This document shows positions 1 to 64,000 of a DNA stretch of 64,000 nucleotides, piece by piece (position 1 is the stretch's first letter; each line of letters opens with the position of its first letter). The notes beneath the pieces are model-generated. The model was not told the origin of the DNA, ran no database searches, and saw only the letters and a program-made list of their open reading frames with translations. Both the position numbers and the translations under genes were made by a program. The stretch comes from an uncultured Clostridia bacterium (lineage in GTDB: Bacteria; Bacillota; Clostridia; Lachnospirales; CAG-274): assembly GCA_947585865.1 (NCBI GenBank), contig CANPXH010000005.1, positions 51,615 to 115,614 of the forward strand, written 5' to 3'.

Positions 1-1
1 T

Positions 2-1573
2 TATCCCAACTTTGAGCTTATAGATTATCCTTCTATAGAAGCCTGCTTTGAAGCAGTCAATTCAGGGGAAGCCGATCTTATGATACAAAATCAGTATGTG
101 GTGGAATACTGGTTCTCAAAGCCTAAGTACGAAAAGCTAAAGGTCATACCCGTTTTGGGTCTTGACGACAAGCTTTGTTTTTCCGCTGTGGTTTCCTTCG
201 GTGAGCAAAAGGCACCTTCTCAGGAAGAAGGCCGCACACTTATAAGCATATTGGATAAGGCCATAGCCACAATGTCGGATGATGAGATCGGTACATATAC
301 CATACAGGGCATAATGGAAAACCAATACAAGCTGACTTTATCGGACTTTTTATACCGCTATCGTTTTGCCGCCGTGATCCTTGGAGTGTCCGTTTTTATA
401 ATACTCATACTTGCTACGCTTCTTATACGTCAGCGCATACGCTTTGCGGAAAGCCGTGCCGATGCTAAGGCCAAAGGTGAATTTCTTTCTACAATGAGCC
501 ATGAGATAAGAACGCCGTTAAACGGTCTTATAGGTCTTAATTACCTCATGACCCAAAAGCTTGATGACAGAGAGCAGCTTGAAGACTATCTTCAACAGTC
601 CACCGTTACCGCAAAATACCTTTTATCACTGGTCAATGATATATTGGATACCTCTAAGCTCCAGGCTCAGAAGCTTGAGCTTGTTATCCGCCCGGTAGAA
701 CTCAATGTACTTTTGGATACAATAAATTCACTTGTTTCCAATGCTATGAAGGACAAGAAAATAAGATTTGCCATACAGTCCGAATTTATAGAGCCTTGTG
801 TACTTGGCGATGAGATACGTATACAGCAGATAATACTTAATCTGTTGGACAATGCCCGCAAATTTACGCCAAGCGGCGGGAAGGTAGATCTTATACTCAG
901 ACAGGAGAGAGAAAATAACAACAATATAAAGACCGTTATCACCGTAGCCGATACGGGAAAGGGAATGAGCGAGGAATTCCAAAAGCGTGTTTTTGACGTA
1001 TTCGCTCAAGAATTGGATACGGTTTCAAAGGGTAATCAAGGCACAGGCTTGGGTCTTTTCATATGCCATTCTCTTGCGACCCTTATGGGCGGCGACCTTA
1101 CCTTGGAAAGCCGCAGGAGCGAAGGCTCGACATTTACATTTATCGGCGAAGCCGCACAGCCGCCTGAAAAGCATAAAGAAAAGCACGTCACGACCATGCA
1201 GAAGCGCCCCCATATACTTGTGGCGGAAGATAATGAGCTCAACGGCGAGATACTTCTTGAACTTCTCCATGGTGACGGCTTTGAGGCAGAGCTTGCCGAA
1301 AACGGAAAAAAAGCTCTTCAAATGTTCAAGGATTCCGCTCCCGGCACATACAGCATAATACTTATGGATCTGCTTATGCCCGAAATGAACGGATTTGAAG
1401 CGGCAAAGGCCATAAGAGCCTTAAACAGACCCGATGCAAAGACGGTACGCATATATGCCTGTACAGCCAATTCTTTCTCCGAGGACAGAGATAAGGCTCT
1501 TTCAAGCGGAATGGACGACTTTATATCAAAGCCCGTTGATGTGGAAGAATTGCTCAACAAGCTGAATAAGTAA
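2..1573 (+). CDS. Hybrid sensor histidine kinase/response regulator, 5' truncated by the window edge
   Basis: Frame is open from position 2 (YPNFELIDYPSIEACFEAVNSGEADLM..., like a periplasmic solute-binding sensor domain), then a TM segment, HisKA FLSTMSHEIRTPLNGL, HATPase GTGLGLFICHSL, and a receiver domain ILMDLLMPEMNGFEA. Confidence 0.9.
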   Translation, partial: YPNFELIDYPSIEACFEAVNSGEADLMIQNQYVVEYWFSKPKYEKLKVIPVLGLDDKLCFSAVVSFGEQKAPSQEEGRTLISILDKAIATMSDDEIGTYTIQGIMENQYKLTLSDFLYRYRFAAVILGVSVFIILILATLLIRQRIRFAESRADAKAKGEFLSTMSHEIRTPLNGLIGLNYLMTQKLDDREQLEDYLQQSTVTAKYLLSLVNDILDTSKLQAQKLELVIRPVELNVLLDTINSLVSNAMKDKKIRFAIQSEFIEPCVLGDEIRIQQIILNLLDNARKFTPSGGKVDLILRQERENNNNIKTVITVADTGKGMSEEFQKRVFDVFAQELDTVSKGNQGTGLGLFICHSLATLMGGDLTLESRRSEGSTFTFIGEAAQPPEKHKEKHVTTMQKRPHILVAEDNELNGEILLELLHGDGFEAELAENGKKALQMFKDSAPGTYSIILMDLLMPEMNGFEAAKAIRALNRPDAKTVRIYACTANSFSEDRDKALSSGMDDFISKPVDVEELLNKLNK

Positions 1574-1576
1574 ACA

Positions 1577-1619
1577 AAAAAGATCAGGGATCGTCTGCCG
1601 ATGACTCCTGATCTTTTTA
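1577..1619. terminator. Hairpin terminator between convergent genes
   Basis: AAAAAGATCAGG...CCTGATCTTTTT inverted repeat with T-run. Confidence 0.75.
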
Positions 1620-1632
1620 AATGAAATTTATA

Positions 1633-2412
1633 TCAATATGTTCCTACATCGATACTCGTAATGACAACGTCATTAAGCGGCTTGTCGTTATCATCTGTTT
1701 CAACGGCGGCAATGGCGTCTACAACATCCATACCTTCATATACCTGTCCAAACACGGTATAGCCCATATCAAGTGTAGGATATCCTCCGTTATTTGTATA
1801 CTCGGCTATTACCTCATCTGTAAATATATCTCCCGCCTTAAGTCCGTTGCCTATATCCTCTGATTTGTCAAGACTTGCAAACTGCTGCTTATAGTCATCG
1901 CCTATATCCTTGTTCTGAACGATATAGAACTGACTGCCGTTAGTATCGGGGCCTGCATTTGCCATACAGAGAGCACCTCTGAAGTTTCTCAGATTGTAGC
2001 TGACCTCATTTTCAAATTCGGCGCCCCATATGCTTTCTCCTCCCATGCCTGTACCTTCGGGATCGCCGCCTTGTATCATAAAGTTATCTATAACTCTGTG
2101 GAAAATTACATTGTCATAATATCCTTCCTTGGCATGAGTTGTAAAATTCTCAACTGCCTTTGGCGCATACTTGGGGAAAAACCATACTTTTATATCGCCC
2201 ATATTTGTATGGATGGTAGCTATAGTGTCACCCTTTTGAACTCCTTTAAGCTGAGGCAATTCCGTAACAGGCTCATATTTCACCTCATCTTCCGCCACAT
2301 CGGCCTCCGATCCCGTGTTCTTTCCTGCTGTTTCTCCGTCAGTCTTTCCGCAGGCTGCAAAGGATACAGCCAAAAACGCTGCTGTCAGACAAATCAATAA
2401 TTTCTTTTTCAT
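1633..2412 (-). CDS. Cyclophilin-type peptidyl-prolyl isomerase lipoprotein
   Basis: Lipobox-like [33 protein letters not shown] and [18 protein letters not shown] motifs. Confidence 0.93.
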
Positions 2413-2506
2413 AACAAAGATCCCTTCCTAGTATATATTTTCTGAAATAATTATAGGATTATTCGCCGTATTTTGGCAAGTATATATTGCATTTTGTAAT
2501 AAAAAA

Positions 2507-3049
2507 TTAATAATTGACCTCGCTTACGGCTTTGTATATGCCGTCTGCGATTATATCCGACATACCCTTCACAAATGAAAGTCTTGTGTTCCTAAGCTGG
2601 GCAAGGCCGTTTATGCTCCATTTGTTGACTATTCCCGTTATGGATATATCGCCTACCTCGCAAAGCCTTTTGGATACCCCCGCTCCCGGCAGCAAAGAGC
2701 CCTCCCATATGCTCAGAGAGCCTATATGGTCGTATATTCCAAGGCAGGCGTCTACAGCCACTACAAGCGGTCTGTCATATGTGCTGTAGAGCAGATCTAT
2801 CTTGCCGGCTATATTAACTGCGTGAACAGGCATATCTATAGTGCCCATGACATTTTCAAAGCCCATAGACATCAGCCTTGTTCCCACAAACGGCCCCAAG
2901 CTGTCTCCGGCAGCCCTGTCCGTGCCTATGCAAAAGACAACTATGCTGTTGTGACCGTCAAGCCTTTTTTCAATATATCTTTTTATATTTTTGCTCAATA
3001 TATCACTGCAATATTTATCATCTGTGGATATATATTTTTTATTTTCCAA
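2507..3049 (-). CDS. yyaC: YyaC-like spore protein (DUF1256, GPR-related)
   Basis: VVFCIGTDRAAGDSLGPFVGTRL and VAVDACLG motifs typical of the YyaC family. Confidence 0.85.
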   Translation of the reverse strand: MENKKYISTDDKYCSDILSKNIKRYIEKRLDGHNSIVVFCIGTDRAAGDSLGPFVGTRLMSMGFENVMGTIDMPVHAVNIAGKIDLLYSTYDRPLVVAVDACLGIYDHIGSLSIWEGSLLPGAGVSKRLCEVGDISITGIVNKWSINGLAQLRNTRLSFVKGMSDIIADGIYKAVSEVNY

Positions 3050-3255
3050 GCCAACACCCCCAAAATAATTATGAGCAAAATATGCAATAATTATGTATTT
3101 ATGTGAGCAAGGTGTCCAAACTTTGTTTTACGTTATATTTATTTGGTATTATTTGGCATAATTTTTTTGGAGATGTTAACACGCTTTGACAATAAAACTA
3201 AGAGACAAGTGATAAAATCTTAACATATCAAATTTATCGGAGAGGAAGATATAAT

Positions 3256-4332
3256 ATGACCAATGAAGAAGTAAATGCTCTGCCTAACAATATAAAGCAA
3301 ATAGGAAGTATAAGCGATGGAAACAGAATATATATGGAAGACTATGCCTGTACATATTTGGAGCAGTATGCCCATATGGACAGCAAGGAAAAAATCGCTC
3401 TCCTCGTAGGCAGGAACCTTACGATAGACAATGAAAATATCCTTTTTATAAGCGGAGTCATTCAGGGCAGATATACCGTGGCCAAAAACGGTATTACCGA
3501 ACTTACGGAAAAAAGCTGGCAATATATAAACAAGCAGATAAAATTATATTTTAAGGATCTGGACATAGTAGGCTGGGCATACATACAGCCCGGCTATGAG
3601 GATTATATAAGCAATAAGCTCTGCGATCTTCAAAAGGCAAACTTGACCAAGGGCTTTCAGGTGCTGTACATAATGGATCCCACCGAAAACATAACGGGGT
3701 TTTACAGGTGGAACAATACCGATGATACATTTGACGCCGTAAAGGGTTATATAATTTATTACGAAAAAAATGAGGGCATGCATGAGTATATGCTTGAAAA
3801 CAAAATAAAAGAACGCCCTGCCGAAAATATAGTGAAGATCAAGAACGAAGATGCCGGAGCCAAAGCAAGAGAAGCGGCTGCAAAGAGAACGAGCTACAGA
3901 GCCAAAAAGAAAATAATGGCCGATCAGAACAGAACGGCAAATCTTTTGGGAAGCGTCAGCTTTGTAATGCTGCTCGTGTGTTTTATACTGGGAGCGGGGC
4001 TGGTGCAAAATGATGACAGGATAACCGAAATGGAAATGAAGATCGCCGAACTTGAAAATAAATTACAGGGCACACAAAGCGTATTTGCCCTAAGCAACGA
4101 CAAAACGACAGAGGAAACGACCGTACAGACGACCACTCAGGAAACGACTGCCCTCGAATCGACTCAGGCGGAGGAAAGCAAACATACCGAATACAAAGTT
4201 CAAAAAGGCGACACTCTCATAGGTATAAGCAAGAATAAATACGGAACTGCGGCAAAGGTAAACGAAATAAGGGAGCTTAACGATATAGCAGGAAACAGAA
4301 TAGTTGTGGGAGAAACGCTCCTGCTTCCGTAA
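3256..4332 (+). CDS. Membrane protein with C-terminal LysM domain
   Basis: TM segment SFVMLLVCFILGAGL; C-terminus YKVQKGDTLIGISKNKYGTAAKVNEIRELND. Confidence 0.8.
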   Translation: MTNEEVNALPNNIKQIGSISDGNRIYMEDYACTYLEQYAHMDSKEKIALLVGRNLTIDNENILFISGVIQGRYTVAKNGITELTEKSWQYINKQIKLYFKDLDIVGWAYIQPGYEDYISNKLCDLQKANLTKGFQVLYIMDPTENITGFYRWNNTDDTFDAVKGYIIYYEKNEGMHEYMLENKIKERPAENIVKIKNEDAGAKAREAAAKRTSYRAKKKIMADQNRTANLLGSVSFVMLLVCFILGAGLVQNDDRITEMEMKIAELENKLQGTQSVFALSNDKTTEETTVQTTTQETTALESTQAEESKHTEYKVQKGDTLIGISKNKYGTAAKVNEIRELNDIAGNRIVVGETLLLP

Positions 4333-4333
4333 A

Positions 4334-4996
4334 ATGGATACAGAAAAAGAAATAGCTGCCGCTCTTGCTCATGAAATAAAAAACCCTATCGCTCTTATAA
4401 AAGCAAGTATAGATCACATAAAGACCTATTCCGATGAAGAAATGCTCCCTGCACTTAATGTGATAAATAAAGAGCTGGGCAAGCTGGACGAGCTTATAAA
4501 CAACTATACAACAATACTGCGCCCTTCCGCAGAATATGAAAAAATATATTTGGAGGATGTGATATATGATATCACAGATGAATTTTCCATAAGTGCAAGC
4601 GATATGGAATTTCTGTTTGATATGGAATCGGACGTCTGTATATACGGCGACTACAGCAAGGTTTCGATACTGCTTTTCAATATATATAAAAATGCTATGG
4701 AGGCCGATTCCACTCTTATTAAAACAAAGCTGTACAAAGCAAGAGGAAATGCCATAATAGAGATAAAGGACAACGGCACAGGGATAGACCACGACGCCGA
4801 AAAGAATATGGGTACGCCCTTCTTCACCACCAAGGAAAACGGCAGCGGGCTGGGAATACTTATTTGCCGCACCATAGCAAAAGATCACGGGGGAAGCTTT
4901 GATATAAAAAGCTGTGATGTGGGATGTATGGCAAAGGTAGAGCTGCCCGTAAAAAGAGAACATCAAAGCCGAAAGCACCTCAAAAGCAGAATATAA
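4334..4996 (+). CDS. Soluble sensor histidine kinase
   Basis: ALAHEIKNPIALIKASIDHI H-box, NGSGLGILICRTIAKDHGG G-box; ATG 1 nt after the upstream stop; no TM segment. Confidence 0.82.
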   Translation: MDTEKEIAAALAHEIKNPIALIKASIDHIKTYSDEEMLPALNVINKELGKLDELINNYTTILRPSAEYEKIYLEDVIYDITDEFSISASDMEFLFDMESDVCIYGDYSKVSILLFNIYKNAMEADSTLIKTKLYKARGNAIIEIKDNGTGIDHDAEKNMGTPFFTTKENGSGLGILICRTIAKDHGGSFDIKSCDVGCMAKVELPVKREHQSRKHLKSRI

Positions 4997-5343
4997 CGGC
5001 GTGGCAGTTTAAAGCTGCTGCGCCGTTTCTTTATGATGTCTGAAATAAAGCATGTATCCCGCTTATACGGTACGGCTTTATTTATACTTCATACGCCGGC
5101 TTCTTTTATCCCATACGGTCAGAATAAACCTTTATGCCGTGGGAGCTGCCGTTACACGATGCCTAAAAATTTACGTTACAGGCTTGATATATTTTTAAAT
5201 ACGGCTGCATATTTTTCAATTCCTATATGCCCGCACAATTTTTATATATATTTTGCCATAAAAAACTGACCCCCTGTCATCAGAGCTCGGTCTGAATTAT
5301 GGAGGTCAGTATAAATACGATAATTTTTTATTACATCAAAGTA

Positions 5344-7974
5344 TTATCTGGGATACTTGATATTGGCCTGAGCAGCCGCAAGTCTTGCAATAGGAACTCT
5401 GAAAGGTGAACAGCTTACATATGTCAAGCCAACTCTGTGACAGAATTCAACTGAAGACGGGTCGCCGCCGTGCTCGCCGCAGATACCCAATGTGATATCG
5501 GGTCTTGTCTGCTTGCCAAGCTTAGCAGCCATTTCCACAAGCTTGCCAACGCCCTTCTGGTCTAATCTTGCAAAGGGATCTGACTCATATATCTTATTCT
5601 CATAGTAAGAATCAAGGAACTTGCCCGCATCATCTCTTGAGAAACCGAATGTCATCTGAGTAAGGTCGTTCGTACCGAATGAGAAGAATTCCGCTTCCTT
5701 AGCGATCTCATCTGCCGTAAGAGCAGCTCTTGGTATCTCTATCATTGTACCTACCTTGTACTTAAGGTCAACGCCTGCTTCCTTAATGATCTCATCGGCA
5801 GTCTTTACAACTACGTTCTTTACAAACGCAAGCTCCTTGACCTCGCCTACAAGAGGTATCATTATCTCAGGAACAATATCCCAATCGGGATGTGCCTTAG
5901 ATACATTTATGGCAGCCTTTATAACGGCTCTTGTCTGCATAGCTGCGATCTCCGGATAGGTAACGGCAAGTCTGCAGCCTCTGTGACCCATCATAGGATT
6001 AAACTCATGAAGTGAAGAGATAATCGCCTTTATATCCTCTACGCTCTTGCCCTGTGCATCTGCAAGAAGCTTTATATCCTCATCGTCTGTAGGAACAAAT
6101 TCATGCAGCGGCGGGTCAAGGAATCTTATATTGACGTGCTTGCCCTCCATAGTTTCATAGAGCTTTTCAAAATCGCCCTGCTGCATCGGTTCAAGCTTTG
6201 CAAGAGCCTTTTCTCTCTGCTCAACTGTGTCTGAACAGATCATTTCTCTTATGGCTGAGATCCTGTCGGGATCGAAGAACATATGCTCTGTTCTGCAAAG
6301 GCCTATGCCTTCTGCGCCAAATTCCACAGCCTTGGCTGCATCTCTTGGGGTATCCGCATTTGTTCTTACCTTAAGTGCCCTGAACTTATCGGCCCATGCC
6401 ATAAGTCTGCCGAATTCTCCGCTTATCGTAGCATCAACAGTCTTTATGGCCTCGCCGTAAATGTTGCCTGTAGAACCGTCAAGTGATATCCAGTCGCCCT
6501 CTTTATATGTTCTGCCTGCAAGCTCAAATACCTTATTTGCTTCGTCTATCTTTATCTCGCCGCAGCCTGATACGCAGCAAGTACCCATACCTCTTGCAAC
6601 AACTGCAGCATGAGAAGTCATACCGCCTCTTACAGTAAGGATACCCTGTGCATAATTCATACCCTCGATATCCTCAGGTGATGTCTCAAGTCTTACAAGA
6701 ACGACTTTTTCTCCTGCCTTAGCCCAACTAACGGCATCCTCGGCAGTAAACACTATCTTTCCGCAAGCAGCGCCGGGTGAAGCCGCAAGTGCTGTAGCGA
6801 CCGGCTTTGCCGCCTTTATAGCCTCGGCATCGAACTGAGGATGCAAAAGTGCATCAAGCTGCTTTGGATCTATCATACAAACAGCTTCCTCGGCAGTGAT
6901 CATACCCTCGTCAACAAGGTCGCACGCTATCTTTAAAGCTGCTGCTGCCGTTCTCTTGCCGTTTCTTGTCTGGAGCATATAGAGCTTCTTGTCCTCAATG
7001 GTGAACTCCATATCCTGCATATCTCTGTAATGCTTTTCAAGCTTATCGCATATCTTTACAAACTGACCGTATACCTCCGGCATAACGTCTTTAAGCTGAT
7101 CGATAGTCTGAGGAGTTCTTACGCCTGCAACAACGTCCTCTCCCTGCGCATTCATCAAAAACTCGCCGAAAAGCTTTTTCTCGCCTGTAGCAGGGTTTCT
7201 TGTAAAGGCAACGCCTGTGCCTGATGTATCTCCTGTGTTGCCGAATACCATAGACTGTACGTTTACGGCAGTACCCCATGAACCGGGTATATCATTCATT
7301 CTTCTGTAGTAGATAGCTCTCGGATTATCCCATGAACGGAACACAGCCTTGATAGCGCCCATTAACTGTTCCTTTGGATCTGATGGGAAATCAACGCCTA
7401 TCTTTGCCTTATACTCAGCCTTGAACTGATTTGCAAGAGACTTAAGATCCTCGGCAGTAAGCTCTGTATCAAGCTTAACGCCCTTTTCTGCCTTCATCTT
7501 GTCGATAAGCTCTTCAAAATACTTCTTGCCGACTTCCATAACTACATCTGAATACATCTGAATAAATCTTCTGTATGAGTCATATGCAAATCTTGGATTG
7601 CCTGTTTTCTTGGCAAATGCCTCGACTACCTCATCATTAAGACCAAGGTTGAGGATAGTATCCATCATACCCGGCATAGATGCTCTTGCGCCTGAACGAA
7701 CAGACACGAGAAGAGGATTCTCAAGATCGCCGAACTTCTTTCCTGTAATGTTTTCCATCTTTGTGATGTATTCCATTATCTGCTCCTGAATTTCCTCGTT
7801 GATAGTTTCACCGTCTGCATAATACTGAGTACATGCCTCTGTAGTGATGGTGAAGCCCTGGGGAACAGGCATACCGAGGTTTGTCATCTCAGCAAGATTG
7901 GCACCCTTGCCTCCGAGAAGTTCTCTCATAGTGCCATTACCCTCTGAGAATAAATAAACAAATTTCTTATCCAT
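5344..7974 (-). CDS. ppdK: Pyruvate, phosphate dikinase
   Basis: MDKKFVYLFSEGNGTMRELLGGKGANLAEM start; TVRGGMTSHAAVVARGMGTCCVSG; C-terminal LGICGEHGGDPSSVEFCHRVGLTYVSCSPFRVPIARLAAAQA. Confidence 0.97.
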   Translation of the reverse strand: MDKKFVYLFSEGNGTMRELLGGKGANLAEMTNLGMPVPQGFTITTEACTQYYADGETINEEIQEQIMEYITKMENITGKKFGDLENPLLVSVRSGARASMPGMMDTILNLGLNDEVVEAFAKKTGNPRFAYDSYRRFIQMYSDVVMEVGKKYFEELIDKMKAEKGVKLDTELTAEDLKSLANQFKAEYKAKIGVDFPSDPKEQLMGAIKAVFRSWDNPRAIYYRRMNDIPGSWGTAVNVQSMVFGNTGDTSGTGVAFTRNPATGEKKLFGEFLMNAQGEDVVAGVRTPQTIDQLKDVMPEVYGQFVKICDKLEKHYRDMQDMEFTIEDKKLYMLQTRNGKRTAAAALKIACDLVDEGMITAEEAVCMIDPKQLDALLHPQFDAEAIKAAKPVATALAASPGAACGKIVFTAEDAVSWAKAGEKVVLVRLETSPEDIEGMNYAQGILTVRGGMTSHAAVVARGMGTCCVSGCGEIKIDEANKVFELAGRTYKEGDWISLDGSTGNIYGEAIKTVDATISGEFGRLMAWADKFRALKVRTNADTPRDAAKAVEFGAEGIGLCRTEHMFFDPDRISAIREMICSDTVEQREKALAKLEPMQQGDFEKLYETMEGKHVNIRFLDPPLHEFVPTDDEDIKLLADAQGKSVEDIKAIISSLHEFNPMMGHRGCRLAVTYPEIAAMQTRAVIKAAINVSKAHPDWDIVPEIMIPLVGEVKELAFVKNVVVKTADEIIKEAGVDLKYKVGTMIEIPRAALTADEIAKEAEFFSFGTNDLTQMTFGFSRDDAGKFLDSYYENKIYESDPFARLDQKGVGKLVEMAAKLGKQTRPDITLGICGEHGGDPSSVEFCHRVGLTYVSCSPFRVPIARLAAAQANIKYPR

Positions 7975-8091
7975 TTTTGTTTCCTCCATAAAGATTTTTG
8001 TGCAATATTACCAAAGTGTAAAAATCGATAGTGATATTATAGCATACTTTGAAATACTTAGCAACATTTTTTTAAAGTTTGTTATATTTGG

Positions 8092-9474
8092 TTAAAAATT
8101 TATCTTTTCAAGAAGATAATTCCTTAAATCTGCTATTTTTATTCTCTGCTGCTCCATGGTATCTCTGTCTCTTACAGTCACGCTTTCATCCTCAAGAGAG
8201 TCAAAATCATAGGTGATACAGAAAGGCGTTCCTATTTCATCTTGTCTTCTGTATCTCTTTCCTATAGACTGGGAGTCATCGAATTCGCAGGGGATATCCT
8301 TGGAAAGCATTGCGTAGACCTCTGTTGCTTTTTCCGAAAGCTTCTTTGAAAGAGGAAGCACAGCCGCCTTATATGGAGCAAGAGCAGGATGAAAACGCAT
8401 CACCGTTCTTACATCTCCGCCTTCCAGCTCCTCTTCGTCATATGCTTCGCACAGAAATGCAAGAGTCACTCTGTCTGCGCCTAAAGACGGTTCTATACAA
8501 TACGGCACATATTTTTCATTTGTGGCAGGATCAAAATAATCCATAGCTTCGCCCGAATGCTCGGAATGTGCCTTAAGATCAAAGTCCGTTCTGGAAGCTA
8601 TGCCCCACAGCTCTCCTTTTCCGAAGGGGAACATATACTCTATATCCGTAGTGGCGTTGCTGTAGTGTGCAAGCTCTGCCTGTTCATGATCACGAAGCAC
8701 TATGTTTTCCTTTGCTATATTGAGAGATAAGAGCCAGTTGGTACAAAATTCCTTCCAGTATGCGAACCAATCGAGCTCTGTGCCCGGCTTGCAGAAAAAT
8801 TCCAGTTCCATCTGCTCAAATTCTCTTGTCCTGAATATAAAGTTTCCGGGAGTTATTTCGTTTCTAAAGGATTTACCTATCTGACCGATGCCAAAGGGTA
8901 TCTTCTTTCTTGTGGTCCTTTGCACATTCTTAAAGTTTACGAATATGCCCTGTGCGGTCTCCGGGCGCATATATACCACATTTTTTGCCTCTTCCGTAAC
9001 GCCTGCGTGAGTCTTGAACATAAGATTGAACTGTCTTATATCGGTGAAATTATGAGCGCCGCAGCTTGGACAGGGGATATTGTTATCCTTGATATAAGCC
9101 ATCATTTCCTCATTTGTCATGCCGTCTGCACTGCCCTCAATGCCGTTTGCCTTATTATAGTCCTCTATTATATTGTCCGCTCTGAAACGCTCATGACATT
9201 CCCTGCAATCCATAAGAGGATCGTTGAAGCCGCCTACATGGCCTGAAGCCACCCATACTTCGGGATTCATAAGTATGGCACAATCCACGCCTACGTTATA
9301 TGGGCTCTCCTGTATGAATTTCTTCCACCACGCTCTTTTGACATTGTTCTTGAGCTCCACGCCCAAAGGGCCGTAGTCCCATGAATTGGCAAGTCCGCCG
9401 TATATCTCTGAACCCGGATACACAAAACCCCTTGCCTTTGCAAGAGCAACGATTTTTTCCATTGACTTTTCCAT
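8092..9474 (-). CDS. glyQS: Glycyl-tRNA synthetase (alpha2 type)
   Basis: [71 protein letters not shown]. Confidence 0.97.
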
Positions 9475-9507
9475 TTGAGTTTCCTCCTTGATAGGTTATT
9501 ATAATTT

Positions 9508-9699
9508 TTAAATCACTGTGTCAGGGGGCATGATACACCAAAATATAATATAAATAATGATCCCCGTACCTAAAGAGCCTAATGAAAGCAGCGCCGCCAC
9601 AAGTCTCACTATTGTGGGGTCTATGCCGAAATATTCACCTATACCGCTGCATACTCCGCCAAATATCTTGTTACCCATGCATCTGTGCAATCTTTTCAC
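9508..9699 (-). CDS. PspC domain protein
   Basis: RLHRCMGNKIFGGVCSGIGEYFGIDPTIVRL. Likely GTG start at 9699 after GGAGGT; the ORF-track start at 9753 overlaps radC. Confidence 0.85.
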   Translation of the reverse strand: MKRLHRCMGNKIFGGVCSGIGEYFGIDPTIVRLVAALLSLGSLGTGIIIYIIFWCIMPPDTVI

Positions 9700-9712
9700 A
9701 ACATTACCTCCT

Positions 9713-10420
9713 TTAATATTCTTTCCTAAAGCCCTTACGTTTTCTTCTTGCATAGCTATAGTTCTTATCGCCGCAAATGATTATATGATCTATCATCCTT
9801 ATGCCAAGGCTTTCAAATTTCATACGAAGCTCCTCTGTTGCCCTGTCATCCGAAATAGACGGCTCGTTGCATCCGCTTGGATGATTGTGGGCTAATATCG
9901 TAAACTTCGCCTTATTTAACAATGCTCTTTGCAAAACGACCTCCGCAGTAAAATTAACGGTATCCTCCGAACCGTCGCTTATCCTGTCTGCCGCTATAAG
10001 CTTTTTATTGATATCCAAGGACAAAAGATATATGGATTCATAATTTTGTCCTTGCAAAAGAGCATTCAGATAACCTATGGCTATGGAATTATTATCTATG
10101 ACCAGACCCTTTGAATAAAAGCTTTCAAGATATCTTTTAGATATATAAGGCATCATGGACAGATATACGGCTACATTTTCCGTAAGTCCGCCGTTTTCCA
10201 TAAGATCCTCCGGTCTTGAATTGAACAGATTGTGAAGGGAATGATATTTCTCAAGGAGTTTCTTGGCAATGACTTTTGTATCCTTCATAGGATAGGCGTA
10301 GAAAAGCATGAGCTCCAATACCTCATACTCCTTAAAGCTGTCCAAATTACCTTCTTTTATGAATCTTTGTCTTACTCTGCTCCTATGTCCTTTATTCGGG
10401 TTTTCGCTGTTTACTCCCAT
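9713..10420 (-). CDS. radC: DNA repair protein RadC (JAB/MPN domain)
   Basis: HNHPSGCNEPSISDD metal-binding motif; MGVNSENPNKGHRSRVRQRF N-terminus. Confidence 0.93.
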   Translation of the reverse strand: MGVNSENPNKGHRSRVRQRFIKEGNLDSFKEYEVLELMLFYAYPMKDTKVIAKKLLEKYHSLHNLFNSRPEDLMENGGLTENVAVYLSMMPYISKRYLESFYSKGLVIDNNSIAIGYLNALLQGQNYESIYLLSLDINKKLIAADRISDGSEDTVNFTAEVVLQRALLNKAKFTILAHNHPSGCNEPSISDDRATEELRMKFESLGIRMIDHIIICGDKNYSYARRKRKGFRKEY

Positions 10421-10891
10421 TTACAAGACCTCATTTATGTATTTTGTATATTTGCTGAAATTGCCGCTATATATTATTTTAAGGAGCCTGTCCGCCCTTT
10501 CCATGGCTCTTGCCGCCGTTTCCTTATCAAGTATATCCTCTCTCAGCGCAGCGGCTATCTCATCCAGATCGGCTACCTTAACAGACCCATTCTCATATAC
10601 TATTATATCTATGAGCAGATCGTTGAAAAAATAGGCGTCGCCCTCTATGTGCGTATCTATTATATCGCAGTACCAATATACAAGCTTGTCCTTGCCGTCT
10701 ATAAACTTGCTTATCTTAAATCCTTCATCTATAAAGTAACATGAGAAGCCGTGTGTAAAATCGGTCCTTTGTCTGAGCACCTTCCATTTTGTAACTATCC
10801 TGTTTTCTTTAAAACTCAGTATCTCGTCGTCCTTAAGATAAACGGTCTCATCGGGTATATACCGTCTTCTGTATAGCTTTATTTCCCCCAT
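10421..10891 (-). CDS. DUF402 family protein
   Basis: WYCDIIDTHIEGDAYFFNDLLIDIIVYENGSVKVADLDEI; start likely MGEIKLYRRR at 10891. Confidence 0.75.
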   Translation of the reverse strand: MGEIKLYRRRYIPDETVYLKDDEILSFKENRIVTKWKVLRQRTDFTHGFSCYFIDEGFKISKFIDGKDKLVYWYCDIIDTHIEGDAYFFNDLLIDIIVYENGSVKVADLDEIAAALREDILDKETAARAMERADRLLKIIYSGNFSKYTKYINEVL

Positions 10892-11460
10892 ATCTGTTCC
10901 TCTCTCATCTTTTCTATAAGCCCTTGATCCAGCATCTTCACATATGTACCTTTCATACCGCCTGAATGGAGCTTTATAAGTCCAGTGCATTCAAGCTTAT
11001 GCAGGCCGTTTACTATGACCGAACGGGTCACTCCCGTTTCAGCGGAGATCTTGCTTATATTTACAACGGACTTATCTCCAAGGGAAAGAAGAGCGGCTCT
11101 TACGCCCCTGTACTCTCCCTCGGACAATCCCTTTACGGCGTTATCCGTAAGCTCGTTCCACATATGGGAATATGTGTTGAGCCTTTGTATATCCATTTTA
11201 AAGTAAATGATAACGGCAGCGGCACGTATATATCTGTAGTTTTCATTAACAGCCTTGTCGCTCATATACATAGAACCGAGGCGGCCCAATGATATGCAGT
11301 TTTGATATTTTGAATTTCCGTAAAGAAATTCACCCTTCCAGTTTGTAAGCGAAATGTGGGAACCCAATTCCACTTCCATTTCGGAAAGAAAGCTGTCGTA
11401 AAAATCACTGCTTGTCAGTGCAATACTTATGAGCCTGTCTATCCTGTCGCTGTAATCCAT
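10879..11460 (-). CDS. codY: CodY-like transcriptional regulator with short N-terminal domain
   Basis: C-terminal winged-helix VNISKISAETGVTRSVIVNGLHKLECTGLIKLHSGGMKGTYVKML matches the CodY HTH; gene lies beside topA/dprA as in Bacillus. Confidence 0.8.
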   Translation of the reverse strand: MDYSDRIDRLISIALTSSDFYDSFLSEMEVELGSHISLTNWKGEFLYGNSKYQNCISLGRLGSMYMSDKAVNENYRYIRAAAVIIYFKMDIQRLNTYSHMWNELTDNAVKGLSEGEYRGVRAALLSLGDKSVVNISKISAETGVTRSVIVNGLHKLECTGLIKLHSGGMKGTYVKMLDQGLIEKMREEQIWGK

Positions 11461-11472
11461 GATCCTAAACCC

Positions 11473-13551
11473 CTACTGTGCTTTTTTAGATTCCTTTTTG
11501 TAATTGCATTCGGTGTTGCTGCACACAACAGCGGCATTTTTTCCTCCCTTTTCCACAAGAGGTTTGCCGCACACAGGACATTTTTCTCCTGTAGGCTTGT
11601 TCCAAAGCATAAGAGAGCAGTCGGGATTGTTTTCACAGCCGTAATATCTTCTGCCCTTTTTTGTTTTCTTTACATAAACCTTGCCTCCGCACAGCGGACA
11701 CTTTACGCCTGCGTCTTCAAAAAGCGGCTTTGTGTTCCTGCATTCCGGAAAGCCCGGGCAGGCAAGAAACTTACCGTATCTGCCGTATTTAACGACCATT
11801 TTCCTGCCGCATTCCTCACAAACCACATCGGTCTCTTCATCTTTTATTTCCACATTCTTTACCTTGTCCTCAGCCTCCTTGAGAAGCTCCTCGAACACGG
11901 GATAGAAATTCCTCAATATCTCCTTCCACTCCATCTTTCCTTCTTCCACTCTGTCAAGAGCAGTCTCCATATCGGCAGTAAATTCGGTATTTATAACATC
12001 GCCAAAGTTGTTCTTCACAATATCGTTCACTATCTCGCCCAGCTCTGTGGCATAAAATACCTTCTGTTCCTTTGTAACATAATTTCTCTGCTGTATTGTG
12101 GTAATGGTCGGAGCATAGGTAGACGGTCTTCCGACACCTATATCCTCAAGAGTTTTTATAAGCATAGCCTCGGTATATCTTGCAGGAGGCTGGGTAAAAT
12201 GCTGATCCGCCTTTATATCATTACACTCAAGCTGCTCGCCCTTTGATATTTCGGGCATTGCTCCCTCTTCGCTTTTTTCTTCATTCTTTTTATACACTGA
12301 AAGATAACCGTCAAATACAAGTACGGAGCCTGTCGCTCTGAATATATATTTGTCGGAAGAGATATCGGCAGCCAATGTGGTGTATACCGCAGGCGGCATC
12401 TGGCTTGCTATAAAGCGTTCCCATATAAGCTTATAGAGCCTGTACTGATCTCTGCTGAGACTGTCCTTGATCTTGTCGGGAGTCCTGAGAGAGGATGTGG
12501 GTCTTATGGCCTCATGGGCATCCTGCGCCCTGCTGTCCGTTTTATACTGCTTTCTCTCCTTTATATATTTTTCACCGTAATTATTGGAAATAAAGGCTCT
12601 TGCCTCTTCATATGCCTCATCCGCTATCCTTACGGAGTCGGTCCTGATATATGATACAAGACCTACAGTGCCTTCGCCCTTGATATCGATGCCCTCATAA
12701 AGCTGCTGAGCTATCCTCATAGTCTTTTGAGAAGCAAAGCCCAAAAGCTTTGAAGCTTCCTGCTGCATAGTGCTTGTTGTAAAAGGAGCGGGCGGATTTT
12801 TGGAACGGTTGCCCTTTTTCACAGACTTTACGCTAAAGCCTGCCTTTTTACAGGCAGTCGTTATTTTTTCCGCTTCATCGCCGCTTTTCAGCTCTATTTT
12901 TCCCTTGGCATCGCCGTGGAACCTGGCTGTAAATTTCTTGCCCTTGGCAGTATCCAGTTCCGCTTCTATGCTCCAGTATTCATTTGGTATAAAATCGGCT
13001 ATTTCCTTATCTCTGTCGCATATGAGCCTTAAGGCAACGGACTGGACTCTTCCCGCGCTAAGGCCCTTTTTTACCTTTTTCCAAAGAAGCGGACTTATCT
13101 TGTAGCCCACTATCCTGTCAAGAGTTCTTCTTGCCTGCTGTGCGTTTACAAGATCCATATCTATTTCCCTTGCTTCTTTTATGGATCGCTTTACCGCATT
13201 TTTTGTTATCTCGTTAAATGTTATTCTGTATGTCTTTTTGGGATCGAGCTTAAGCGCATATACAAGATGCCAGCTTATGGCCTCGCCTTCTCGGTCGGGG
13301 TCGGTCGCAAGATAGACCTTGTCCGCCGTCTTTACTTCCTTGCGCAGCTTTGCAAGAAGCTCGCCTTTTCCCCTTATGGTTATATATTTAGGCTCAAAGT
13401 CATTTTCAATGTTTATGCCCAATTCGCTTTTGGGCAGATCCCTTACATGACCTACAGACGCCTCTATCTTATAATTGGCTCCCAAAAATTTCTTTAATGT
13501 CTTTGCCTTAGCAGGTGATTCCACTATGACAAGATATTTTTTACCACTCAT
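11473..13551 (-). CDS. topA: DNA topoisomerase I
   Basis: MSGKKYLVIVESPAKAKTLKKFLG; VGRPSTYAPTITTIQQRNYV; C-terminal zinc fingers CEECGRKMVVKYGRYGKFLACPGFPEC. Confidence 0.97.
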   Translation of the reverse strand: MSGKKYLVIVESPAKAKTLKKFLGANYKIEASVGHVRDLPKSELGINIENDFEPKYITIRGKGELLAKLRKEVKTADKVYLATDPDREGEAISWHLVYALKLDPKKTYRITFNEITKNAVKRSIKEAREIDMDLVNAQQARRTLDRIVGYKISPLLWKKVKKGLSAGRVQSVALRLICDRDKEIADFIPNEYWSIEAELDTAKGKKFTARFHGDAKGKIELKSGDEAEKITTACKKAGFSVKSVKKGNRSKNPPAPFTTSTMQQEASKLLGFASQKTMRIAQQLYEGIDIKGEGTVGLVSYIRTDSVRIADEAYEEARAFISNNYGEKYIKERKQYKTDSRAQDAHEAIRPTSSLRTPDKIKDSLSRDQYRLYKLIWERFIASQMPPAVYTTLAADISSDKYIFRATGSVLVFDGYLSVYKKNEEKSEEGAMPEISKGEQLECNDIKADQHFTQPPARYTEAMLIKTLEDIGVGRPSTYAPTITTIQQRNYVTKEQKVFYATELGEIVNDIVKNNFGDVINTEFTADMETALDRVEEGKMEWKEILRNFYPVFEELLKEAEDKVKNVEIKDEETDVVCEECGRKMVVKYGRYGKFLACPGFPECRNTKPLFEDAGVKCPLCGGKVYVKKTKKGRRYYGCENNPDCSLMLWNKPTGEKCPVCGKPLVEKGGKNAAVVCSNTECNYKKESKKAQ

Positions 13552-13577
13552 TACAATTTCCCTCCAATTGACCTTGC

Positions 13578-14672
13578 CTATAAGCTGCGTGCAAATTTTT
13601 GCCCCGATAAATGGATTATGCATCCCTTTAGTTCAAGCAAAGTAAGTATGACCGAAAGCTCTTTTGCTTCCATGCCGGTCTTTGCAATTATCTCATCGGC
13701 AGTTATAGGTTCATAATCTATACAATCATATACTATTTTTTCATTTGGTGCAAGAGGTGAAATATCTTTTTCTATTTTTTTTAAAGATTTTTTATCGATC
13801 CTGACACCAATTTCCTCCAATATATCCTCCACGCAGGTATACATCCTGCATCCGTTTGCTATCAGCCTGTTACAGCCCTTGCTGAATCTGCTGGTAATAT
13901 TTCCCGGCACTGCCATTACGCTTCTTCCGTAGTCCAAAGCCTTGTTGGCCGTTATCAAAGAACCGCTTATCTCCGCCGCTTCCACAACTACAGTAACGGA
14001 GCTGAGAGCAGCTATGAGCCTGTTCCTGTAGGGAAAGTTGGCTGCCGCAGGTTTTTCGCCGAGAGAATATTCGCTTATGATGCAGCCATTATATTTTATT
14101 TCGTTGTAGAGATTTGTATTACTTACGGGATAACATATATCAACGCCGGAGCCAAGCACGGCAACGGTCTTGCCTCCGCCCTCGATACAGCCTCTGTGGG
14201 CAAGGGTATCCGTACCCATTGCCATACCGCTCACTACCACAATGCCGCTTTCTCCAAGCTCCTTGGCCATAGCATGACATACCGCAGCGCCGTAATCGGT
14301 GACTCTTCTTGAGCCTACTATGCTGACAAAGGGCGCCGCATCATCGGGATACTCTCCTATTATATAGACTCCGAGAGGCATATCATCCATCATGGTAAAG
14401 GGCAGCGGATAGCCTGATTCTCCCCGTATGTAAAAATCCGCCTCGCTCCTATAGAGCTTTTCAAGCTCCTTGTCCATATCGTATCTGTAGCGGCTCCTTA
14501 TAAGGAGCTCCAGCTCCTCTTTTGCCAGTATCTTGGCATCGGCTATGTCATAGCGATCCGCATTCCACAGTCCTTCGCAGGAGCCAAAGTATTCCATAAG
14601 AGCAATCCTGTTTTCTGATTTTATAGATATAAGTGAATTCAACCACATTATGTAATTCTTTTCGGTATACAT
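13578..14672 (-). CDS. dprA: DNA processing protein DprA
   Basis: VSIVGSRRVTDYG, VVSGMAMGTDTLAHRGCIEGGGKTVAVLGSGVDICYP. Confidence 0.95.
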   Translation of the reverse strand: MYTEKNYIMWLNSLISIKSENRIALMEYFGSCEGLWNADRYDIADAKILAKEELELLIRSRYRYDMDKELEKLYRSEADFYIRGESGYPLPFTMMDDMPLGVYIIGEYPDDAAPFVSIVGSRRVTDYGAAVCHAMAKELGESGIVVVSGMAMGTDTLAHRGCIEGGGKTVAVLGSGVDICYPVSNTNLYNEIKYNGCIISEYSLGEKPAAANFPYRNRLIAALSSVTVVVEAAEISGSLITANKALDYGRSVMAVPGNITSRFSKGCNRLIANGCRMYTCVEDILEEIGVRIDKKSLKKIEKDISPLAPNEKIVYDCIDYEPITADEIIAKTGMEAKELSVILTLLELKGCIIHLSGQKFARSL

Positions 14673-14682
14673 ATCATCCTCG

Positions 14683-16209
14683 TTAATGCAAAAGCTTTCT
14701 GTCCAAATTTCTAAGCTGTATTGCCTCGCTTATATGACTCACGTTTATATTTTCACTGCCGTCAAGATCCGCTATGGTCCTGGATATCTTCAAAAGCTTG
14801 TGATAGGCTCTTGCACTGAAATTAAGCGTGTCAAAGGCATTTTTGAGTATTGTCCTCTCCATATTTCCCAGCACACAGTATTTTTCTATCTGAGATGCGG
14901 AAAGCTGGGAATTGAAATATATATTTTCGTGTTTATATCTTTCCTGCTGTATTTTGTGAGCGGCTATCACTCTTTTTCTTATGTCGGCGGAATGCTCTTC
15001 TCTTCCTGTACTGCCCAGATCCTTATAGTCAACAGAGCCTGCTTCTACCTGTATATCTATCCTGTCAAGGAGAGGCCCGCTTATCTTGCCCATATATCTG
15101 TTTATTTTATTGGGCGTACAAGTACATTTATCGGAATATCCGTAATAGCCGCAAGGACACGGATTCATGCTGGCTACCATCATAAGATTTGCAGGGTATG
15201 TCATAGAACCGTTTACCCTTGATATATGAACTTCTCCGTCTTCAAGAGGCTGTCTCAGCTCCTCCAGCACATCTCTGTGGAATTCCGGTAGCTCGTCTAA
15301 GAACAACACGCCGTTATGGGCAAGACTCACCTCTCCCGGCTTGGGTATCCTGCCGCCGCCTACCATGGCAGAGCCTGATATCGTGTGATGCGGCGAACGA
15401 AACGGCCTTTTTGTAATAAGGGCATTTCTGTTCCTTATAAGCCCGGATACAGAATAAATTTTGGTTATCTCTATGCTTTCTTCAAAGGAAAGCTCAGGCA
15501 ATATCGTAGGTATCCTCTTTGCCATCATCGTCTTGCCCGAACCGGGAGGACCTATCATGAGTACATTGTGCATACCCGCTGCCGCTATTTCAAGGGCACG
15601 CTTTACATTCTCCTGACCCTTTACATCGGAAAAATCATTTATATGACCTTCCCGCCTTGAAAAAAGCTCATTTATATCTACAGTTACAAAGCCTGGGCTT
15701 GTCTCGTTATTTGCTATTTTTACAAGCTCATTGATATCACGGACCCCAACGACCTCTATATCGTCTACCAAAGCCGCTTCTTCACCGTTGGCAACGGGAA
15801 CATAGCAGCGCCTGAACCCTTTTTCTTTGGCAGTATATATCATAGGAAGAACGCCGTCTACCCCTCTTATGCTGCCGTCTAAGGAAAGCTCTCCTATCAA
15901 TACCGCATCGTCAAATGCATTGGGAGATACCGCCTTGGTACACACCAGCAAGCCCGCCGCCATAGGCAGATCGTAAGCGGGGCCCTCCTTTTTTGTATTT
16001 GCCGGAGCCAAATTTACAGTGATCCTCTTGACGGGAAATTCCAAGCCGGAATTTTTAATGGCTGTTCTTACCCTTTCTTTGGATTCTTTCACGGCACTGT
16101 CCGGCAAACCCACTATTTCAAAGGAGGGCATACCGTTGCATACATCTACCTCTGTTTCAACTATATATCCGTCTATACCGAAAAGTCCGCATGAATGTAT
16201 TTTAGACAA
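14683..16209 (-). CDS. YifB/ComM-family Mg-chelatase-like AAA ATPase
   Basis: MIGPPGSGKTMMAKRIPTILPELS Walker A; FLDELPEF; CPCGYYGYSDKCTC. Likely start near LLSKIHSCGLFGIDG. Confidence 0.93.
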   Translation of the reverse strand: MSKIHSCGLFGIDGYIVETEVDVCNGMPSFEIVGLPDSAVKESKERVRTAIKNSGLEFPVKRITVNLAPANTKKEGPAYDLPMAAGLLVCTKAVSPNAFDDAVLIGELSLDGSIRGVDGVLPMIYTAKEKGFRRCYVPVANGEEAALVDDIEVVGVRDINELVKIANNETSPGFVTVDINELFSRREGHINDFSDVKGQENVKRALEIAAAGMHNVLMIGPPGSGKTMMAKRIPTILPELSFEESIEITKIYSVSGLIRNRNALITKRPFRSPHHTISGSAMVGGGRIPKPGEVSLAHNGVLFLDELPEFHRDVLEELRQPLEDGEVHISRVNGSMTYPANLMMVASMNPCPCGYYGYSDKCTCTPNKINRYMGKISGPLLDRIDIQVEAGSVDYKDLGSTGREEHSADIRKRVIAAHKIQQERYKHENIYFNSQLSASQIEKYCVLGNMERTILKNAFDTLNFSARAYHKLLKISRTIADLDGSENINVSHISEAIQLRNLDRKLLH

Positions 16210-16319
16210 CAACCTGATCCCCTCCTTTTTTGTTTGATTGTAGCATTCTTTTTTTATATTTGCAAGATTTATTTTGCTTGTACCCATATTTGTCCGTATG
16301 GATAGGCTCGGCACTTATA

Positions 16320-18434
16320 TTATTTCACAAACTCAAAATCTATTGTCCTTGCCTCAAGGCTTACCCTTGTGAGCAGCACCTTCACTTTGTCTCCCACAGT
16401 ATATGTCTTATGGGAAACGATACCTATATATCTCATTCTTTCCTCGTCAAATTCATAGTTGTCATCGGTAATGTCTTTTACGGATACCATTCCTTCAACG
16501 GTATTGGGAAGCTCGACATATATGCCCCATGACGTGACACTCGATATTATGCCCTCAAATTCTTGTCCTACTCTGCTGTACATATATTCGGCGATCTTAT
16601 ACTTGTCGGCCTCCTTCTCCGCTTCCTCGGCACGTCTTTCGTTTTCGGAGCATAGCCTTGAGACCTCGGCAAGCATTTTGGCATAGTGCTCTGTCCTTTT
16701 TTCCGTAAGCCTTCCGTCTAAATACTCGCTTATTATCCTGTGTATCTGTAGGTCGGGATATCGTCTTATAGGCGATGTGAAATGGCAGTAATACCGAGCG
16801 GCAAGTCCGAAATGCTTGTCGCTCTTATCCGTGTATTTGGCCTGCTTCATACTTCTCAGAGTCATTTTGTTTATCAGCAGCTCTTCCGGGGTGTTTTCTA
16901 TACCTGCCAAAAGCTGACTGTAGCTTTTTGGATGTTTTGAATTGCCCTTTATAACATAGCCGAAAGCGCCTATAAATCTCTTGAGCCTTTCAAATTTTTC
17001 CTCATCGGGCTCTTCATGTATCCTATACACAAAGGGTATGTCCAGCCAATAGAAATGCTCGGCAACGGTCTCGTTGGCCGCCAGCATAAATTCCTCTATG
17101 ATGCTTGTGGCCACATTGCGCTCTCTCTTTATTATGTCTACAGGCTTTCCCTGCTCATCCGTTACTATCTTTGCCTCATCGCTTTTAAACTCTATGGCTC
17201 CCCTTTTGCTTCGCTTTTCTTTGAGTATGTTCCTCAGATCTTCCATTTCCTTGAACATAGGCACAAGATCACTGTATTCCTCAATATATTCGGAGTCCTT
17301 GTTTGTAAGTATATCGTATACGACATTGTAGCTCATACGCCTGTTTACATTTATCACAGCCTTTTTTATATCATGGGAGACTATATCTCCTTTTTTATCT
17401 ATCTCCATAATGCAGCACAGTGAAAGTCTGTCCTCGCCTTCATTAAGAGAGCATATGCCGTTTGAAAGCTTATGGGGAAGCATAGGTATCACTCTGTCCG
17501 TAAGATACACGCTCGTGCCTCTTTTGTATGCTTCCTTGTCAAGAGCGGAGCCCTCCTTCACATAGTGAGATACATCGGCGATGTATACTCCCAGTCTGTA
17601 ATTTCCGTTGTCAAGCTTTTCCACAGAAACGGCGTCATCCAGATCCTTTGCGTCCTCGCCGTCTATAGTCACCATAGTTACAGCTCTGAGGTCCTCTCTG
17701 CCGAATATCTCCTCCTCGGTCACAGTATCGGAGATATTTTTCGTTTCGCCGTATACCCTGTCGGGAAAATCCAAAGGCAGGTCGTATCGGTATATCACAG
17801 AGAGCATATCGACGCCGGGATCGTTCATATGGCCTATTATTTCCGTCACGACGCCCTCGGGGCTGCTGTTTTTATCTCCGGGCTTTGTTATTTTTACAAG
17901 CACCTTATGTCCTGTGACCGCACCCTTGCTCTTTCCCGCAGGTATAAATATATCATTAGCGATCTTGTTTTCGTCAGGCACAGCAAAGCCGTAGTTCTTC
18001 ACCTGTTCATATGTGGCCACGATGTGCTTCATGCCTCTTTCGAGGATCTTTACTATTTCGCCTTCGTACTTTTCCCTGTCTGTCAGTCTGAAAAGCACCT
18101 TGTCCTTGTGCAGCGCATCCTTTACAAAAGGTGCGGGTATAAATATTTCCTCTTCAAAGCCTTCCGCCGCCACAAAGCCGAAGCCTTTGGGATTGCCCTT
18201 GAATACGCCCTTGTACAAATTGTCTCTTGCAATATCGTTTATCTTGCCCTTTTGGGTTATTATAATATCGCCGCTTTGCGCAAGCTCGTCTATCATATTA
18301 TAAAACATATCCCTGTCCTGTGCGGGCACCTGCATAAACTCGGCTATGTGTTTGGCTCGCATAGGCTTATATTCCTTATCCTTTATAAAAGAAAGTATTT
18401 TTTCCTTTCTTTCATCATATAAATTATTTTCCAC
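16320..18434 (-). CDS. rnr: Ribonuclease R
   Basis: TIDGEDAKDLDDAVSVEKLDNGNYRLGVYIADVSHYV; FTSPIRRYPDLQIHRII; C-terminal S1 domain. Confidence 0.96.
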   Translation of the reverse strand: MENNLYDERKEKILSFIKDKEYKPMRAKHIAEFMQVPAQDRDMFYNMIDELAQSGDIIITQKGKINDIARDNLYKGVFKGNPKGFGFVAAEGFEEEIFIPAPFVKDALHKDKVLFRLTDREKYEGEIVKILERGMKHIVATYEQVKNYGFAVPDENKIANDIFIPAGKSKGAVTGHKVLVKITKPGDKNSSPEGVVTEIIGHMNDPGVDMLSVIYRYDLPLDFPDRVYGETKNISDTVTEEEIFGREDLRAVTMVTIDGEDAKDLDDAVSVEKLDNGNYRLGVYIADVSHYVKEGSALDKEAYKRGTSVYLTDRVIPMLPHKLSNGICSLNEGEDRLSLCCIMEIDKKGDIVSHDIKKAVINVNRRMSYNVVYDILTNKDSEYIEEYSDLVPMFKEMEDLRNILKEKRSKRGAIEFKSDEAKIVTDEQGKPVDIIKRERNVATSIIEEFMLAANETVAEHFYWLDIPFVYRIHEEPDEEKFERLKRFIGAFGYVIKGNSKHPKSYSQLLAGIENTPEELLINKMTLRSMKQAKYTDKSDKHFGLAARYYCHFTSPIRRYPDLQIHRIISEYLDGRLTEKRTEHYAKMLAEVSRLCSENERRAEEAEKEADKYKIAEYMYSRVGQEFEGIISSVTSWGIYVELPNTVEGMVSVKDITDDNYEFDEERMRYIGIVSHKTYTVGDKVKVLLTRVSLEARTIDFEFVK

Positions 18435-18540
18435 AATGATCCACCCCTATTTGTTTTTCAAGAAGGTATCGGTCAAGCTCCCGTACAGCAGGCCCACGGC
18501 TGCCGATCAGATGAGCGCAAGGCCTACCCGTCAAATTAAA

Positions 18541-18566
18541 ATAGGTTGCCGCAAACACGACAACCT
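18541..18566 (-). terminator. Hairpin after secG
   Basis: Minus strand AGGTTGTCGTGTTTGCGGCAACCT followed by ATTTTAATTT. Confidence 0.55.
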
Positions 18567-18573
18567 ACGTTGA

Positions 18574-18825
18574 TTATTTTACAAAGTTACTTACAAGAAT
18601 AAGAACTGCATATATAACGGCAACGATCTTGGTATATAACTCAAGCTTGCCTTCGTATGAATTCTTTTTATTTCTGTTCCAGTATGAAGAGTTCTGGCTT
18701 GCTGAGCCAAGACCCATAGAGCTTGTAAATCCTGCTGCCTGCTTCTTCTGTAAAAGAATAAGAGCAACAAGAGCAATACTGCATACAGCTATAAGTACAC
18801 ACAAAATTATAAACGGAACACTCAT
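18574..18825 (-). CDS. secG: Preprotein translocase SecG subunit
   Basis: Two TM helices; ALILLQKKQAAGFTSSMGLGSASQNSSYWNRNKKNSYEGKLELYTKIVAVIY; upstream of rnr. Confidence 0.9.
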   Translation of the reverse strand: MSVPFIILCVLIAVCSIALVALILLQKKQAAGFTSSMGLGSASQNSSYWNRNKKNSYEGKLELYTKIVAVIYAVLILVSNFVK

Positions 18826-18912
18826 ATATCCGAACCTCCTTAAATCTCAATCTACATAATAATAACACAACAAAATACAAATATCAAGTACTTTTTTCAT
18901 ATTTTGCCCGGA

Positions 18913-19626
18913 TCATGGATTTTTAACATCAAACTTGTAGCCTACGCCCCATATCGTCTTGATGCTCCATACATCGTCTTCCTTCATTTTTTCCCTGATC
19001 CTCTTTATATGAACATCCACAGTCCTTGTATCGCCTACAAATTCATAGCCCCATATCTTGTCCAAAAGCGTCTCTCTTGTAAACACCTGGTTGGGATGTG
19101 AAGCAAGGAAGCTCAAAAGCTCGAATTCCTTAGGCGGAAGTGACATTTCACGGTTATGATAGGTCACAAGATATGTGTTTTGATTTATTGACAGATTGGG
19201 ATAGACTATCTTCTTGATTTCAGGTTCCGTCTTGTTGTCATATCTTCTGAGCACGGCCTTTACCCTTGCCACAAGCTCCTTTGAATCAAAGGGCTTTACA
19301 ATATAATCGTCTGCGCCCATTTCAAGCCCCAAAACCTTGTCAAACACCTCGCCCTTGGCAGTCAGCATTATTATAGGTGTATTCGATATCTGTCTTATCT
19401 CCCTGCAAAGCTGATATCCGTCTTTGCCCGGAAGCATGATATCCAGCAGCACCATATGGGGAGCAAACTGCTTAAAGGCATCTATCACCTCATTGCCCGA
19501 ATAGATCTCTTGGGTCTCATAGCCATGCTTTTCCATATGGAGAGATATGAGCTCAGCAATATGCACATCGTCATCTACAATAAGAATTTTAACCTTATCC
19601 GTATCCATTATAAGCCCTCCGATCAC
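18913..19626 (-). CDS. OmpR/PhoB-family response regulator
   Basis: KILIVDDDVHIAELISLHME receiver; trans_reg_C KEFELLSFLASHPNQVFTRETLLDKIWGYEFVGDTRTVDVHIKRIREKM. Confidence 0.94.
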   Translation of the reverse strand: MIGGLIMDTDKVKILIVDDDVHIAELISLHMEKHGYETQEIYSGNEVIDAFKQFAPHMVLLDIMLPGKDGYQLCREIRQISNTPIIMLTAKGEVFDKVLGLEMGADDYIVKPFDSKELVARVKAVLRRYDNKTEPEIKKIVYPNLSINQNTYLVTYHNREMSLPPKEFELLSFLASHPNQVFTRETLLDKIWGYEFVGDTRTVDVHIKRIREKMKEDDVWSIKTIWGVGYKFDVKNP

Positions 19627-21986
19627 TTTGTTTCGACTATGGTAACGCCTGACTCCCCTTCGCCATATTGTCCCAGCCGATATTCCTTTACTCTTGGATT
19701 TTTCTTCAAATAGCTGTGTACAGCCGTTCTTAAAACCCCGGTACCCTTGCCGTGAATAATAGTTACGGGAGAAATGCCGGCCAAAAATACATCGTCTAAA
19801 TATTTGTCCAGACGATCCAGCGCCTCATCTGCCATAAGCCCTCTCAGATCAAGCTCGGCGGACACGCTGCCCGACTTGCTCCTTCCTATGCCCGAAGCAT
19901 ATTTCACAGGCATTTGGATCTGCTCTTCAGCGGTATCGAGAGATAAGTCCTTTATATTGGCCTTTATCTTCATTATTCCCGCCCTTATCATCACATCTCC
20001 GTTGTTGTCCGGCAGGTTCATCACTATGCCGCTTTGGTTGAGCGAATGTATTCTTACCTTATCGCCAACAACAAGCTTGTCCGGCACCGTATATTGGGGC
20101 TTTCTGTCCTTTGACATCCTGTCCTCAAGGCTGTTAAGCTTGTCCTTTAGCTCATTTCTCTTACTGTCGATGCGGGAGGTATCTATGCCCTCCCTCTGCA
20201 TTTTTCTTATTTCCTTTATTATGGAATCCGCCTCGTCTTTAGCATCGCTTATAAGCTTTCTTGCTTTTTCGTTGGCGGATCTTATTATCTTGTCTCTTTG
20301 CTCGTTGAGCTTGTTTTTTTGGTTTTGCACCTCATCCTTGAGACGCTTGGCTTCTTTTCTGTATTCCTCCGCCTTTTCCTGCTCGGCTAACAGCGCCTTG
20401 CGGCTTATTTCCAGATCTGTTATTACATCCTCAAATCTGACATCCTCACGGCTCAAAAGCTCCTTGGCCTCGTCTATTATATAGTCAGGAAGCCCAAGTC
20501 TTTTGGAAATGGCAAAGGCATTGCTCTTACCCGGTATGCCTATAAGCAGCCTGTAGGTGGGTCTGAGAGTTTCCACGTCAAACTCACAAGAAGCATTTTC
20601 GACTCCCTTTGCGGAAAGCGCAAATACTTTTAGTTCGCTGTAGTGAGTGGTAACGGCAGTTCTCGCCCCAAGAGCGTGAAGATATTTTATAACAGATATG
20701 GCAAGGGCGGCGCCTTCCGTAGGATCCGTGCCTGCACCGAGCTCGTCTAAAAGCACAAGAGAATTATCCGTGACATTATCCAGTATATTTACTATATTTG
20801 TCATATGGGATGAAAAGGTACTCAAACTCTGCTCGATACTTTGCTCATCGCCTATATCCGCAAACACCTCTTCAAAAACGGCAAGCTGTGATTCATCGAA
20901 GGCAGGGATATGAAGCCCCGCCTGACCCATAAGGGTAAAAAGACCCAGTGTCTTAAGGCTCACGGTTTTTCCTCCCGTATTCGGTCCTGTAATAAGAAGG
21001 GTATTGAAATCCTTGCCTATATAAATATCCGTAGGCACAACGCTTTTACAGTCCAAAAGCGGATGCCTTGCCTTTTTTATATTAACATATCCCCGTGTAT
21101 TGAACCGAGGCTCCGTTCCTTTCATTTTAAGGGAAAGCTCTCCCTTGGCAAACACAAAGTCTATGTGAGAAAGTATTTCGCAGTTGGATAAAAGCACGTC
21201 TCTGTTGTTATAGACCATTGCCGAAATAAGAGCAAGTATCCTCTCTATCTCCGCCTTTTCCTTGGCATGGAGCTCCTTTATCTTATTGTTGAGCTGGACT
21301 ACGCTCGTCGGTTCTATAAACACCGTTGCGCCTGTGGCAGACTGGTCGTGTATCATGCCCGAAAAGGCATTTTTATACTCCTGCTTCACAGGAACGCAAT
21401 AACGGTCGTTCCTTATGGTTATGACAGCTTCCTGAAGCATGTTCTTATATGTGTTGGAATGTATTATGGAATTGAGCTGCTCCTTTATCCTGTCATTTGA
21501 AACTCTTATATTTCTTCTTATCTCTCTGAGCGTATGGCTTGCATCGTCAGCGATCTCTGTAGGCGAAAGTATGCATCTTTCTATTTCTCTTTCAAGATCG
21601 TTTACAGTCTCTATAGCGGAAAATTGTGACTCCAGAAGAGGAAAGCTGTCATTCTTTCCTTCCGGCTGCCCGTAGACCTTAGCTCTTTTAGACGCTCTCA
21701 AAAAGTCTCCTATGTGCATGATCTCTTCCGTATTAAGACTGCCGCTTATGTCGACCCTTTTTATATATGGCTTGATATCCCTAAGCCCGCCAAGCCCCAA
21801 AGAGCCTTTCTTGATTATCATGGAAAGAGCCTCCGAGGTCTCCCTTTGGCTGAGCTTTATTTCTTCGATATCCGTACACGGTTCCAAATTTTCCGCAATA
21901 TTTTTGCCCATATCAGAGGCGGCACAGCTTATAAGCATTTGAATTATTTTATTGAATTCCAAAGTCTTAAAAGCCTTCTTATTCAT
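19623..21986 (-). CDS. mutS2: MutS2 (endonuclease/ribosome rescue ATPase)
   Basis: MNKKAFKTLEFNKI start; LLITGPNTGGKTVSLKTLGL Walker A; C-terminal Smr domain LDLRGLMADEALDRLDKYLDD...IIHGKGTGVLR. Confidence 0.96.
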   Translation of the reverse strand: MNKKAFKTLEFNKIIQMLISCAASDMGKNIAENLEPCTDIEEIKLSQRETSEALSMIIKKGSLGLGGLRDIKPYIKRVDISGSLNTEEIMHIGDFLRASKRAKVYGQPEGKNDSFPLLESQFSAIETVNDLEREIERCILSPTEIADDASHTLREIRRNIRVSNDRIKEQLNSIIHSNTYKNMLQEAVITIRNDRYCVPVKQEYKNAFSGMIHDQSATGATVFIEPTSVVQLNNKIKELHAKEKAEIERILALISAMVYNNRDVLLSNCEILSHIDFVFAKGELSLKMKGTEPRFNTRGYVNIKKARHPLLDCKSVVPTDIYIGKDFNTLLITGPNTGGKTVSLKTLGLFTLMGQAGLHIPAFDESQLAVFEEVFADIGDEQSIEQSLSTFSSHMTNIVNILDNVTDNSLVLLDELGAGTDPTEGAALAISVIKYLHALGARTAVTTHYSELKVFALSAKGVENASCEFDVETLRPTYRLLIGIPGKSNAFAISKRLGLPDYIIDEAKELLSREDVRFEDVITDLEISRKALLAEQEKAEEYRKEAKRLKDEVQNQKNKLNEQRDKIIRSANEKARKLISDAKDEADSIIKEIRKMQREGIDTSRIDSKRNELKDKLNSLEDRMSKDRKPQYTVPDKLVVGDKVRIHSLNQSGIVMNLPDNNGDVMIRAGIMKIKANIKDLSLDTAEEQIQMPVKYASGIGRSKSGSVSAELDLRGLMADEALDRLDKYLDDVFLAGISPVTIIHGKGTGVLRTAVHSYLKKNPRVKEYRLGQYGEGESGVTIVETK

Positions 21987-22209
21987 AAAAACTCCCTCGA
22001 TCAAGGATACTCGTGATCCATAGGTCACTTGTGATCCCCGGCCTTTCTAAAGCCTTTTGTTTGGCGAAGCTCAAGGCTTTCGCCGGACAGAAAAGCATTT
22101 GCCTTATGCCTTCGATCGGCATTGGACAGACTTACCTATCTTATCTTATATATAATTATAACATATAATGTATAAATTTTGCAATATATTATTAAAATTA
22201 TTTACAAAA

Positions 22210-22248
22210 CAAGACCGGTATATCCAAGCTTTGGATATACCGGTCTTG
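22210..22248 (-). terminator. spo0A terminator
   Basis: CAAGACCGGTATATCCAA-GC-TTTGGATATACCGGTCTTG inverted repeat; on the minus strand it is followed by TTTTG. Confidence 0.85.
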
Positions 22249-22251
22249 CTG

Positions 22252-23010
22252 TCAATTGAGAATTATGGAATTTTTCAAATATTCCAGTACTGTAAATATG
22301 TACTCGCTGTTTGTCGGTCTTCTTTTTTCGCCGCAGCCCGCAAAGCCCATCTTGCCGTAAAAATCGTTGCCGCCGTATTTTTTCCACGCCGATTCGATCG
22401 CATGTCTTATGGCTCTTTCAACTCTGTCTCCTGTGGTATTGTTTTCTCTGGCGATCTTGGGATACAATACCTTTGTAATGCCGTCAAGGGCATTTTCATC
22501 CTTATAGCCATAGAGTATGGCGCTTTTAAGATATTTATAGCCCTTGAGATTGGGGAATATACCCGTGCTGTTCAATATTGAAGATACTCTCTTCTCAATG
22601 TAGCTGTCATTGATACGACTTTCTATTCCTTCATCCACAGTGTTTCCTGCCTCTGTCATATCCAGCACTCGTCTTTTAAGAGCGTTTACATCATAGGGCT
22701 TTATCATAACATAGTCTGCGCCAAGCTCAAATGCCTTTTCCAAAATAGTTTCGTTCTTAACGGAAGCAACCACTATTTTTTTCATATCGATGACCTTTAG
22801 TTTTCGTATCTCCTCAAGCACCGAAATGCCGTCCATACCCGGAAGAAACAGATCCAATATCACAGCATCGGGCATATTTTTCTTAATGGCGCCGAAGGCC
22901 TCACTGCCGCTGCTATATGATGTTACCTTTTCTATTCTTTTGTCGTTTTCAAGCACTTTTTCGATAAGTTTTTTTTCATGATCGTCACTGATAGCAGTGA
23001 TTATTCTCAC
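22252..23010 (-). CDS. spo0A: Stage 0 sporulation protein A
   Basis: Receiver plus Spo0A C-domain: GDRVERAIRHAIESAWKKYGG...KMGFAGCGEKRRPTNSEYIFTVLEYL. Confidence 0.96.
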   Translation of the reverse strand: MRIITAISDDHEKKLIEKVLENDKRIEKVTSYSSGSEAFGAIKKNMPDAVILDLFLPGMDGISVLEEIRKLKVIDMKKIVVASVKNETILEKAFELGADYVMIKPYDVNALKRRVLDMTEAGNTVDEGIESRINDSYIEKRVSSILNSTGIFPNLKGYKYLKSAILYGYKDENALDGITKVLYPKIARENNTTGDRVERAIRHAIESAWKKYGGNDFYGKMGFAGCGEKRRPTNSEYIFTVLEYLKNSIILN

Positions 23011-23151
23011 AATAATCCCTCCTAAGCGATATCCCCCGCAGCATTAATAGATACAGGTATCGTCATTTATACTAATAGTTTTGTAAAAATATTCATTTAC
23101 TCTTATTATAACATATACATATAATATTTCAAGTATAAATTTGATCAAATG

Positions 23152-24375
23152 CTATATCATATTTTCTATAAAAATACCATATCCTCTTTTAGGATCGTTT
23201 ACAAATACGTGAGTGACTGCGCCCACAAGCTTTCCGTTTTGTATAACAGGGCATCCGCTCATACCCTGTATTATTCCTCCCGTTGTGTCCAATAACCTTT
23301 TATCCGTAACAGTAATAACAAAATTTCTGTTGTTCTCTGTATTATATCTGTTAATACTATCTATATGAACGGTGAATTCTTCGATTTTTTTCGACTCTAT
23401 ATTTGCTAAAATGACAGCGTCACCTATATTAAGACTTCCCTTATATCCCACCGATACATATTTTCCGCCAATATCTTCCAAAACATCACCAAAAATACCA
23501 TTTTTCTCGTTGCCTTCAACTGTTCCCAAGGAATGAGAATAGTCTATGCTGCCTTGTAGAGAACCGGGTTTTCCCTTTATGCCCTTTTCCGCATATTCAA
23601 TGGAAGCATCCAGTATTTCGCCGCCTTTTATTTCCATTCTCTTTCCCGTGTCCACATCGTTTATGGGATGACCTAAGGCACCGTATCTGTTCGTTTCTTT
23701 GTCATAATATGTGATTGTGCCTATGCCCTGTGTGCTGTCTCTTATCCAAAGCCCCAGTTTGTTCGTATCATCCTCCGCCGATCTTACGGTAGAGAGTATA
23801 CAGCTTTCTTCATTGCCGTTCCTTATATATCTTATATCCACCGCACTGCTGCCGCACACTGCCTTTGCCAGTTCCTCCTTGCTGTTTACGATGCCTCCGT
23901 TTACCTCCGTTATTATATCTCCCGATTTAAGTATATTTTCGGCAGGCGAATAATACATACCGTCTTTTCCCTTTACCCTGCCTGTGCCCAGCACAAGCAC
24001 ACCTTTGGAATCCACACATATGCCCACTGCTCTGCCGGAGGCATATACCTTCTTTTCGGGAGTAAAGTTTATATCTATATTTTTTAAAGGAAGACCCAAA
24101 AGCTTTACCTTTACATTTGCCGTTCCTGTTCCTTCGGAAGATATCACGGAGGAAGAGTCAAGATCTATATTGATATTATCCGTCACTCTTTTGCTGTTCA
24201 CGCTTACCGCTTCAACGCTTTGGGGCATAAGTTCTCCATAAAAAGGCGAATCAAAGCAAAGATTGTTTTCCTCTCCTGCCGTCATATATATTTTGCTTGG
24301 TATGGCCGCATATTCCGCCGCAAAATACAAGGCCGCCAAAGCAAATAAAATACACAGCAATTTTTTTGATCTCAT
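23152..24375 (-). CDS. spoIVB: SpoIVB peptidase (S55)
   Basis: PDZ-like domain; RDSTQGIGTITYYDKETNRYGALGHPI; GGIIQGMSGCPVIQNGKLVGAVTHVFVNDPKRGYGIFIE; directly upstream of spo0A. Confidence 0.95.
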   Translation of the reverse strand: MRSKKLLCILFALAALYFAAEYAAIPSKIYMTAGEENNLCFDSPFYGELMPQSVEAVSVNSKRVTDNINIDLDSSSVISSEGTGTANVKVKLLGLPLKNIDINFTPEKKVYASGRAVGICVDSKGVLVLGTGRVKGKDGMYYSPAENILKSGDIITEVNGGIVNSKEELAKAVCGSSAVDIRYIRNGNEESCILSTVRSAEDDTNKLGLWIRDSTQGIGTITYYDKETNRYGALGHPINDVDTGKRMEIKGGEILDASIEYAEKGIKGKPGSLQGSIDYSHSLGTVEGNEKNGIFGDVLEDIGGKYVSVGYKGSLNIGDAVILANIESKKIEEFTVHIDSINRYNTENNRNFVITVTDKRLLDTTGGIIQGMSGCPVIQNGKLVGAVTHVFVNDPKRGYGIFIENMI

Positions 24376-24436
24376 ATTATCACCTCAATATTAACTTTTC
24401 CGACCTAAAGCTTTATATGCAGTACAATATAATCTA

Positions 24437-24477
24437 AAAAAGGAATTACAGCATATTGCAATACTGTAATTCCTTTT
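24437..24477 (-). terminator. Hairpin terminator downstream of rluB-like gene
   Basis: AAAAGGAATTACAG...CTGTAATTCCTTTT. Confidence 0.7.
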
Positions 24478-24484
24478 AAATAAT

Positions 24485-25186
24485 TTATAAATTTTTCAAA
24501 TAATCTATCTCGTTCGGAGCAAGATATCTGTAGCTTCCCTTTTTAAGCTCTCCCAGATGAAGAGAACCTATTGCTTCACGCTTAAGATGCAGCACAGGCG
24601 AGCCTATGGCTTCGCACATTTTTCTCACTTGCCTGTTCCTGCCTTCATGTATCACTATCTTAAGACGATTTTTTCCAATATTTTCTATATGAGCGGGAGC
24701 GGTCATCCTGCCGTCTATGACTATGCCGTTTCTGAATCTCTCCATAGCTTCTGCCGAAGGCTCCCTTTCCACATCGGCAATATACGTTTTTTCCACATTG
24801 TGCCTGGGATGAGTAAGTCTGTATGTCAGATCGCCGTCATTTGTCATTATAAGAAGACCCGATGTATCATAATCAAGCCTGCCCACGGGATATATTCTTT
24901 CCTTTATATCGGCGGTCAGATCCATGACCGTTTTTCTGTTAAACTGGTCTTTTACCGTGGTCACACAGCCCTCCGGCTTATTGAGCATTATATATATGGC
25001 GTCTTTGCATATTTTTACAGGCTTTCCGTCTACGCATACCACCGCTTTTTCATCATCTATCTTTGTGCCTAACGTATCGGCAACGGCTCCGTCTACGGTA
25101 ACTCTGCCCTGAACTATCATTTCCTCGGCCTTGCGCCTTGAAGCGACCTGTGCCTCGGCAAGAAATTTTTGTAACCTTATGAGCAT
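24485..25186 (-). CDS. RluB/RsuA-family 23S/16S rRNA pseudouridine synthase
   Basis: S4 domain MLIRLQKFLAEAQVASRRKAEEMI; YPVGRLDYDTSGLLIMTNDGDLTYRLTHPRHNVEKTY. Confidence 0.92.
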   Translation of the reverse strand: MLIRLQKFLAEAQVASRRKAEEMIVQGRVTVDGAVADTLGTKIDDEKAVVCVDGKPVKICKDAIYIMLNKPEGCVTTVKDQFNRKTVMDLTADIKERIYPVGRLDYDTSGLLIMTNDGDLTYRLTHPRHNVEKTYIADVEREPSAEAMERFRNGIVIDGRMTAPAHIENIGKNRLKIVIHEGRNRQVRKMCEAIGSPVLHLKREAIGSLHLGELKKGSYRYLAPNEIDYLKNL

Positions 25187-26322
25187 AACGACAATATCCA
25201 ACCTTCCAATACCTTGCCAAAGCTGCCGCCAAGACTGATCCTTTTTACATCCTCGCAGGCTATCATATCCACCTCGCCCACTTTTTGATCGCCTATAAAA
25301 ACATATCCTTTTCCAAGTACATCTCCTGCATACAAGGGCGCCGTCACCTTATCGGGTATATTGTATTTACAGGTGACGGAATTTTTTTCCGCCTCTGTCA
25401 TAAGCAGTTCTATACTGTTTTTGAATCTTGATCTTGTGCTTTCAACTTCGGATTTGTCTACATTTATAACTACGTCTTTATTCATTATACTATATTTTTT
25501 ATAATTGTCAAAGCCATAATCCAGTATCTCTTTTGTATCAGACCACTTTCTTGCCTTTCCGGCCGAGCCCCAGCCGCTTGCAAGCACAACGGAAACAAGT
25601 GCGACGTCTCCTCTTTTGGCTGCGCCCACAAAGCAATGGCCTGCCTTTCCCGTAAAGCCCGTCTTTATCCCCACCGCTCCTTCATAGCTGTCCAAAAATC
25701 TGTTCTTGTTTGTAATGCTGTAGCTTTTTTTATTTGATCTGAAGCTTATGTTCCTCGTGTTGCTCAATCTTATAAACTCTTCATTTTTAATGGCATAAGC
25801 TCCTATGCGTGCCATATCCTCGGCGGTTGAGTGATGGTCTCCTTTGTCCAAACCGTTAGGCGTTTCAAACACCGTATCCCTGCACCCAAGCTCCTTCGCT
25901 TTTTTATTCATCATGGCGCAAAATCCTTCTACGCTGCCGCCTATATGCTCGGCTATGGCAACGGCGGCATCATTGGAGCTTTGCATCAAAAGAGCATACA
26001 TAAGCTGCTCCAGCGTCATTTCCTCACCTTTTTGAAGATACATCTTAACAGGCGGAGCAAGGGGCGGAGCTTCCCCTACAGTTACCGTATCTTTAAGATC
26101 GCTGTTTTCAAGAGCCACTATTGCAGTCATTATTTTTGTAGTGCTCGCCATTGCCATAGGCCTGCTTTCGTTTTTTCCCCACAGCACTCTGCCTGTGTCG
26201 ACATCCATAAGCACGGCGGAGATCGCATTGACCTCGGGCTTGTCCTCGGCGGCACAGCAGTTTGCGCCAAGCCCTATGCAAATCAAAAATATCAATATAC
26301 TGCGACCGATCACTTTTATCAC
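25177..26322 (-). CDS. D-alanyl-D-alanine carboxypeptidase (S11 family)
   Basis: MAMASTTKIMTAIVALE (SxxK), SSNDAAVAIAEHIGG (SxN), VGIKTGFTGKAGHCFVGA (KTG). Confidence 0.95.
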   Translation of the reverse strand: MIKVIGRSILIFLICIGLGANCCAAEDKPEVNAISAVLMDVDTGRVLWGKNESRPMAMASTTKIMTAIVALENSDLKDTVTVGEAPPLAPPVKMYLQKGEEMTLEQLMYALLMQSSNDAAVAIAEHIGGSVEGFCAMMNKKAKELGCRDTVFETPNGLDKGDHHSTAEDMARIGAYAIKNEEFIRLSNTRNISFRSNKKSYSITNKNRFLDSYEGAVGIKTGFTGKAGHCFVGAAKRGDVALVSVVLASGWGSAGKARKWSDTKEILDYGFDNYKKYSIMNKDVVINVDKSEVESTRSRFKNSIELLMTEAEKNSVTCKYNIPDKVTAPLYAGDVLGKGYVFIGDQKVGEVDMIACEDVKRISLGGSFGKVLEGWILSLCS

Positions 26323-26456
26323 AAAATCACCTCTTTTAATAGATTTTGCAGATATTACTGTAATATTCTTAAAAACTTAATATTTTTGTAATTGATTCAC
26401 GAAACATAATAGGATATAATAAGGTGACTGAAGAGAAAGATGAAAGGAGTTTTCAT

Positions 26457-27218
26457 ATGAAAAAGAAATTATTATGCACGCTTGCATTGACATTTGTAAT
26501 GGGTATGTCCGCAGCGGCAGCGCCAAGCATAGCTGTTGACAGCAATGCCGTAGACAACAGTGAGACTGTGGAACAAAACGGCATAAAATATTTTCCCGTA
26601 AGACCTGTTGCGGAAGCCTTGGGGCTCAGTGTGGAGTGGAAGGCGGAAGACAAGTCTGTTGTCATTACAAACGGAGGGCCTGTCTATGTGACATTTAAAA
26701 TAGGCGAAAACGCCTATACGTTTGCTAAGACGGCGCCTATGCCGTTAAGCGGCGCTCCTATTATAATAGACAGCAAAACATATATTCCCGTAAGTATAAT
26801 GAGCGACCTTTTCGCATTTGACGTGACCGAAGGCGATGATATTATAAACATAGCTACAAAGCATTCCGAAGAAGAAACCGAAGCAGCTTCTCTTACAACA
26901 GAAGCCGCCTCCGAAGAATCAACGGCAGAGTCTGCATCAGACAAGCATGAAGTCGGCTTCGGCGATATGGAGGAAAATGAAAAGGCTGTCGGTACAGTCT
27001 CTCAGGTCGATGACGAGCACATAACATTTGAAGATGATGAAAGAGGCACAGTAATGCTTACTAAAGGCGGCGAAACCAAGGCCTATGACAAAGACGGCAA
27101 TGAGACCGATATAAACAGTATTGCCGAAGGTATGAAGCTGAGCGTGGAATACGGCCCTGCAATGACCATGAGCATACCGCCTATTAACAATCCCGTTTCC
27201 GTAACAATAATGGAATAA
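26457..27218 (+). CDS. Secreted copper amine oxidase N-terminal-like domain protein
   Basis: Signal peptide MKKKLLCTLALTFVMGMSAAAA; FPVRPVAEALGLSVEWKAEDKSVVITNG repeat. Confidence 0.8.
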   Translation: MKKKLLCTLALTFVMGMSAAAAPSIAVDSNAVDNSETVEQNGIKYFPVRPVAEALGLSVEWKAEDKSVVITNGGPVYVTFKIGENAYTFAKTAPMPLSGAPIIIDSKTYIPVSIMSDLFAFDVTEGDDIINIATKHSEEETEAASLTTEAASEESTAESASDKHEVGFGDMEENEKAVGTVSQVDDEHITFEDDERGTVMLTKGGETKAYDKDGNETDINSIAEGMKLSVEYGPAMTMSIPPINNPVSVTIME

Positions 27219-27254
27219 ATAATATTTTCCCTTTGTATCATATTTTATATAAAA

Positions 27255-27288
27255 AAGCTGTACCGAGCGTTTGTGCTCGGTACAGCTT
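27255..27288. terminator. Bidirectional terminator between convergent genes
   Basis: AAGCTGTACCGAGC-GTTTGT-GCTCGGTACAGCTT inverted repeat. Confidence 0.8.
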
Positions 27289-27297
27289 ATTTCATAT

Positions 27298-28884
27298 TCA
27301 ATTTACTTTAGAGGATTTGGCATAATCGACAGCTCTTGTCTCTCTTATCAGATTGACTTTTATATTGCCGGGATATTCCAATTCGTTTTCTATCTTCTTT
27401 GCAATATCTCTTGCCATTAATACCAAACCGTCATCGGATACCTTTTCGGGTATTATCATAACTCGCAATTCACGACCTGCCTGTATTGCGAAAGATTTTT
27501 CAACTCCATTAAACGAGTCTGCTATCGCTTCAAGGGATTGCAGTCTCTTAATATATGATTCAAGAGTCTCTCTTCTGGCGCCGGGTCTTGCAGCCGAAAT
27601 AGCGTCTGCCGCCTGCACCAATACTGCAATAATGCTTTCCGGTTCAACATCACCGTGATGTGCTTCTACAGCATTTATTACAATAGGTGACTCCTTATAT
27701 TTTCTACATAATGAAGCACCAAGTTCAATGTGAGTTCCCTCAACGTCATGGTCGACCGACTTGCCAATGTCATGCAACAAACCTGCTCTCTTAGCCAATG
27801 TTACATCCACACCAAGTTCAGCGGCCATAATACCGCATAAATGCGATACCTCAATGGAATGTTGTAAAACATTCTGTCCATAGCTTGTTCTGAATTTCAT
27901 CTTTCCCAAGAGTCTGACTAATTCAGGATGAAGTCCGTGTACTCCGGTCTCAAAGGTAGCATTGTCTCCTGCCTCCTTAATGGAAGCCTCAACTTCATTC
28001 TTAGCCTTTTCAACCATCTCTTCAATTCTGCCCGGATGGACACGTCCGTCAATAATAAGTTTTTCAAGAGCGATCCTTGCTATTTCCCTCTTCATTGCGC
28101 CAAAGCCCGAGAGTATAACGGCTTCGGGAGTATCGTCAATGATAAAGTTAATACCTGTAAGCTGCTCAAGAGTTCTGATATTCCTGCCTTCACGACCGAT
28201 GATCCTACCCTTCATCTCATCATTGGGCAGATTAACTACAGATACAGTAGTCTCTGCAACATAATCTGATGCACAGCGTTGTATAGCATCGGCAATGATC
28301 TCCTTTGCATTCTTGTCCGCCTCTGCCTTGGCAGTGGCTTCCATGTCCTTGATAAGAACGGCGACCTCATGCTGGACCTCGTCTCTCACAGACTCTATTA
28401 TGTATTCCTTAGCCTGCTCGACTGTAAGTCCTGAGATCCTCTCAAGCTCTGTAAGCTGCTTTTCCTTGTAGGCCTCGACTTCCTTACGTTGAGCTTCTAT
28501 ATTTTCAAGCTTAGCGGAAAGTTGTTCTTCCTTTCTTTCAAGAGAGGCTGTTTTCTTATCGATAGCATCTTCCTTTTGAGTAATACGTTTTTCAAGGCGC
28601 TGCACCTCATTTTTCCTGTCCTTGCATTCCTTTTCAACTTCATTTTTTATTTTAATAGCTTCTTCCTTGGCTTCAAGAAGAATTTCCTTTTTATCGGCTT
28701 CGGCGGATTTCTTGGCCTCAAGCTTGATATTCTCGGCTTCTCTTTCAGCAGAGCCTATCTCGGCTTCGGCAAACTTTTTCCTCAATGCCTTACCTATAAA
28801 GATTCCTATTATAAGCGAAATCAAAACGGAAGCAAAGACTATACATAACCATATAATAGGGGTTAAAGTATTCAGTCTGGACAC
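27298..28884 (-). CDS. rny: Ribonuclease Y
   Basis: N-terminal TM, coiled coil, KH domain [40 protein letters not shown] domain [22 protein letters not shown]. Confidence 0.97.
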
Positions 28885-29211
28885 CTCCTTATTAAATTTT
28901 CAATGTTCAAAACACCCATAAAGCACCAGGATTGTTCCTCTTGCAGCATAAACAGGAACGATCCTGATGACTTTATATGCGTGTAAAAAATATATGTAAT
29001 AATGCACGTATACATATATTTTTATATTTACGCTATATATTTTATTACTTTTTCGGCAAAAAGTCAAGTATAAACATACAGCATATTGTTTTGCGGCTGT
29101 TAGAGTGTCAATGATCGGCAACACTTTAACATTATTTGAAATTTATCAATAAAAATTCAGCTTTTTTACGGTTGTAGGCTATGTCTGTCGGTGATCTGCC
29201 TAAATAAAACA

Positions 29212-29242
29212 ATACCGCCTGTCATAAAATGGCAGGCGGTAT
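29212..29242 (-). terminator. Terminator after rng-like gene
   Basis: ATACCGCCTGTC-ATAAAAT-GGCAGGCGGTAT. Confidence 0.7.
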
Positions 29243-29277
29243 CGGTCTGTAAGAAATGATACACGACAGCAGGTGTT

Positions 29278-30657
29278 TCAAGTGTTTAGCTTGTCTATCT
29301 CATAATAGTCGAAGCGTGATGTCCTTATTATATCATAGTCTATTTTTTTGTTGAAAATATTTTCAATATCTCCGCAGACCTGCTTTAAGTGCTTTATTAT
29401 ATCCTCATTTGCGGATACCTTTACTCTGTTGTATACCGTAGAAGCAAATATATCCGCTATCTGATTTTTGATGTTGTCGCAAATACAGCCTATGTTCTTT
29501 ATGTGCCCCGTTCCGTTGCAGTAAGGACAGCTATGGAATATATATTTGCTCAAGGGTTTTCTCTTCTTCTGTCTAGTCATCTGCATAAGTCCAAGCTCCG
29601 TCATGCCGACTATGTGGACCTTTACTCTGTCGGACAATATGCATTTTTCCATGTGTGCTATAAGCTTTTCGTTTTCCGCTCTGTCCTTTATATTTATAAA
29701 ATCCGCAATTATCATGCCGCCTATATTTCTGAGCCTTATCTGTCTGGCAATTTCCTCACAAGCCGCTTTATTTATATTGGAGTAATTTTTGCTCTCGGTG
29801 GCTTTGCCGCTGTTCACGTCTACTACAGTCATAGCTTCGGTCTCGTCGATGACTATATATCCTCCGTTCTTGAGCCAAACTTTTCTTTCATACAGTTCGT
29901 CTATCTGTTTTTCTATAGAAAAATTTCTGAATATAGGTATTGCGCCTTCATACAGCACCGTGTTTTTGTAGCGCTTACTGAATTCTTCATAGTTTTCCCT
30001 GTCATTTGTAACAATAGTGCAGTCATCATCTCCTATATCCTTTATGGCTCTGTCAAGAGGTGAGCACTCGCTGTAAATAAGAGCAGGCGCCTTTGTGCAT
30101 TTGCCCCTTTCTATTATATCCGTAAGCCTTTCATAAAGCTTGGCAAGCTCCTTCGCTATATCCGCTGTGTCTGCGTTTTGCGCACTTGTCCTTATTATGG
30201 GAGATATGCCGTTTTTATTATATATGTCGCCAATCTCCTTAAGCTCCTGCCTTTTGGCACTGTCCGTTATCTTTGCCGAAACTCCTGTTTGTCCTTCGCT
30301 TTTTATCATAACGGCATAGCGCCCCGCCAAGCTCAGGGCAGATGTGGCAACAGCGCATTTTTCATCATAGGCTTCCTTTATTATTTGCAGCGTTATTTCC
30401 TGTCCGGGTCTTATATTTTTTATATTTTCCCCTTCCCTGCTGTCGTTTATCTGAATAAATACAGGCTTTTTATATCCTATGTTTACAAAAGCTATGCCCG
30501 ACGGCAAGACCTTTTCGACCCTGCCCGCATATATATTATCCGCCTGAACGCTTTCATTTTTGTCCTGCAGTATAAGCTCCGTAAGAACTCCGTCTAAAAC
30601 ATAGGCAGCCCTGTAAAATTCCGAAAGAGCGTCTATATAGATCTTTCCTCCTGACAT
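29278..30657 (-). CDS. rng: Ribonuclease E/G family protein
   Basis: S1 region YAGRVEKVLPSGIAFVNIGYKKPVFIQ; MTVVDVNSGKATESKNYSNINKAACEEIARQIRLRNIGGMIIADFI. Confidence 0.94.
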   Translation of the reverse strand: MSGGKIYIDALSEFYRAAYVLDGVLTELILQDKNESVQADNIYAGRVEKVLPSGIAFVNIGYKKPVFIQINDSREGENIKNIRPGQEITLQIIKEAYDEKCAVATSALSLAGRYAVMIKSEGQTGVSAKITDSAKRQELKEIGDIYNKNGISPIIRTSAQNADTADIAKELAKLYERLTDIIERGKCTKAPALIYSECSPLDRAIKDIGDDDCTIVTNDRENYEEFSKRYKNTVLYEGAIPIFRNFSIEKQIDELYERKVWLKNGGYIVIDETEAMTVVDVNSGKATESKNYSNINKAACEEIARQIRLRNIGGMIIADFINIKDRAENEKLIAHMEKCILSDRVKVHIVGMTELGLMQMTRQKKRKPLSKYIFHSCPYCNGTGHIKNIGCICDNIKNQIADIFASTVYNRVKVSANEDIIKHLKQVCGDIENIFNKKIDYDIIRTSRFDYYEIDKLNT

Positions 30658-31379
30658 AAAGGCACAAGCACTCCCTTCTCCTGTGTATAAAGAGTCTTTC
30701 TGACAATATCCGTCTTTGTAATATCAAACTCTTCATCCATGGATGAATAAATATATTTCAGCAGTACATCGGGCTTTAAATTTCCCTGACTGCCCGCAGC
30801 GATATTGCAATTCAAAACAGTGACATCTCCTCCATTGTCCACGCTTATATATCTTATAAGGGAACGTATATCCACTGTCCTTGTTTTCTTCTTGCCGACC
30901 TTCTCTATGTTTATTTCTTCCTTTTCCATTATACTGTCTACAGTGGATCGGATATCGTCAAATTTTTTGTTCAGCGATATGCTGTAGTCCGCCCATGCTA
31001 CGGCAGCGGCACAGCCTGTATCGTGGAAATCCATTTCCGACGCCTTAAGTATGGATATCCCGCTCGGCAAAACAGAATTAAGCATATTTTTTATTTCATC
31101 ACATTCTACTCTTCGTGTAAGCTGTATATCCGCTATTTCCCCTAAGCCTGACATACCCAAGGGCAAAGGCAGGGCAAATGTAATAAGCTGGTGGGGATTA
31201 TAGCCCCATGAATATCCTATGGGCAATTTTGCTCTTTTTATTATCCTTTGGAAAAATTTCAAAAGATCCAAATGACCTATATATATCATTTTGTCCGTCT
31301 TTGTAAATTCCAATCTGTATTTTATATTGTTATTCAAAGCAGACACCTCCTCCAAAGGAAGCCGCTCCGCAATGGGCAC
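30633..31379 (-). CDS. TIGR03936-family (DUF2344) radical SAM-linked protein
   Basis: YRLEFTKTDKMIYIGHLDLLKFFQRIIKRAKLPIGYSWGYNPHQLITFALPLPLGMSGLGE. Confidence 0.88.
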   Translation of the reverse strand: MPIAERLPLEEVSALNNNIKYRLEFTKTDKMIYIGHLDLLKFFQRIIKRAKLPIGYSWGYNPHQLITFALPLPLGMSGLGEIADIQLTRRVECDEIKNMLNSVLPSGISILKASEMDFHDTGCAAAVAWADYSISLNKKFDDIRSTVDSIMEKEEINIEKVGKKKTRTVDIRSLIRYISVDNGGDVTVLNCNIAAGSQGNLKPDVLLKYIYSSMDEEFDITKTDIVRKTLYTQEKGVLVPLCQEERSI

Positions 31380-33162
31380 ACTGTCTGCGGCAGTTGGGAG
31401 TCACCTGCTCCGCCTTTGCTCTTTCCATTTCGTCTATGAAGAATTTCTTGCTCACGCCTATGGATATGTGATCCCATGGAAGTATCTCATCATAGCTGCG
31501 TTCTCTGTTTGCGTAAAATTCTTTTGAAAGTCCTGTGTCTTCAAAAGCCTGCAGCCATGCATCGTATTTAAAAAGCTCATTCCAACTGTCAAACTTAGCT
31601 CCAAGCTCCCATGCTCTCACTATTATCCTGCCGGTGCGTCTGTCGCCTCTTGCCAACACTCCCTCAAGAGAACTGAGCTCGGGTTCATGATAATTATACT
31701 TTACCTGTTTTCTGGTCATGTTATGCTTTACAAATTTCTGCTTTTTATCAAATTCCTCTACGGTGGATTGAGCAGTCCACTGAAAAGGCGTAAAGGGCTT
31801 TGGCACAAAGCACGCAGAACTTACGGTGACAGATATGGGCCTGCCCTTTCTTTCTTCCTTTGGTATCTCAAAGAATTTCTCCACAATGGCATTTGAAAGA
31901 TGTACTATGCCCATAAGATCCTCATCGGTCTCCGTAGGCAGTCCTACCATAAAATAAAGCTTTACTCTTGTCCATCCTCCGTCAAAGGCAAGCTTGCAGC
32001 CCTTCAATATCTCTTCCTCGGTAATGCCCTTGTTTATAACATCTCTGAGCCTTTGAGTGCCTGCTTCCGGGGCAAAGGTAAGACCCGATTTCCTAACAGC
32101 CTGCACCTTTTCCATAAGGTCAAGAGAAAAGGCATCTATCCTCAAAGAAGGCAGCGATATGCTTATCTTGTCATCGGCATATTTTTCTATGAGAGTCTCG
32201 GCAAGCTCCTTGAACCCTCTGTAATCCCCTGTGGAAAGGCTTGTAAGGCTTATTTCCTCATGCCCCGAATTTTCTATAAGGGAATCTGCAAGCTTTATAA
32301 GTCTGTCTGTGCTTTTTTCCCTCACAGGTCTGTATACAAAACCTGCCTGACAAAAGCGGCAGCCCCTTATACATCCCCTGAACACCTCAAGGGTGACTCT
32401 GTCGTGTACGGTTTCTATAAGAGGAACAAGCTGCCTGTCCGGATAAAAAGCTTCATCCATATTTTTTACTATGACCTTTTTAATAACAGAGGGCGCCTTT
32501 TTATTGTTGGGCGCAAATGATCTTATGGTACCGTCTTCATTGTATTCCACATCATAAAATCTCGGTATATATATACCCTCGACAGCCAAGGCCTTTTCAT
32601 AGAAATCCTCTTTTGTGCCGCCGTTTTTCTTGTTTTCCTTGTATATATCCAAAAGCTCGTCATAGCTTACCTCGCCCTCGCCTATGTAAAACATATCTAT
32701 AATATCGGCCAGCGGCTCCGGATTGTAGGCGCAAGGACCGCCGGCTATTATTATGGGATCCCTTTCCCCTCTGTCCTTGGACCATATGGGTATGCCGGCA
32801 AGATCCAGCATATTTATGATATTGGTATAGCTCATCTCATACTGGAGCGTAAAGCCGACAAAATCAAATTTGTTAATGGCATCACCTGTTTCAAGAGCAA
32901 AAAGAGGTATGTTGTTTTCCCTCATTTTTTCTTCCATATCGAACCAAGGCGCAAATACTCTTTCACAATAAGTATCTTCTCTTCTGTTCAGAAAATAATA
33001 GAGTATCTGCAAACCCAAGTGGCTCATGCCCACCTCATACACATCGGGGAAGCAAAAAGCAAATCTTATATCCGCATCCTCCGCTTTTTTTATTACCATA
33101 TTTATTTCATTTCCTATATACCGTGCAGGCTTTTCTACCTGCAATAAAATTTCTTTAAGCAT
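31330..33162 (-). CDS. TIGR03960-family B12-binding radical SAM protein
   Basis: FAFCFPDVYEVGMSHLGLQILYYFLN; LEVFRGCIRGCRFCQAGFVYRPVREKS (CxxxCxxC). Confidence 0.93.
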   Translation of the reverse strand: MLKEILLQVEKPARYIGNEINMVIKKAEDADIRFAFCFPDVYEVGMSHLGLQILYYFLNRREDTYCERVFAPWFDMEEKMRENNIPLFALETGDAINKFDFVGFTLQYEMSYTNIINMLDLAGIPIWSKDRGERDPIIIAGGPCAYNPEPLADIIDMFYIGEGEVSYDELLDIYKENKKNGGTKEDFYEKALAVEGIYIPRFYDVEYNEDGTIRSFAPNNKKAPSVIKKVIVKNMDEAFYPDRQLVPLIETVHDRVTLEVFRGCIRGCRFCQAGFVYRPVREKSTDRLIKLADSLIENSGHEEISLTSLSTGDYRGFKELAETLIEKYADDKISISLPSLRIDAFSLDLMEKVQAVRKSGLTFAPEAGTQRLRDVINKGITEEEILKGCKLAFDGGWTRVKLYFMVGLPTETDEDLMGIVHLSNAIVEKFFEIPKEERKGRPISVTVSSACFVPKPFTPFQWTAQSTVEEFDKKQKFVKHNMTRKQVKYNYHEPELSSLEGVLARGDRRTGRIIVRAWELGAKFDSWNELFKYDAWLQAFEDTGLSKEFYANRERSYDEILPWDHISIGVSKKFFIDEMERAKAEQVTPNCRRQCAHCGAASFGGGVCFE

Positions 33163-33186
33163 TTTATCCTCCGTTATTTTTATTAC

Positions 33187-34023
33187 CTATTTATTATCAT
33201 AGCCTAAATTTGACGGAATATCAACTAAATTATGATCGATACCGTATTTTTGGATAAATTCTATAAGGCTGTCCTCTGTTATCTCCCTTATTATATTGCC
33301 TTTTCTTACTTCAATAACCGTATAGTAGTCTATGCCGAGACAGTAAACTATTTTTTTCAGCTCAGTGTCCCAGGGTGCGGCTATCCTCCTGCATATATAT
33401 GCCCTGCTGCTCTTTGACGTAAGCATCCTGTATATGAAATATGCCGTGGAGCTCTCATATTTTTTGCTTTCCTTTATTATATATAAAGCAACAAGGAGAA
33501 GAGATATATTGTAATCCATGAGCACCATTTGCAAAAAACCTATCAGTATGAGCGTATAGCATATAACAAGACTCATATTGGCGGCATATCTGTTTGCCTT
33601 GAGCGTACCAAAAAAATAACCGCCTATACATACCAAGAGCCTGCTGCCGTCAAGAGGAAAAACGGGCAGAAGGTTAAAAGCTCCTATCAATATATTGATC
33701 TTCCCCACAATGCTGTTTATGAATATTATACCGAATATTATATTGAAAACAGGCGGTATGCCCAGCACAAGCATTCGCCTTGACAGGCATATGTTTTCAA
33801 GCCCCTGTATCTCCGCAGAAAGACCTACGGGCATAAATGTGATTCCCTTGACTCTTCCGCCGTATTCCAGCGCAAGCGCAATATGGAGCATTTCATGAAA
33901 GGCCATGAAAACATAAGCAATAAAAAATTGCTCTAAATAGCTTAGAGCAATCATAAGTAATATCAAAACAAAAAAGGAAAATCTGAATCTGATATAAAAT
34001 CCGTTCTTCAAAGCTGCCTCCAT
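33187..34023 (-). CDS. spoIVFB: SpoIVFB-like M50 site-2 metalloprotease
   Basis: FMAFHEMLHIALALEYGG (HExxH) and NLLPVFPLDGSRLLVCIGG; adjacent to spoIVFA-like gene. Confidence 0.88.
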   Translation of the reverse strand: MEAALKNGFYIRFRFSFFVLILLMIALSYLEQFFIAYVFMAFHEMLHIALALEYGGRVKGITFMPVGLSAEIQGLENICLSRRMLVLGIPPVFNIIFGIIFINSIVGKINILIGAFNLLPVFPLDGSRLLVCIGGYFFGTLKANRYAANMSLVICYTLILIGFLQMVLMDYNISLLLVALYIIKESKKYESSTAYFIYRMLTSKSSRAYICRRIAAPWDTELKKIVYCLGIDYYTVIEVRKGNIIREITEDSLIEFIQKYGIDHNLVDIPSNLGYDNK

Positions 34024-34025
34024 AC

Positions 34026-34821
34026 TTAGCTTAAATATTCATAGGGATCTAAATATACGCCCTCGTGCATCACCTCATAGTGGAGATGCGGACCCGTTGC
34101 CTGACCTGTGCTCCCTGTGTATGCCAGCACATCCTTCTGCTTTATTTTCTGGCCCTTCTGCACGACCACCTTGCTCAAATGAGCATAAAGTATTTCATAA
34201 CCGTCATATGTGGCATACTTTACCCACCAGCCGTAGCTTTGGGAATAACCGCTGTCCAGCACCTCGCCGCTCTTGACGGCTCTTGCCTCCGTTCCCGCAG
34301 GCACGCCCAAATCGATGCCCTTGTGAGTCTCGCTTTTGCCTGTCACGGGATTTACCCTTGAGCCGAATACATCTGTCACAACGCCGTTGTCAATAGGAGT
34401 CACCCATACTTCGCTAGGGAGACTCCAGGGCTTTCTGATGCTTATAATAGGCGTTTTCATTTTCCGCTATGCTCTCAAGAGTCTCTTTATCCAAGGCCAC
34501 GTCTTCGCCTATATTTGCAAGCAAGCCTATATTCTTTCCCTCACAAACGAAATTGAATACGGCGACCGCAGAGCTTTTTATGCTTTGAACAGACGTGCTT
34601 TGAGACAATACGCTTGTTATGCCGTCTGTCATTTTATCAGCAATATCACCGTTTAGCTTATATGTTCCTACGGCTATTATAGCAATGCCCAAGCATATAT
34701 TCAGCCGAAGTATAAATGTGTTTTTCTCATCGTTGCGCTTGTATATTTGGTCTGAATAATGTCTTTTTTTGATATTTCTTTTGTGTTTTTCGGAATAATA
34801 TCTTTTATCCATAGTTTTCAC
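34026..34821 (-). CDS. spoIVFA: SpoIVFA-like membrane protein with M23 peptidase/LytM domain, split into two overlapping frames (34821-34414 and 34460-34026)
   Basis: Frame 1 supplies the N-terminus and TM segment (LRLNICLGIAIIAVGTYKL) and ends ...KALESP*. The other frame continues SEVWVTPIDNGVVTDVFGSRVNPVTGKSETHKGIDLGVPAGTEARAV...GPHLHYEVMH. A +1 shift at CCC TAG C joins them. Confidence 0.75.
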
Positions 34822-34877
34822 CTCAATATATTATATTAAGATGAAATATTTTTATTCCTGTTTTTTCATATACGGGC

Positions 34878-35336
34878 TCATATGCTGTCTTTGAATTTAA
34901 ACGGCTCGGTAAAATTACCATCCAGATCAAAAGAAGATCTGAGAACTATCTCCTTGGAATCATCCATGCCGAAGCCGTCTTCATCAGCCCAATAGCGCCC
35001 ATCGGGCTGTACTGTCCATATGAATTTTATAAGGTTCTCTGTCATTCCGAAATCTAACGAAAACCTTACATACGGCGTTAACGGATTTTCAAGATCCTGC
35101 TCCCAATCTCCGTGGACTACGCCGGGAAAGTCCAATATCTTACCGTTTTCATCCACTATCTGTTTTATGAGCTTTTCGTCTTTATAAAGCCCCACTTCGG
35201 CTTTAGTATATCCGCCCATACCGTTGCTTACTTCCTTGCAGACAATATAATATCCTTCTCTCAGATCCAGACGTAAATAGGGATAGGAATATTTGCCTCT
35301 GTTTCTTTTAAATAAATTTCCAAACACAGTAACCAC
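34878..35336 (-). CDS. Conserved hypothetical protein
   Basis: Intact 152-aa ORF in a minus-strand cluster; no recognised domain. Confidence 0.6.
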   Translation of the reverse strand: MVTVFGNLFKRNRGKYSYPYLRLDLREGYYIVCKEVSNGMGGYTKAEVGLYKDEKLIKQIVDENGKILDFPGVVHGDWEQDLENPLTPYVRFSLDFGMTENLIKFIWTVQPDGRYWADEDGFGMDDSKEIVLRSSFDLDGNFTEPFKFKDSI

Positions 35337-35343
35337 CTCACAT

Positions 35344-36783
35344 CTATCTTGGAATGAATATAAGAGTTATAAGCAGCAATATACATAATAAAACAAGAGC
35401 TGCGTTGATCTTAGTGTTGTATCCTATGAACAAATGGATAAGCACATATGTTATGACGCCAAAGCCTATTCCTATCAAAAGGCTGCCCGTCAAGGGCATA
35501 AGCAGCATAGTAAAGAAGGCAGGCACAGCTTCGGCTATATCCTCAAAATCTATATTCTTCAAAACGCCCATCATCATAACTCCCGCCATAATGAGCGTTG
35601 TTGCGGTAGCCGCAGACGGCACCACAGCCATAAGCGGAGTCAGCGATACCGAAGCCAATAAAAACAAGCCTGTGATAACGGCCGTAAGCCCCGTCTTTCC
35701 TCCTTCTATGACGCCTGTGGTGGACTCAACATATGTGGAAACGCTTGTGGAACCCAAAAGCGCACCGACTGATGTTGTAACGGCATCCACTTCCAATATT
35801 TTAGGCATATTTTTTTTATCCTTTATCTTATCAAAGCTCACCCCGGCATAATTTCCCATAGCTATGAGCAATGTCATAGTCTCAAATATATCCATTATAC
35901 ATATGGCAAATATTATTATGACGACAGACATTATGCCCTTGGTGATATCCCATGGCGTGGAAGTGTTCGTAAGCAGGTGGAAATCAAGCTTAAATGCAAG
36001 GCTCGTGATCGGTATACTGTAGCCAAAGCTGCCCTCTCCCAGCGCATTTACAAGACCCAGGGGTATTGCCAAAATTATACATACGATCTTGCCTACGAAT
36101 ATCGCACCATGAACGTGTCTTTTCATAAGCACCACTATAAATATTACAACAGCTATTGCAAGCACGGCACTGAGATTATTTTTGTCGGCCAGGTTAAATG
36201 TGAAAAAATGCACGCCCTCTTCCGAATAATCTATTATATGCGCTTTTTCTATTCCTGTAAACGCTATGAAAAAGCCTATACCGGCGCTTACCGCATATTT
36301 TATATTGTGGGGTATTATTTTGTGTATCTTTTCCTCAGCCCCCGTAGCCGACAGCACAAAGAAAAGTATGCCGGAAATAAATACCATGGCCAAGGCCTGA
36401 TTATAGGTGTAGCCAAAGCCCTTGCATATGGTATAGGTAACAAAAGTACCTATGGCAATGCTGGGACCCTGTACAAAAGGAGTGTTTGTGACCATACCCA
36501 TAAATATGGAAGCAAAGCCCGCCACTACAAAGGCTACCGCCGTAAGAGCGACCAGCATTTCCGAAGCTGTAAAATTACCTGCCACGATAGCGTTTTTAAC
36601 GATTTCTCCATGAGCATCCACCGCCCCCGGAAATGCCTCAATAAGTATCTCGGGCACAAGCATCACGGCATATATTATCGTGAAATAATTGGTGATACCG
36701 GCAAGCATCTCGTTTTTAATGGAGCTTTCATATTCCCTTATGCGAAAGCGTTTTCTTATAAGCTCCTTTATATATCCTCTCAT
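35344..36783 (-). CDS. NCS2/AzgA-type purine (guanine/hypoxanthine) permease
   Basis: MLAGITNYFTIIYAVMLVPEIL; GPSIAIGTFVTYTICKGFGYTYNQALAMVFISG; many TM helices. Confidence 0.9.
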   Translation of the reverse strand: MRGYIKELIRKRFRIREYESSIKNEMLAGITNYFTIIYAVMLVPEILIEAFPGAVDAHGEIVKNAIVAGNFTASEMLVALTAVAFVVAGFASIFMGMVTNTPFVQGPSIAIGTFVTYTICKGFGYTYNQALAMVFISGILFFVLSATGAEEKIHKIIPHNIKYAVSAGIGFFIAFTGIEKAHIIDYSEEGVHFFTFNLADKNNLSAVLAIAVVIFIVVLMKRHVHGAIFVGKIVCIILAIPLGLVNALGEGSFGYSIPITSLAFKLDFHLLTNTSTPWDITKGIMSVVIIIFAICIMDIFETMTLLIAMGNYAGVSFDKIKDKKNMPKILEVDAVTTSVGALLGSTSVSTYVESTTGVIEGGKTGLTAVITGLFLLASVSLTPLMAVVPSAATATTLIMAGVMMMGVLKNIDFEDIAEAVPAFFTMLLMPLTGSLLIGIGFGVITYVLIHLFIGYNTKINAALVLLCILLLITLIFIPR

Positions 36784-37013
36784 AAATTACCTCCCCATAA
36801 TATCCTATATTTAATTATCCCCTATTTATCAAAAGTTGTCAAGTAAAATGGCACTTTCAATTGTAAACAAATGGTATATCACGGCACATGGCATATGCCT
36901 GCCGACAGTATATTATTTCCTATTTAAATGTAATTGTATAAATTGATTAATTATTTTAATAAATCCTTATTAATTTTAATGAAATAAAAACATAAACTTA
37001 ACAGCAAAAATTC

Positions 37014-37042
37014 TTGCATATTTTGTAGATTTGAAGTATAAT
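37014..37042 (+). promoter_or_regulatory. Candidate sigma-A promoter for the hydrogenase operon
   Basis: TTGCAT - 17 nt - TATAAT upstream of 37197. Confidence 0.65.
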
Positions 37043-37196
37043 ATTATTCGATGTCTAATACATTTTAAATAGCTTACTTGTTTTTTACCTTTTTATATAG
37101 GTATAATGCAGGTGCAAGTTAAAAATTTGTCAATCTTTTTCGGAGACAAATGACATATTTAAAAAAAGGAAGTAATTTTAAAGGAGGTTTTCTTTA

Positions 37197-37706
37197 ATGG
37201 AAAAGCAAACAGTTCATGCCTTCACAGGTACGGCAGAACAGGAAGCTAAGCTCAAAGAGGTCATAAAAGAACATCATGACCAGCCCGGCGGCCTTATGCC
37301 CGTACTTCAGGGAGCACAAGAGATATACGGATATCTTCCTATAGAGGTTCAGCAAATGATAGCTGACGGTCTTAATATCTCCCTGTCAGAAGTGTATGGT
37401 GTAGCAACTTTTTATTCTCAGTTCTCCCTTACTCCAAAGGGCAAGAACAGGATCAGTGTTTGTCTCGGCACAGCCTGCTATGTTAAGGGTGCTGACAAAG
37501 TTCTTGAGGCAGTTGAGAAAAAGCTCGGCATAAAGAGCGGCGAATGTACCGAAGACGGTCTGTTCTCCCTTGACTCCACAAGATGTGTCGGAGCCTGCGG
37601 TCTTGCTCCCGTTATGCTTGTAAACGATGAGGTATACGGCAAGATGACGCCTGAACAGGTCGACGGCATTATTGACAAATATGCGAAGGCAGGTGACGCT
37701 CAATGA
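37197..37706 (+). CDS. NuoE-like 24 kDa [2Fe-2S] subunit of NADH-dependent hydrogenase
   Basis: Conserved C-residues CLGTACYVKGADKVLEAVEKKL...CVGACGLAPVMLVNDEVYGKMTPE. Confidence 0.94.
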   Translation: MEKQTVHAFTGTAEQEAKLKEVIKEHHDQPGGLMPVLQGAQEIYGYLPIEVQQMIADGLNISLSEVYGVATFYSQFSLTPKGKNRISVCLGTACYVKGADKVLEAVEKKLGIKSGECTEDGLFSLDSTRCVGACGLAPVMLVNDEVYGKMTPEQVDGIIDKYAKAGDAQ

Positions 37707-39598
37707 TGACTATAGAACAGTTAAATAAAATAAGAGACGAAAAAAGAGACCTTGTTATGGTGCGTAAGCTCATAAAGGAACAAGGCGAAGAAATGGCCAA
37801 GCATACAGGCTATAAGAAGCAGGTGCTCATATGCGGAGGTACAGGCTGTACTTCATCAGGCTCTCACAAGGTCATAGAGGCTCTTGAAAGCTCACTTAAA
37901 AAGCACGGTCTTGAAAAGGATGTACTTGTAGTCAGGACAGGCTGCTTCGGTCTTTGTGCATTGGGTCCTATTATGATAGTTTATCCGGAGGGCTGCTTCT
38001 ACAGTCAGATGACTCCCGATCATATAGAAAAGATAGTTGAAGAGCATCTTAAAAACGGCAATGTGGTAAAGGAATATCTTTATCAGGAGACGGTTCACTC
38101 AGACGGCAGCATACTTTCTCTTAACGAGACTGCATTCTATAAGAAGCAGATGAGAGTTGCCCTTAGGAACTGCGGCGTTATCGATCCCGAGCAGATAGAG
38201 GAATACATAGCCGTTGACGGTTATCAGGCATTGGCTAAGGTGCTTACATCAATGACAGGCGACGAGGTCATCGACGAGATCACAAAATCAGGATTGAGAG
38301 GCCGTGGCGGCGGCGGATTCCCTACAGGCAGAAAGTGGGCCTTTGCAAAGGCTACACAAAGCGATATCAAATATGTATGCTGTAACGCCGATGAGGGCGA
38401 CCCCGGCGCATTTATGGACAGATCCATACTTGAAGGCGATCCTCACTGTGTTATAGAAGCTATGGCTATTGCAGGCTACAGCATAGGCGCTCAGAAGGGT
38501 TATGTATATGTTCGTGCGGAATATCCCATCGCCGTTAAGAGATTACAAATAGCGGTAGATCAGGCAAGAGAATACGGCCTTTTAGGCGAGCACATTTTCG
38601 GAACGGATTTTTCATTTGATATAGAGATAAGACTTGGCGCAGGTGCATTCGTATGCGGCGAAGAAACTGCCCTTATGACTTCTATAGAAGGTCACAGAGG
38701 CGAGCCTCGCCCACGTCCGCCTTTCCCTGCCGTAAAGGGTCTTTTCGACAAGCCTACTATACTCAACAACGTTGAGACAAATGCAAATATCGCTCAAATA
38801 ATTTTAAAGGGTGCAGATTGGTTCAGCAGCATCGGTACCGAAAAGTCAAAGGGTACAAAGGTATTTGCCCTGGGCGGCAAGATCACGAACGTAGGTCTTG
38901 TGGAAATACCTATGGGTACAACATTAAGAGAAATAGTTGAAGAAATAGGCGGCGGCATACCTAACGGCAAGAAGTTCAAGGCTGCTCAGACAGGCGGCCC
39001 TTCAGGCGGCTGTATCCCCGCAAGCCATATAGATACTCCCATCGATTACGACAGCCTTATAGCTTTAGGCTCTATGATGGGTTCAGGCGGTCTTATCATT
39101 CTTGATGAAGATACCTGTATGGTCGATATTTCAAAGTTCTATCTTGACTTTACCGTTGATGAGTCCTGCGGCAAGTGCACACCGTGCCGTATAGGTACAA
39201 AGAGACTTAATCAGCTTCTTGAAAAGATAACCGAGGGTAAGGGCGAAATGGAGGATCTTGAAAAGATCGAAGAGCTTGCACAGCATATGAAGTCATCTTC
39301 ACTCTGTGCTCTCGGCCAGTCAGCCCCCAACCCTGTACTCTCTACTCTCAATTATTTCAGAGACGAATATCTTGCTCATATACAGGATAAGAAGTGTCCT
39401 GCCGGAGTATGTAAGAAGCTTATGAAATATGAGATAAAGGCCGATCTGTGCAAGGGCTGTACTCTCTGCGCAAGGAATTGTCCTGCAAACGCTATTACAG
39501 GCAAGGTAAGAGAGCCCCATGTCATAGATCAGGATAAGTGTATCAAGTGCGGCGTATGTATGCAGAACTGTAAGTTCAACGCAATAGAAAAGAATTAA
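37703..39598 (+). CDS. NuoF-like flavoprotein subunit (HydB type) with N-terminal thioredoxin-like and C-terminal 2x[4Fe-4S] domains
   Basis: GLRGRGGGGFPTGRKW; ESCGKCTPCRIGTKRL; CKGCTLCARNCPANAI. Confidence 0.95.
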   Translation: MMTIEQLNKIRDEKRDLVMVRKLIKEQGEEMAKHTGYKKQVLICGGTGCTSSGSHKVIEALESSLKKHGLEKDVLVVRTGCFGLCALGPIMIVYPEGCFYSQMTPDHIEKIVEEHLKNGNVVKEYLYQETVHSDGSILSLNETAFYKKQMRVALRNCGVIDPEQIEEYIAVDGYQALAKVLTSMTGDEVIDEITKSGLRGRGGGGFPTGRKWAFAKATQSDIKYVCCNADEGDPGAFMDRSILEGDPHCVIEAMAIAGYSIGAQKGYVYVRAEYPIAVKRLQIAVDQAREYGLLGEHIFGTDFSFDIEIRLGAGAFVCGEETALMTSIEGHRGEPRPRPPFPAVKGLFDKPTILNNVETNANIAQIILKGADWFSSIGTEKSKGTKVFALGGKITNVGLVEIPMGTTLREIVEEIGGGIPNGKKFKAAQTGGPSGGCIPASHIDTPIDYDSLIALGSMMGSGGLIILDEDTCMVDISKFYLDFTVDESCGKCTPCRIGTKRLNQLLEKITEGKGEMEDLEKIEELAQHMKSSSLCALGQSAPNPVLSTLNYFRDEYLAHIQDKKCPAGVCKKLMKYEIKADLCKGCTLCARNCPANAITGKVREPHVIDQDKCIKCGVCMQNCKFNAIEKN

Positions 39599-39613
39599 GG
39601 AGGTGCTTAAGTT

Positions 39614-41353
39614 ATGGAAAATATGGTAAATTTAAAGATAAATAATATTCCTGTAACAGTGCCTGCCGGTTCTACCATTTTGCAGGCTGCAAAATCAGCA
39701 AATATAGAAATACCTACTCTCTGCTACCTCAAGGATGTGAACTGCATAGGTGCTTGCAGAATATGTATCGTTGAGATAAAGGGAAGAGGACCTCTTGTCG
39801 CTTCCTGCGTATATCCTGTTGAAGAGGGTATGGAGGTCCTTACAAACACTCCCAGAGTACGTGCTTCAAGAAAGACTACTCTTGAGCTTCTGCTCTCAAG
39901 CCACAGAAAGAAGTGTCTTTCCTGTGTTAAAAGCAACAATTGTGAATTACAAAGATTATCACTTGAATACGGCGTAGACGAGGACAGATTCCCTACAGAT
40001 GAGAACTATCCCGCACCCGATGATAAATCACCATATCTTATAAGAGACAACAGCAAGTGTATAAATTGCAGACGCTGTGTTGCCGCTTGTAAGAATTTAC
40101 AGTCAGTTTCAGTTATAGGCGCTATAAGGAGAGGCTACAATGTTCACATAGGCTGTGCCTTTGAGCAGAGCCTTGACGACTCTCCTTGTGTCGGCTGCGG
40201 CCAGTGTGTAGTTGCCTGCCCCGTAGGCGCTTTGACGGAAAAGGATGAAACAGCCAAGGTTTGGGATGCTATTGCAGATCCCGACAAGCAGGTAGTTGTA
40301 TTTACGGCTCCTTCCATAAGAGCTACATTGGGCGAATGCTTTGATATGGCGCCCGGTACCGATGTGGAAGGCAAAATGACTGCCGCTATAAGACGACTTG
40401 GCGCTGACAAGGTATTCAATATGAACTTTACAGCCGACCTTACCATTATGGAAGAGGCTCATGAATTTGTAGAGAGAGTTAAGAACGGCGGTACATTGCC
40501 TATGTTCACATCCTGCTGTCCGGGCTGGGTAAAGTTCATAGAGCATTACTATCCCGAGCTTATACCTAACGTATCTTCATGTAAGTCTCCTCAGCAGATG
40601 TTTGGCGCTGTTTTAAAGAGCTACTACTGTGAGAAGAACAATATCGATCCAAAGGATCTCTTTGTTGTAAGTATAATCCCTTGTACGGCAAAGAAGTTTG
40701 AGGTAACTCGTGAAGAGCAGTGGAATGACGGTATGCCCGATGTAGATGTTTCACTCACTACAAGAGAGCTTGGCAGAATGATAAAGAATGCTGCAATCAA
40801 GTTCACAGAGCTTCCCGATGAAGATTATGACGATCCATTTGAGTTTGCCAGCGGCGGCGGTATCATATTCGGCGCTACAGGCGGTGTTATGGAAGCCGCT
40901 TTAAGAACAGCAGCTTCTATACTCGATAAGGATATAAAGAAGGTAGACTTTGAAGAGGTAAGAGGAACTGAGGGCATTAAGGAAGCTACCTACGAGGTAG
41001 GCGGAGTTACTGTAAATGTAGCTGTTGCTTCAGGCCTTGCAAACGCAAGAAAGGTCGTAGAGGATATTAAGGCAGGCAGGAAGAATTACCACTTTGTAGA
41101 GGTAATGGCTTGTCCGGGCGGATGTATCAACGGCGGCGGCCAGCCTGTTCAGGGCGACATTGTCAGAAACAATGTTGATCTTAAGACACTTCGTTCTTCC
41201 GTACTCTATACAGCCGATAAGAACAACGACATAAGACGTTCTCATGAAAGTCCTATAATAAAGAAGGTCTATGATGAATACTTTGAAGCTCCCGGCAAGG
41301 AAAAAGCACATAAGCTTCTTCACACAACTTATGTTGACAGAAAGAATAAATAA
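39614..41353 (+). CDS. [FeFe]-hydrogenase catalytic subunit (HydA type)
   Basis: H-cluster motifs FTSCCPGWVKFIEHYYPEL, SIIPCTAKKFE, VMACPGGCINGGGQP plus N-terminal 2Fe-2S and 4Fe-4S domains. Confidence 0.96.
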   Translation: MENMVNLKINNIPVTVPAGSTILQAAKSANIEIPTLCYLKDVNCIGACRICIVEIKGRGPLVASCVYPVEEGMEVLTNTPRVRASRKTTLELLLSSHRKKCLSCVKSNNCELQRLSLEYGVDEDRFPTDENYPAPDDKSPYLIRDNSKCINCRRCVAACKNLQSVSVIGAIRRGYNVHIGCAFEQSLDDSPCVGCGQCVVACPVGALTEKDETAKVWDAIADPDKQVVVFTAPSIRATLGECFDMAPGTDVEGKMTAAIRRLGADKVFNMNFTADLTIMEEAHEFVERVKNGGTLPMFTSCCPGWVKFIEHYYPELIPNVSSCKSPQQMFGAVLKSYYCEKNNIDPKDLFVVSIIPCTAKKFEVTREEQWNDGMPDVDVSLTTRELGRMIKNAAIKFTELPDEDYDDPFEFASGGGIIFGATGGVMEAALRTAASILDKDIKKVDFEEVRGTEGIKEATYEVGGVTVNVAVASGLANARKVVEDIKAGRKNYHFVEVMACPGGCINGGGQPVQGDIVRNNVDLKTLRSSVLYTADKNNDIRRSHESPIIKKVYDEYFEAPGKEKAHKLLHTTYVDRKNK

Positions 41354-41360
41354 AGCACTT

Positions 41361-41383
41361 ATCCCCCGAACTATTCGGGGGAT
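41361..41383 (+). terminator. Hydrogenase operon terminator
   Basis: ATCCCCCGAA-CTA-TTCGGGGGAT. Confidence 0.8.
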
Positions 41384-41472
41384 ATTTGTATTTTGGCTTT
41401 TTTTATTCGGCACCATACCGAGGACAAATTTTATTTTTAAAAATTGTTTGCTGCTCTTTTATATATGAGCGG

Positions 41473-41865
41473 TCAATCCTTTATAGCATGGCAAACGAAT
41501 AAAGCATCAAATAATATGTGACTCATTGTTATATCTATCATCGGCGGCCGCTTTCCCATGGACAAAAAAAGAGGAACTATCTTTCGATAATTCCTCATAT
41601 TATACAAGTTTGCCTTCATACCTATTATTGCTATAAGCATAAAGCTTCTCGGCAAAGTCTGTCTAAGACCTTGATATACAATATAATCACAGACCGCAGC
41701 CAAATGTTTATAAGCTTTACAGACAGAAGCAATTTTATTTCTATATGCCGCTTTCAAACAATATAGAAAGATATGTCGGCTTATACTGTCATTACTGCAT
41801 AGCTTCGGCGAATTTTTGATGTAATACTTGCATTTAAGCCATTTTTTTATTAATGTCTTTTCCAT
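41473..41865 (-). CDS. Hypothetical protein at the chromosome/element junction
   Basis: Open 130-aa frame; an ORF also runs on the opposite strand, so coding status is uncertain. Confidence 0.35.
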   Translation of the reverse strand: MEKTLIKKWLKCKYYIKNSPKLCSNDSISRHIFLYCLKAAYRNKIASVCKAYKHLAAVCDYIVYQGLRQTLPRSFMLIAIIGMKANLYNMRNYRKIVPLFLSMGKRPPMIDITMSHILFDALFVCHAIKD

Positions 41866-41867
41866 TT

Positions 41868-41966
41868 TTGGGATTTTGTTGTTGGGATTTTATTTGTTTT
41901 GGATATTATTTCAAACATTTTTTATTATCCCAAATTTCATATATAAAGTATAACTAAATCCCAAAT
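41868..41966. repeat. Four TTGGGATTT-like repeats (two direct, two inverted) between integrase and chromosome
   Basis: TTGGGATTT at 41868-41876 and 41882-41890; inverted ATCCCAAA at 41927-41934 and AAATCCCAAAT at 41956-41966. Confidence 0.6.
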
Positions 41967-41967
41967 A

Positions 41968-43179
41968 TTATAATATGTTAAGCTTAGACACTTCTGCTTG
42001 CTTTAATTTGTTCATTTCTTTATTGAGTACGTCCTGCATAACGTGAGTATAAATATCAATAGTCGTACTGTAATTTTGATGTCCTACTAACATCTGAACG
42101 ACTTTGGGGTCTACTCCCACCTTGAAGCATTTACTACAAAATGTATGGCGTAAGGCGTGTGGATAACAGTTCTGATATACTTTAGGCTCTCTGTTTTCCA
42201 TTCTTGCCATAATCTGCTCGTCAGTATTCATCTCGTTAATAATGTGATTAATTTCTCTTTCAATATTATAACGTGTCATTGGAGAGCCAAGGTTTGTAGT
42301 AAACAACAAATTTAAAAATTCGTTTTCGCCTCGCCATCTGTTGCCCAATTCCTTCTTCCTATTAATTGTTTTTTCAATTTGGTGCTTTAATACCCTTTCC
42401 ACTTCTGCGTTTGTGAAAGGTATCTCTCTTATTGCATTTGCCGTCTTAGGCGATGTAATTTCTAAGGTTTTAACTCCCTCGTAATAAGAACAAACCAATT
42501 GCTTATTTACACATATTGATTTATTATTAAAATCAACATCGTCAATGTTAAGACCGCCAATTTCACCACAACGCAAACCCATATTGAGTAATATAAATAT
42601 TAATTCATAAGACCATCTGCGTTTTGCGTATGATAAAAACACCTGTTCTTCATCCGGTTCCAGTATTCTGTAGTCTTTTTTATGGACAACATTGGGTACC
42701 GCTAACATAGCTGCAGGATTTGTTTTAATCAAATCATTTTCTTTAGCCATAGCAAATATAGAACATATGGTACTGGCAATTTCTTTGACGTATTTTGAAC
42801 TATGCCCTTTATTTATAAGCGAAGTTATGATCTCTTGCAGTTCAAAATTCTTAATTTTGTCTAATTGTCGTTCACCTAAAATATCGCCAACTTTACGATA
42901 TTTTTGTTTTATGGGGGTGATGCTTGTCTTTTTTATAGTATGTATTTTGTAGTTATAAAACCACTGGTCAAACCATTCATTAAGCGTTAATCCATAAAAA
43001 ACTTCTTGTTCGCTTTCTAATCTTTGCTTTGCTATGTCAAATTCTTTTCTTAAAACTCTTAGGCTTTCGTTCGAGATACTAATAGAGTGTCCTTTAACCA
43101 TAGCTCTGGCTTCGTATCGTCCGTTAGCCTTTTGTCTTATACCTGTGCCTAGTTCCCTACCTTTTAAGTCTTTGCCCAT
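41968..43179 (-). CDS. Site-specific tyrosine recombinase/integrase
   Basis: C-terminal GLRCGEIGGLNIDDVD...YPHALRHTFCSKCFKVGVDPKVVQMLVGHQNYSTTIDIYTHV; likely start MGKDLKGRELG. Confidence 0.95.
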   Translation of the reverse strand: MGKDLKGRELGTGIRQKANGRYEARAMVKGHSISISNESLRVLRKEFDIAKQRLESEQEVFYGLTLNEWFDQWFYNYKIHTIKKTSITPIKQKYRKVGDILGERQLDKIKNFELQEIITSLINKGHSSKYVKEIASTICSIFAMAKENDLIKTNPAAMLAVPNVVHKKDYRILEPDEEQVFLSYAKRRWSYELIFILLNMGLRCGEIGGLNIDDVDFNNKSICVNKQLVCSYYEGVKTLEITSPKTANAIREIPFTNAEVERVLKHQIEKTINRKKELGNRWRGENEFLNLLFTTNLGSPMTRYNIEREINHIINEMNTDEQIMARMENREPKVYQNCYPHALRHTFCSKCFKVGVDPKVVQMLVGHQNYSTTIDIYTHVMQDVLNKEMNKLKQAEVSKLNIL

Positions 43180-43255
43180 ATAATCATCTCCTTTAATATA
43201 ATTAAAGGGGTGAGGCATATAATTATTATATCATATGCCTCACTTATCCGCAATA

Positions 43256-43456
43256 TTAAATTTTTGTTTGTTCTTGTATCCATTTTTCAAACTTTTCTCG
43301 TTTTATCAATATATGGCTTGCTTTATGCAGTATAAACGGACAGTTGGGTCTTTGCGCAATTTCTCTTAATTTACCCTCGCTTATATTAGAATAAAGAGAA
43401 GCCTCTTTAAAAGTAAGGCATATCTTATGCCATATGGGTACGGTTAATATATCGTT
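43256..43456 (-). CDS. Xis-like excisionase (Tn916 Xis type helix-turn-helix)
   Basis: VPIWHKICLTFKEASLYSNISEGKLREIAQRPNCPFILHKASHILIKREKFEKWI. Likely ATT start (INDILTVPIW) 7 nt after GGAAGGAG; the ORF-track start at 43516 overlaps the upstream gene. Confidence 0.75.
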   Translation of the reverse strand, partial: NDILTVPIWHKICLTFKEASLYSNISEGKLREIAQRPNCPFILHKASHILIKREKFEKWIQEQTKI

Positions 43457-43461
43457 AATAT

Positions 43462-43836
43462 TTATACTCCTTCCATAGGTAAGTCCCAGCACTCGTGACA
43501 AGGTCTGCCGCCGCATAAGTCCGCCATAGTATCATCATCGTATATATCGCAGGCTTCGACAAAAGGATAGCCTTCTTCGTCTTTGCGAGCATTGGGCAGC
43601 CCTGCGAAGAAATCATCCCTATATGTTTTGCGAGGGTGAGCGTCTGACCAAGCTTGTATGCGTGAAATTGCATCGGCGGGATTTAATAGTTCATCAGCAC
43701 CGCAATGCATTGTATTTATAGGACAATCCGCACAGTTTATCGTACAAGCAAGTCCTGCGTCTGCACTGGGACGTAAAGCTCTTGCCTTTTCTTTCAGATA
43801 GTTTTCGGTTATACTACAATCTATTCTGTTTGCCAT
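43462..43836 (-). CDS. Cys-rich hypothetical protein, family A
   Basis: CTINCADCPINTMHCG... and ...CHECWDLP; resembles 52999-53454. Confidence 0.6.
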   Translation of the reverse strand: MANRIDCSITENYLKEKARALRPSADAGLACTINCADCPINTMHCGADELLNPADAISRIQAWSDAHPRKTYRDDFFAGLPNARKDEEGYPFVEACDIYDDDTMADLCGGRPCHECWDLPMEGV

Positions 43837-43848
43837 TTATACATCTCC

Positions 43849-44217
43849 TTAATAGGGTTTATCCGTCAGCCCTAATAGATAGTCAAGGGTAGTATTGAAA
43901 TATTCTGCTGTGTATTTCAGTACGTTCAGTACGTCAATAGGGTGGTAATCATAAAAATCTCCCGATATGATAAAACGCAACATAGTTTTATGGTCGTTTA
44001 GGTTGGTTTTAGGTGAAATATAGTCTATTATATCATCTGTTGATACTTTATTCTCTTTCTTTAACGCTTCGATATTTTGAAGTATAATGTCCTCAATGGC
44101 TGTAGGATATACACCGTATACCCTAGGATATGAGGGAATTTCAATTATGTTTGTTTTGGGGCAAAAGCGTTTCTGACAGAAATGTTTATTAAGCCAATTA
44201 TCTATTTTACTGTGCAT
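43849..44217 (-). CDS. Hypothetical protein, possibly repressor-like
   Basis: C-terminus YTAEYFNTTLDYLLGLTDKPY resembles XRE-type regulator tails; start MHSKIDNWL after GGGAGGAATGAT. Confidence 0.5.
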   Translation of the reverse strand: MHSKIDNWLNKHFCQKRFCPKTNIIEIPSYPRVYGVYPTAIEDIILQNIEALKKENKVSTDDIIDYISPKTNLNDHKTMLRFIISGDFYDYHPIDVLNVLKYTAEYFNTTLDYLLGLTDKPY

Positions 44218-44218
44218 A

Positions 44219-44428
44219 TCATTCCTCCCATTCTTCATCATCGCCTACCATTAACGTTATGCAATCCTCGCAAATATCCTCTCCGCAGCCGCTATGATAT
44301 ACCTCTCCGTAAATTTCAGCTCCGCACATATCACAGTATATATGCTCAACGTGTTTTAAAGGACAAGTGTCATAGCAGGGATATAAAGGAACAGCGCAAT
44401 TGCAGCAGTTATCCTCAATTTGTCTTAT
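44219..44428 (-). CDS. Small zinc-ribbon-like protein missing from the ORF track
   Basis: Minus-strand translation ...DNCCNCAVPLYPCYDTCPLKHVEHIYCDMCGAEIYGEVYHSGCGEDICEDCITLMVGDDEEWEE*; no ATG/GTG/TTG upstream of the Cys cluster, apparent ATA start after AAAGGGTGAT. Confidence 0.6.
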   Translation of the reverse strand: MRQIEDNCCNCAVPLYPCYDTCPLKHVEHIYCDMCGAEIYGEVYHSGCGEDICEDCITLMVGDDEEWEE

Positions 44429-44465
44429 AGTGTATCACCCTTTGCATAAAACTTCGATTTTATTT

Positions 44466-44645
44466 TTATTGTTTTGTTTCAAGTATTAATACATTTCCCG
44501 AAGCTGTTGGATGGTCGCAATATATAGTCAGGGTCGGCGCATAATCTTTTATTTCTTTACAGTCATGCGCATTAAACATATGGGGTATATAGCCATGTTT
44601 AACATAAAATTCCTTATACTTTCTTTCAATATATCCTTCATGCAT
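44466..44645 (-). CDS. Small protein with APTLTIYCDHPTASGNVLILE motif
   Basis: 59-aa ORF MHEGYIERKYKEFYVKHGYIPHMFNAHDCKEIKDYAPTLTIYCDHPTASGNVLILETKQ, ATG overlapping the upstream stop; below the ORF-track size cut-off. Confidence 0.5.
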   Translation of the reverse strand: MHEGYIERKYKEFYVKHGYIPHMFNAHDCKEIKDYAPTLTIYCDHPTASGNVLILETKQ

Positions 44646-44988
44646 TTTTATCTAACTCCAATATCATATTGTTCTTTTGTACGGTAGTTAAGGTGTTTGT
44701 ATATCCGTCAAGTCTAGGCTCTAGTTTCTGACTTATACTACCGTCTTGATTATATCTACCCCACATAGCAATACATAAAACATAATTATCTTTTAAAACA
44801 GTTGTTAGGGTATTTGAAATGCCATCTTTTCTCGGTGCATATTTTTTCATAGCTGCACGACGTTCTTTGATTAGCCCCGCTTCATAAGCCTTGCGTATCA
44901 TTTTGCCATAATCGTTGCGCTCGGAACGCAATACCGCCTGTATAATTTGCGGTACGGCATTTTCTTTATAGCCGTCAGTTCTTATTCT
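44638..44988 (-). CDS. Stand-alone methyltransferase TRD-like protein with two R.DG..NTLTTV.K.N repeats
   Basis: PRKDGISNTLTTVLKDNYVL and PRLDGYTNTLTTVQKNNMIL, as seen near the target-recognition region of phage C5-MTases. ORF-track start is TTG at 44931; the frame is open upstream to the MTase stop, with a possible ATA start. Confidence 0.6.
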   Translation of the reverse strand, partial: RIRTDGYKENAVPQIIQAVLRSERNDYGKMIRKAYEAGLIKERRAAMKKYAPRKDGISNTLTTVLKDNYVLCIAMWGRYNQDGSISQKLEPRLDGYTNTLTTVQKNNMILELDKNA

Positions 44989-46343
44989 TCTGACGGCACA
45001 AGAAAATTTTCGGTATTTATGCTTTCATACAACCTGTCAAGGGCTTTCTCGAAAGCTCCGATACCTGAAAAGAAGCTGCTTAATTTAAGGTCGTCAAAGA
45101 GATACGGCATAGCCTTATAAAGCTCGACAAATATATAATAAAGCACGTCTACCACTATGGAGTTGCCTGCCTGTTTATAAAGCTGTGAATTTGATATACC
45201 TGCGTTGACTGCCGCTTGCCAGTCTTTATCCTCAAAGCCCATTAAACGAAAACATTCTTTTGGAGTGAGTTTACGAATACGGATATTGTCTTTGTTTTCC
45301 AATACGCCTGTCGCTCCAAATTTAGCAGACCTAAAATTTGCAAGCGTGTTATTAGCCTGTTGTGCTTTAATGCCTCTGCAAGTACCGTCTTTACACGGAT
45401 TGAGTGCTTGCATTTTTAAGTCTTTCTCTATTACTGCCGTTCTTTCTGCCTGTCTGTTGCTTATGCCTCTATCCTCTCTTGAAGTTATACAATTAGCGTA
45501 TTCTATTGCAGAGGGATTATTATAGGATTTATCAATACCCTTTTGTTTGACCATTGGTGTATGTCCTCCGCCGTTTCCCATGGCGCTTGTCAGACTTGAA
45601 CAGACATTATCGTCACCGACAAAGGCATTTTTCTGGCTACTTCCTATAATAAAATTATTCTTGAAAATATCTCCGAGATTTTCCCTTATAATTTTCATTC
45701 TTTCTCCGGATATATAATATTTCTCATCTACTTCCTGTTCCAGTACGTCTATAAGCCTGATACCGTTATCAAAGCCTTGCGGAAATTCAAATTTGCCGTT
45801 ATCCAAAGACTTCTTTATAAAAATGAGATATACACGCTCTCTGTTCTGCGGTACACCGTAGTCTTTAGCATTTAAGACTTTGTAATAGACGTTATAACCA
45901 TACTCGTTCAGTTCGTCTGTGAACATATTGAAGGTATCTTTGAATTTCTTGCCTACGATATTCTTGACGTTTTCGTATATGCCAAAATCGGGGCGTTTGC
46001 CTCTGACAATTCGCAGAAACTCTACAAGCAGAGAAGAACGTGACTTGTTAAGAGACGTACTGTGACAATGGGGACAATACTCTCTTTGACTATAGTGTAC
46101 CGTAAGAGGATTATATGTGTGTCCACAGTTATTACATTCCCATACAGAACCTTTTTGTTTGCCCGAAATACTAAAATCCTGACAAGGCGATCCGCCGCAT
46201 ATCATATTGAAGTCTGCTATTTCGTTTTCATTGACTTTGGTAATATCGCCAAGATTAAGACTTTCATCGACATTATGTATAGCACAATAGCTTTTAATTG
46301 CGTATTTATCAAATTCGCAAAAATTAATTAATTTCCAGTTCAA
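44982..46343 (-). CDS. C5-cytosine DNA methyltransferase with motif I at the C-terminus
   Basis: GGSPCQDFSISGKQ (motif IV), ENVKN (motif VI), PQNRERVYLI (motif VIII), YKQAGNSIVVDVL (motif X), then LKLSSFFSGIGAFEKALDRL at the end. Confidence 0.85.
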   Translation of the reverse strand: MNWKLINFCEFDKYAIKSYCAIHNVDESLNLGDITKVNENEIADFNMICGGSPCQDFSISGKQKGSVWECNNCGHTYNPLTVHYSQREYCPHCHSTSLNKSRSSLLVEFLRIVRGKRPDFGIYENVKNIVGKKFKDTFNMFTDELNEYGYNVYYKVLNAKDYGVPQNRERVYLIFIKKSLDNGKFEFPQGFDNGIRLIDVLEQEVDEKYYISGERMKIIRENLGDIFKNNFIIGSSQKNAFVGDDNVCSSLTSAMGNGGGHTPMVKQKGIDKSYNNPSAIEYANCITSREDRGISNRQAERTAVIEKDLKMQALNPCKDGTCRGIKAQQANNTLANFRSAKFGATGVLENKDNIRIRKLTPKECFRLMGFEDKDWQAAVNAGISNSQLYKQAGNSIVVDVLYYIFVELYKAMPYLFDDLKLSSFFSGIGAFEKALDRLYESINTENFLVPSEE

Positions 46344-46403
46344 ATTATTTTCGGAGTAAACATATGTTTGATAGGCGCCTAAACCTCTGTACTCCTTTCA
46401 TAT

Positions 46404-47380
46404 TTATTTAATAAAACTTAATATATGAGCAATTATATCTACAGTCCATGCGTTCCCTATACAGCTTTTAGCTCGGCACTCACTCACTCCACTTACTTGT
46501 GTATAACCTAATGGTAAGGTTTGAAGCTTTTCCATTTCATATAGGGAAAACTTTCTAAACCTTAATCCTTTATCGGTAGACACACACACGCCAACATCAT
46601 TGGGGTTTGCCGCCCTAATACAATGGCTTTTTGACGAACGATAGGCATATATACCTGCCACGTTCTACTTAAAATAACACCATCGTATTCATTGACAATC
46701 ATTGTTTTGTGAGGTAAATTATGTATATATAATAAGCCATCTTTATTGTATGTTATTTTCTTAAATTGGCTGTCGCTAAGAAAAAGTTTATTATCAACTG
46801 TTTTATTACAAATTTCTTTTAGTGTAAGGTATCTTCTTGACGGCAAGCTAAAACTAAAATTACACCAATATAATCTTTTTCTTCGCATAGGCGTTATTAT
46901 TTCGCTATCAATACATATCGGAAGACATTCTAATTTCTCGCTTATTATCGCTTTATAATCATTTTTCATTACCACATTTTCAAGTAAGAATTTTATATTC
47001 TTGTTAAACGATTTAATGTGATTAAGAATATCGGCATATTCAAAAAATAATTTACTTCGTGGATCATTAAAGTTTAATTGTTTCCCACAAAAGCTAAATC
47101 CTTGACAGGGACTTCCGCCGATCAATAAATCTATATCAGCCCAAGGAATATCCCATTCTCTCCATCGGGTAACATCGCCTAATTGTATTATTTGAGGATA
47201 ATTTTTGCGTGAAATTTCAATCGCATATTTGTCTATTTCACTGGCGTAATATTTTGAAACAGAAATGCCTGCTCTTTCTAAAGCAACCATACCACAGCTA
47301 ATTCCATCGAAAAGACTAAGAACAATTATGCCGTCTTTCCGTCTTATTTTGGTATTAATATTTGTTTTATCTTGTCTCAT
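46404..47380 (-). pseudogene. C5-cytosine DNA methyltransferase interrupted by a frameshift
   Basis: N-terminal frame (47380-46562): LSLFDGISCGMVALERAG, GGSPCQGFSFCGKQ, PMRRKRLYW. C-terminal frame (46661-46404): FSLYEMEKLQTLPLGYT...AKSCIGNAWTVDIIAHIL. Frames meet at a TATATAT tract. Confidence 0.75.
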
Positions 47381-47435
47381 AAGTAAGGAGAAATTGCAAT
47401 TTTATGTGCGCACAACTCTTTCTCCTTTCTACTGT

Positions 47436-47828
47436 TTAGTAATCTTTTGTGTCGTATAGATAGGCGTCTGTGTCAGGCAAATCTAATAAATCAAGGTATG
47501 CAAAATTCCGTTTATAAGCTTTTATTGTTCCCCATTCTTTTTTATATTCTACACAGATAACTTCCGATGAAGAATGTTTAAGCGCTTCGTAAACGGTAAT
47601 CCTGTCAGCACACATATCTTCTATTATGCTGTCAGTAGTGGGTACAATGTTCCATTTTTGAATACCCCTTATCTCATTACAATGGCATAGATATAGGTTT
47701 TGCTTTCTATCTATACAAGAAAATATAATAGGTATATCCTCAAAACAGAAAAATATTTCGTTATAATACAAAGCACCTATATATGGGATAGTAGCAAAAT
47801 ACAATGCTTTTGTCTTTTGTTCAAAAAC
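47436..47828 (-). CDS. Hypothetical protein (DUF6575-like by eye)
   Basis: MINVFEQKTKALYFATIPYIGALYYNEIFFCFEDIPIIFSCID; intact ORF. Confidence 0.5.
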   Translation of the reverse strand, partial: VFEQKTKALYFATIPYIGALYYNEIFFCFEDIPIIFSCIDRKQNLYLCHCNEIRGIQKWNIVPTTDSIIEDMCADRITVYEALKHSSSEVICVEYKKEWGTIKAYKRNFAYLDLLDLPDTDAYLYDTKDY

Positions 47829-48055
47829 ATTAATCATTCGATTTACTCTCCTGTATGCAGACATCCGCAGTAATAATAATCATACTTAGCATTGGGATTG
47901 TACTGAAAATGAGGTAAATCCCAACTGCTTGGCACGGGATGATTGCGACCGTCTTTACATTGAATACATACAGCCTGTCTGCCTTCTAAGTTTACATTAT
48001 TTATTTCTGTATTTTTATTTGAATTTTTCTTGATATAGCATCATCCCGGTTAATA

Positions 48056-48904
48056 TTATTTTACTACTGTATTAGCGCCCTGAATTGTTACCCAGCCGTG
48101 CTTTTGTCTTGCGTCCATTTCCCACTTGGAAATCAACTGAGGTGTGATAGCCTGTCCTAATCTGGCATATCTGTCAACGTCGGCATCGGTCTGGATTTTC
48201 TTAACGTCTGCCGCAGCTTTAGCCTGTATAGTCTTTGTTTCGGCTTCAAGTCTAGCCTTTTCCTGCTTTTGCTTTTCTATCTCTAATTCCTGCGCTACCT
48301 TGCTTCTCTCTGTGATAGCCTGCTGTATTTGTTCATCGGGTCTTGTGGCTGAAAGATTGGCTGACTCTACGGTAATTCCGTACTCTGACAGATAGCTTTG
48401 CAATACTTTGGTTATTTCACTGTTAAGCTCCGCCTTCTTATCCATATGAGCCTCTAAAACCGTGTATGTAGAAGTGACTTCGGAGATTTTTGCCTTGACC
48501 TTATTTCTTATGATACTGTCAACAACGTCCTGACCTGTCATTCCTCTATACTTGGTGAATACTCTGACCACATCATCGCTTTCAAAATGATAGCTCATTT
48601 CAAAGTCGACATTGAGCTTGCCGTCCTTACATATAACATCAAAGCTGTCGTTATCCTTAGAGCCTTCCCTTTCGTCCTGCGTCATAAGAAGCTGTTCGGT
48701 AGCAATAGAATACTCCGATACCTTAATGGTGGGAGCGACTAAATGCCAGCCTTGCGGAAGAACCTCGTCTTTAATACCGCCGTTAAGAGAATACTGTACG
48801 CCTACATATCCCGCAGGCACTACCTCTGAACATAAAAATACTGATATTGCGCCTACAATAATAACGATAGCTAAAATAATAGCTCCTATCTTACCTGTTT
48901 TCAT
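48056..48904 (-). CDS. SPFH/prohibitin (band 7) domain membrane protein
   Basis: N-terminal TM; VVPAGYVGVQYSLNGG...LPQGWHLVAP; coiled coil ITERSKVAQELEIEKQKQEKARLEAE. Confidence 0.9.
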   Translation of the reverse strand: MKTGKIGAIILAIVIIVGAISVFLCSEVVPAGYVGVQYSLNGGIKDEVLPQGWHLVAPTIKVSEYSIATEQLLMTQDEREGSKDNDSFDVICKDGKLNVDFEMSYHFESDDVVRVFTKYRGMTGQDVVDSIIRNKVKAKISEVTSTYTVLEAHMDKKAELNSEITKVLQSYLSEYGITVESANLSATRPDEQIQQAITERSKVAQELEIEKQKQEKARLEAETKTIQAKAAADVKKIQTDADVDRYARLGQAITPQLISKWEMDARQKHGWVTIQGANTVVK

Positions 48905-49002
48905 TGTTATTATCCTCTCCTTTGTCTGTTTCATTGTCAAATGTACCGATAGCTTTTGTAAACCTTTTTGTCTGTTTATTTTCTTTGCAAAGTACATACA
49001 CA

Positions 49003-50664
49003 TTATGCACCCGCTTCCAATACGGCAGAAGGTTGGGAGTTTCCGCTATTTCGTGAATTTATATAAGCAATATATGTGTCCAAGCGTTCACAGAGGTAAC
49101 TTACCGATAACGGTTCCGTATGGGTATAGCCTAGAGCATAATTTTCAAGCCAATCCATAAAAAGGCTGTCGTCTATGAGTATGTCACAGACATATTTTGC
49201 CAAGCCCACAAGGGCAGGAATATTTTCTCTGTTAAGTAAAGGCGAGTTGTTGTCTATATTCTTTATCCAATCCTCTAAGCAGTCTGTATAGAGGTCTGCG
49301 TTTTCAATAATACTGTCTATGATTTCCGGGTCTTTTGTCTGCAAGGCATCTATAAAGGACTGAGGTGTAACATCGTCTACCTCCCACGGCAGCATAATAT
49401 CGTCAACGCCCACAGACATTAAAGACTGAACTGCTACCATATTCTTTTGTGCCTGCGTGTCGACGTGGGATATAATAATATCCCTTGCGGTAAAGTCGTC
49501 TATGAAATCCGCTATAGCTTCATTGTCTATGGCTATGGCTTCTTCATCGGCTGATACGGAAGTATTTTCCTCTGTGCCAAGATATTCCGTCATAAGGGCC
49601 GTGAGAAGCTCTATCTTATTCATAATGACGGTTTTGTCCTTAGTGCCGCCCTGTGTTTTAAGTTCCTCGTATGTCGTGCCGTTGACGGATTTGTTTCTAA
49701 GTTCTGTGTCAAAGGATTTAAGAAAATCCATAAAACGGCTGTCGTCCAAGCCAAGCCTTGTAAACTTACGGAATAAAGGCATAAAAAGTATCGTTTCCGT
49801 TGAGTTGAACATAGGAATATCCTCTTTGCTCTCTACTATTTCGTCAAGACGCTCTATATATCCTTGTAATTCGTTGAAATGGCTGACTTTAGCGTGTTCC
49901 TGCAAGAAAGAACACATAGCGTTGGGATTTTTGTTCCAGTCGTCTATGAAGAAGCAGGTCATAATGCTTTCAAGTACGACTCTTTCCATAGCTCCGTTCT
50001 TGAATGAAGCAAGTGTATAATTGCCCTTATCTCTGAAAAAATCCATCTGGACGATTTTCTTAGCGACCTTGGCATATTCTCCGCCAAGATATGTAATGCC
50101 CTTCTGTGCGGCTGTCATAGCCCTTGAATTGTTATATCTTCTGATGTGGTATTCAATATCATCGGGAGTACAGGCAAGGTACTTTGTAGCTCCGATGTTA
50201 AACTCATCGAATCGTTCCTGTAATTCGGGAGGAAGCTGTCTGAAAAGCTTTCCTCTTATGTCGTACTCTTTGTTTTCGATATGGTTAGTCCCGTCCTCGT
50301 CCTTAACTATAAGCTGATAGGATATAATAGGATTGTCGGTGTTCTTTCCGCACTTAAAGGCGTTGTTGCGGTACATCGCCAAAGTGCTAAGCCTCTGCAA
50401 TCCGTCAAGAAGCCATATCCAGTAGGTATCGTTGTCGTTGATCTCCTCGGCTATGATAATATCCGGAATGGGATAGCCGTGAAGTATAGTAGATACAAGG
50501 TCGTACTGTTTCTGCTTTTCCCAATATTCAGAATATCTCTGAGTTGGGTAATCATCTCTGAGAGTCTTTTTTTCAAGAGCTTTCAAATAAGAAGAAACGC
50601 TCTTTACTTCTCTTTTCACTCTGTCAAAGGGATCTCTTTGGATTATTCCTGTCTTTTGTTTCAT
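49003..50664 (-). CDS. DUF262 (ParB/GmrS-like) domain protein
   Basis: WIWLLDGLQRLSTLAMYRN (DGQR-like motif), RYNNSRAMTAAQKG; no obvious DUF1524/HNH C-terminus. Confidence 0.8.
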   Translation of the reverse strand: MKQKTGIIQRDPFDRVKREVKSVSSYLKALEKKTLRDDYPTQRYSEYWEKQKQYDLVSTILHGYPIPDIIIAEEINDNDTYWIWLLDGLQRLSTLAMYRNNAFKCGKNTDNPIISYQLIVKDEDGTNHIENKEYDIRGKLFRQLPPELQERFDEFNIGATKYLACTPDDIEYHIRRYNNSRAMTAAQKGITYLGGEYAKVAKKIVQMDFFRDKGNYTLASFKNGAMERVVLESIMTCFFIDDWNKNPNAMCSFLQEHAKVSHFNELQGYIERLDEIVESKEDIPMFNSTETILFMPLFRKFTRLGLDDSRFMDFLKSFDTELRNKSVNGTTYEELKTQGGTKDKTVIMNKIELLTALMTEYLGTEENTSVSADEEAIAIDNEAIADFIDDFTARDIIISHVDTQAQKNMVAVQSLMSVGVDDIMLPWEVDDVTPQSFIDALQTKDPEIIDSIIENADLYTDCLEDWIKNIDNNSPLLNRENIPALVGLAKYVCDILIDDSLFMDWLENYALGYTHTEPLSVSYLCERLDTYIAYINSRNSGNSQPSAVLEAGA

Positions 50665-50710
50665 AATGTCACTCCTTTGTGTTTAGTGGTTAGCGGATAA
50701 AGAATAGTAA

Positions 50711-50902
50711 CTACTGGTTTATAGTCTGCCTGTACCAGCATTTGTCGCAATCGTTACAACAAGTATCGTCGCCGTAATTCGGGGCGTTATATCCGAAAAT
50801 CCGATAAGGACACCAGTTTTCGGTTATTGTCTCTATTATTTCCGATGATATATCGGGAAATATTTTACGAATATTATTGCTTAGCTTTACTGCGTAGGTC
50901 AT
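50711..50902 (-). CDS. Small Cys-rich protein
   Basis: DDTCCNDCDKCWYRQ; resembles the CxxCW ends of 43462 and 52999 products. Confidence 0.5.
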   Translation of the reverse strand: MTYAVKLSNNIRKIFPDISSEIIETITENWCPYRIFGYNAPNYGDDTCCNDCDKCWYRQTINQ

Positions 50903-50930
50903 AGTTCACACTCCTTTAATGTAAAATGCA

Positions 50931-50958
50931 TTGTAAAATTATGGTATTGTGGTATAAT
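50931..50958 (+). promoter_or_regulatory. Candidate promoter of RNA/peptide unit 1
   Basis: TTGTAA - 16 nt - TATAAT. Confidence 0.6.
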
Positions 50959-50964
50959 GTAAGA

Positions 50965-51108
50965 GTAAACAGTATCGCTCCGCGTTGACTCTAAAAACAA
51001 CGGAGCGGCTGTTTACCGTGATTGCATATCCGATACTTCCCGTCCCTGCCCGACTTAACAGGCAAGCAGCCGGTATCATCTCCAATATCGGAACAGGGAG
51101 GTGGTATC
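50965..51108 (+). ncRNA. Structured leader of unit 1
   Basis: Long hairpin GTAAACAG...CGCTCCG..TTG/CAACGGAGCG..CTGTTTAC (50965-51016), then CCGATA/TATCGG and CCCTG/CAGGG pairing near the GGGAGG SD. Confidence 0.55.
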
Positions 51109-51279
51109 GTGATTGATGTAATCGATTTGTTATTCGGTATTTTCGGAATATGTGTCGATACCATTATCCAAAGATTTGTGCCGGAATTATGCTTGTCTGC
51201 AAGGATTTGCATAATGTCTACTCTGTTTGTAGCCCAAAAGGTTATAACGGAGTGGATAAGGCATATTGAACAAAAATAG
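51109..51279 (+). CDS. Small hydrophobic protein of unit 1
   Basis: GTG start 7 nt after GGGAGG: (M)IDVIDLLFGIFGICVDTIIQRFVPELCLSARICIMSTLFVAQKVITEWIRHIEQK. Confidence 0.6.
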   Translation: MIDVIDLLFGIFGICVDTIIQRFVPELCLSARICIMSTLFVAQKVITEWIRHIEQK

Positions 51280-51298
51280 CAAATAACAAGTAATTTAT

Positions 51299-51330
51299 GA
51301 TAAAGGATAGGCTTTTGCTTATCCTTTATT
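51299..51330 (+). terminator. Terminator of unit 1
   Basis: ATAAAGGATAGGCTTTTGCTTATCCTTTAT. Confidence 0.7.
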
Positions 51331-51341
51331 TCGTGAAATAG

Positions 51342-51632
51342 TCACCTCTCCGTCAGCCTAGCGGCTGCCACCTCCCCTATTATATGGGAGGTTGAGGGGC
51401 GAGGTATAAGTGAACAGGTCGTTGTTCTATTTTCAACATCTATATTGATAGTCTTAAAATCAAAATTATTTTCCTTAACTGTTCTGTATACGTCCGATAT
51501 AAAGCTTATAACAGATGTGTACATTTCTGTCTTATTAACGGTCAGGTCTTTGACGGTATCATCATAGAGCATTATTAAGCCCTTGACAAATCCGCCCTTG
51601 ATGTTGTCGTAGCTTGCGATAATTTCAGCCAT
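51342..51632 (-). CDS. Hypothetical protein whose C-terminus is encoded by a REP-like palindrome
   Basis: Starts next to the sigma-like gene stop; C-terminus PRPSTSHIIGEVAAARLTER* lies in the repeat. Confidence 0.5.
   Translation of the reverse strand: MAEIIASYDNIKGGFVKGLIMLYDDTVKDLTVNKTEMYTSVISFISDVYRTVKENNFDFKTINIDVENRTTTCSLIPRPSTSHIIGEVAAARLTER
51343..51405. repeat. REP/MITE-like palindromic repeat, copy A
   Basis: CACCTCTCCGTCAGCCTAGCGGCTGCCACCTCCCCTATTATATGGGAGGTTGAGGGGCGAGGT; shared with copy B. Confidence 0.75.
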
Positions 51633-52206
51633 AGCTATCGTCCTTTGGCTTATGAAAAAGTATTTTTACCTTGTCATATGAACGGATAACTGCCATATGA
51701 GAGCAGAAATCCTTATATTTAATATGTAATTTGATACATATTTCATCGGAAGGTGAGCCGTCTGCAAGCATATATAATATATCTCTCTGTAAGGGAGATA
51801 ATTTTCTTAAATACGCTTCCATTGTTGACGATAAAGCATTGTTGTCTATAAGCTCCGCCTCTATGTTGGTATCGTCTGCTATGAGGGTTATGTAACTGTC
51901 CTCATCGTCGCCTATACAGGTGTCTAAGGATACGAGGTTGCCCGCCCTCTTATGGCAGTTGCGCTTGGATATTTCCGAGCATATTTTATTGTTTAAGCAG
52001 ATAGATAAGTATGTTTCAAAGGCTGTACCTTCATCGGGATCCCAGCGGTTGAGTACGTTCATAAATATGGAGTTACCTAATGAGTAAAAATCTGCACTGT
52101 CCTTGTCCGACAAGCCGCCGAATTTAAGGAGAAGCATATCTATAAGTCTGTGAAGCTTTTTGCCGTTGTCGGCATAATACGATACCAAAATTTCGTCTTT
52201 AGTCAT
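51625..52206 (-). CDS. Sigma-70-like RNA polymerase sigma factor
   Basis: Region 2-like FYSLGNSIFMNVLNRWDPDEGTAFETYLSICLNNKICSEI; region 4-like LSPLQRDILYMLADGSPSDEICIKL. Confidence 0.7.
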   Translation of the reverse strand: MTKDEILVSYYADNGKKLHRLIDMLLLKFGGLSDKDSADFYSLGNSIFMNVLNRWDPDEGTAFETYLSICLNNKICSEISKRNCHKRAGNLVSLDTCIGDDEDSYITLIADDTNIEAELIDNNALSSTMEAYLRKLSPLQRDILYMLADGSPSDEICIKLHIKYKDFCSHMAVIRSYDKVKILFHKPKDDSYG

Positions 52207-52300
52207 TGAGAGCCTCCTTTTATGGGGATATATTTATTGAATATAATTGACTATTTATAAATAATTGTGTAAAATATAATTGGTTGCAATGTAAGTGCTT

Positions 52301-52334
52301 TTAAAAAAGATATGCGATTAAAAAAGATATGCCA
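52301..52334. repeat. 17-bp tandem repeat TTAAAAAAGATATGCSA x2
   Basis: TTAAAAAAGATATGCGA / TTAAAAAAGATATGCCA directly adjacent. Confidence 0.85.
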
Positions 52335-52360
52335 AAATTCCAAAAGAAAGAAGGTATACC

Positions 52361-52594
52361 TTGACAGACATAATCATTTTGGTAGGTGTCTGCGGAGGAC
52401 TATACTGTGTCGGATATATAGGCTATCTTGTATTCAACGCTTTTGTTGTCCGTCAAATCGTAACACACAAGGATATGTCGAATAAAAAGGCGGCAAGTAT
52501 CGCCGAAATCGCCGCACACAGTAAGCCTCCGAAAAACACGCTACAGATATATTCTGTCGTTCGTTGCTTACGCAACTATGAGAGAGCCGATTAA
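52361..52594 (+). CDS. Small membrane protein, family B copy 1
   Basis: TTG start after AAGAAGG; TM segment then FVVRQIVTHKDMSNKKAASIAEIAAHSK, paralogous to 54505-54690. Confidence 0.6.
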   Translation: MTDIIILVGVCGGLYCVGYIGYLVFNAFVVRQIVTHKDMSNKKAASIAEIAAHSKPPKNTLQIYSVVRCLRNYERAD

Positions 52595-52613
52595 AGGCTC
52601 TCTTTTTATCTGA

Positions 52614-52997
52614 CTACAGGCCGCAGGCTTTTAATATTTCCGCCTTATGGGTGTAGAGATAACCAATGAATTGATCAAAATCTAAGCCGTTTGGAAATTT
52701 GTTACGGACAAAAGATTGATATTCTTTGCTTTTACCTGCTCCGTGTATGTGGGTTACAAGCTCGTATACGGAGTCTTTTTTAGATATATTCTCTTTTGGT
52801 ATTTGAGATTTTTCGGCAAAGGTATGAACCTCTCCGTCAGCCTGACGGCTGCCACCTCCCCTGATAGGGGAGGTTTGGAAGGGGCCGAGAATAAAGTCTA
52901 TTGTTATTTCTCCGTCAAGGTCTTTTAGTGCCTCTGCTATAAGGTCGGCAAGTCCGTTACGTTTGTTATTGTTTGTTTGTACTATCTGTATTTTCAT
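52614..52997 (-). CDS. Hypothetical protein with REP-like insertion read in frame
   Basis: Intact ORF containing FQTSPIRGGGSRQADGEV encoded by the palindromic repeat. Confidence 0.6.
   Translation of the reverse strand: MKIQIVQTNNNKRNGLADLIAEALKDLDGEITIDFILGPFQTSPIRGGGSRQADGEVHTFAEKSQIPKENISKKDSVYELVTHIHGAGKSKEYQSFVRNKFPNGLDFDQFIGYLYTHKAEILKACGL
52827..52885. repeat. REP/MITE-like palindromic repeat, copy B
   Basis: AACCTCTCCGTCAGCCTGACGGCTGCCACCTCCCCTGATAGGGGAGGTTTGGAAGGGGC. Confidence 0.75.
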
Positions 52998-52998
52998 T

Positions 52999-53454
52999 TT
53001 AGGTTATCTCCTTTAAAAGTTCTTCCGGAATAGGTTTATTCCAACAATCATAACAAGTGCTGTTACATCCATAGTGTCTAGTGTCCATACTGAAAAAACT
53101 ATTAATGCAGTTACCATTACAAAATTCAACAACCGAGTCGGCGTCTTCCGAAAAGCATGTTCGCATTGTGGAATTTTTTGTTGTGAATTTATCAAAGGGA
53201 AAATTTTCCTTAAAGTATTCTAAATATGTAGGAATGTCTAGCTGATTGTTATCTGACCATTTCTGTACAATATGTACCACCTCTTCGGAGTTATTCGCAA
53301 TACGCCACAGGCAGTCAGTTTTTGTATTAGCCTTTGGATTACTAATTTCAGCGTGACTTCCGAAATAGCATTTCTCACACGATGAATTATCACATAATCT
53401 ATTAAATTCATTGAGAAAATTGACAGTATCGCTGCAATCTATTCTTTGTTTCAT
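52999..53454 (-). CDS. Cys-rich hypothetical protein, family A
   Basis: MKQRIDCSDTVNFLNEFNRLC..CEKCYFG...VQKWSDNN...CNSTCYDCWNKPIPEE, similar layout to 43462-43836. Confidence 0.6.
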   Translation of the reverse strand: MKQRIDCSDTVNFLNEFNRLCDNSSCEKCYFGSHAEISNPKANTKTDCLWRIANNSEEVVHIVQKWSDNNQLDIPTYLEYFKENFPFDKFTTKNSTMRTCFSEDADSVVEFCNGNCINSFFSMDTRHYGCNSTCYDCWNKPIPEELLKEIT

Positions 53455-53465
53455 AATTATCCTCC

Positions 53466-53726
53466 TTAATATCTACTGTCTGGAACGGCGTACAAGCTTT
53501 TGCTATATGCAAGCTTTTTCATTATTTTATCCCGTCTGCGTTTCCTCTTGATATGATCTGTATATAGGTCTATAGCTAATGCAATTATCAATGCAAATAA
53601 GCCAACTATTAACAACAGTGTACATACTCCGTTAAAAGATAGTGGAATATAAAACATTGCCATTGCGGATGCAATCAACGACAAAGCTGCCGTTGTAATG
53701 TTGGTTGTGACAAGTATCCTTTTCAT
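53466..53726 (-). CDS. Small membrane protein
   Basis: Two TM segments AALSLIASAMAMFYIPLSF and LLLIVGLFALIIALAIDLY. Confidence 0.5.
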   Translation of the reverse strand: MKRILVTTNITTAALSLIASAMAMFYIPLSFNGVCTLLLIVGLFALIIALAIDLYTDHIKRKRRRDKIMKKLAYSKSLYAVPDSRY

Positions 53727-53789
53727 CTAAGAGACCTCCTTTGTGATTTATACCTGAATATTATTTCTTGTTTTTTAATTATTTTTTTC

Positions 53790-53818
53790 TTGACTAAATG
53801 TCTATATTAAGTTATAAT
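53790..53818 (+). promoter_or_regulatory. Strong sigma-A-type promoter for putative sRNA
   Basis: TTGACT - 17 nt - TATAAT. Confidence 0.75.
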
Positions 53819-53824
53819 AATCAT

Positions 53825-53932
53825 ACATAAATGGGCATAAAAATAAGACACCCTACGGGCTGATTATTTTTCCATTTATTGTGTTTTGCACTGCTATCCT
53901 AAGTGTTGGCGCAGGAAGGATAGCAGTTTTTT
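53825..53932 (+). ncRNA. Putative small RNA with intrinsic terminator
   Basis: Hairpin ATAAATGG..AAAAATAA/TTATTTTT.CCATTTAT then CTGCTATCCT-AAGTGTTGGCGCAGGA-AGGATAGCAG-TTTTTT; loop resembles the AAGTGAGGCGAA motif of units 2 and 3. Confidence 0.6.
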
Positions 53933-54143
53933 ATGTTGTTTTAATCGAACAGATGTTCTAATATTCGTATTAATAATACGACATTTTTTGACAGATGTCA
54001 AGGGGAAAATTTATTCCTTTTTGTGGTACGGGATATTATTGTGCCATATCTTCATAGGGGCTGAATTTGCCTTGACTTGCCCTTCTGTATTTATTTTATG
54101 TGGATAGCCGCAAGGGATAAGCCTTGCGGCAGTCGGGAACGCC

Positions 54144-54326
54144 CTATCCTTTCAATTCCTCATACACCTTAGATATGCCCATTCTGATTATTTCGGACTT
54201 AGGCTTGCCCGTCTTCTGACAACAGAAGTCAAGGCGAGCTAAATCAGTCTTAGAAAGACGTATTTTATAGGTTGTATTTTTGGGATCGTCAGTAGGTCTG
54301 CCCATCTTTGGGTTTTTACTCATAAG
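54144..54326 (-). CDS. Ribbon-helix-helix (CopG-like) DNA-binding protein
   Basis: MSKNPKMGRPTDDPKNTTYKIRLSKTDLARLDFCCQKTGKPKSEIIRMGI. Confidence 0.8.
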   Translation of the reverse strand, partial: LMSKNPKMGRPTDDPKNTTYKIRLSKTDLARLDFCCQKTGKPKSEIIRMGISKVYEELKG

Positions 54327-54504
54327 ATGCACTCCCTTCTTTATGTACCCACAAATATATATTATCATAAGTGGGTACAAATGTCAAGAGGTATTTGGAA
54401 TTTTCTTGACGAAATATTACTATAGTTATAAAATATGTTATTGGGTAGGGAACGACAAAACATAAAAGTAAGAGGTAACACTCTTACGGAAAGGAGGAAG
54501 CCTG

Positions 54505-54690
54505 ATAGAAATTTTTGTGAAAGTTTTTATCAATATAAGCAGTATCGGCGGCATCACTATTGGTATTTGTTACATATGCAATCTGATACTGAAAGGGTTT
54601 GTTGTATGGCAAATCATACATCATAAGGATTTGTCCAACAGTAAGGTCAGAAGTATCGCAAAAATTACAGATGATAATAAAATGTCATAA
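54505..54690 (+). CDS. Small membrane protein, family B copy 2
   Basis: IEIFVKVFINISSIGGITIGICYICNLILKGFVVWQIIHHKDLSNSKVRSIAKITDDNKMS*; ATA start 7 nt after GGAGG, or GTG at 54517. Not in the ORF track. Confidence 0.55.
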   Translation: MEIFVKVFINISSIGGITIGICYICNLILKGFVVWQIIHHKDLSNSKVRSIAKITDDNKMS

Positions 54691-54792
54691 CCGCCGATAG
54701 CCGTTTATAGACTTCGTCATTGCCATGTTTTGATTGTTGTTAGAGAGCCGAGCCGTAAGCTTGGCTCTCTTTTATTTCCTCCTTCTGCTAAA

Positions 54793-54894
54793 CTACACTA
54801 ATATATTCTCTGAAAGCTCTTTTATTTTTTCCAAATTTTCATCAGAAAGCTTTTTGAGAATTTCTGCCAACTGGATCGTAGTTAGATTTTTCAT
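54793..54894 (-). CDS. Very small protein
   Basis: MKNLTTIQLAEILKKLSDENLEKIKELSENILV preceded by AGGAGGTGTAAAT. Confidence 0.5.
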   Translation of the reverse strand: MKNLTTIQLAEILKKLSDENLEKIKELSENILV

Positions 54895-54909
54895 ATTTAC
54901 ACCTCCTTT

Positions 54910-54936
54910 GTAAAACAAATTGGAAATTTGTTTTAC
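54910..54936. promoter_or_regulatory. Palindromic candidate operator
   Basis: GTAAAACAAATT-GGA-AATTTGTTTTAC inverted repeat between divergent genes. Confidence 0.5.
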
Positions 54937-54942
54937 GTTATG

Positions 54943-55023
54943 TTTTCCGAAGTCCTTGCGACCCGCCAAAGGGTTCCGTAAGGAAGGCGACGCAGGGAAA
55001 GCAAGGTTCCTGACAAGGAAAAA
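54943..55023. repeat. Candidate short palindromic insertion (MITE-like)
   Basis: TTTTCCGAAGTCCTTGC...GCAAGGTTCCTGACAAGGAAAA imperfect terminal inverted repeat; flanked by GTAAAACAAATT on both sides. Confidence 0.4.
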
Positions 55024-55086
55024 CACACATTATTGTAAAACAAATTATTTATCTTTACTTTATTGATTATAGGATAATTATATATG

Positions 55087-55131
55087 AAATTTTACATATT
55101 GTCAATAGTAAAAGATATAAATTTTACATAT
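55087..55131. promoter_or_regulatory. Direct repeats AAATTTTACATAT x2 upstream of HTH repressor
   Basis: Exact 13-nt repeats at 55087-55099 and 55119-55131. Confidence 0.55.
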
Positions 55132-55201
55132 TTTTAAAAATTTTTATTGCTTTTTTGATATTTTTATGGTATATTAATATCAGAAGGAGATGATAAACGG
55201 T

Positions 55202-55615
55202 ATGACAGATACAATTAATACACGATTTAAACAAATTAGAACAACTTTAAAACTAACGCAAGCAGAATTGGCAACAAAATTAGGGGTAAAACAAAATACT
55301 ATTGCTAAATATGAAGCAACAAACGAAATTCCTATATCCTCAATATTATTGCTTTGTCAGCTTTACAATGTCAATAAAGAATGGCTTGTCAATGGCAAGG
55401 AAGAAATGTTCCTTCCTGATGACGAGATAAAAAGTATAGCTCAGAAATACAATTTATCTCCAAAGGCTGCACAGGTGTTGGAAAATTTTTTAAAAATGGA
55501 TAATAAACAGAGGGATATGTTTATAGACGGGTTGCAGCAAATAGCGGATATTACCGTTGAGATAGCAGACGACAAGCCGCAAATACTGGCGGCTAGCTCT
55601 GGGAAAACAGAATAA
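55202..55615 (+). CDS. XRE/CI-type repressor
   Basis: FKQIRTTLKLTQAELATKLGVKQNTIAKYEATNEIPISSILLLCQLYNVNKEWLVNG. Confidence 0.9.
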   Translation: MTDTINTRFKQIRTTLKLTQAELATKLGVKQNTIAKYEATNEIPISSILLLCQLYNVNKEWLVNGKEEMFLPDDEIKSIAQKYNLSPKAAQVLENFLKMDNKQRDMFIDGLQQIADITVEIADDKPQILAASSGKTE

Positions 55616-55778
55616 ATTACCACAAACGGTGTTGGATATTTCCAATACCGTTTTTTAGTGAAGTAACAGAGGAAAATAGGCAAATATTTATCTCTATTAT
55701 AAGAATTTAAGACAACAAGTATATCCCTTTTAAAAATAAGCAAACTAAATTATAATATGGGAAAGGGGTGTACAAACA

Positions 55779-56129
55779 ATGGAAGATACTGACATTACAA
55801 GGCATATAAAGCAAATATTAGAGGATAAGGGTTGGTCTAATTACAGACTTGCAAAAGAGTCCGGCATACCTAAAGAAACATTAAATAAAATGTTAAGAGA
55901 CAACGCGACCCCTTCTATAAATAGTCTTATCAAAATATGTAAAGGGTTGGGTATATCCGTGTCTCAATTTATGGCGGAAATAGAATTTCCAACACACAGA
56001 CTGGTAGAGTTGAATAAGATATGCAGTCAGTTATCCGAAACAGATAAGCAGCTTGTAAAAGCTTATGTATGTGGATTATTACACAGGCTGCCTAAAGAAA
56101 TACTTGAATTTGGAAGTGAAAAAGAATGA
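55779..56129 (+). CDS. XRE-family HTH regulator
   Basis: IKQILEDKGWSNYRLAKESGIPKETLNKMLRDNATPSINSLIKICKGLGISVSQF. Confidence 0.9.
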   Translation: MEDTDITRHIKQILEDKGWSNYRLAKESGIPKETLNKMLRDNATPSINSLIKICKGLGISVSQFMAEIEFPTHRLVELNKICSQLSETDKQLVKAYVCGLLHRLPKEILEFGSEKE

Positions 56130-56905
56130 TATTTAAAGAACTGCTAGAATTGATGTATGTATATGTAAAGTTTACATCAAAAGAATTGCCTATAAATTGT
56201 TATAATATAGCTACTCAGCAATTAAATATAGTCATAAAAAATAGCCTGCAATGCAAAAATGATTATAAGGCAAGCAGTATTTCCGATACACCATTAAAAG
56301 ATAATGAAGCAATTTATACGTTATATAAAAGCGAATATACTATATATTATGATGAAAAAAATCCATACAGCAATTTCTTTATAGCTCACGAAATAGCACA
56401 TCATTTATTAAATCACCGATCAGACGATATAGATAAACACCACGATGCAAATTTAATGGCTGCTATGATCGTAGCTCCGCCACACCTTATTAAAAAGAAT
56501 AAAATACATAACAGCCTGCAACTGGCAACAGTATGTAAAATTCCTTCGGAAGTTGCCGAGACATATTGGAAAGCATACAAAAAGGTATATCTGCAATCAC
56601 ACCGTTATGCTATACTGAAATATGCGGGTATTGTCCTTTCTATTACAATATTGACTTTGGGTGGTATATTTATAGGGTATAGAACAATAATCCCTATACA
56701 CACGCAAAATGGCTATAATAATATGCAATCAGAAATAAGGAAAGATGCAGAAGATAACACTCTCGTCTACGTTACAAAATCGGGGAAGAAATATCATACG
56801 GAAAATTGTGTATATATAAAGGATAAAAGCAATATTACGGAGATAAGCGTTGATGATGCGGAAATATTGGGATATGAGAAGTGTAATGTGTGTTTTCAAG
56901 AATAA
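56126..56905 (+). CDS. ImmA/IrrE-like metallopeptidase with TM segment and C-terminal Cys domain
   Basis: FFIAHEIAHHLLNH (HExxH), TM YAGIVLSITILTLGGIFIGY, C-terminal TKSGKKYHTENCVYI...GYEKCNVCFQ. Confidence 0.85.
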   Translation: MIFKELLELMYVYVKFTSKELPINCYNIATQQLNIVIKNSLQCKNDYKASSISDTPLKDNEAIYTLYKSEYTIYYDEKNPYSNFFIAHEIAHHLLNHRSDDIDKHHDANLMAAMIVAPPHLIKKNKIHNSLQLATVCKIPSEVAETYWKAYKKVYLQSHRYAILKYAGIVLSITILTLGGIFIGYRTIIPIHTQNGYNNMQSEIRKDAEDNTLVYVTKSGKKYHTENCVYIKDKSNITEISVDDAEILGYEKCNVCFQE

Positions 56906-56911
56906 AAAAAT

Positions 56912-56947
56912 ATATAAAAGACGGTTACAAAGTAGCCGTCTTTTTTA
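56912..56947 (+). terminator. Terminator after IrrE-like gene
   Basis: AAAAGACGGTTACAAAGTAGCCGTCTTTTTT. Confidence 0.75.
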
Positions 56948-56995
56948 TTTTATAATATTTTTGTTAAAATTTCCGTTATTTATGATATAATAAAA

Positions 56996-57160
56996 AATAC
57001 GGAGCGGCTATCCTATGTGAAAGTGAGGCGAATTATGCCTATCCTTATAACAAGGTAAAGTCAAGCCGTTCCGTATTATTACTTTATATCTTCTTATGAC
57101 CTGCCTTATTGGGAAAGGGGTATTTCTTCAAAAAATCAGGTTTTAGGGATATAAGGAGGG
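56996..57160 (+). ncRNA. Structured RNA leader of unit 2
   Basis: TATAAT at 56986-56991; 14-bp stem AATACGGAGCGGCT/AGCCGTTCCGTATT (56996-57009/57064-57077); GAAAGTGAGGCGAA motif; CCTTATAACAAGG hairpin; CTTCTTAT/ATAAGGAG over the SD. Confidence 0.65.
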
Positions 57161-57167
57161 TTTGTAT

Positions 57168-57359
57168 ATCGCAGAAGATATAAAGAACCTCCTGTTGTTT
57201 ATGCTTGGATCGTACGGAAGACAAATATTATTTTTGTGTGGCTGTACCAATGACATTATGGCATTTGTAATTATTTTGATTTTATACATAATAATAACAT
57301 CTGTCTTTGAAGTAAAGCATAACATAACAGGTAACACCGATACTGCCCAAAATAATTAG
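57168..57359 (+). CDS. Small hydrophobic protein of unit 2
   Basis: (ATC or TTG57162 start) AEDIKNLLLFMLGSYGRQILFLCGCTNDIMAFVIILILYIIIT..., paralogous to unit 3. Confidence 0.6.
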   Translation: MAEDIKNLLLFMLGSYGRQILFLCGCTNDIMAFVIILILYIIITSVFEVKHNITGNTDTAQNN

Positions 57360-57373
57360 GTGTAGTATCACAT

Positions 57374-57404
57374 AGAAGCGAGGTTTATAATCTCGCTTCT
57401 TTTG
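57374..57404 (+). terminator. Terminator of unit 2
   Basis: GAAGCGAGGTTTATAATCTCGCTTCTTTTG. Confidence 0.8.
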
Positions 57405-57475
57405 TTTGCAATAATATATTCTTGAATAGAAAAAATATTTTTATTAAAATTTTCCATAAATTATGATATAATAAA

Positions 57476-57648
57476 ACAGTACAGACTATTTAAACCAAGC
57501 GAAAGTGAGGCGAACTGTGCAGTTTCCTATAAAAAAGGATAATTCAATAGCACAAATAAGTCTGTACTGTTTTTTATTTTCTATAGCTCCCTGCGTTGGG
57601 GAAGGGGTGCTTATTACCAAAAATAAGGTATATGGGTGCAGGGAGGAA
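57476..57648 (+). ncRNA. Structured RNA leader of unit 3
   Basis: TATAAT at 57467-57472; perfect 12-bp stem ACAGTACAGACT/AGTCTGTACTGT (57476-57487/57559-57570) followed by T6; GAAAGTGAGGCGAA motif; CTCCCTGC/GCAGGGAG stem covering GGAGG. Confidence 0.68.
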
Positions 57649-57653
57649 AGCCT

Positions 57654-57788
57654 ATAGAAAATACCAAAGACTTTCTGTTGTTTGCCTTGGGCACATGGGG
57701 ATGGTCAATACTCAAAAAGTATGGCTATGATGATAAATGTATTATGTTCATCATGATTTTGCTGTACATAATTATAATTTTATATTAA
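57654..57788 (+). CDS. Small hydrophobic protein of unit 3, missing from the ORF track
   Basis: ATA start 7 nt after GGAGG: IENTKDFLLFALGTWGWSILKKYGYDDKCIMFIMILLYIIIILY*, paralogous to unit 2. Confidence 0.6.
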   Translation: MENTKDFLLFALGTWGWSILKKYGYDDKCIMFIMILLYIIIILY

Positions 57789-57828
57789 CATATGTATTGA
57801 CGCTCCTATGAACAGAAAGATTTTTGTA

Positions 57829-57858
57829 AGAAGGGCTGTGCAAACAGCCTTTCTTTTT
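57829..57858 (+). terminator. Terminator of unit 3
   Basis: AGAAGGGCTGTGCAAACAGCCTTTCTTTTTTT. Confidence 0.8.
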
Positions 57859-57947
57859 TTGTTTACAATAATATATTCCCGAAAGGGAGAATGTTTTTCT
57901 TGAAAATTTTCCGCGGGACGGATAAAATTCCTCTTTTATTGCAAAGA

Positions 57948-58018
57948 AAAAGAGCCGCTTAGTGCGGCTCTTTTTCCTTTTGTTTTATGAACATATCAAA
58001 AAACAAAATCGATTTTGG
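57948..58018 (-). ncRNA. Putative minus-strand small RNA
   Basis: Minus-strand promoter TTGACA (58054-58049) - 17 nt - TATAAT (58031-58026); terminator AAAAAGAGCCGCACTAAGCGGCTCTTTTT. Confidence 0.55.
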
Positions 58019-58163
58019 CACAATTATTATAACAAATTATTATAAACTTGTCAATATGTAAAAAGCTGCTCTCCTACAAGCAGCCTTTTGGGGATCGGCA
58101 TATCCGATATTGCTTTTGTTTTGACTATTATAACACAGAATTTTCTATATAACAACAGTAATG

Positions 58164-58532
58164 TTATTCGTATTCTTTTTCCGGCAGATTAGCTATAATA
58201 CGAGCTAGGCGGGCGGCTTCTATGTAATTTCCGTTGTCATATGCCTCACCCCATAGACCATACTCACCGACTATACAATTACCTTTTCCTGATCCGCCGT
58301 TCCATTGTAAAGGACAAACATCGCACACATTTTCTATTTTGTCACAAAATCTGTTATATATACAACTACTGTAATCGCACAGAAAACAGTCGCTGTCTAC
58401 TATTATCCCCTCAAAGTATTTGTTCAGATATATACGTTTATGGACGGGAATACATAATCTTTCCGACTCATCAGCTATCCAGTTCCACATTTTGCGATGT
58501 TCTTGGATAGCTCTGTAATGTGTTAATTGCAT
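58164..58532 (-). CDS. Cys-rich hypothetical protein
   Basis: CFLCDYSSCIYNRFCDKIENVCDVCPLQWNGGSGKGNC. Confidence 0.6.
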   Translation of the reverse strand: MQLTHYRAIQEHRKMWNWIADESERLCIPVHKRIYLNKYFEGIIVDSDCFLCDYSSCIYNRFCDKIENVCDVCPLQWNGGSGKGNCIVGEYGLWGEAYDNGNYIEAARLARIIANLPEKEYE

Positions 58533-59713
58533 TATTTTCCCTCCTTGGTATGTATTTGGTATTCAAAGTTTTGCCACATATTTTCATTTTTTACATTTAT
58601 GGGGCATATACAGCACTCATAATTTTCCGCTGTAAAGAAAACATTTGACCTCATATAGCTGATATAGAATTTGACCTTATCTTGGTGTAATGAAGCGGGT
58701 ATTTTGAGGAAATCCAATATAAATTTTCCGTCAAGGGCGACCTTGCGCTCTGTATTCATTCTATCGTATTCGGGTTGGATCCCGATATTGTCTAAAATTT
58801 CCATCTGAGAACATACATAATAAAGGTAAAGCTTGTTATCTGTCGGTATTGACATAAGTATTTCCAGCTTGTCCGATTTATCCCTTACGTCATTGTAATA
58901 GGATATTATTTCCTGTAGTTCCTTCGTGTCGAGGGTATAGACATTTTTATCGGAAATTGAATTGAAAATGTGGGAGGTGCCCATATAGCTGCCTTCTGCG
59001 TTGATATGGTAATATTCAAAGGTATTTCCCTTTATACATATATAACCTCTATGCTTTTCGCTGCGTTCCTTGCTTATGGAAAGTGTTATATTATTTTCCG
59101 ACGTTTTGTCAAGAGCTTTCTTTAAATGCTCTATGGCGTCGGCAGGTATCATAAAGGATATATCTTCTTTGAAATTTTCCAATGTGAACCTTCTGCGCAG
59201 CGCGCAGGCTCCGTTTACCGCTTCTATACACATATCGGCAGAATTGACGTTAAGATTCTCTAATGCGGTTCTGAATATATCCTTTTTTGTAAAGAGCTTT
59301 AAATTATTTATAGTTTCCGTAAAGTCCTTTTCCGTAAGGGTCATAACGTCTGTAAATTCATCATGAGGAGGACATAAAACGGTTTCGTCTATTTCCATTG
59401 CGGCTACTTTTACGGTTCTATTTCCCGTATGTACTAATATATATGTTCCATCGTTTTCTATGGTTATACGCGCTGTTTTGGCTTTAAGTACGGCCTTTAT
59501 ATTGTCAAGTGTAAAGGCTATGGTTCCGCTGCTTTCGATTTCCGCATGGTCAAGGCGCTTTACAAAGAAATGGTCGTAATGCCATACTATAACGGATAAG
59601 CCGTGATTTTCCGCCTTGATGTATATGCGGTCAAGTCCTGCGGTTTTGTCTACGGCGGGAAGTACCGCCTGTATAGCCTGTGTGAGCTCCTTTGTATTTG
59701 TTGCGAATTTCAT
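58532..59713 (-). CDS. DNA polymerase III beta (sliding clamp)-like protein
   Basis: MKFATNTKELTQAIQAVLPAVD; clamp-like repeats, IPADAIEHLKKAL, LDGKFILDFLKIPASL, C-terminal CICPINVKN. Confidence 0.7.
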   Translation of the reverse strand: MKFATNTKELTQAIQAVLPAVDKTAGLDRIYIKAENHGLSVIVWHYDHFFVKRLDHAEIESSGTIAFTLDNIKAVLKAKTARITIENDGTYILVHTGNRTVKVAAMEIDETVLCPPHDEFTDVMTLTEKDFTETINNLKLFTKKDIFRTALENLNVNSADMCIEAVNGACALRRRFTLENFKEDISFMIPADAIEHLKKALDKTSENNITLSISKERSEKHRGYICIKGNTFEYYHINAEGSYMGTSHIFNSISDKNVYTLDTKELQEIISYYNDVRDKSDKLEILMSIPTDNKLYLYYVCSQMEILDNIGIQPEYDRMNTERKVALDGKFILDFLKIPASLHQDKVKFYISYMRSNVFFTAENYECCICPINVKNENMWQNFEYQIHTKEGK

Positions 59714-59738
59714 TGTTTTTTCTTCCTTTCTGTAGTTG

Positions 59739-61382
59739 TTATGCTATTCTTATTAAGTCGGGCATACCTAAATAGTATTGCTTATTTGCCATAACATTGT
59801 TATAATTTTCCATTCCCTGAAAATCGTCTATAACGGATTTTTCCTCGTCCGTCATATTGTTATAGGGCTTTGTGCCGTAGCAGGGAGGAAGCCAGTTCTT
59901 ATTTTTTCCAACATAGATGTTGAATTTATCTATAAGAGCCTGATTTGTAAATGTGATGTGACAAGTACCCTTCTTATAGAATGTTGCTTTGAAAAATTTA
60001 CATTCTATATTCTTTGGGTCATGTTTTGCCGCTTTCAAAACAAATGATAAATCTACGGGAGCGGTCATATTTCCGTCAAAATAATTCAAAACCTTTTCTA
60101 TATCCTGTAATACATCAAGTGCTAGATAGTGTTGAAACTCCCTATCAAAAAAAGCAAACACATTACAAGGCACTATAACTTTGTAATTTACCTTGTGAGC
60201 TATATTTGTTTTCCAGCCGTTGTAATAGTGGACGTTCTTTTTACATTCGGGATACCATGTGTGTTCCGTTGTGAGTTTGTCAAACATAGATATTATTGTT
60301 TCCTGTACGCCTTGCATTATAGAAGCGTTCATTTCTATAATGAGATTGTTTATATTATATTCATTAAATTCATAGTTTTGCAGTTCCGTGATTTGATTTC
60401 TGTATTCGGACTGTAAATTACTTGTGAGTTTATTCATAAATTTAGGATTGTCAAACAAACCTTTCCAGTATTTAAGCCTTATACATTTAAGAACCTCGTT
60501 TATACCGCACTTAGAGTTTTCCTTATGCGTATATCTGCCCAGCTTTAACTCTATAAGAGGCTCGCTCTCGTAATTTTCCTTCGGGTTAAGCACGATATTA
60601 ATATGAGGCTTTAACGCTTCGTAGTCTTTTATTAATTGCAGACAAGCCTTGACTTCTATATTGTAAAGCTGTATTGCCTTTTTGATATAGTCATCTATTA
60701 TTATTTCGCTGCCTGTTTCATCGTGTATTTCTTCATACTGAGCCGCCTTCTCAAATTTATCATATATATGGCTATCCGAGGGCTTTGGTTCTATATATAT
60801 TTTTACAAGAGCTATTTCCACAGCTGTTTTTCTCTCGGCAGATATAAAGGCGTTATCTATATAGGTTATTTTCGCATTGTATTTATCAAACTGCTTTATA
60901 AGTTCTTTGCGGATATTGGTATATGGGTTCTTAATTGTTTCTGCATTAAGGATACAGACAATAGCGCCGCCGTTTTTCTGTAAGTCTATAGCCTTTAACA
61001 AATGTTCCGCACCCTTTGAAAAAGGCGGGTTCATTATTATAAGGTCATACTGCTTATAAGGCTTATAAGTCAGAAAATCATTCCATACAAGCTGCGTTCT
61101 GTCGTTATATTCCTTATTCAGCACTCTGCATTTGTCACGAAGTATAGACTGTAAATTTCCGTCAAGCTCTATGCAGTCTATGTCTATACTTTGGCGGCTA
61201 TAGCTATACTTGATGCTTTGGCGTTTTAAAATGCTTTCTACAATGTTTCCTTTGCCTGCTGAAGGTTCCAGAATTGTGGTTATCATATCAAAGTCCAAGC
61301 CTTCCAGCATCTCATCTATTAAATTTTCCGGTGTGGAATAAAACTGTTCATCATTCTCTGTATATAATTCTATATTTTTCAT
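59739..61382 (-). CDS. N6-adenine-type DNA methyltransferase with DUF4942-like C-terminus
   Basis: ILEPSAGKGNIVESIL (motif I) and DLIIMNPPFSKGAEHLLKAI (NPPF motif IV). Confidence 0.85.
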   Translation of the reverse strand: MKNIELYTENDEQFYSTPENLIDEMLEGLDFDMITTILEPSAGKGNIVESILKRQSIKYSYSRQSIDIDCIELDGNLQSILRDKCRVLNKEYNDRTQLVWNDFLTYKPYKQYDLIIMNPPFSKGAEHLLKAIDLQKNGGAIVCILNAETIKNPYTNIRKELIKQFDKYNAKITYIDNAFISAERKTAVEIALVKIYIEPKPSDSHIYDKFEKAAQYEEIHDETGSEIIIDDYIKKAIQLYNIEVKACLQLIKDYEALKPHINIVLNPKENYESEPLIELKLGRYTHKENSKCGINEVLKCIRLKYWKGLFDNPKFMNKLTSNLQSEYRNQITELQNYEFNEYNINNLIIEMNASIMQGVQETIISMFDKLTTEHTWYPECKKNVHYYNGWKTNIAHKVNYKVIVPCNVFAFFDREFQHYLALDVLQDIEKVLNYFDGNMTAPVDLSFVLKAAKHDPKNIECKFFKATFYKKGTCHITFTNQALIDKFNIYVGKNKNWLPPCYGTKPYNNMTDEEKSVIDDFQGMENYNNVMANKQYYLGMPDLIRIA

Positions 61383-61456
61383 AATATTTTTTCCTTTCTG
61401 TGTATAATGTAAACTTTCCGACGGGAAGGTCGGAAAGTTATATTTGTAGCGCAGTT

Positions 61457-62344
61457 TTAGATTTGCAGGTCGGAAAGCATTGATTTTAATGTTTCCAGAT
61501 TGTCTACGTCCGTGTTAAAATCTGTTGTTTCCTTTCCTAAAGTGTAGGCGTAGCGTAAAAGTTCTGCTATGCAGCTGTAGGATACTGTTATTTTATCATC
61601 GCAGACTTGGACAGTTCCATTGTCTACATTGATATAGAAATTTCCCATATTCTCAAACACTGCCTTATTCTCGTCTTCTGTAATGCCTGCATATTTCATA
61701 GTGATTTTTCCGTCACTATGATTAAACATAGCCTGTAATACCGTTGCAGCTCTACTGTCGTTCTTATGGTTCATTAAGTACCAATAAGCAAATGTCTTTC
61801 TCATTGTGTGAGTACCTATATTTTCCGTAAAATTACATTTTACAGCCGCTCTTTTGAGGGTTTTTATGACGTTCTGTTTGGTCATATCAAAAACTTTTTC
61901 CTCCGGCAAGGGGTCAATGTTATATTCTGTAAGTACAGATTTATATTTTTCCAAAGCCTGTTTTATATCGTCTGTTAAAAATCTTGTGTTGAATTTTCCC
62001 GTTTTCTTTTCTCTGATTATGAGTTTATCTGACTGAAGGTCTTTCCACGTCAAGCTCAATATATCGCTTATACGAAGCCCAAAGTTAAGACCTACGACAA
62101 ACAACAAATGGTTTCTTAGAGCAGCAATTTTCTTACTTTTGTTCTCGGTTTTTCCCGCCTCGTCAAGAAAAAATCTACGCATAGCCTTTAATGTTTCTAA
62201 ATCCCTTATAGGCTCAGCTGTTGAGGCGGTGCCCTTCTTTTTTCCGCTGCCCAGTATCTTCTTTGTGGGGAAGGCGGTTATTTCCGCTGTGTGGCGTTCC
62301 GTTGTTCTTACGGTGTTTCCAAATGTGTAGGTTATATTTGACAT
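61457..62344 (-). CDS. Second tyrosine recombinase
   Basis: VGLNFGLRISDILSLTWKDL; NIGTHTMRKTFAYWYLMNHKND...FNHSDGKITMKYAGI. Confidence 0.9.
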   Translation of the reverse strand: MSNITYTFGNTVRTTERHTAEITAFPTKKILGSGKKKGTASTAEPIRDLETLKAMRRFFLDEAGKTENKSKKIAALRNHLLFVVGLNFGLRISDILSLTWKDLQSDKLIIREKKTGKFNTRFLTDDIKQALEKYKSVLTEYNIDPLPEEKVFDMTKQNVIKTLKRAAVKCNFTENIGTHTMRKTFAYWYLMNHKNDSRAATVLQAMFNHSDGKITMKYAGITEDENKAVFENMGNFYINVDNGTVQVCDDKITVSYSCIAELLRYAYTLGKETTDFNTDVDNLETLKSMLSDLQI

Positions 62345-62390
62345 ATAAAGACCTCCTTTTATATATGTTCCGTTTTTATTTTTTGCATTT

Positions 62391-62420
62391 TAAAAGGATC
62401 GCCGTGAAGCGATCCTTTTA
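62391..62420 (-). terminator. Hairpin between DUF4160 and recombinase genes
   Basis: TAAAAGGATCGCCGTGAAGCGATCCTTTTA. Confidence 0.7.
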
Positions 62421-62422
62421 AG

Positions 62423-62701
62423 TTAAACTATATATGTTATTGTGCTAAAATGTTCCTTCCATTTTGATATTATTTGTTTATGCTGTGATTCGATAATTCT
62501 CATCAACAATTTTAATGTTTTGGAAGGAATTTTTGAATTGTTATTGCATAAACTACATTTTCCGTTACTTGTTATCCATATCTTTGTTGCATTGGCTGTT
62601 GGCGTTCCTTCTGATATATGAACGTGTACGGGTTCCAAAGGGTCATTTTCGTTTGACCAGAAATAAATTGAATATTCACCAATCTTAAAGATTTGAGGCA
62701 T
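62423..62701 (-). CDS. DUF4160 family protein
   Basis: MPQIFKIGEYSIYFWSNENDPLEPVHVHISEG. Confidence 0.8.
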   Translation of the reverse strand: MPQIFKIGEYSIYFWSNENDPLEPVHVHISEGTPTANATKIWITSNGKCSLCNNNSKIPSKTLKLLMRIIESQHKQIISKWKEHFSTITYIV

Positions 62702-62957
62702 TTTTAAAACCGCCCTTCTCTGCAAGTTCCATTATTATATCGGCGGAAGCCTGTATAATATCGTTATATTGATTTATTTCTTCCTCTGTAAATCCGTTTA
62801 TATTTTCCCATGTGCCATTAGGAAGCCAGTATACGGCATTATGGAAGCCGTCTTTGGCGTCGGGCTTTTCTACATATACCTTGACCGTGTTTTCTGTCAA
62901 AAGCTCTGAGTGGGTTATTTCCGTATCGTCGGGCAAGGTCATAAAAGGATACATCAT
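62685..62957 (-). CDS. Partner of DUF4160 protein, hypothetical
   Basis: 90-aa ORF overlapping the DUF4160 gene start; same-operon partner. Confidence 0.55.
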   Translation of the reverse strand: MMYPFMTLPDDTEITHSELLTENTVKVYVEKPDAKDGFHNAVYWLPNGTWENINGFTEEEINQYNDIIQASADIIMELAEKGGFKNASNL

Positions 62958-62970
62958 TATTATTCACTCC

Positions 62971-63225
62971 TTATTTTTCGTTAAAATATATTACTTCATG
63001 GCAGTATGTAAATATGCCGTTTTGCGTATCAATAAGGGCAGTCTGTACGCCGTATTCGTCATATTTTCCGCCCTCAGTGCGGTTATATGTATCCTTGATA
63101 TACTTGGCGCACTCTTCAAATGTGCCATAATATTCATCATCCATGAAGTTGTTATCAAAACTTTGGACGCTCCAATAAGTCTGCTTTCCTTTTCCCGTTA
63201 TTTCATTATGAGATAATATAGTCAT
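62971..63225 (-). CDS. Hypothetical element protein
   Basis: Intact ORF in the same minus-strand series. Confidence 0.5.
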   Translation of the reverse strand: MTILSHNEITGKGKQTYWSVQSFDNNFMDDEYYGTFEECAKYIKDTYNRTEGGKYDEYGVQTALIDTQNGIFTYCHEVIYFNEK

Positions 63226-63352
63226 ATTTTATTCCTCCTTTAGTTTTCTGTTATTATATCATAGGATATGGGAGTAAATTTTCCCATATACTAAAACTTA
63301 CGTTCTACTACTTTGATTATAGCACAAATCCTCATAAAATAAAACATCAATT

Positions 63353-63616
63353 TTATGCGTTCCAATATTCAAACAATTCTTTCAATGCCTTGTCTATGTC
63401 TTGCCTCTTTTCCTGTTTTGCTGCCTTATTTTCCAGTTCAATCAAACTGTCGATCCGATTTTGTTCGTTGCGATGCTGCCAATATAACGGCTCATTTCCT
63501 TTATTCAAATTAACATAAACTGTATAACGATACCCTCGATATTCATACTCATATATCAAGAAATGTTCATTAAAGCATCTCTCCGTTATTGACCTGATCA
63601 ATTTTGCTTTTTCCAC
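63353..63616 (-). CDS. Hypothetical element protein
   Basis: Stop/start overlap with 63616-63915 ORF. Confidence 0.5.
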   Translation of the reverse strand: MEKAKLIRSITERCFNEHFLIYEYEYRGYRYTVYVNLNKGNEPLYWQHRNEQNRIDSLIELENKAAKQEKRQDIDKALKELFEYWNA

Positions 63617-63915
63617 TACACCACTTGTCCTTCCAAAGCTTCAAGGACGGCTTCGGGCGTATCGTAATAGCCCTTCTGTCCTGTTGATTTCAGCATATTA
63701 TCCGCCGTAAGCAGTAAATCATTGATTGTATAGTTTATGATTTTTTCGCCCATTTTTACTCTTGACGGTTTTAAGACGTGCAAATATCCGTGTTGATTGA
63801 TATACCAGTAAATGGTATATTCCTTATTCTTATATACCTTATTCGGTATATAGGGAATATTTTCCGTTACTTTTTTCATTGTCTCGTAGGCTTCTCCCGT
63901 GTATTTGCCTAACAT
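63616..63915 (-). CDS. Hypothetical element protein
   Basis: Intact ORF, stop/start overlap with the next gene. Confidence 0.5.
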   Translation of the reverse strand: MLGKYTGEAYETMKKVTENIPYIPNKVYKNKEYTIYWYINQHGYLHVLKPSRVKMGEKIINYTINDLLLTADNMLKSTGQKGYYDTPEAVLEALEGQVV

Positions 63916-64000
63916 ATAAATACCTCCTCGTATTATATAGTTATAGTGTTTAAAGCCCTGAAACAGGACTTATGTTATAATGTATAAGATACTGTGGATC

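Follow-up and report, generated by a model that had tools for sequence, protein, structure and literature searches.

Tandem mobile-element units with structured leaders that may block translation of toxin-like membrane micropeptides in an uncultured Clostridia bacterium

Analysis of a 64,000-nt stretch of a contig from an uncultured Clostridia bacterium (hereafter, the window) revealed two paralogous genes in tandem within a mobile element that is probably a prophage. We propose, with a probability of about 0.5, that these genes encode toxin-like two-helix membrane micropeptides whose translation is blocked by their own leaders. Computational evidence for this reading includes (i) promoters and terminators identified by consensus, (ii) leader structure with compensatory base changes, (iii) purifying selection on the peptides, and (iv) a predicted hairpin fold of the second peptide. 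The original prediction, made from the letters of this DNA, described a structured RNA that controls a membrane peptide and was not recognised as a known family. This description agrees with the compensatory changes and purifying selection, and with the lack of both an Rfam match at gathering score and any protein-family match.

Organization of the tandem units and their peptides

The two units are arranged head to tail on the plus strand, unit A at approximately 56986-57400 and unit B at approximately 57467-57855, and are flanked by an M78-type gene (56126-56905) and a beta-clamp-like gene on the minus strand (58532-59713). The predicted shared layout was borne out, and its promoters, stems, motifs and terminators were all located. 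In both units, an extended -10 promoter is followed by a 5'-terminal closed stem (element 1) with motif 1 (GAAAGTGAGGCGAA) inside it. Next come motif 2 (TTGGGRAAGGGGT) and a region of predicted structure (element 2) that contains the Shine-Dalgarno site and the start, and each unit closes with a hydrophobic micro-ORF and its terminator. The individual features are as follows:

56964-56991, plus strand: unit A promoter, TTAAAA, 16 nt, extended -10 TGaTATAAT (10 of 12 consensus matches)
56996-57077, plus strand: unit A element 1, predicted 5'-terminal closed stem-loop a few nt past the -10 box (z -4.35)
57019-57032, plus strand: motif 1, GAAAGTGAGGCGAA, inside unit A element 1 (exact copy)
57084-57190, plus strand: unit A element 2, predicted structure covering the Shine-Dalgarno site (57153-57159) and the start region (z -2.68)
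57109-57121, plus strand: motif 2 of unit A, TTGGGAAAGGGGT, a purine run resembling a Shine-Dalgarno sequence, some 45 nt ahead of the true site
57162-57359, plus strand: unit A hydrophobic peptide ORF, 65 aa from TTG 57162 or 63 aa from ATC 57168
57374-57400, plus strand: unit A intrinsic terminator
57409-57472, plus strand: upstream block CAATAATATATTC...AAAATTTTCC and unit B promoter (-10 box 57467-57472)
57476-57575, plus strand: unit B element 1, predicted closed stem running into a run of six T (T6, 57570-57575; z -5.02)
57501-57514, plus strand: motif 1, GAAAGTGAGGCGAA, of unit B (exact copy)
57573-57668, plus strand: unit B element 2, predicted long stem in which the start region and the Shine-Dalgarno site GGGAGG (57641-57646) are buried (z -3.12)
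57596-57608, plus strand: motif 2 of unit B, TTGGGGAAGGGGT
57636-57788, plus strand: unit B peptide ORF, 50 aa from GTG 57636 or 44 aa from ATA 57654
57828-57855, plus strand: unit B intrinsic terminator

The TATAAT -10 boxes of both units (56986-56991 in A, 57467-57472 in B) are preceded by TG. On the minus strand, no terminator was found within units A and B, and the best promoter-like sites in the window have only 9 of 12 consensus matches, i.e. are weak. A dyad upstream of B (TATTCnnGAATA) was discarded, as it occurs at chance frequency.

Orthologues of both units (A' and B') with the same neighbours as in the window were found in another genome of the genus, G004. Approximately 7.6 kb upstream of A', that genome carries a divergent third unit, U0, which keeps the layout, lacks motif 1, and starts with ATG. 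The upstream block of unit B also precedes B', and less perfect copies of it precede A' and follow B. The orphan block after unit B (57866-57928) contains TTGAAA-17-TAAAAT and has a strong terminator directly behind it (57946-57976); it may be what is left of a third tandem unit, or it may give a very short transcript. An extra module was observed upstream of A' (L004:1240-1410 in G004), comprising an inverted repeat GTGTTGCA/TGCAACAC, a Shine-Dalgarno site, a short GTG ORF and a terminator; it is absent from the window.

The peptides of A and B are about 45% identical, and those of U0 and A' are related to them. Comparison of the two genomes gave a dN/dS of 0.24 for A/A' (dN 0.27, dS 1.13) and 0.22 for B/B'. 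Such ratios indicate purifying selection, and thus, on sequence grounds, both reading frames are most likely translated. Neither ORF has ATG, GTG or TTG at a normal Shine-Dalgarno spacing: TTG 57162 of unit A is too close, GTG 57636 of unit B lies inside the stem, and alignment with the ATG of U0 points to ATC 57168 as the start of A. The assignment of the start codons is ambiguous, and initiation may occur at non-AUG codons. AlphaFold models peptide B alone as a two-helix hairpin (helices 2-22 and 27-43, pLDDT 88). The C-terminal segments of the peptides are hydrophobic, and the net charge is near neutral. Peptides B (44-50 aa) and U0 (about 49 aa) are hydrophobic membrane peptides of less than 60 aa, and A (63-65 aa) is slightly longer. 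In Pfam, PHROGs, NCBIfam and PADLOC, they matched no family and no type I toxin model, and no known type I toxin family emerged as homologous.

A further pair of small membrane proteins, which are relatives of one another and have no Pfam match, is encoded at 52361-52594 (FVVRQIVTHKDMSNKKAASIAEI) and 54493-54690 (FVVWQIIHHKDLSNSKVRSIAKI). The latter ORF has AAAGGAGGAAGCCTGATAGAA at its start and no ATG, as in unit B. It is probably what the original prediction counted as a first unit of the series; it belongs to another peptide family.

Leader structure and the ribosome-binding site

In A, A', B, B' and U0, the stem of element 1 begins a few nucleotides after the -10 box. None of 200 shuffles folded as well as element 1 of A or of B, and element 1 of U0 (z -2.71) surpassed 197 of 200. 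The arms of the closing stem are 56996-57009 with 57064-57077 in A and 57476-57487 with 57559-57570 in B. These stems had been described as unrelated in sequence with pairing retained, and this is true in part: in an alignment of A, A', B and B' in a shared register, 5 of 14 pairs have two-sided changes, 7 are invariant, and the other 2 do not pair in B and B'. Paired cells make up 91% of the closing stem, a value that falls to 26-60% when the 3' partners are shifted by 1-3 columns. The sample consists of four motif-bearing copies and one divergent copy from two genomes, essentially two independent lineages (A versus B), and hence we regard the covariation as good rather than strong. The leaders are 92-97% identical between the two genomes. 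Leader A is 92% identical to that of A', whereas ORF A is only 70% identical; either the leader is constrained or gene conversion has acted locally.

The 14-nt motif 1 is identical in the two units, as claimed, and has no other site on either strand of the 2.58-Mb genome, even when up to one mismatch is allowed. Its complement (up to one mismatch) likewise has no site in the genome besides those of motif 1 itself. A and B are paralogous and their leaders are about 60% identical, so that the identity is less striking than it appears; by our estimate, about 0.06 identical runs of 14 columns are expected between the two leaders. The identity of motif 1 is therefore suggestive and not decisive.

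Element 2 folds beyond shuffled sequences (z -2.1 to -3.1). The Shine-Dalgarno site is unpaired with a mean probability of 0.075 in A, 0.145 in A', 0.18 in B and B' (0.184 in B), and 0.36 in U0. Among 31 control ORFs of the window, the median is 0.38 and the 10% quantile 0.05, which places A near the low end, B at a moderate level and U0 in the ordinary range. A stem over the Shine-Dalgarno site had been predicted for both units. In B, as in U0, the site is hidden by a 5' arm that also covers the start region; in the minimum-energy fold of A, the Shine-Dalgarno and start region pair mainly inside the ORF, with its first codons. Structure that blocks the ribosome site is a common, though not universal, trait of type I toxin mRNAs, and the modelled folds have it, with moderate occlusion relative to the controls.

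The two copies of TTGGGRAAGGGGT (57109-57121 and 57596-57608) are exact. In predicted folds of prefixes that lack the true Shine-Dalgarno site, this G-rich motif pairs with the arm that otherwise hides the site, which suggests that motif 2 is a competitor for the hiding arm or a standby site. A sequence with one mismatch to motif 2, ATGGGAAAGGGGT, occupies the Shine-Dalgarno position (55757-55769) of the HTH gene at 55779, and its placement supports motif 2 as a ribosome-site-like sequence. An upstream ORF beginning at motif 2 was considered and rejected, as by eye its start and frame differ between A and A'.

No strand exchange between elements 1 and 2 was apparent. Pairing of the element 1 interior with the linker and loop of its own element 2 surpassed mononucleotide shuffles in A and A' (fractions 0.007 and 0.000, respectively) and was worse than shuffles in B and B'. 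Even in A and A', this signal vanished with the whole element 1, with dinucleotide shuffles, and with the whole mRNA. A pseudoknot or self-antisense between the two elements was thus rejected as a shared mechanism, since it appears only against mononucleotide shuffles in A and A' and is missing in B.

We propose that each unit would be transcribed from its own extended -10 promoter up to its own terminator, yielding an mRNA that would open with a stem-loop whose closing helix lies at or near the predicted 5' end. This stem-loop may protect the RNA, serve as a platform for ribosome loading, or both. Since predicted stable stems hold the Shine-Dalgarno site and the start region, the peptide would by default be poorly translated. 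Motif 2 (TTGGGRAAGGGGT) may act as a standby ribosome site or compete for the hiding arm, and translation may be permitted only in one of the folds or after a trigger. The peptide itself may contribute to maintenance or immunity of the element, as prophage type I toxins do.

Mobile-element context and distribution

The element in the window encodes two tyrosine recombinases, cI-like HTH proteins, DNA methyltransferases and a beta clamp. The ImmA/M78-type gene at 56126-56905 has weak Pfam and PHROG matches; in the protein, the C-terminal domain TKSGKKYHTENCVYIKDKSN...GYEKCNVC (residues 203-257) matches phrog_14556. Downstream of the units, the G004 contig encodes an RdRP-family polymerase, a tyrosine recombinase, a weak match to a portal protein and a tail tape protein. 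The polymerase, a 933-codon YonO-like protein with a PF05183 match (4e-13) and the LDVDGD motif, is encoded at L092:9650-12448 of contig C1, about 13 kb past B', and adjoins phage integrase, portal-like and tail genes. From these genes, the element is probably a prophage, and the YonO-like polymerase presumably points to an SPbeta-like one. The source genome of the window (G000) has no RdRP match, and its contig stops 6 kb past unit B, before the corresponding region, so that the prophage label rests on G004.

Among 60 relatives, the two-motif pattern was found only in G004, where it occurs twice. When 85,462 species genomes were scanned for exact matches to both motifs, 24 loci were returned, of which only one (L055) is real; it lies on the G004 contig, which is assigned in that scan to the uncultured Clostridia bacterium 'Lapin-030 bin20'. 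The other 23 loci were each read and judged to be chance matches, as were the two found in viral contigs. Homologues sought with a covariance model in 48 genomes of the family and 392 of the class were limited, among the matches examined, to G000 and G004; the best outsider (38 bits) falls within a pheS-like coding sequence. A peptide HMM gave good scores only in the same two genomes among 392 genomes of the order. Searches with the peptide and the leader against phages and plasmids gave no credible match, and the beta clamp used as bait found nothing in viral contigs. By these sequence searches, the units form a family absent from the catalogues and confined so far to two genomes of one genus.

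Comparison with known systems and alternative explanations

Translation of E. coli tisB requires a 5' structure and a distant standby site (PMC7708055). The units resemble tisB/IstR-1 in the long structured leader, the sequestered ribosome site, the upstream standby region and the 5' structure (PMC7708055), whereas tisB needs processing to the +42 form and has an antitoxin RNA, and its peptide is unrelated in our family searches. In enterobacterial timP, the mRNA undergoes no processing, its Shine-Dalgarno site is occluded, and the 5' stem-loop SL1 is required (PMC11228461). With timP/TimR, the units share a small membrane peptide, an unprocessed mRNA with its Shine-Dalgarno site in a predicted stem-loop, a distant 5'-terminal stem-loop upstream and competing folds (PMC11228461), but neither homology nor an antisense RNA was found here, and no pseudoknot between elements 1 and 2 is common to the units. 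C. difficile prophages use type I toxins of 34-47 aa for their maintenance (PMC7699646). These toxins (CD0977.1/RCd11 and others) are similar in their Clostridia prophage setting, hydrophobic peptides and long 5' UTRs (PMC7699646); they differ in having convergent overlapping antitoxin RNAs and lysine-rich C-termini (PMC6563280), neither of which was found in the units.

Screening against Rfam for a known family gave no match at gathering score in the 64-kb window, and sub-threshold matches only around the units. The best score in the region is that of RatA (RF01776; minus strand, 57778-57870, over the terminator of B), which at 30.3 bits and E 0.094 falls far short of the gathering score of 49; in addition, the peptide matches no type I toxin model, which separates the units from RatA/TxpA. 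Altogether, no antisense antitoxin is evident, and so the data support units that work like toxin mRNAs and do not support membership in the type I toxin-antitoxin systems. The original type I suggestion holds by analogy only, through the hydrophobic peptide, the occluded Shine-Dalgarno site, the 5' stem-loop and the mobile location.

Element 1 could instead be the sensor of a leader that responds to a ligand or protein, with motif 1 as the core and a stabilised closing stem that terminates transcription at T6 (in B) or alters translation. An identical motif within a stem of compensated pairs and leaders more conserved between genomes than ORF A would suit such a leader, as would T6 behind the closing stem, which is seen, as predicted for the second copy, in B and B' only. 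Unit A lacks a T run, however, and the attenuator proposed earlier fits only B; moreover, a terminator with a loop of 70 nt would be unusually large, strand exchange between the elements is not apparent, no Rfam family matches, and an identity of 14 nt is not very improbable between paralogues about 60% identical. A riboswitch-type core conserved across species and contexts was not found: motif 1 is absent from U0 and from all searched genomes outside the genus, and all copies that bear it are from G000 or G004 and accompany one and the same family of peptides. The earlier ligand-sensing proposal accordingly gained no direct support, and nothing beyond the identity of motif 1 speaks for an aptamer. 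We consider a sensing leader unlikely, though it comes first among the alternatives. Its specific form, in which element 1 with the GAAAGTGAGGCGAA core would be a new kind of sensor RNA that responds to a ligand, or to a protein of the host or phage, and would gate a prophage peptide through the closing stem and the Shine-Dalgarno switch, without antisense RNA and possibly from a non-AUG start, is distinctly unlikely.

Also unlikely is a non-toxic membrane peptide of the element, serving superinfection exclusion, immunity or signalling, with an ordinary stabilising 5' UTR and motifs shared by common descent. The neighbouring cI-like regulators and M78-type gene, the near-neutral charge under purifying selection, and the repeated upstream block, which shows recent tandem duplication, fit this explanation, but it leaves the stem-held Shine-Dalgarno and start region and the weak start codons unexplained. 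It is quite improbable that element 1 forms an RNA of its own, either an antitoxin or a regulatory sRNA, with the peptide produced by read-through as in a type III layout. The units do resemble ToxIN in the order of structured RNA, terminator (in B only) and protein; T6 directly follows the closing stem in B and B', and the element 1 interior of A and A' pairs with its own element 2 above mononucleotide shuffles. Type III systems, however, are defined by tandem antitoxin repeats and an endoribonuclease (PMC5086642), and here there are no repeats, the ORF encodes a hydrophobic micropeptide rather than an endoribonuclease, and the pairing is missing in B and B' and lost with dinucleotide shuffles and the whole mRNA. 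A feature acting at the DNA level (a mobile inverted-repeat element, cruciform or protein-binding repeat) hardly deserves credence: tandem copies of the 12-14 bp inverted repeats do lie next to an upstream block that is itself repeated, but the inverted repeats vary in sequence between copies while pairing is kept, and they lie on the transcribed strand directly downstream of strong promoters, only in these gene units.

The general reach of the preferred reading, toxin-like peptides blocked by their own leaders, is limited by the narrow distribution in two genomes of one genus. If true, it would define a lineage of prophage toxin-like peptides under the control of their own leader fold, dissimilar to catalogued toxin and RNA families. 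The units would then provide a Gram-positive counterpart to the idea derived from tisB and timP, in which a distant 5' structure governs an occluded ribosome site, and a test case for leader control without an antisense antitoxin.
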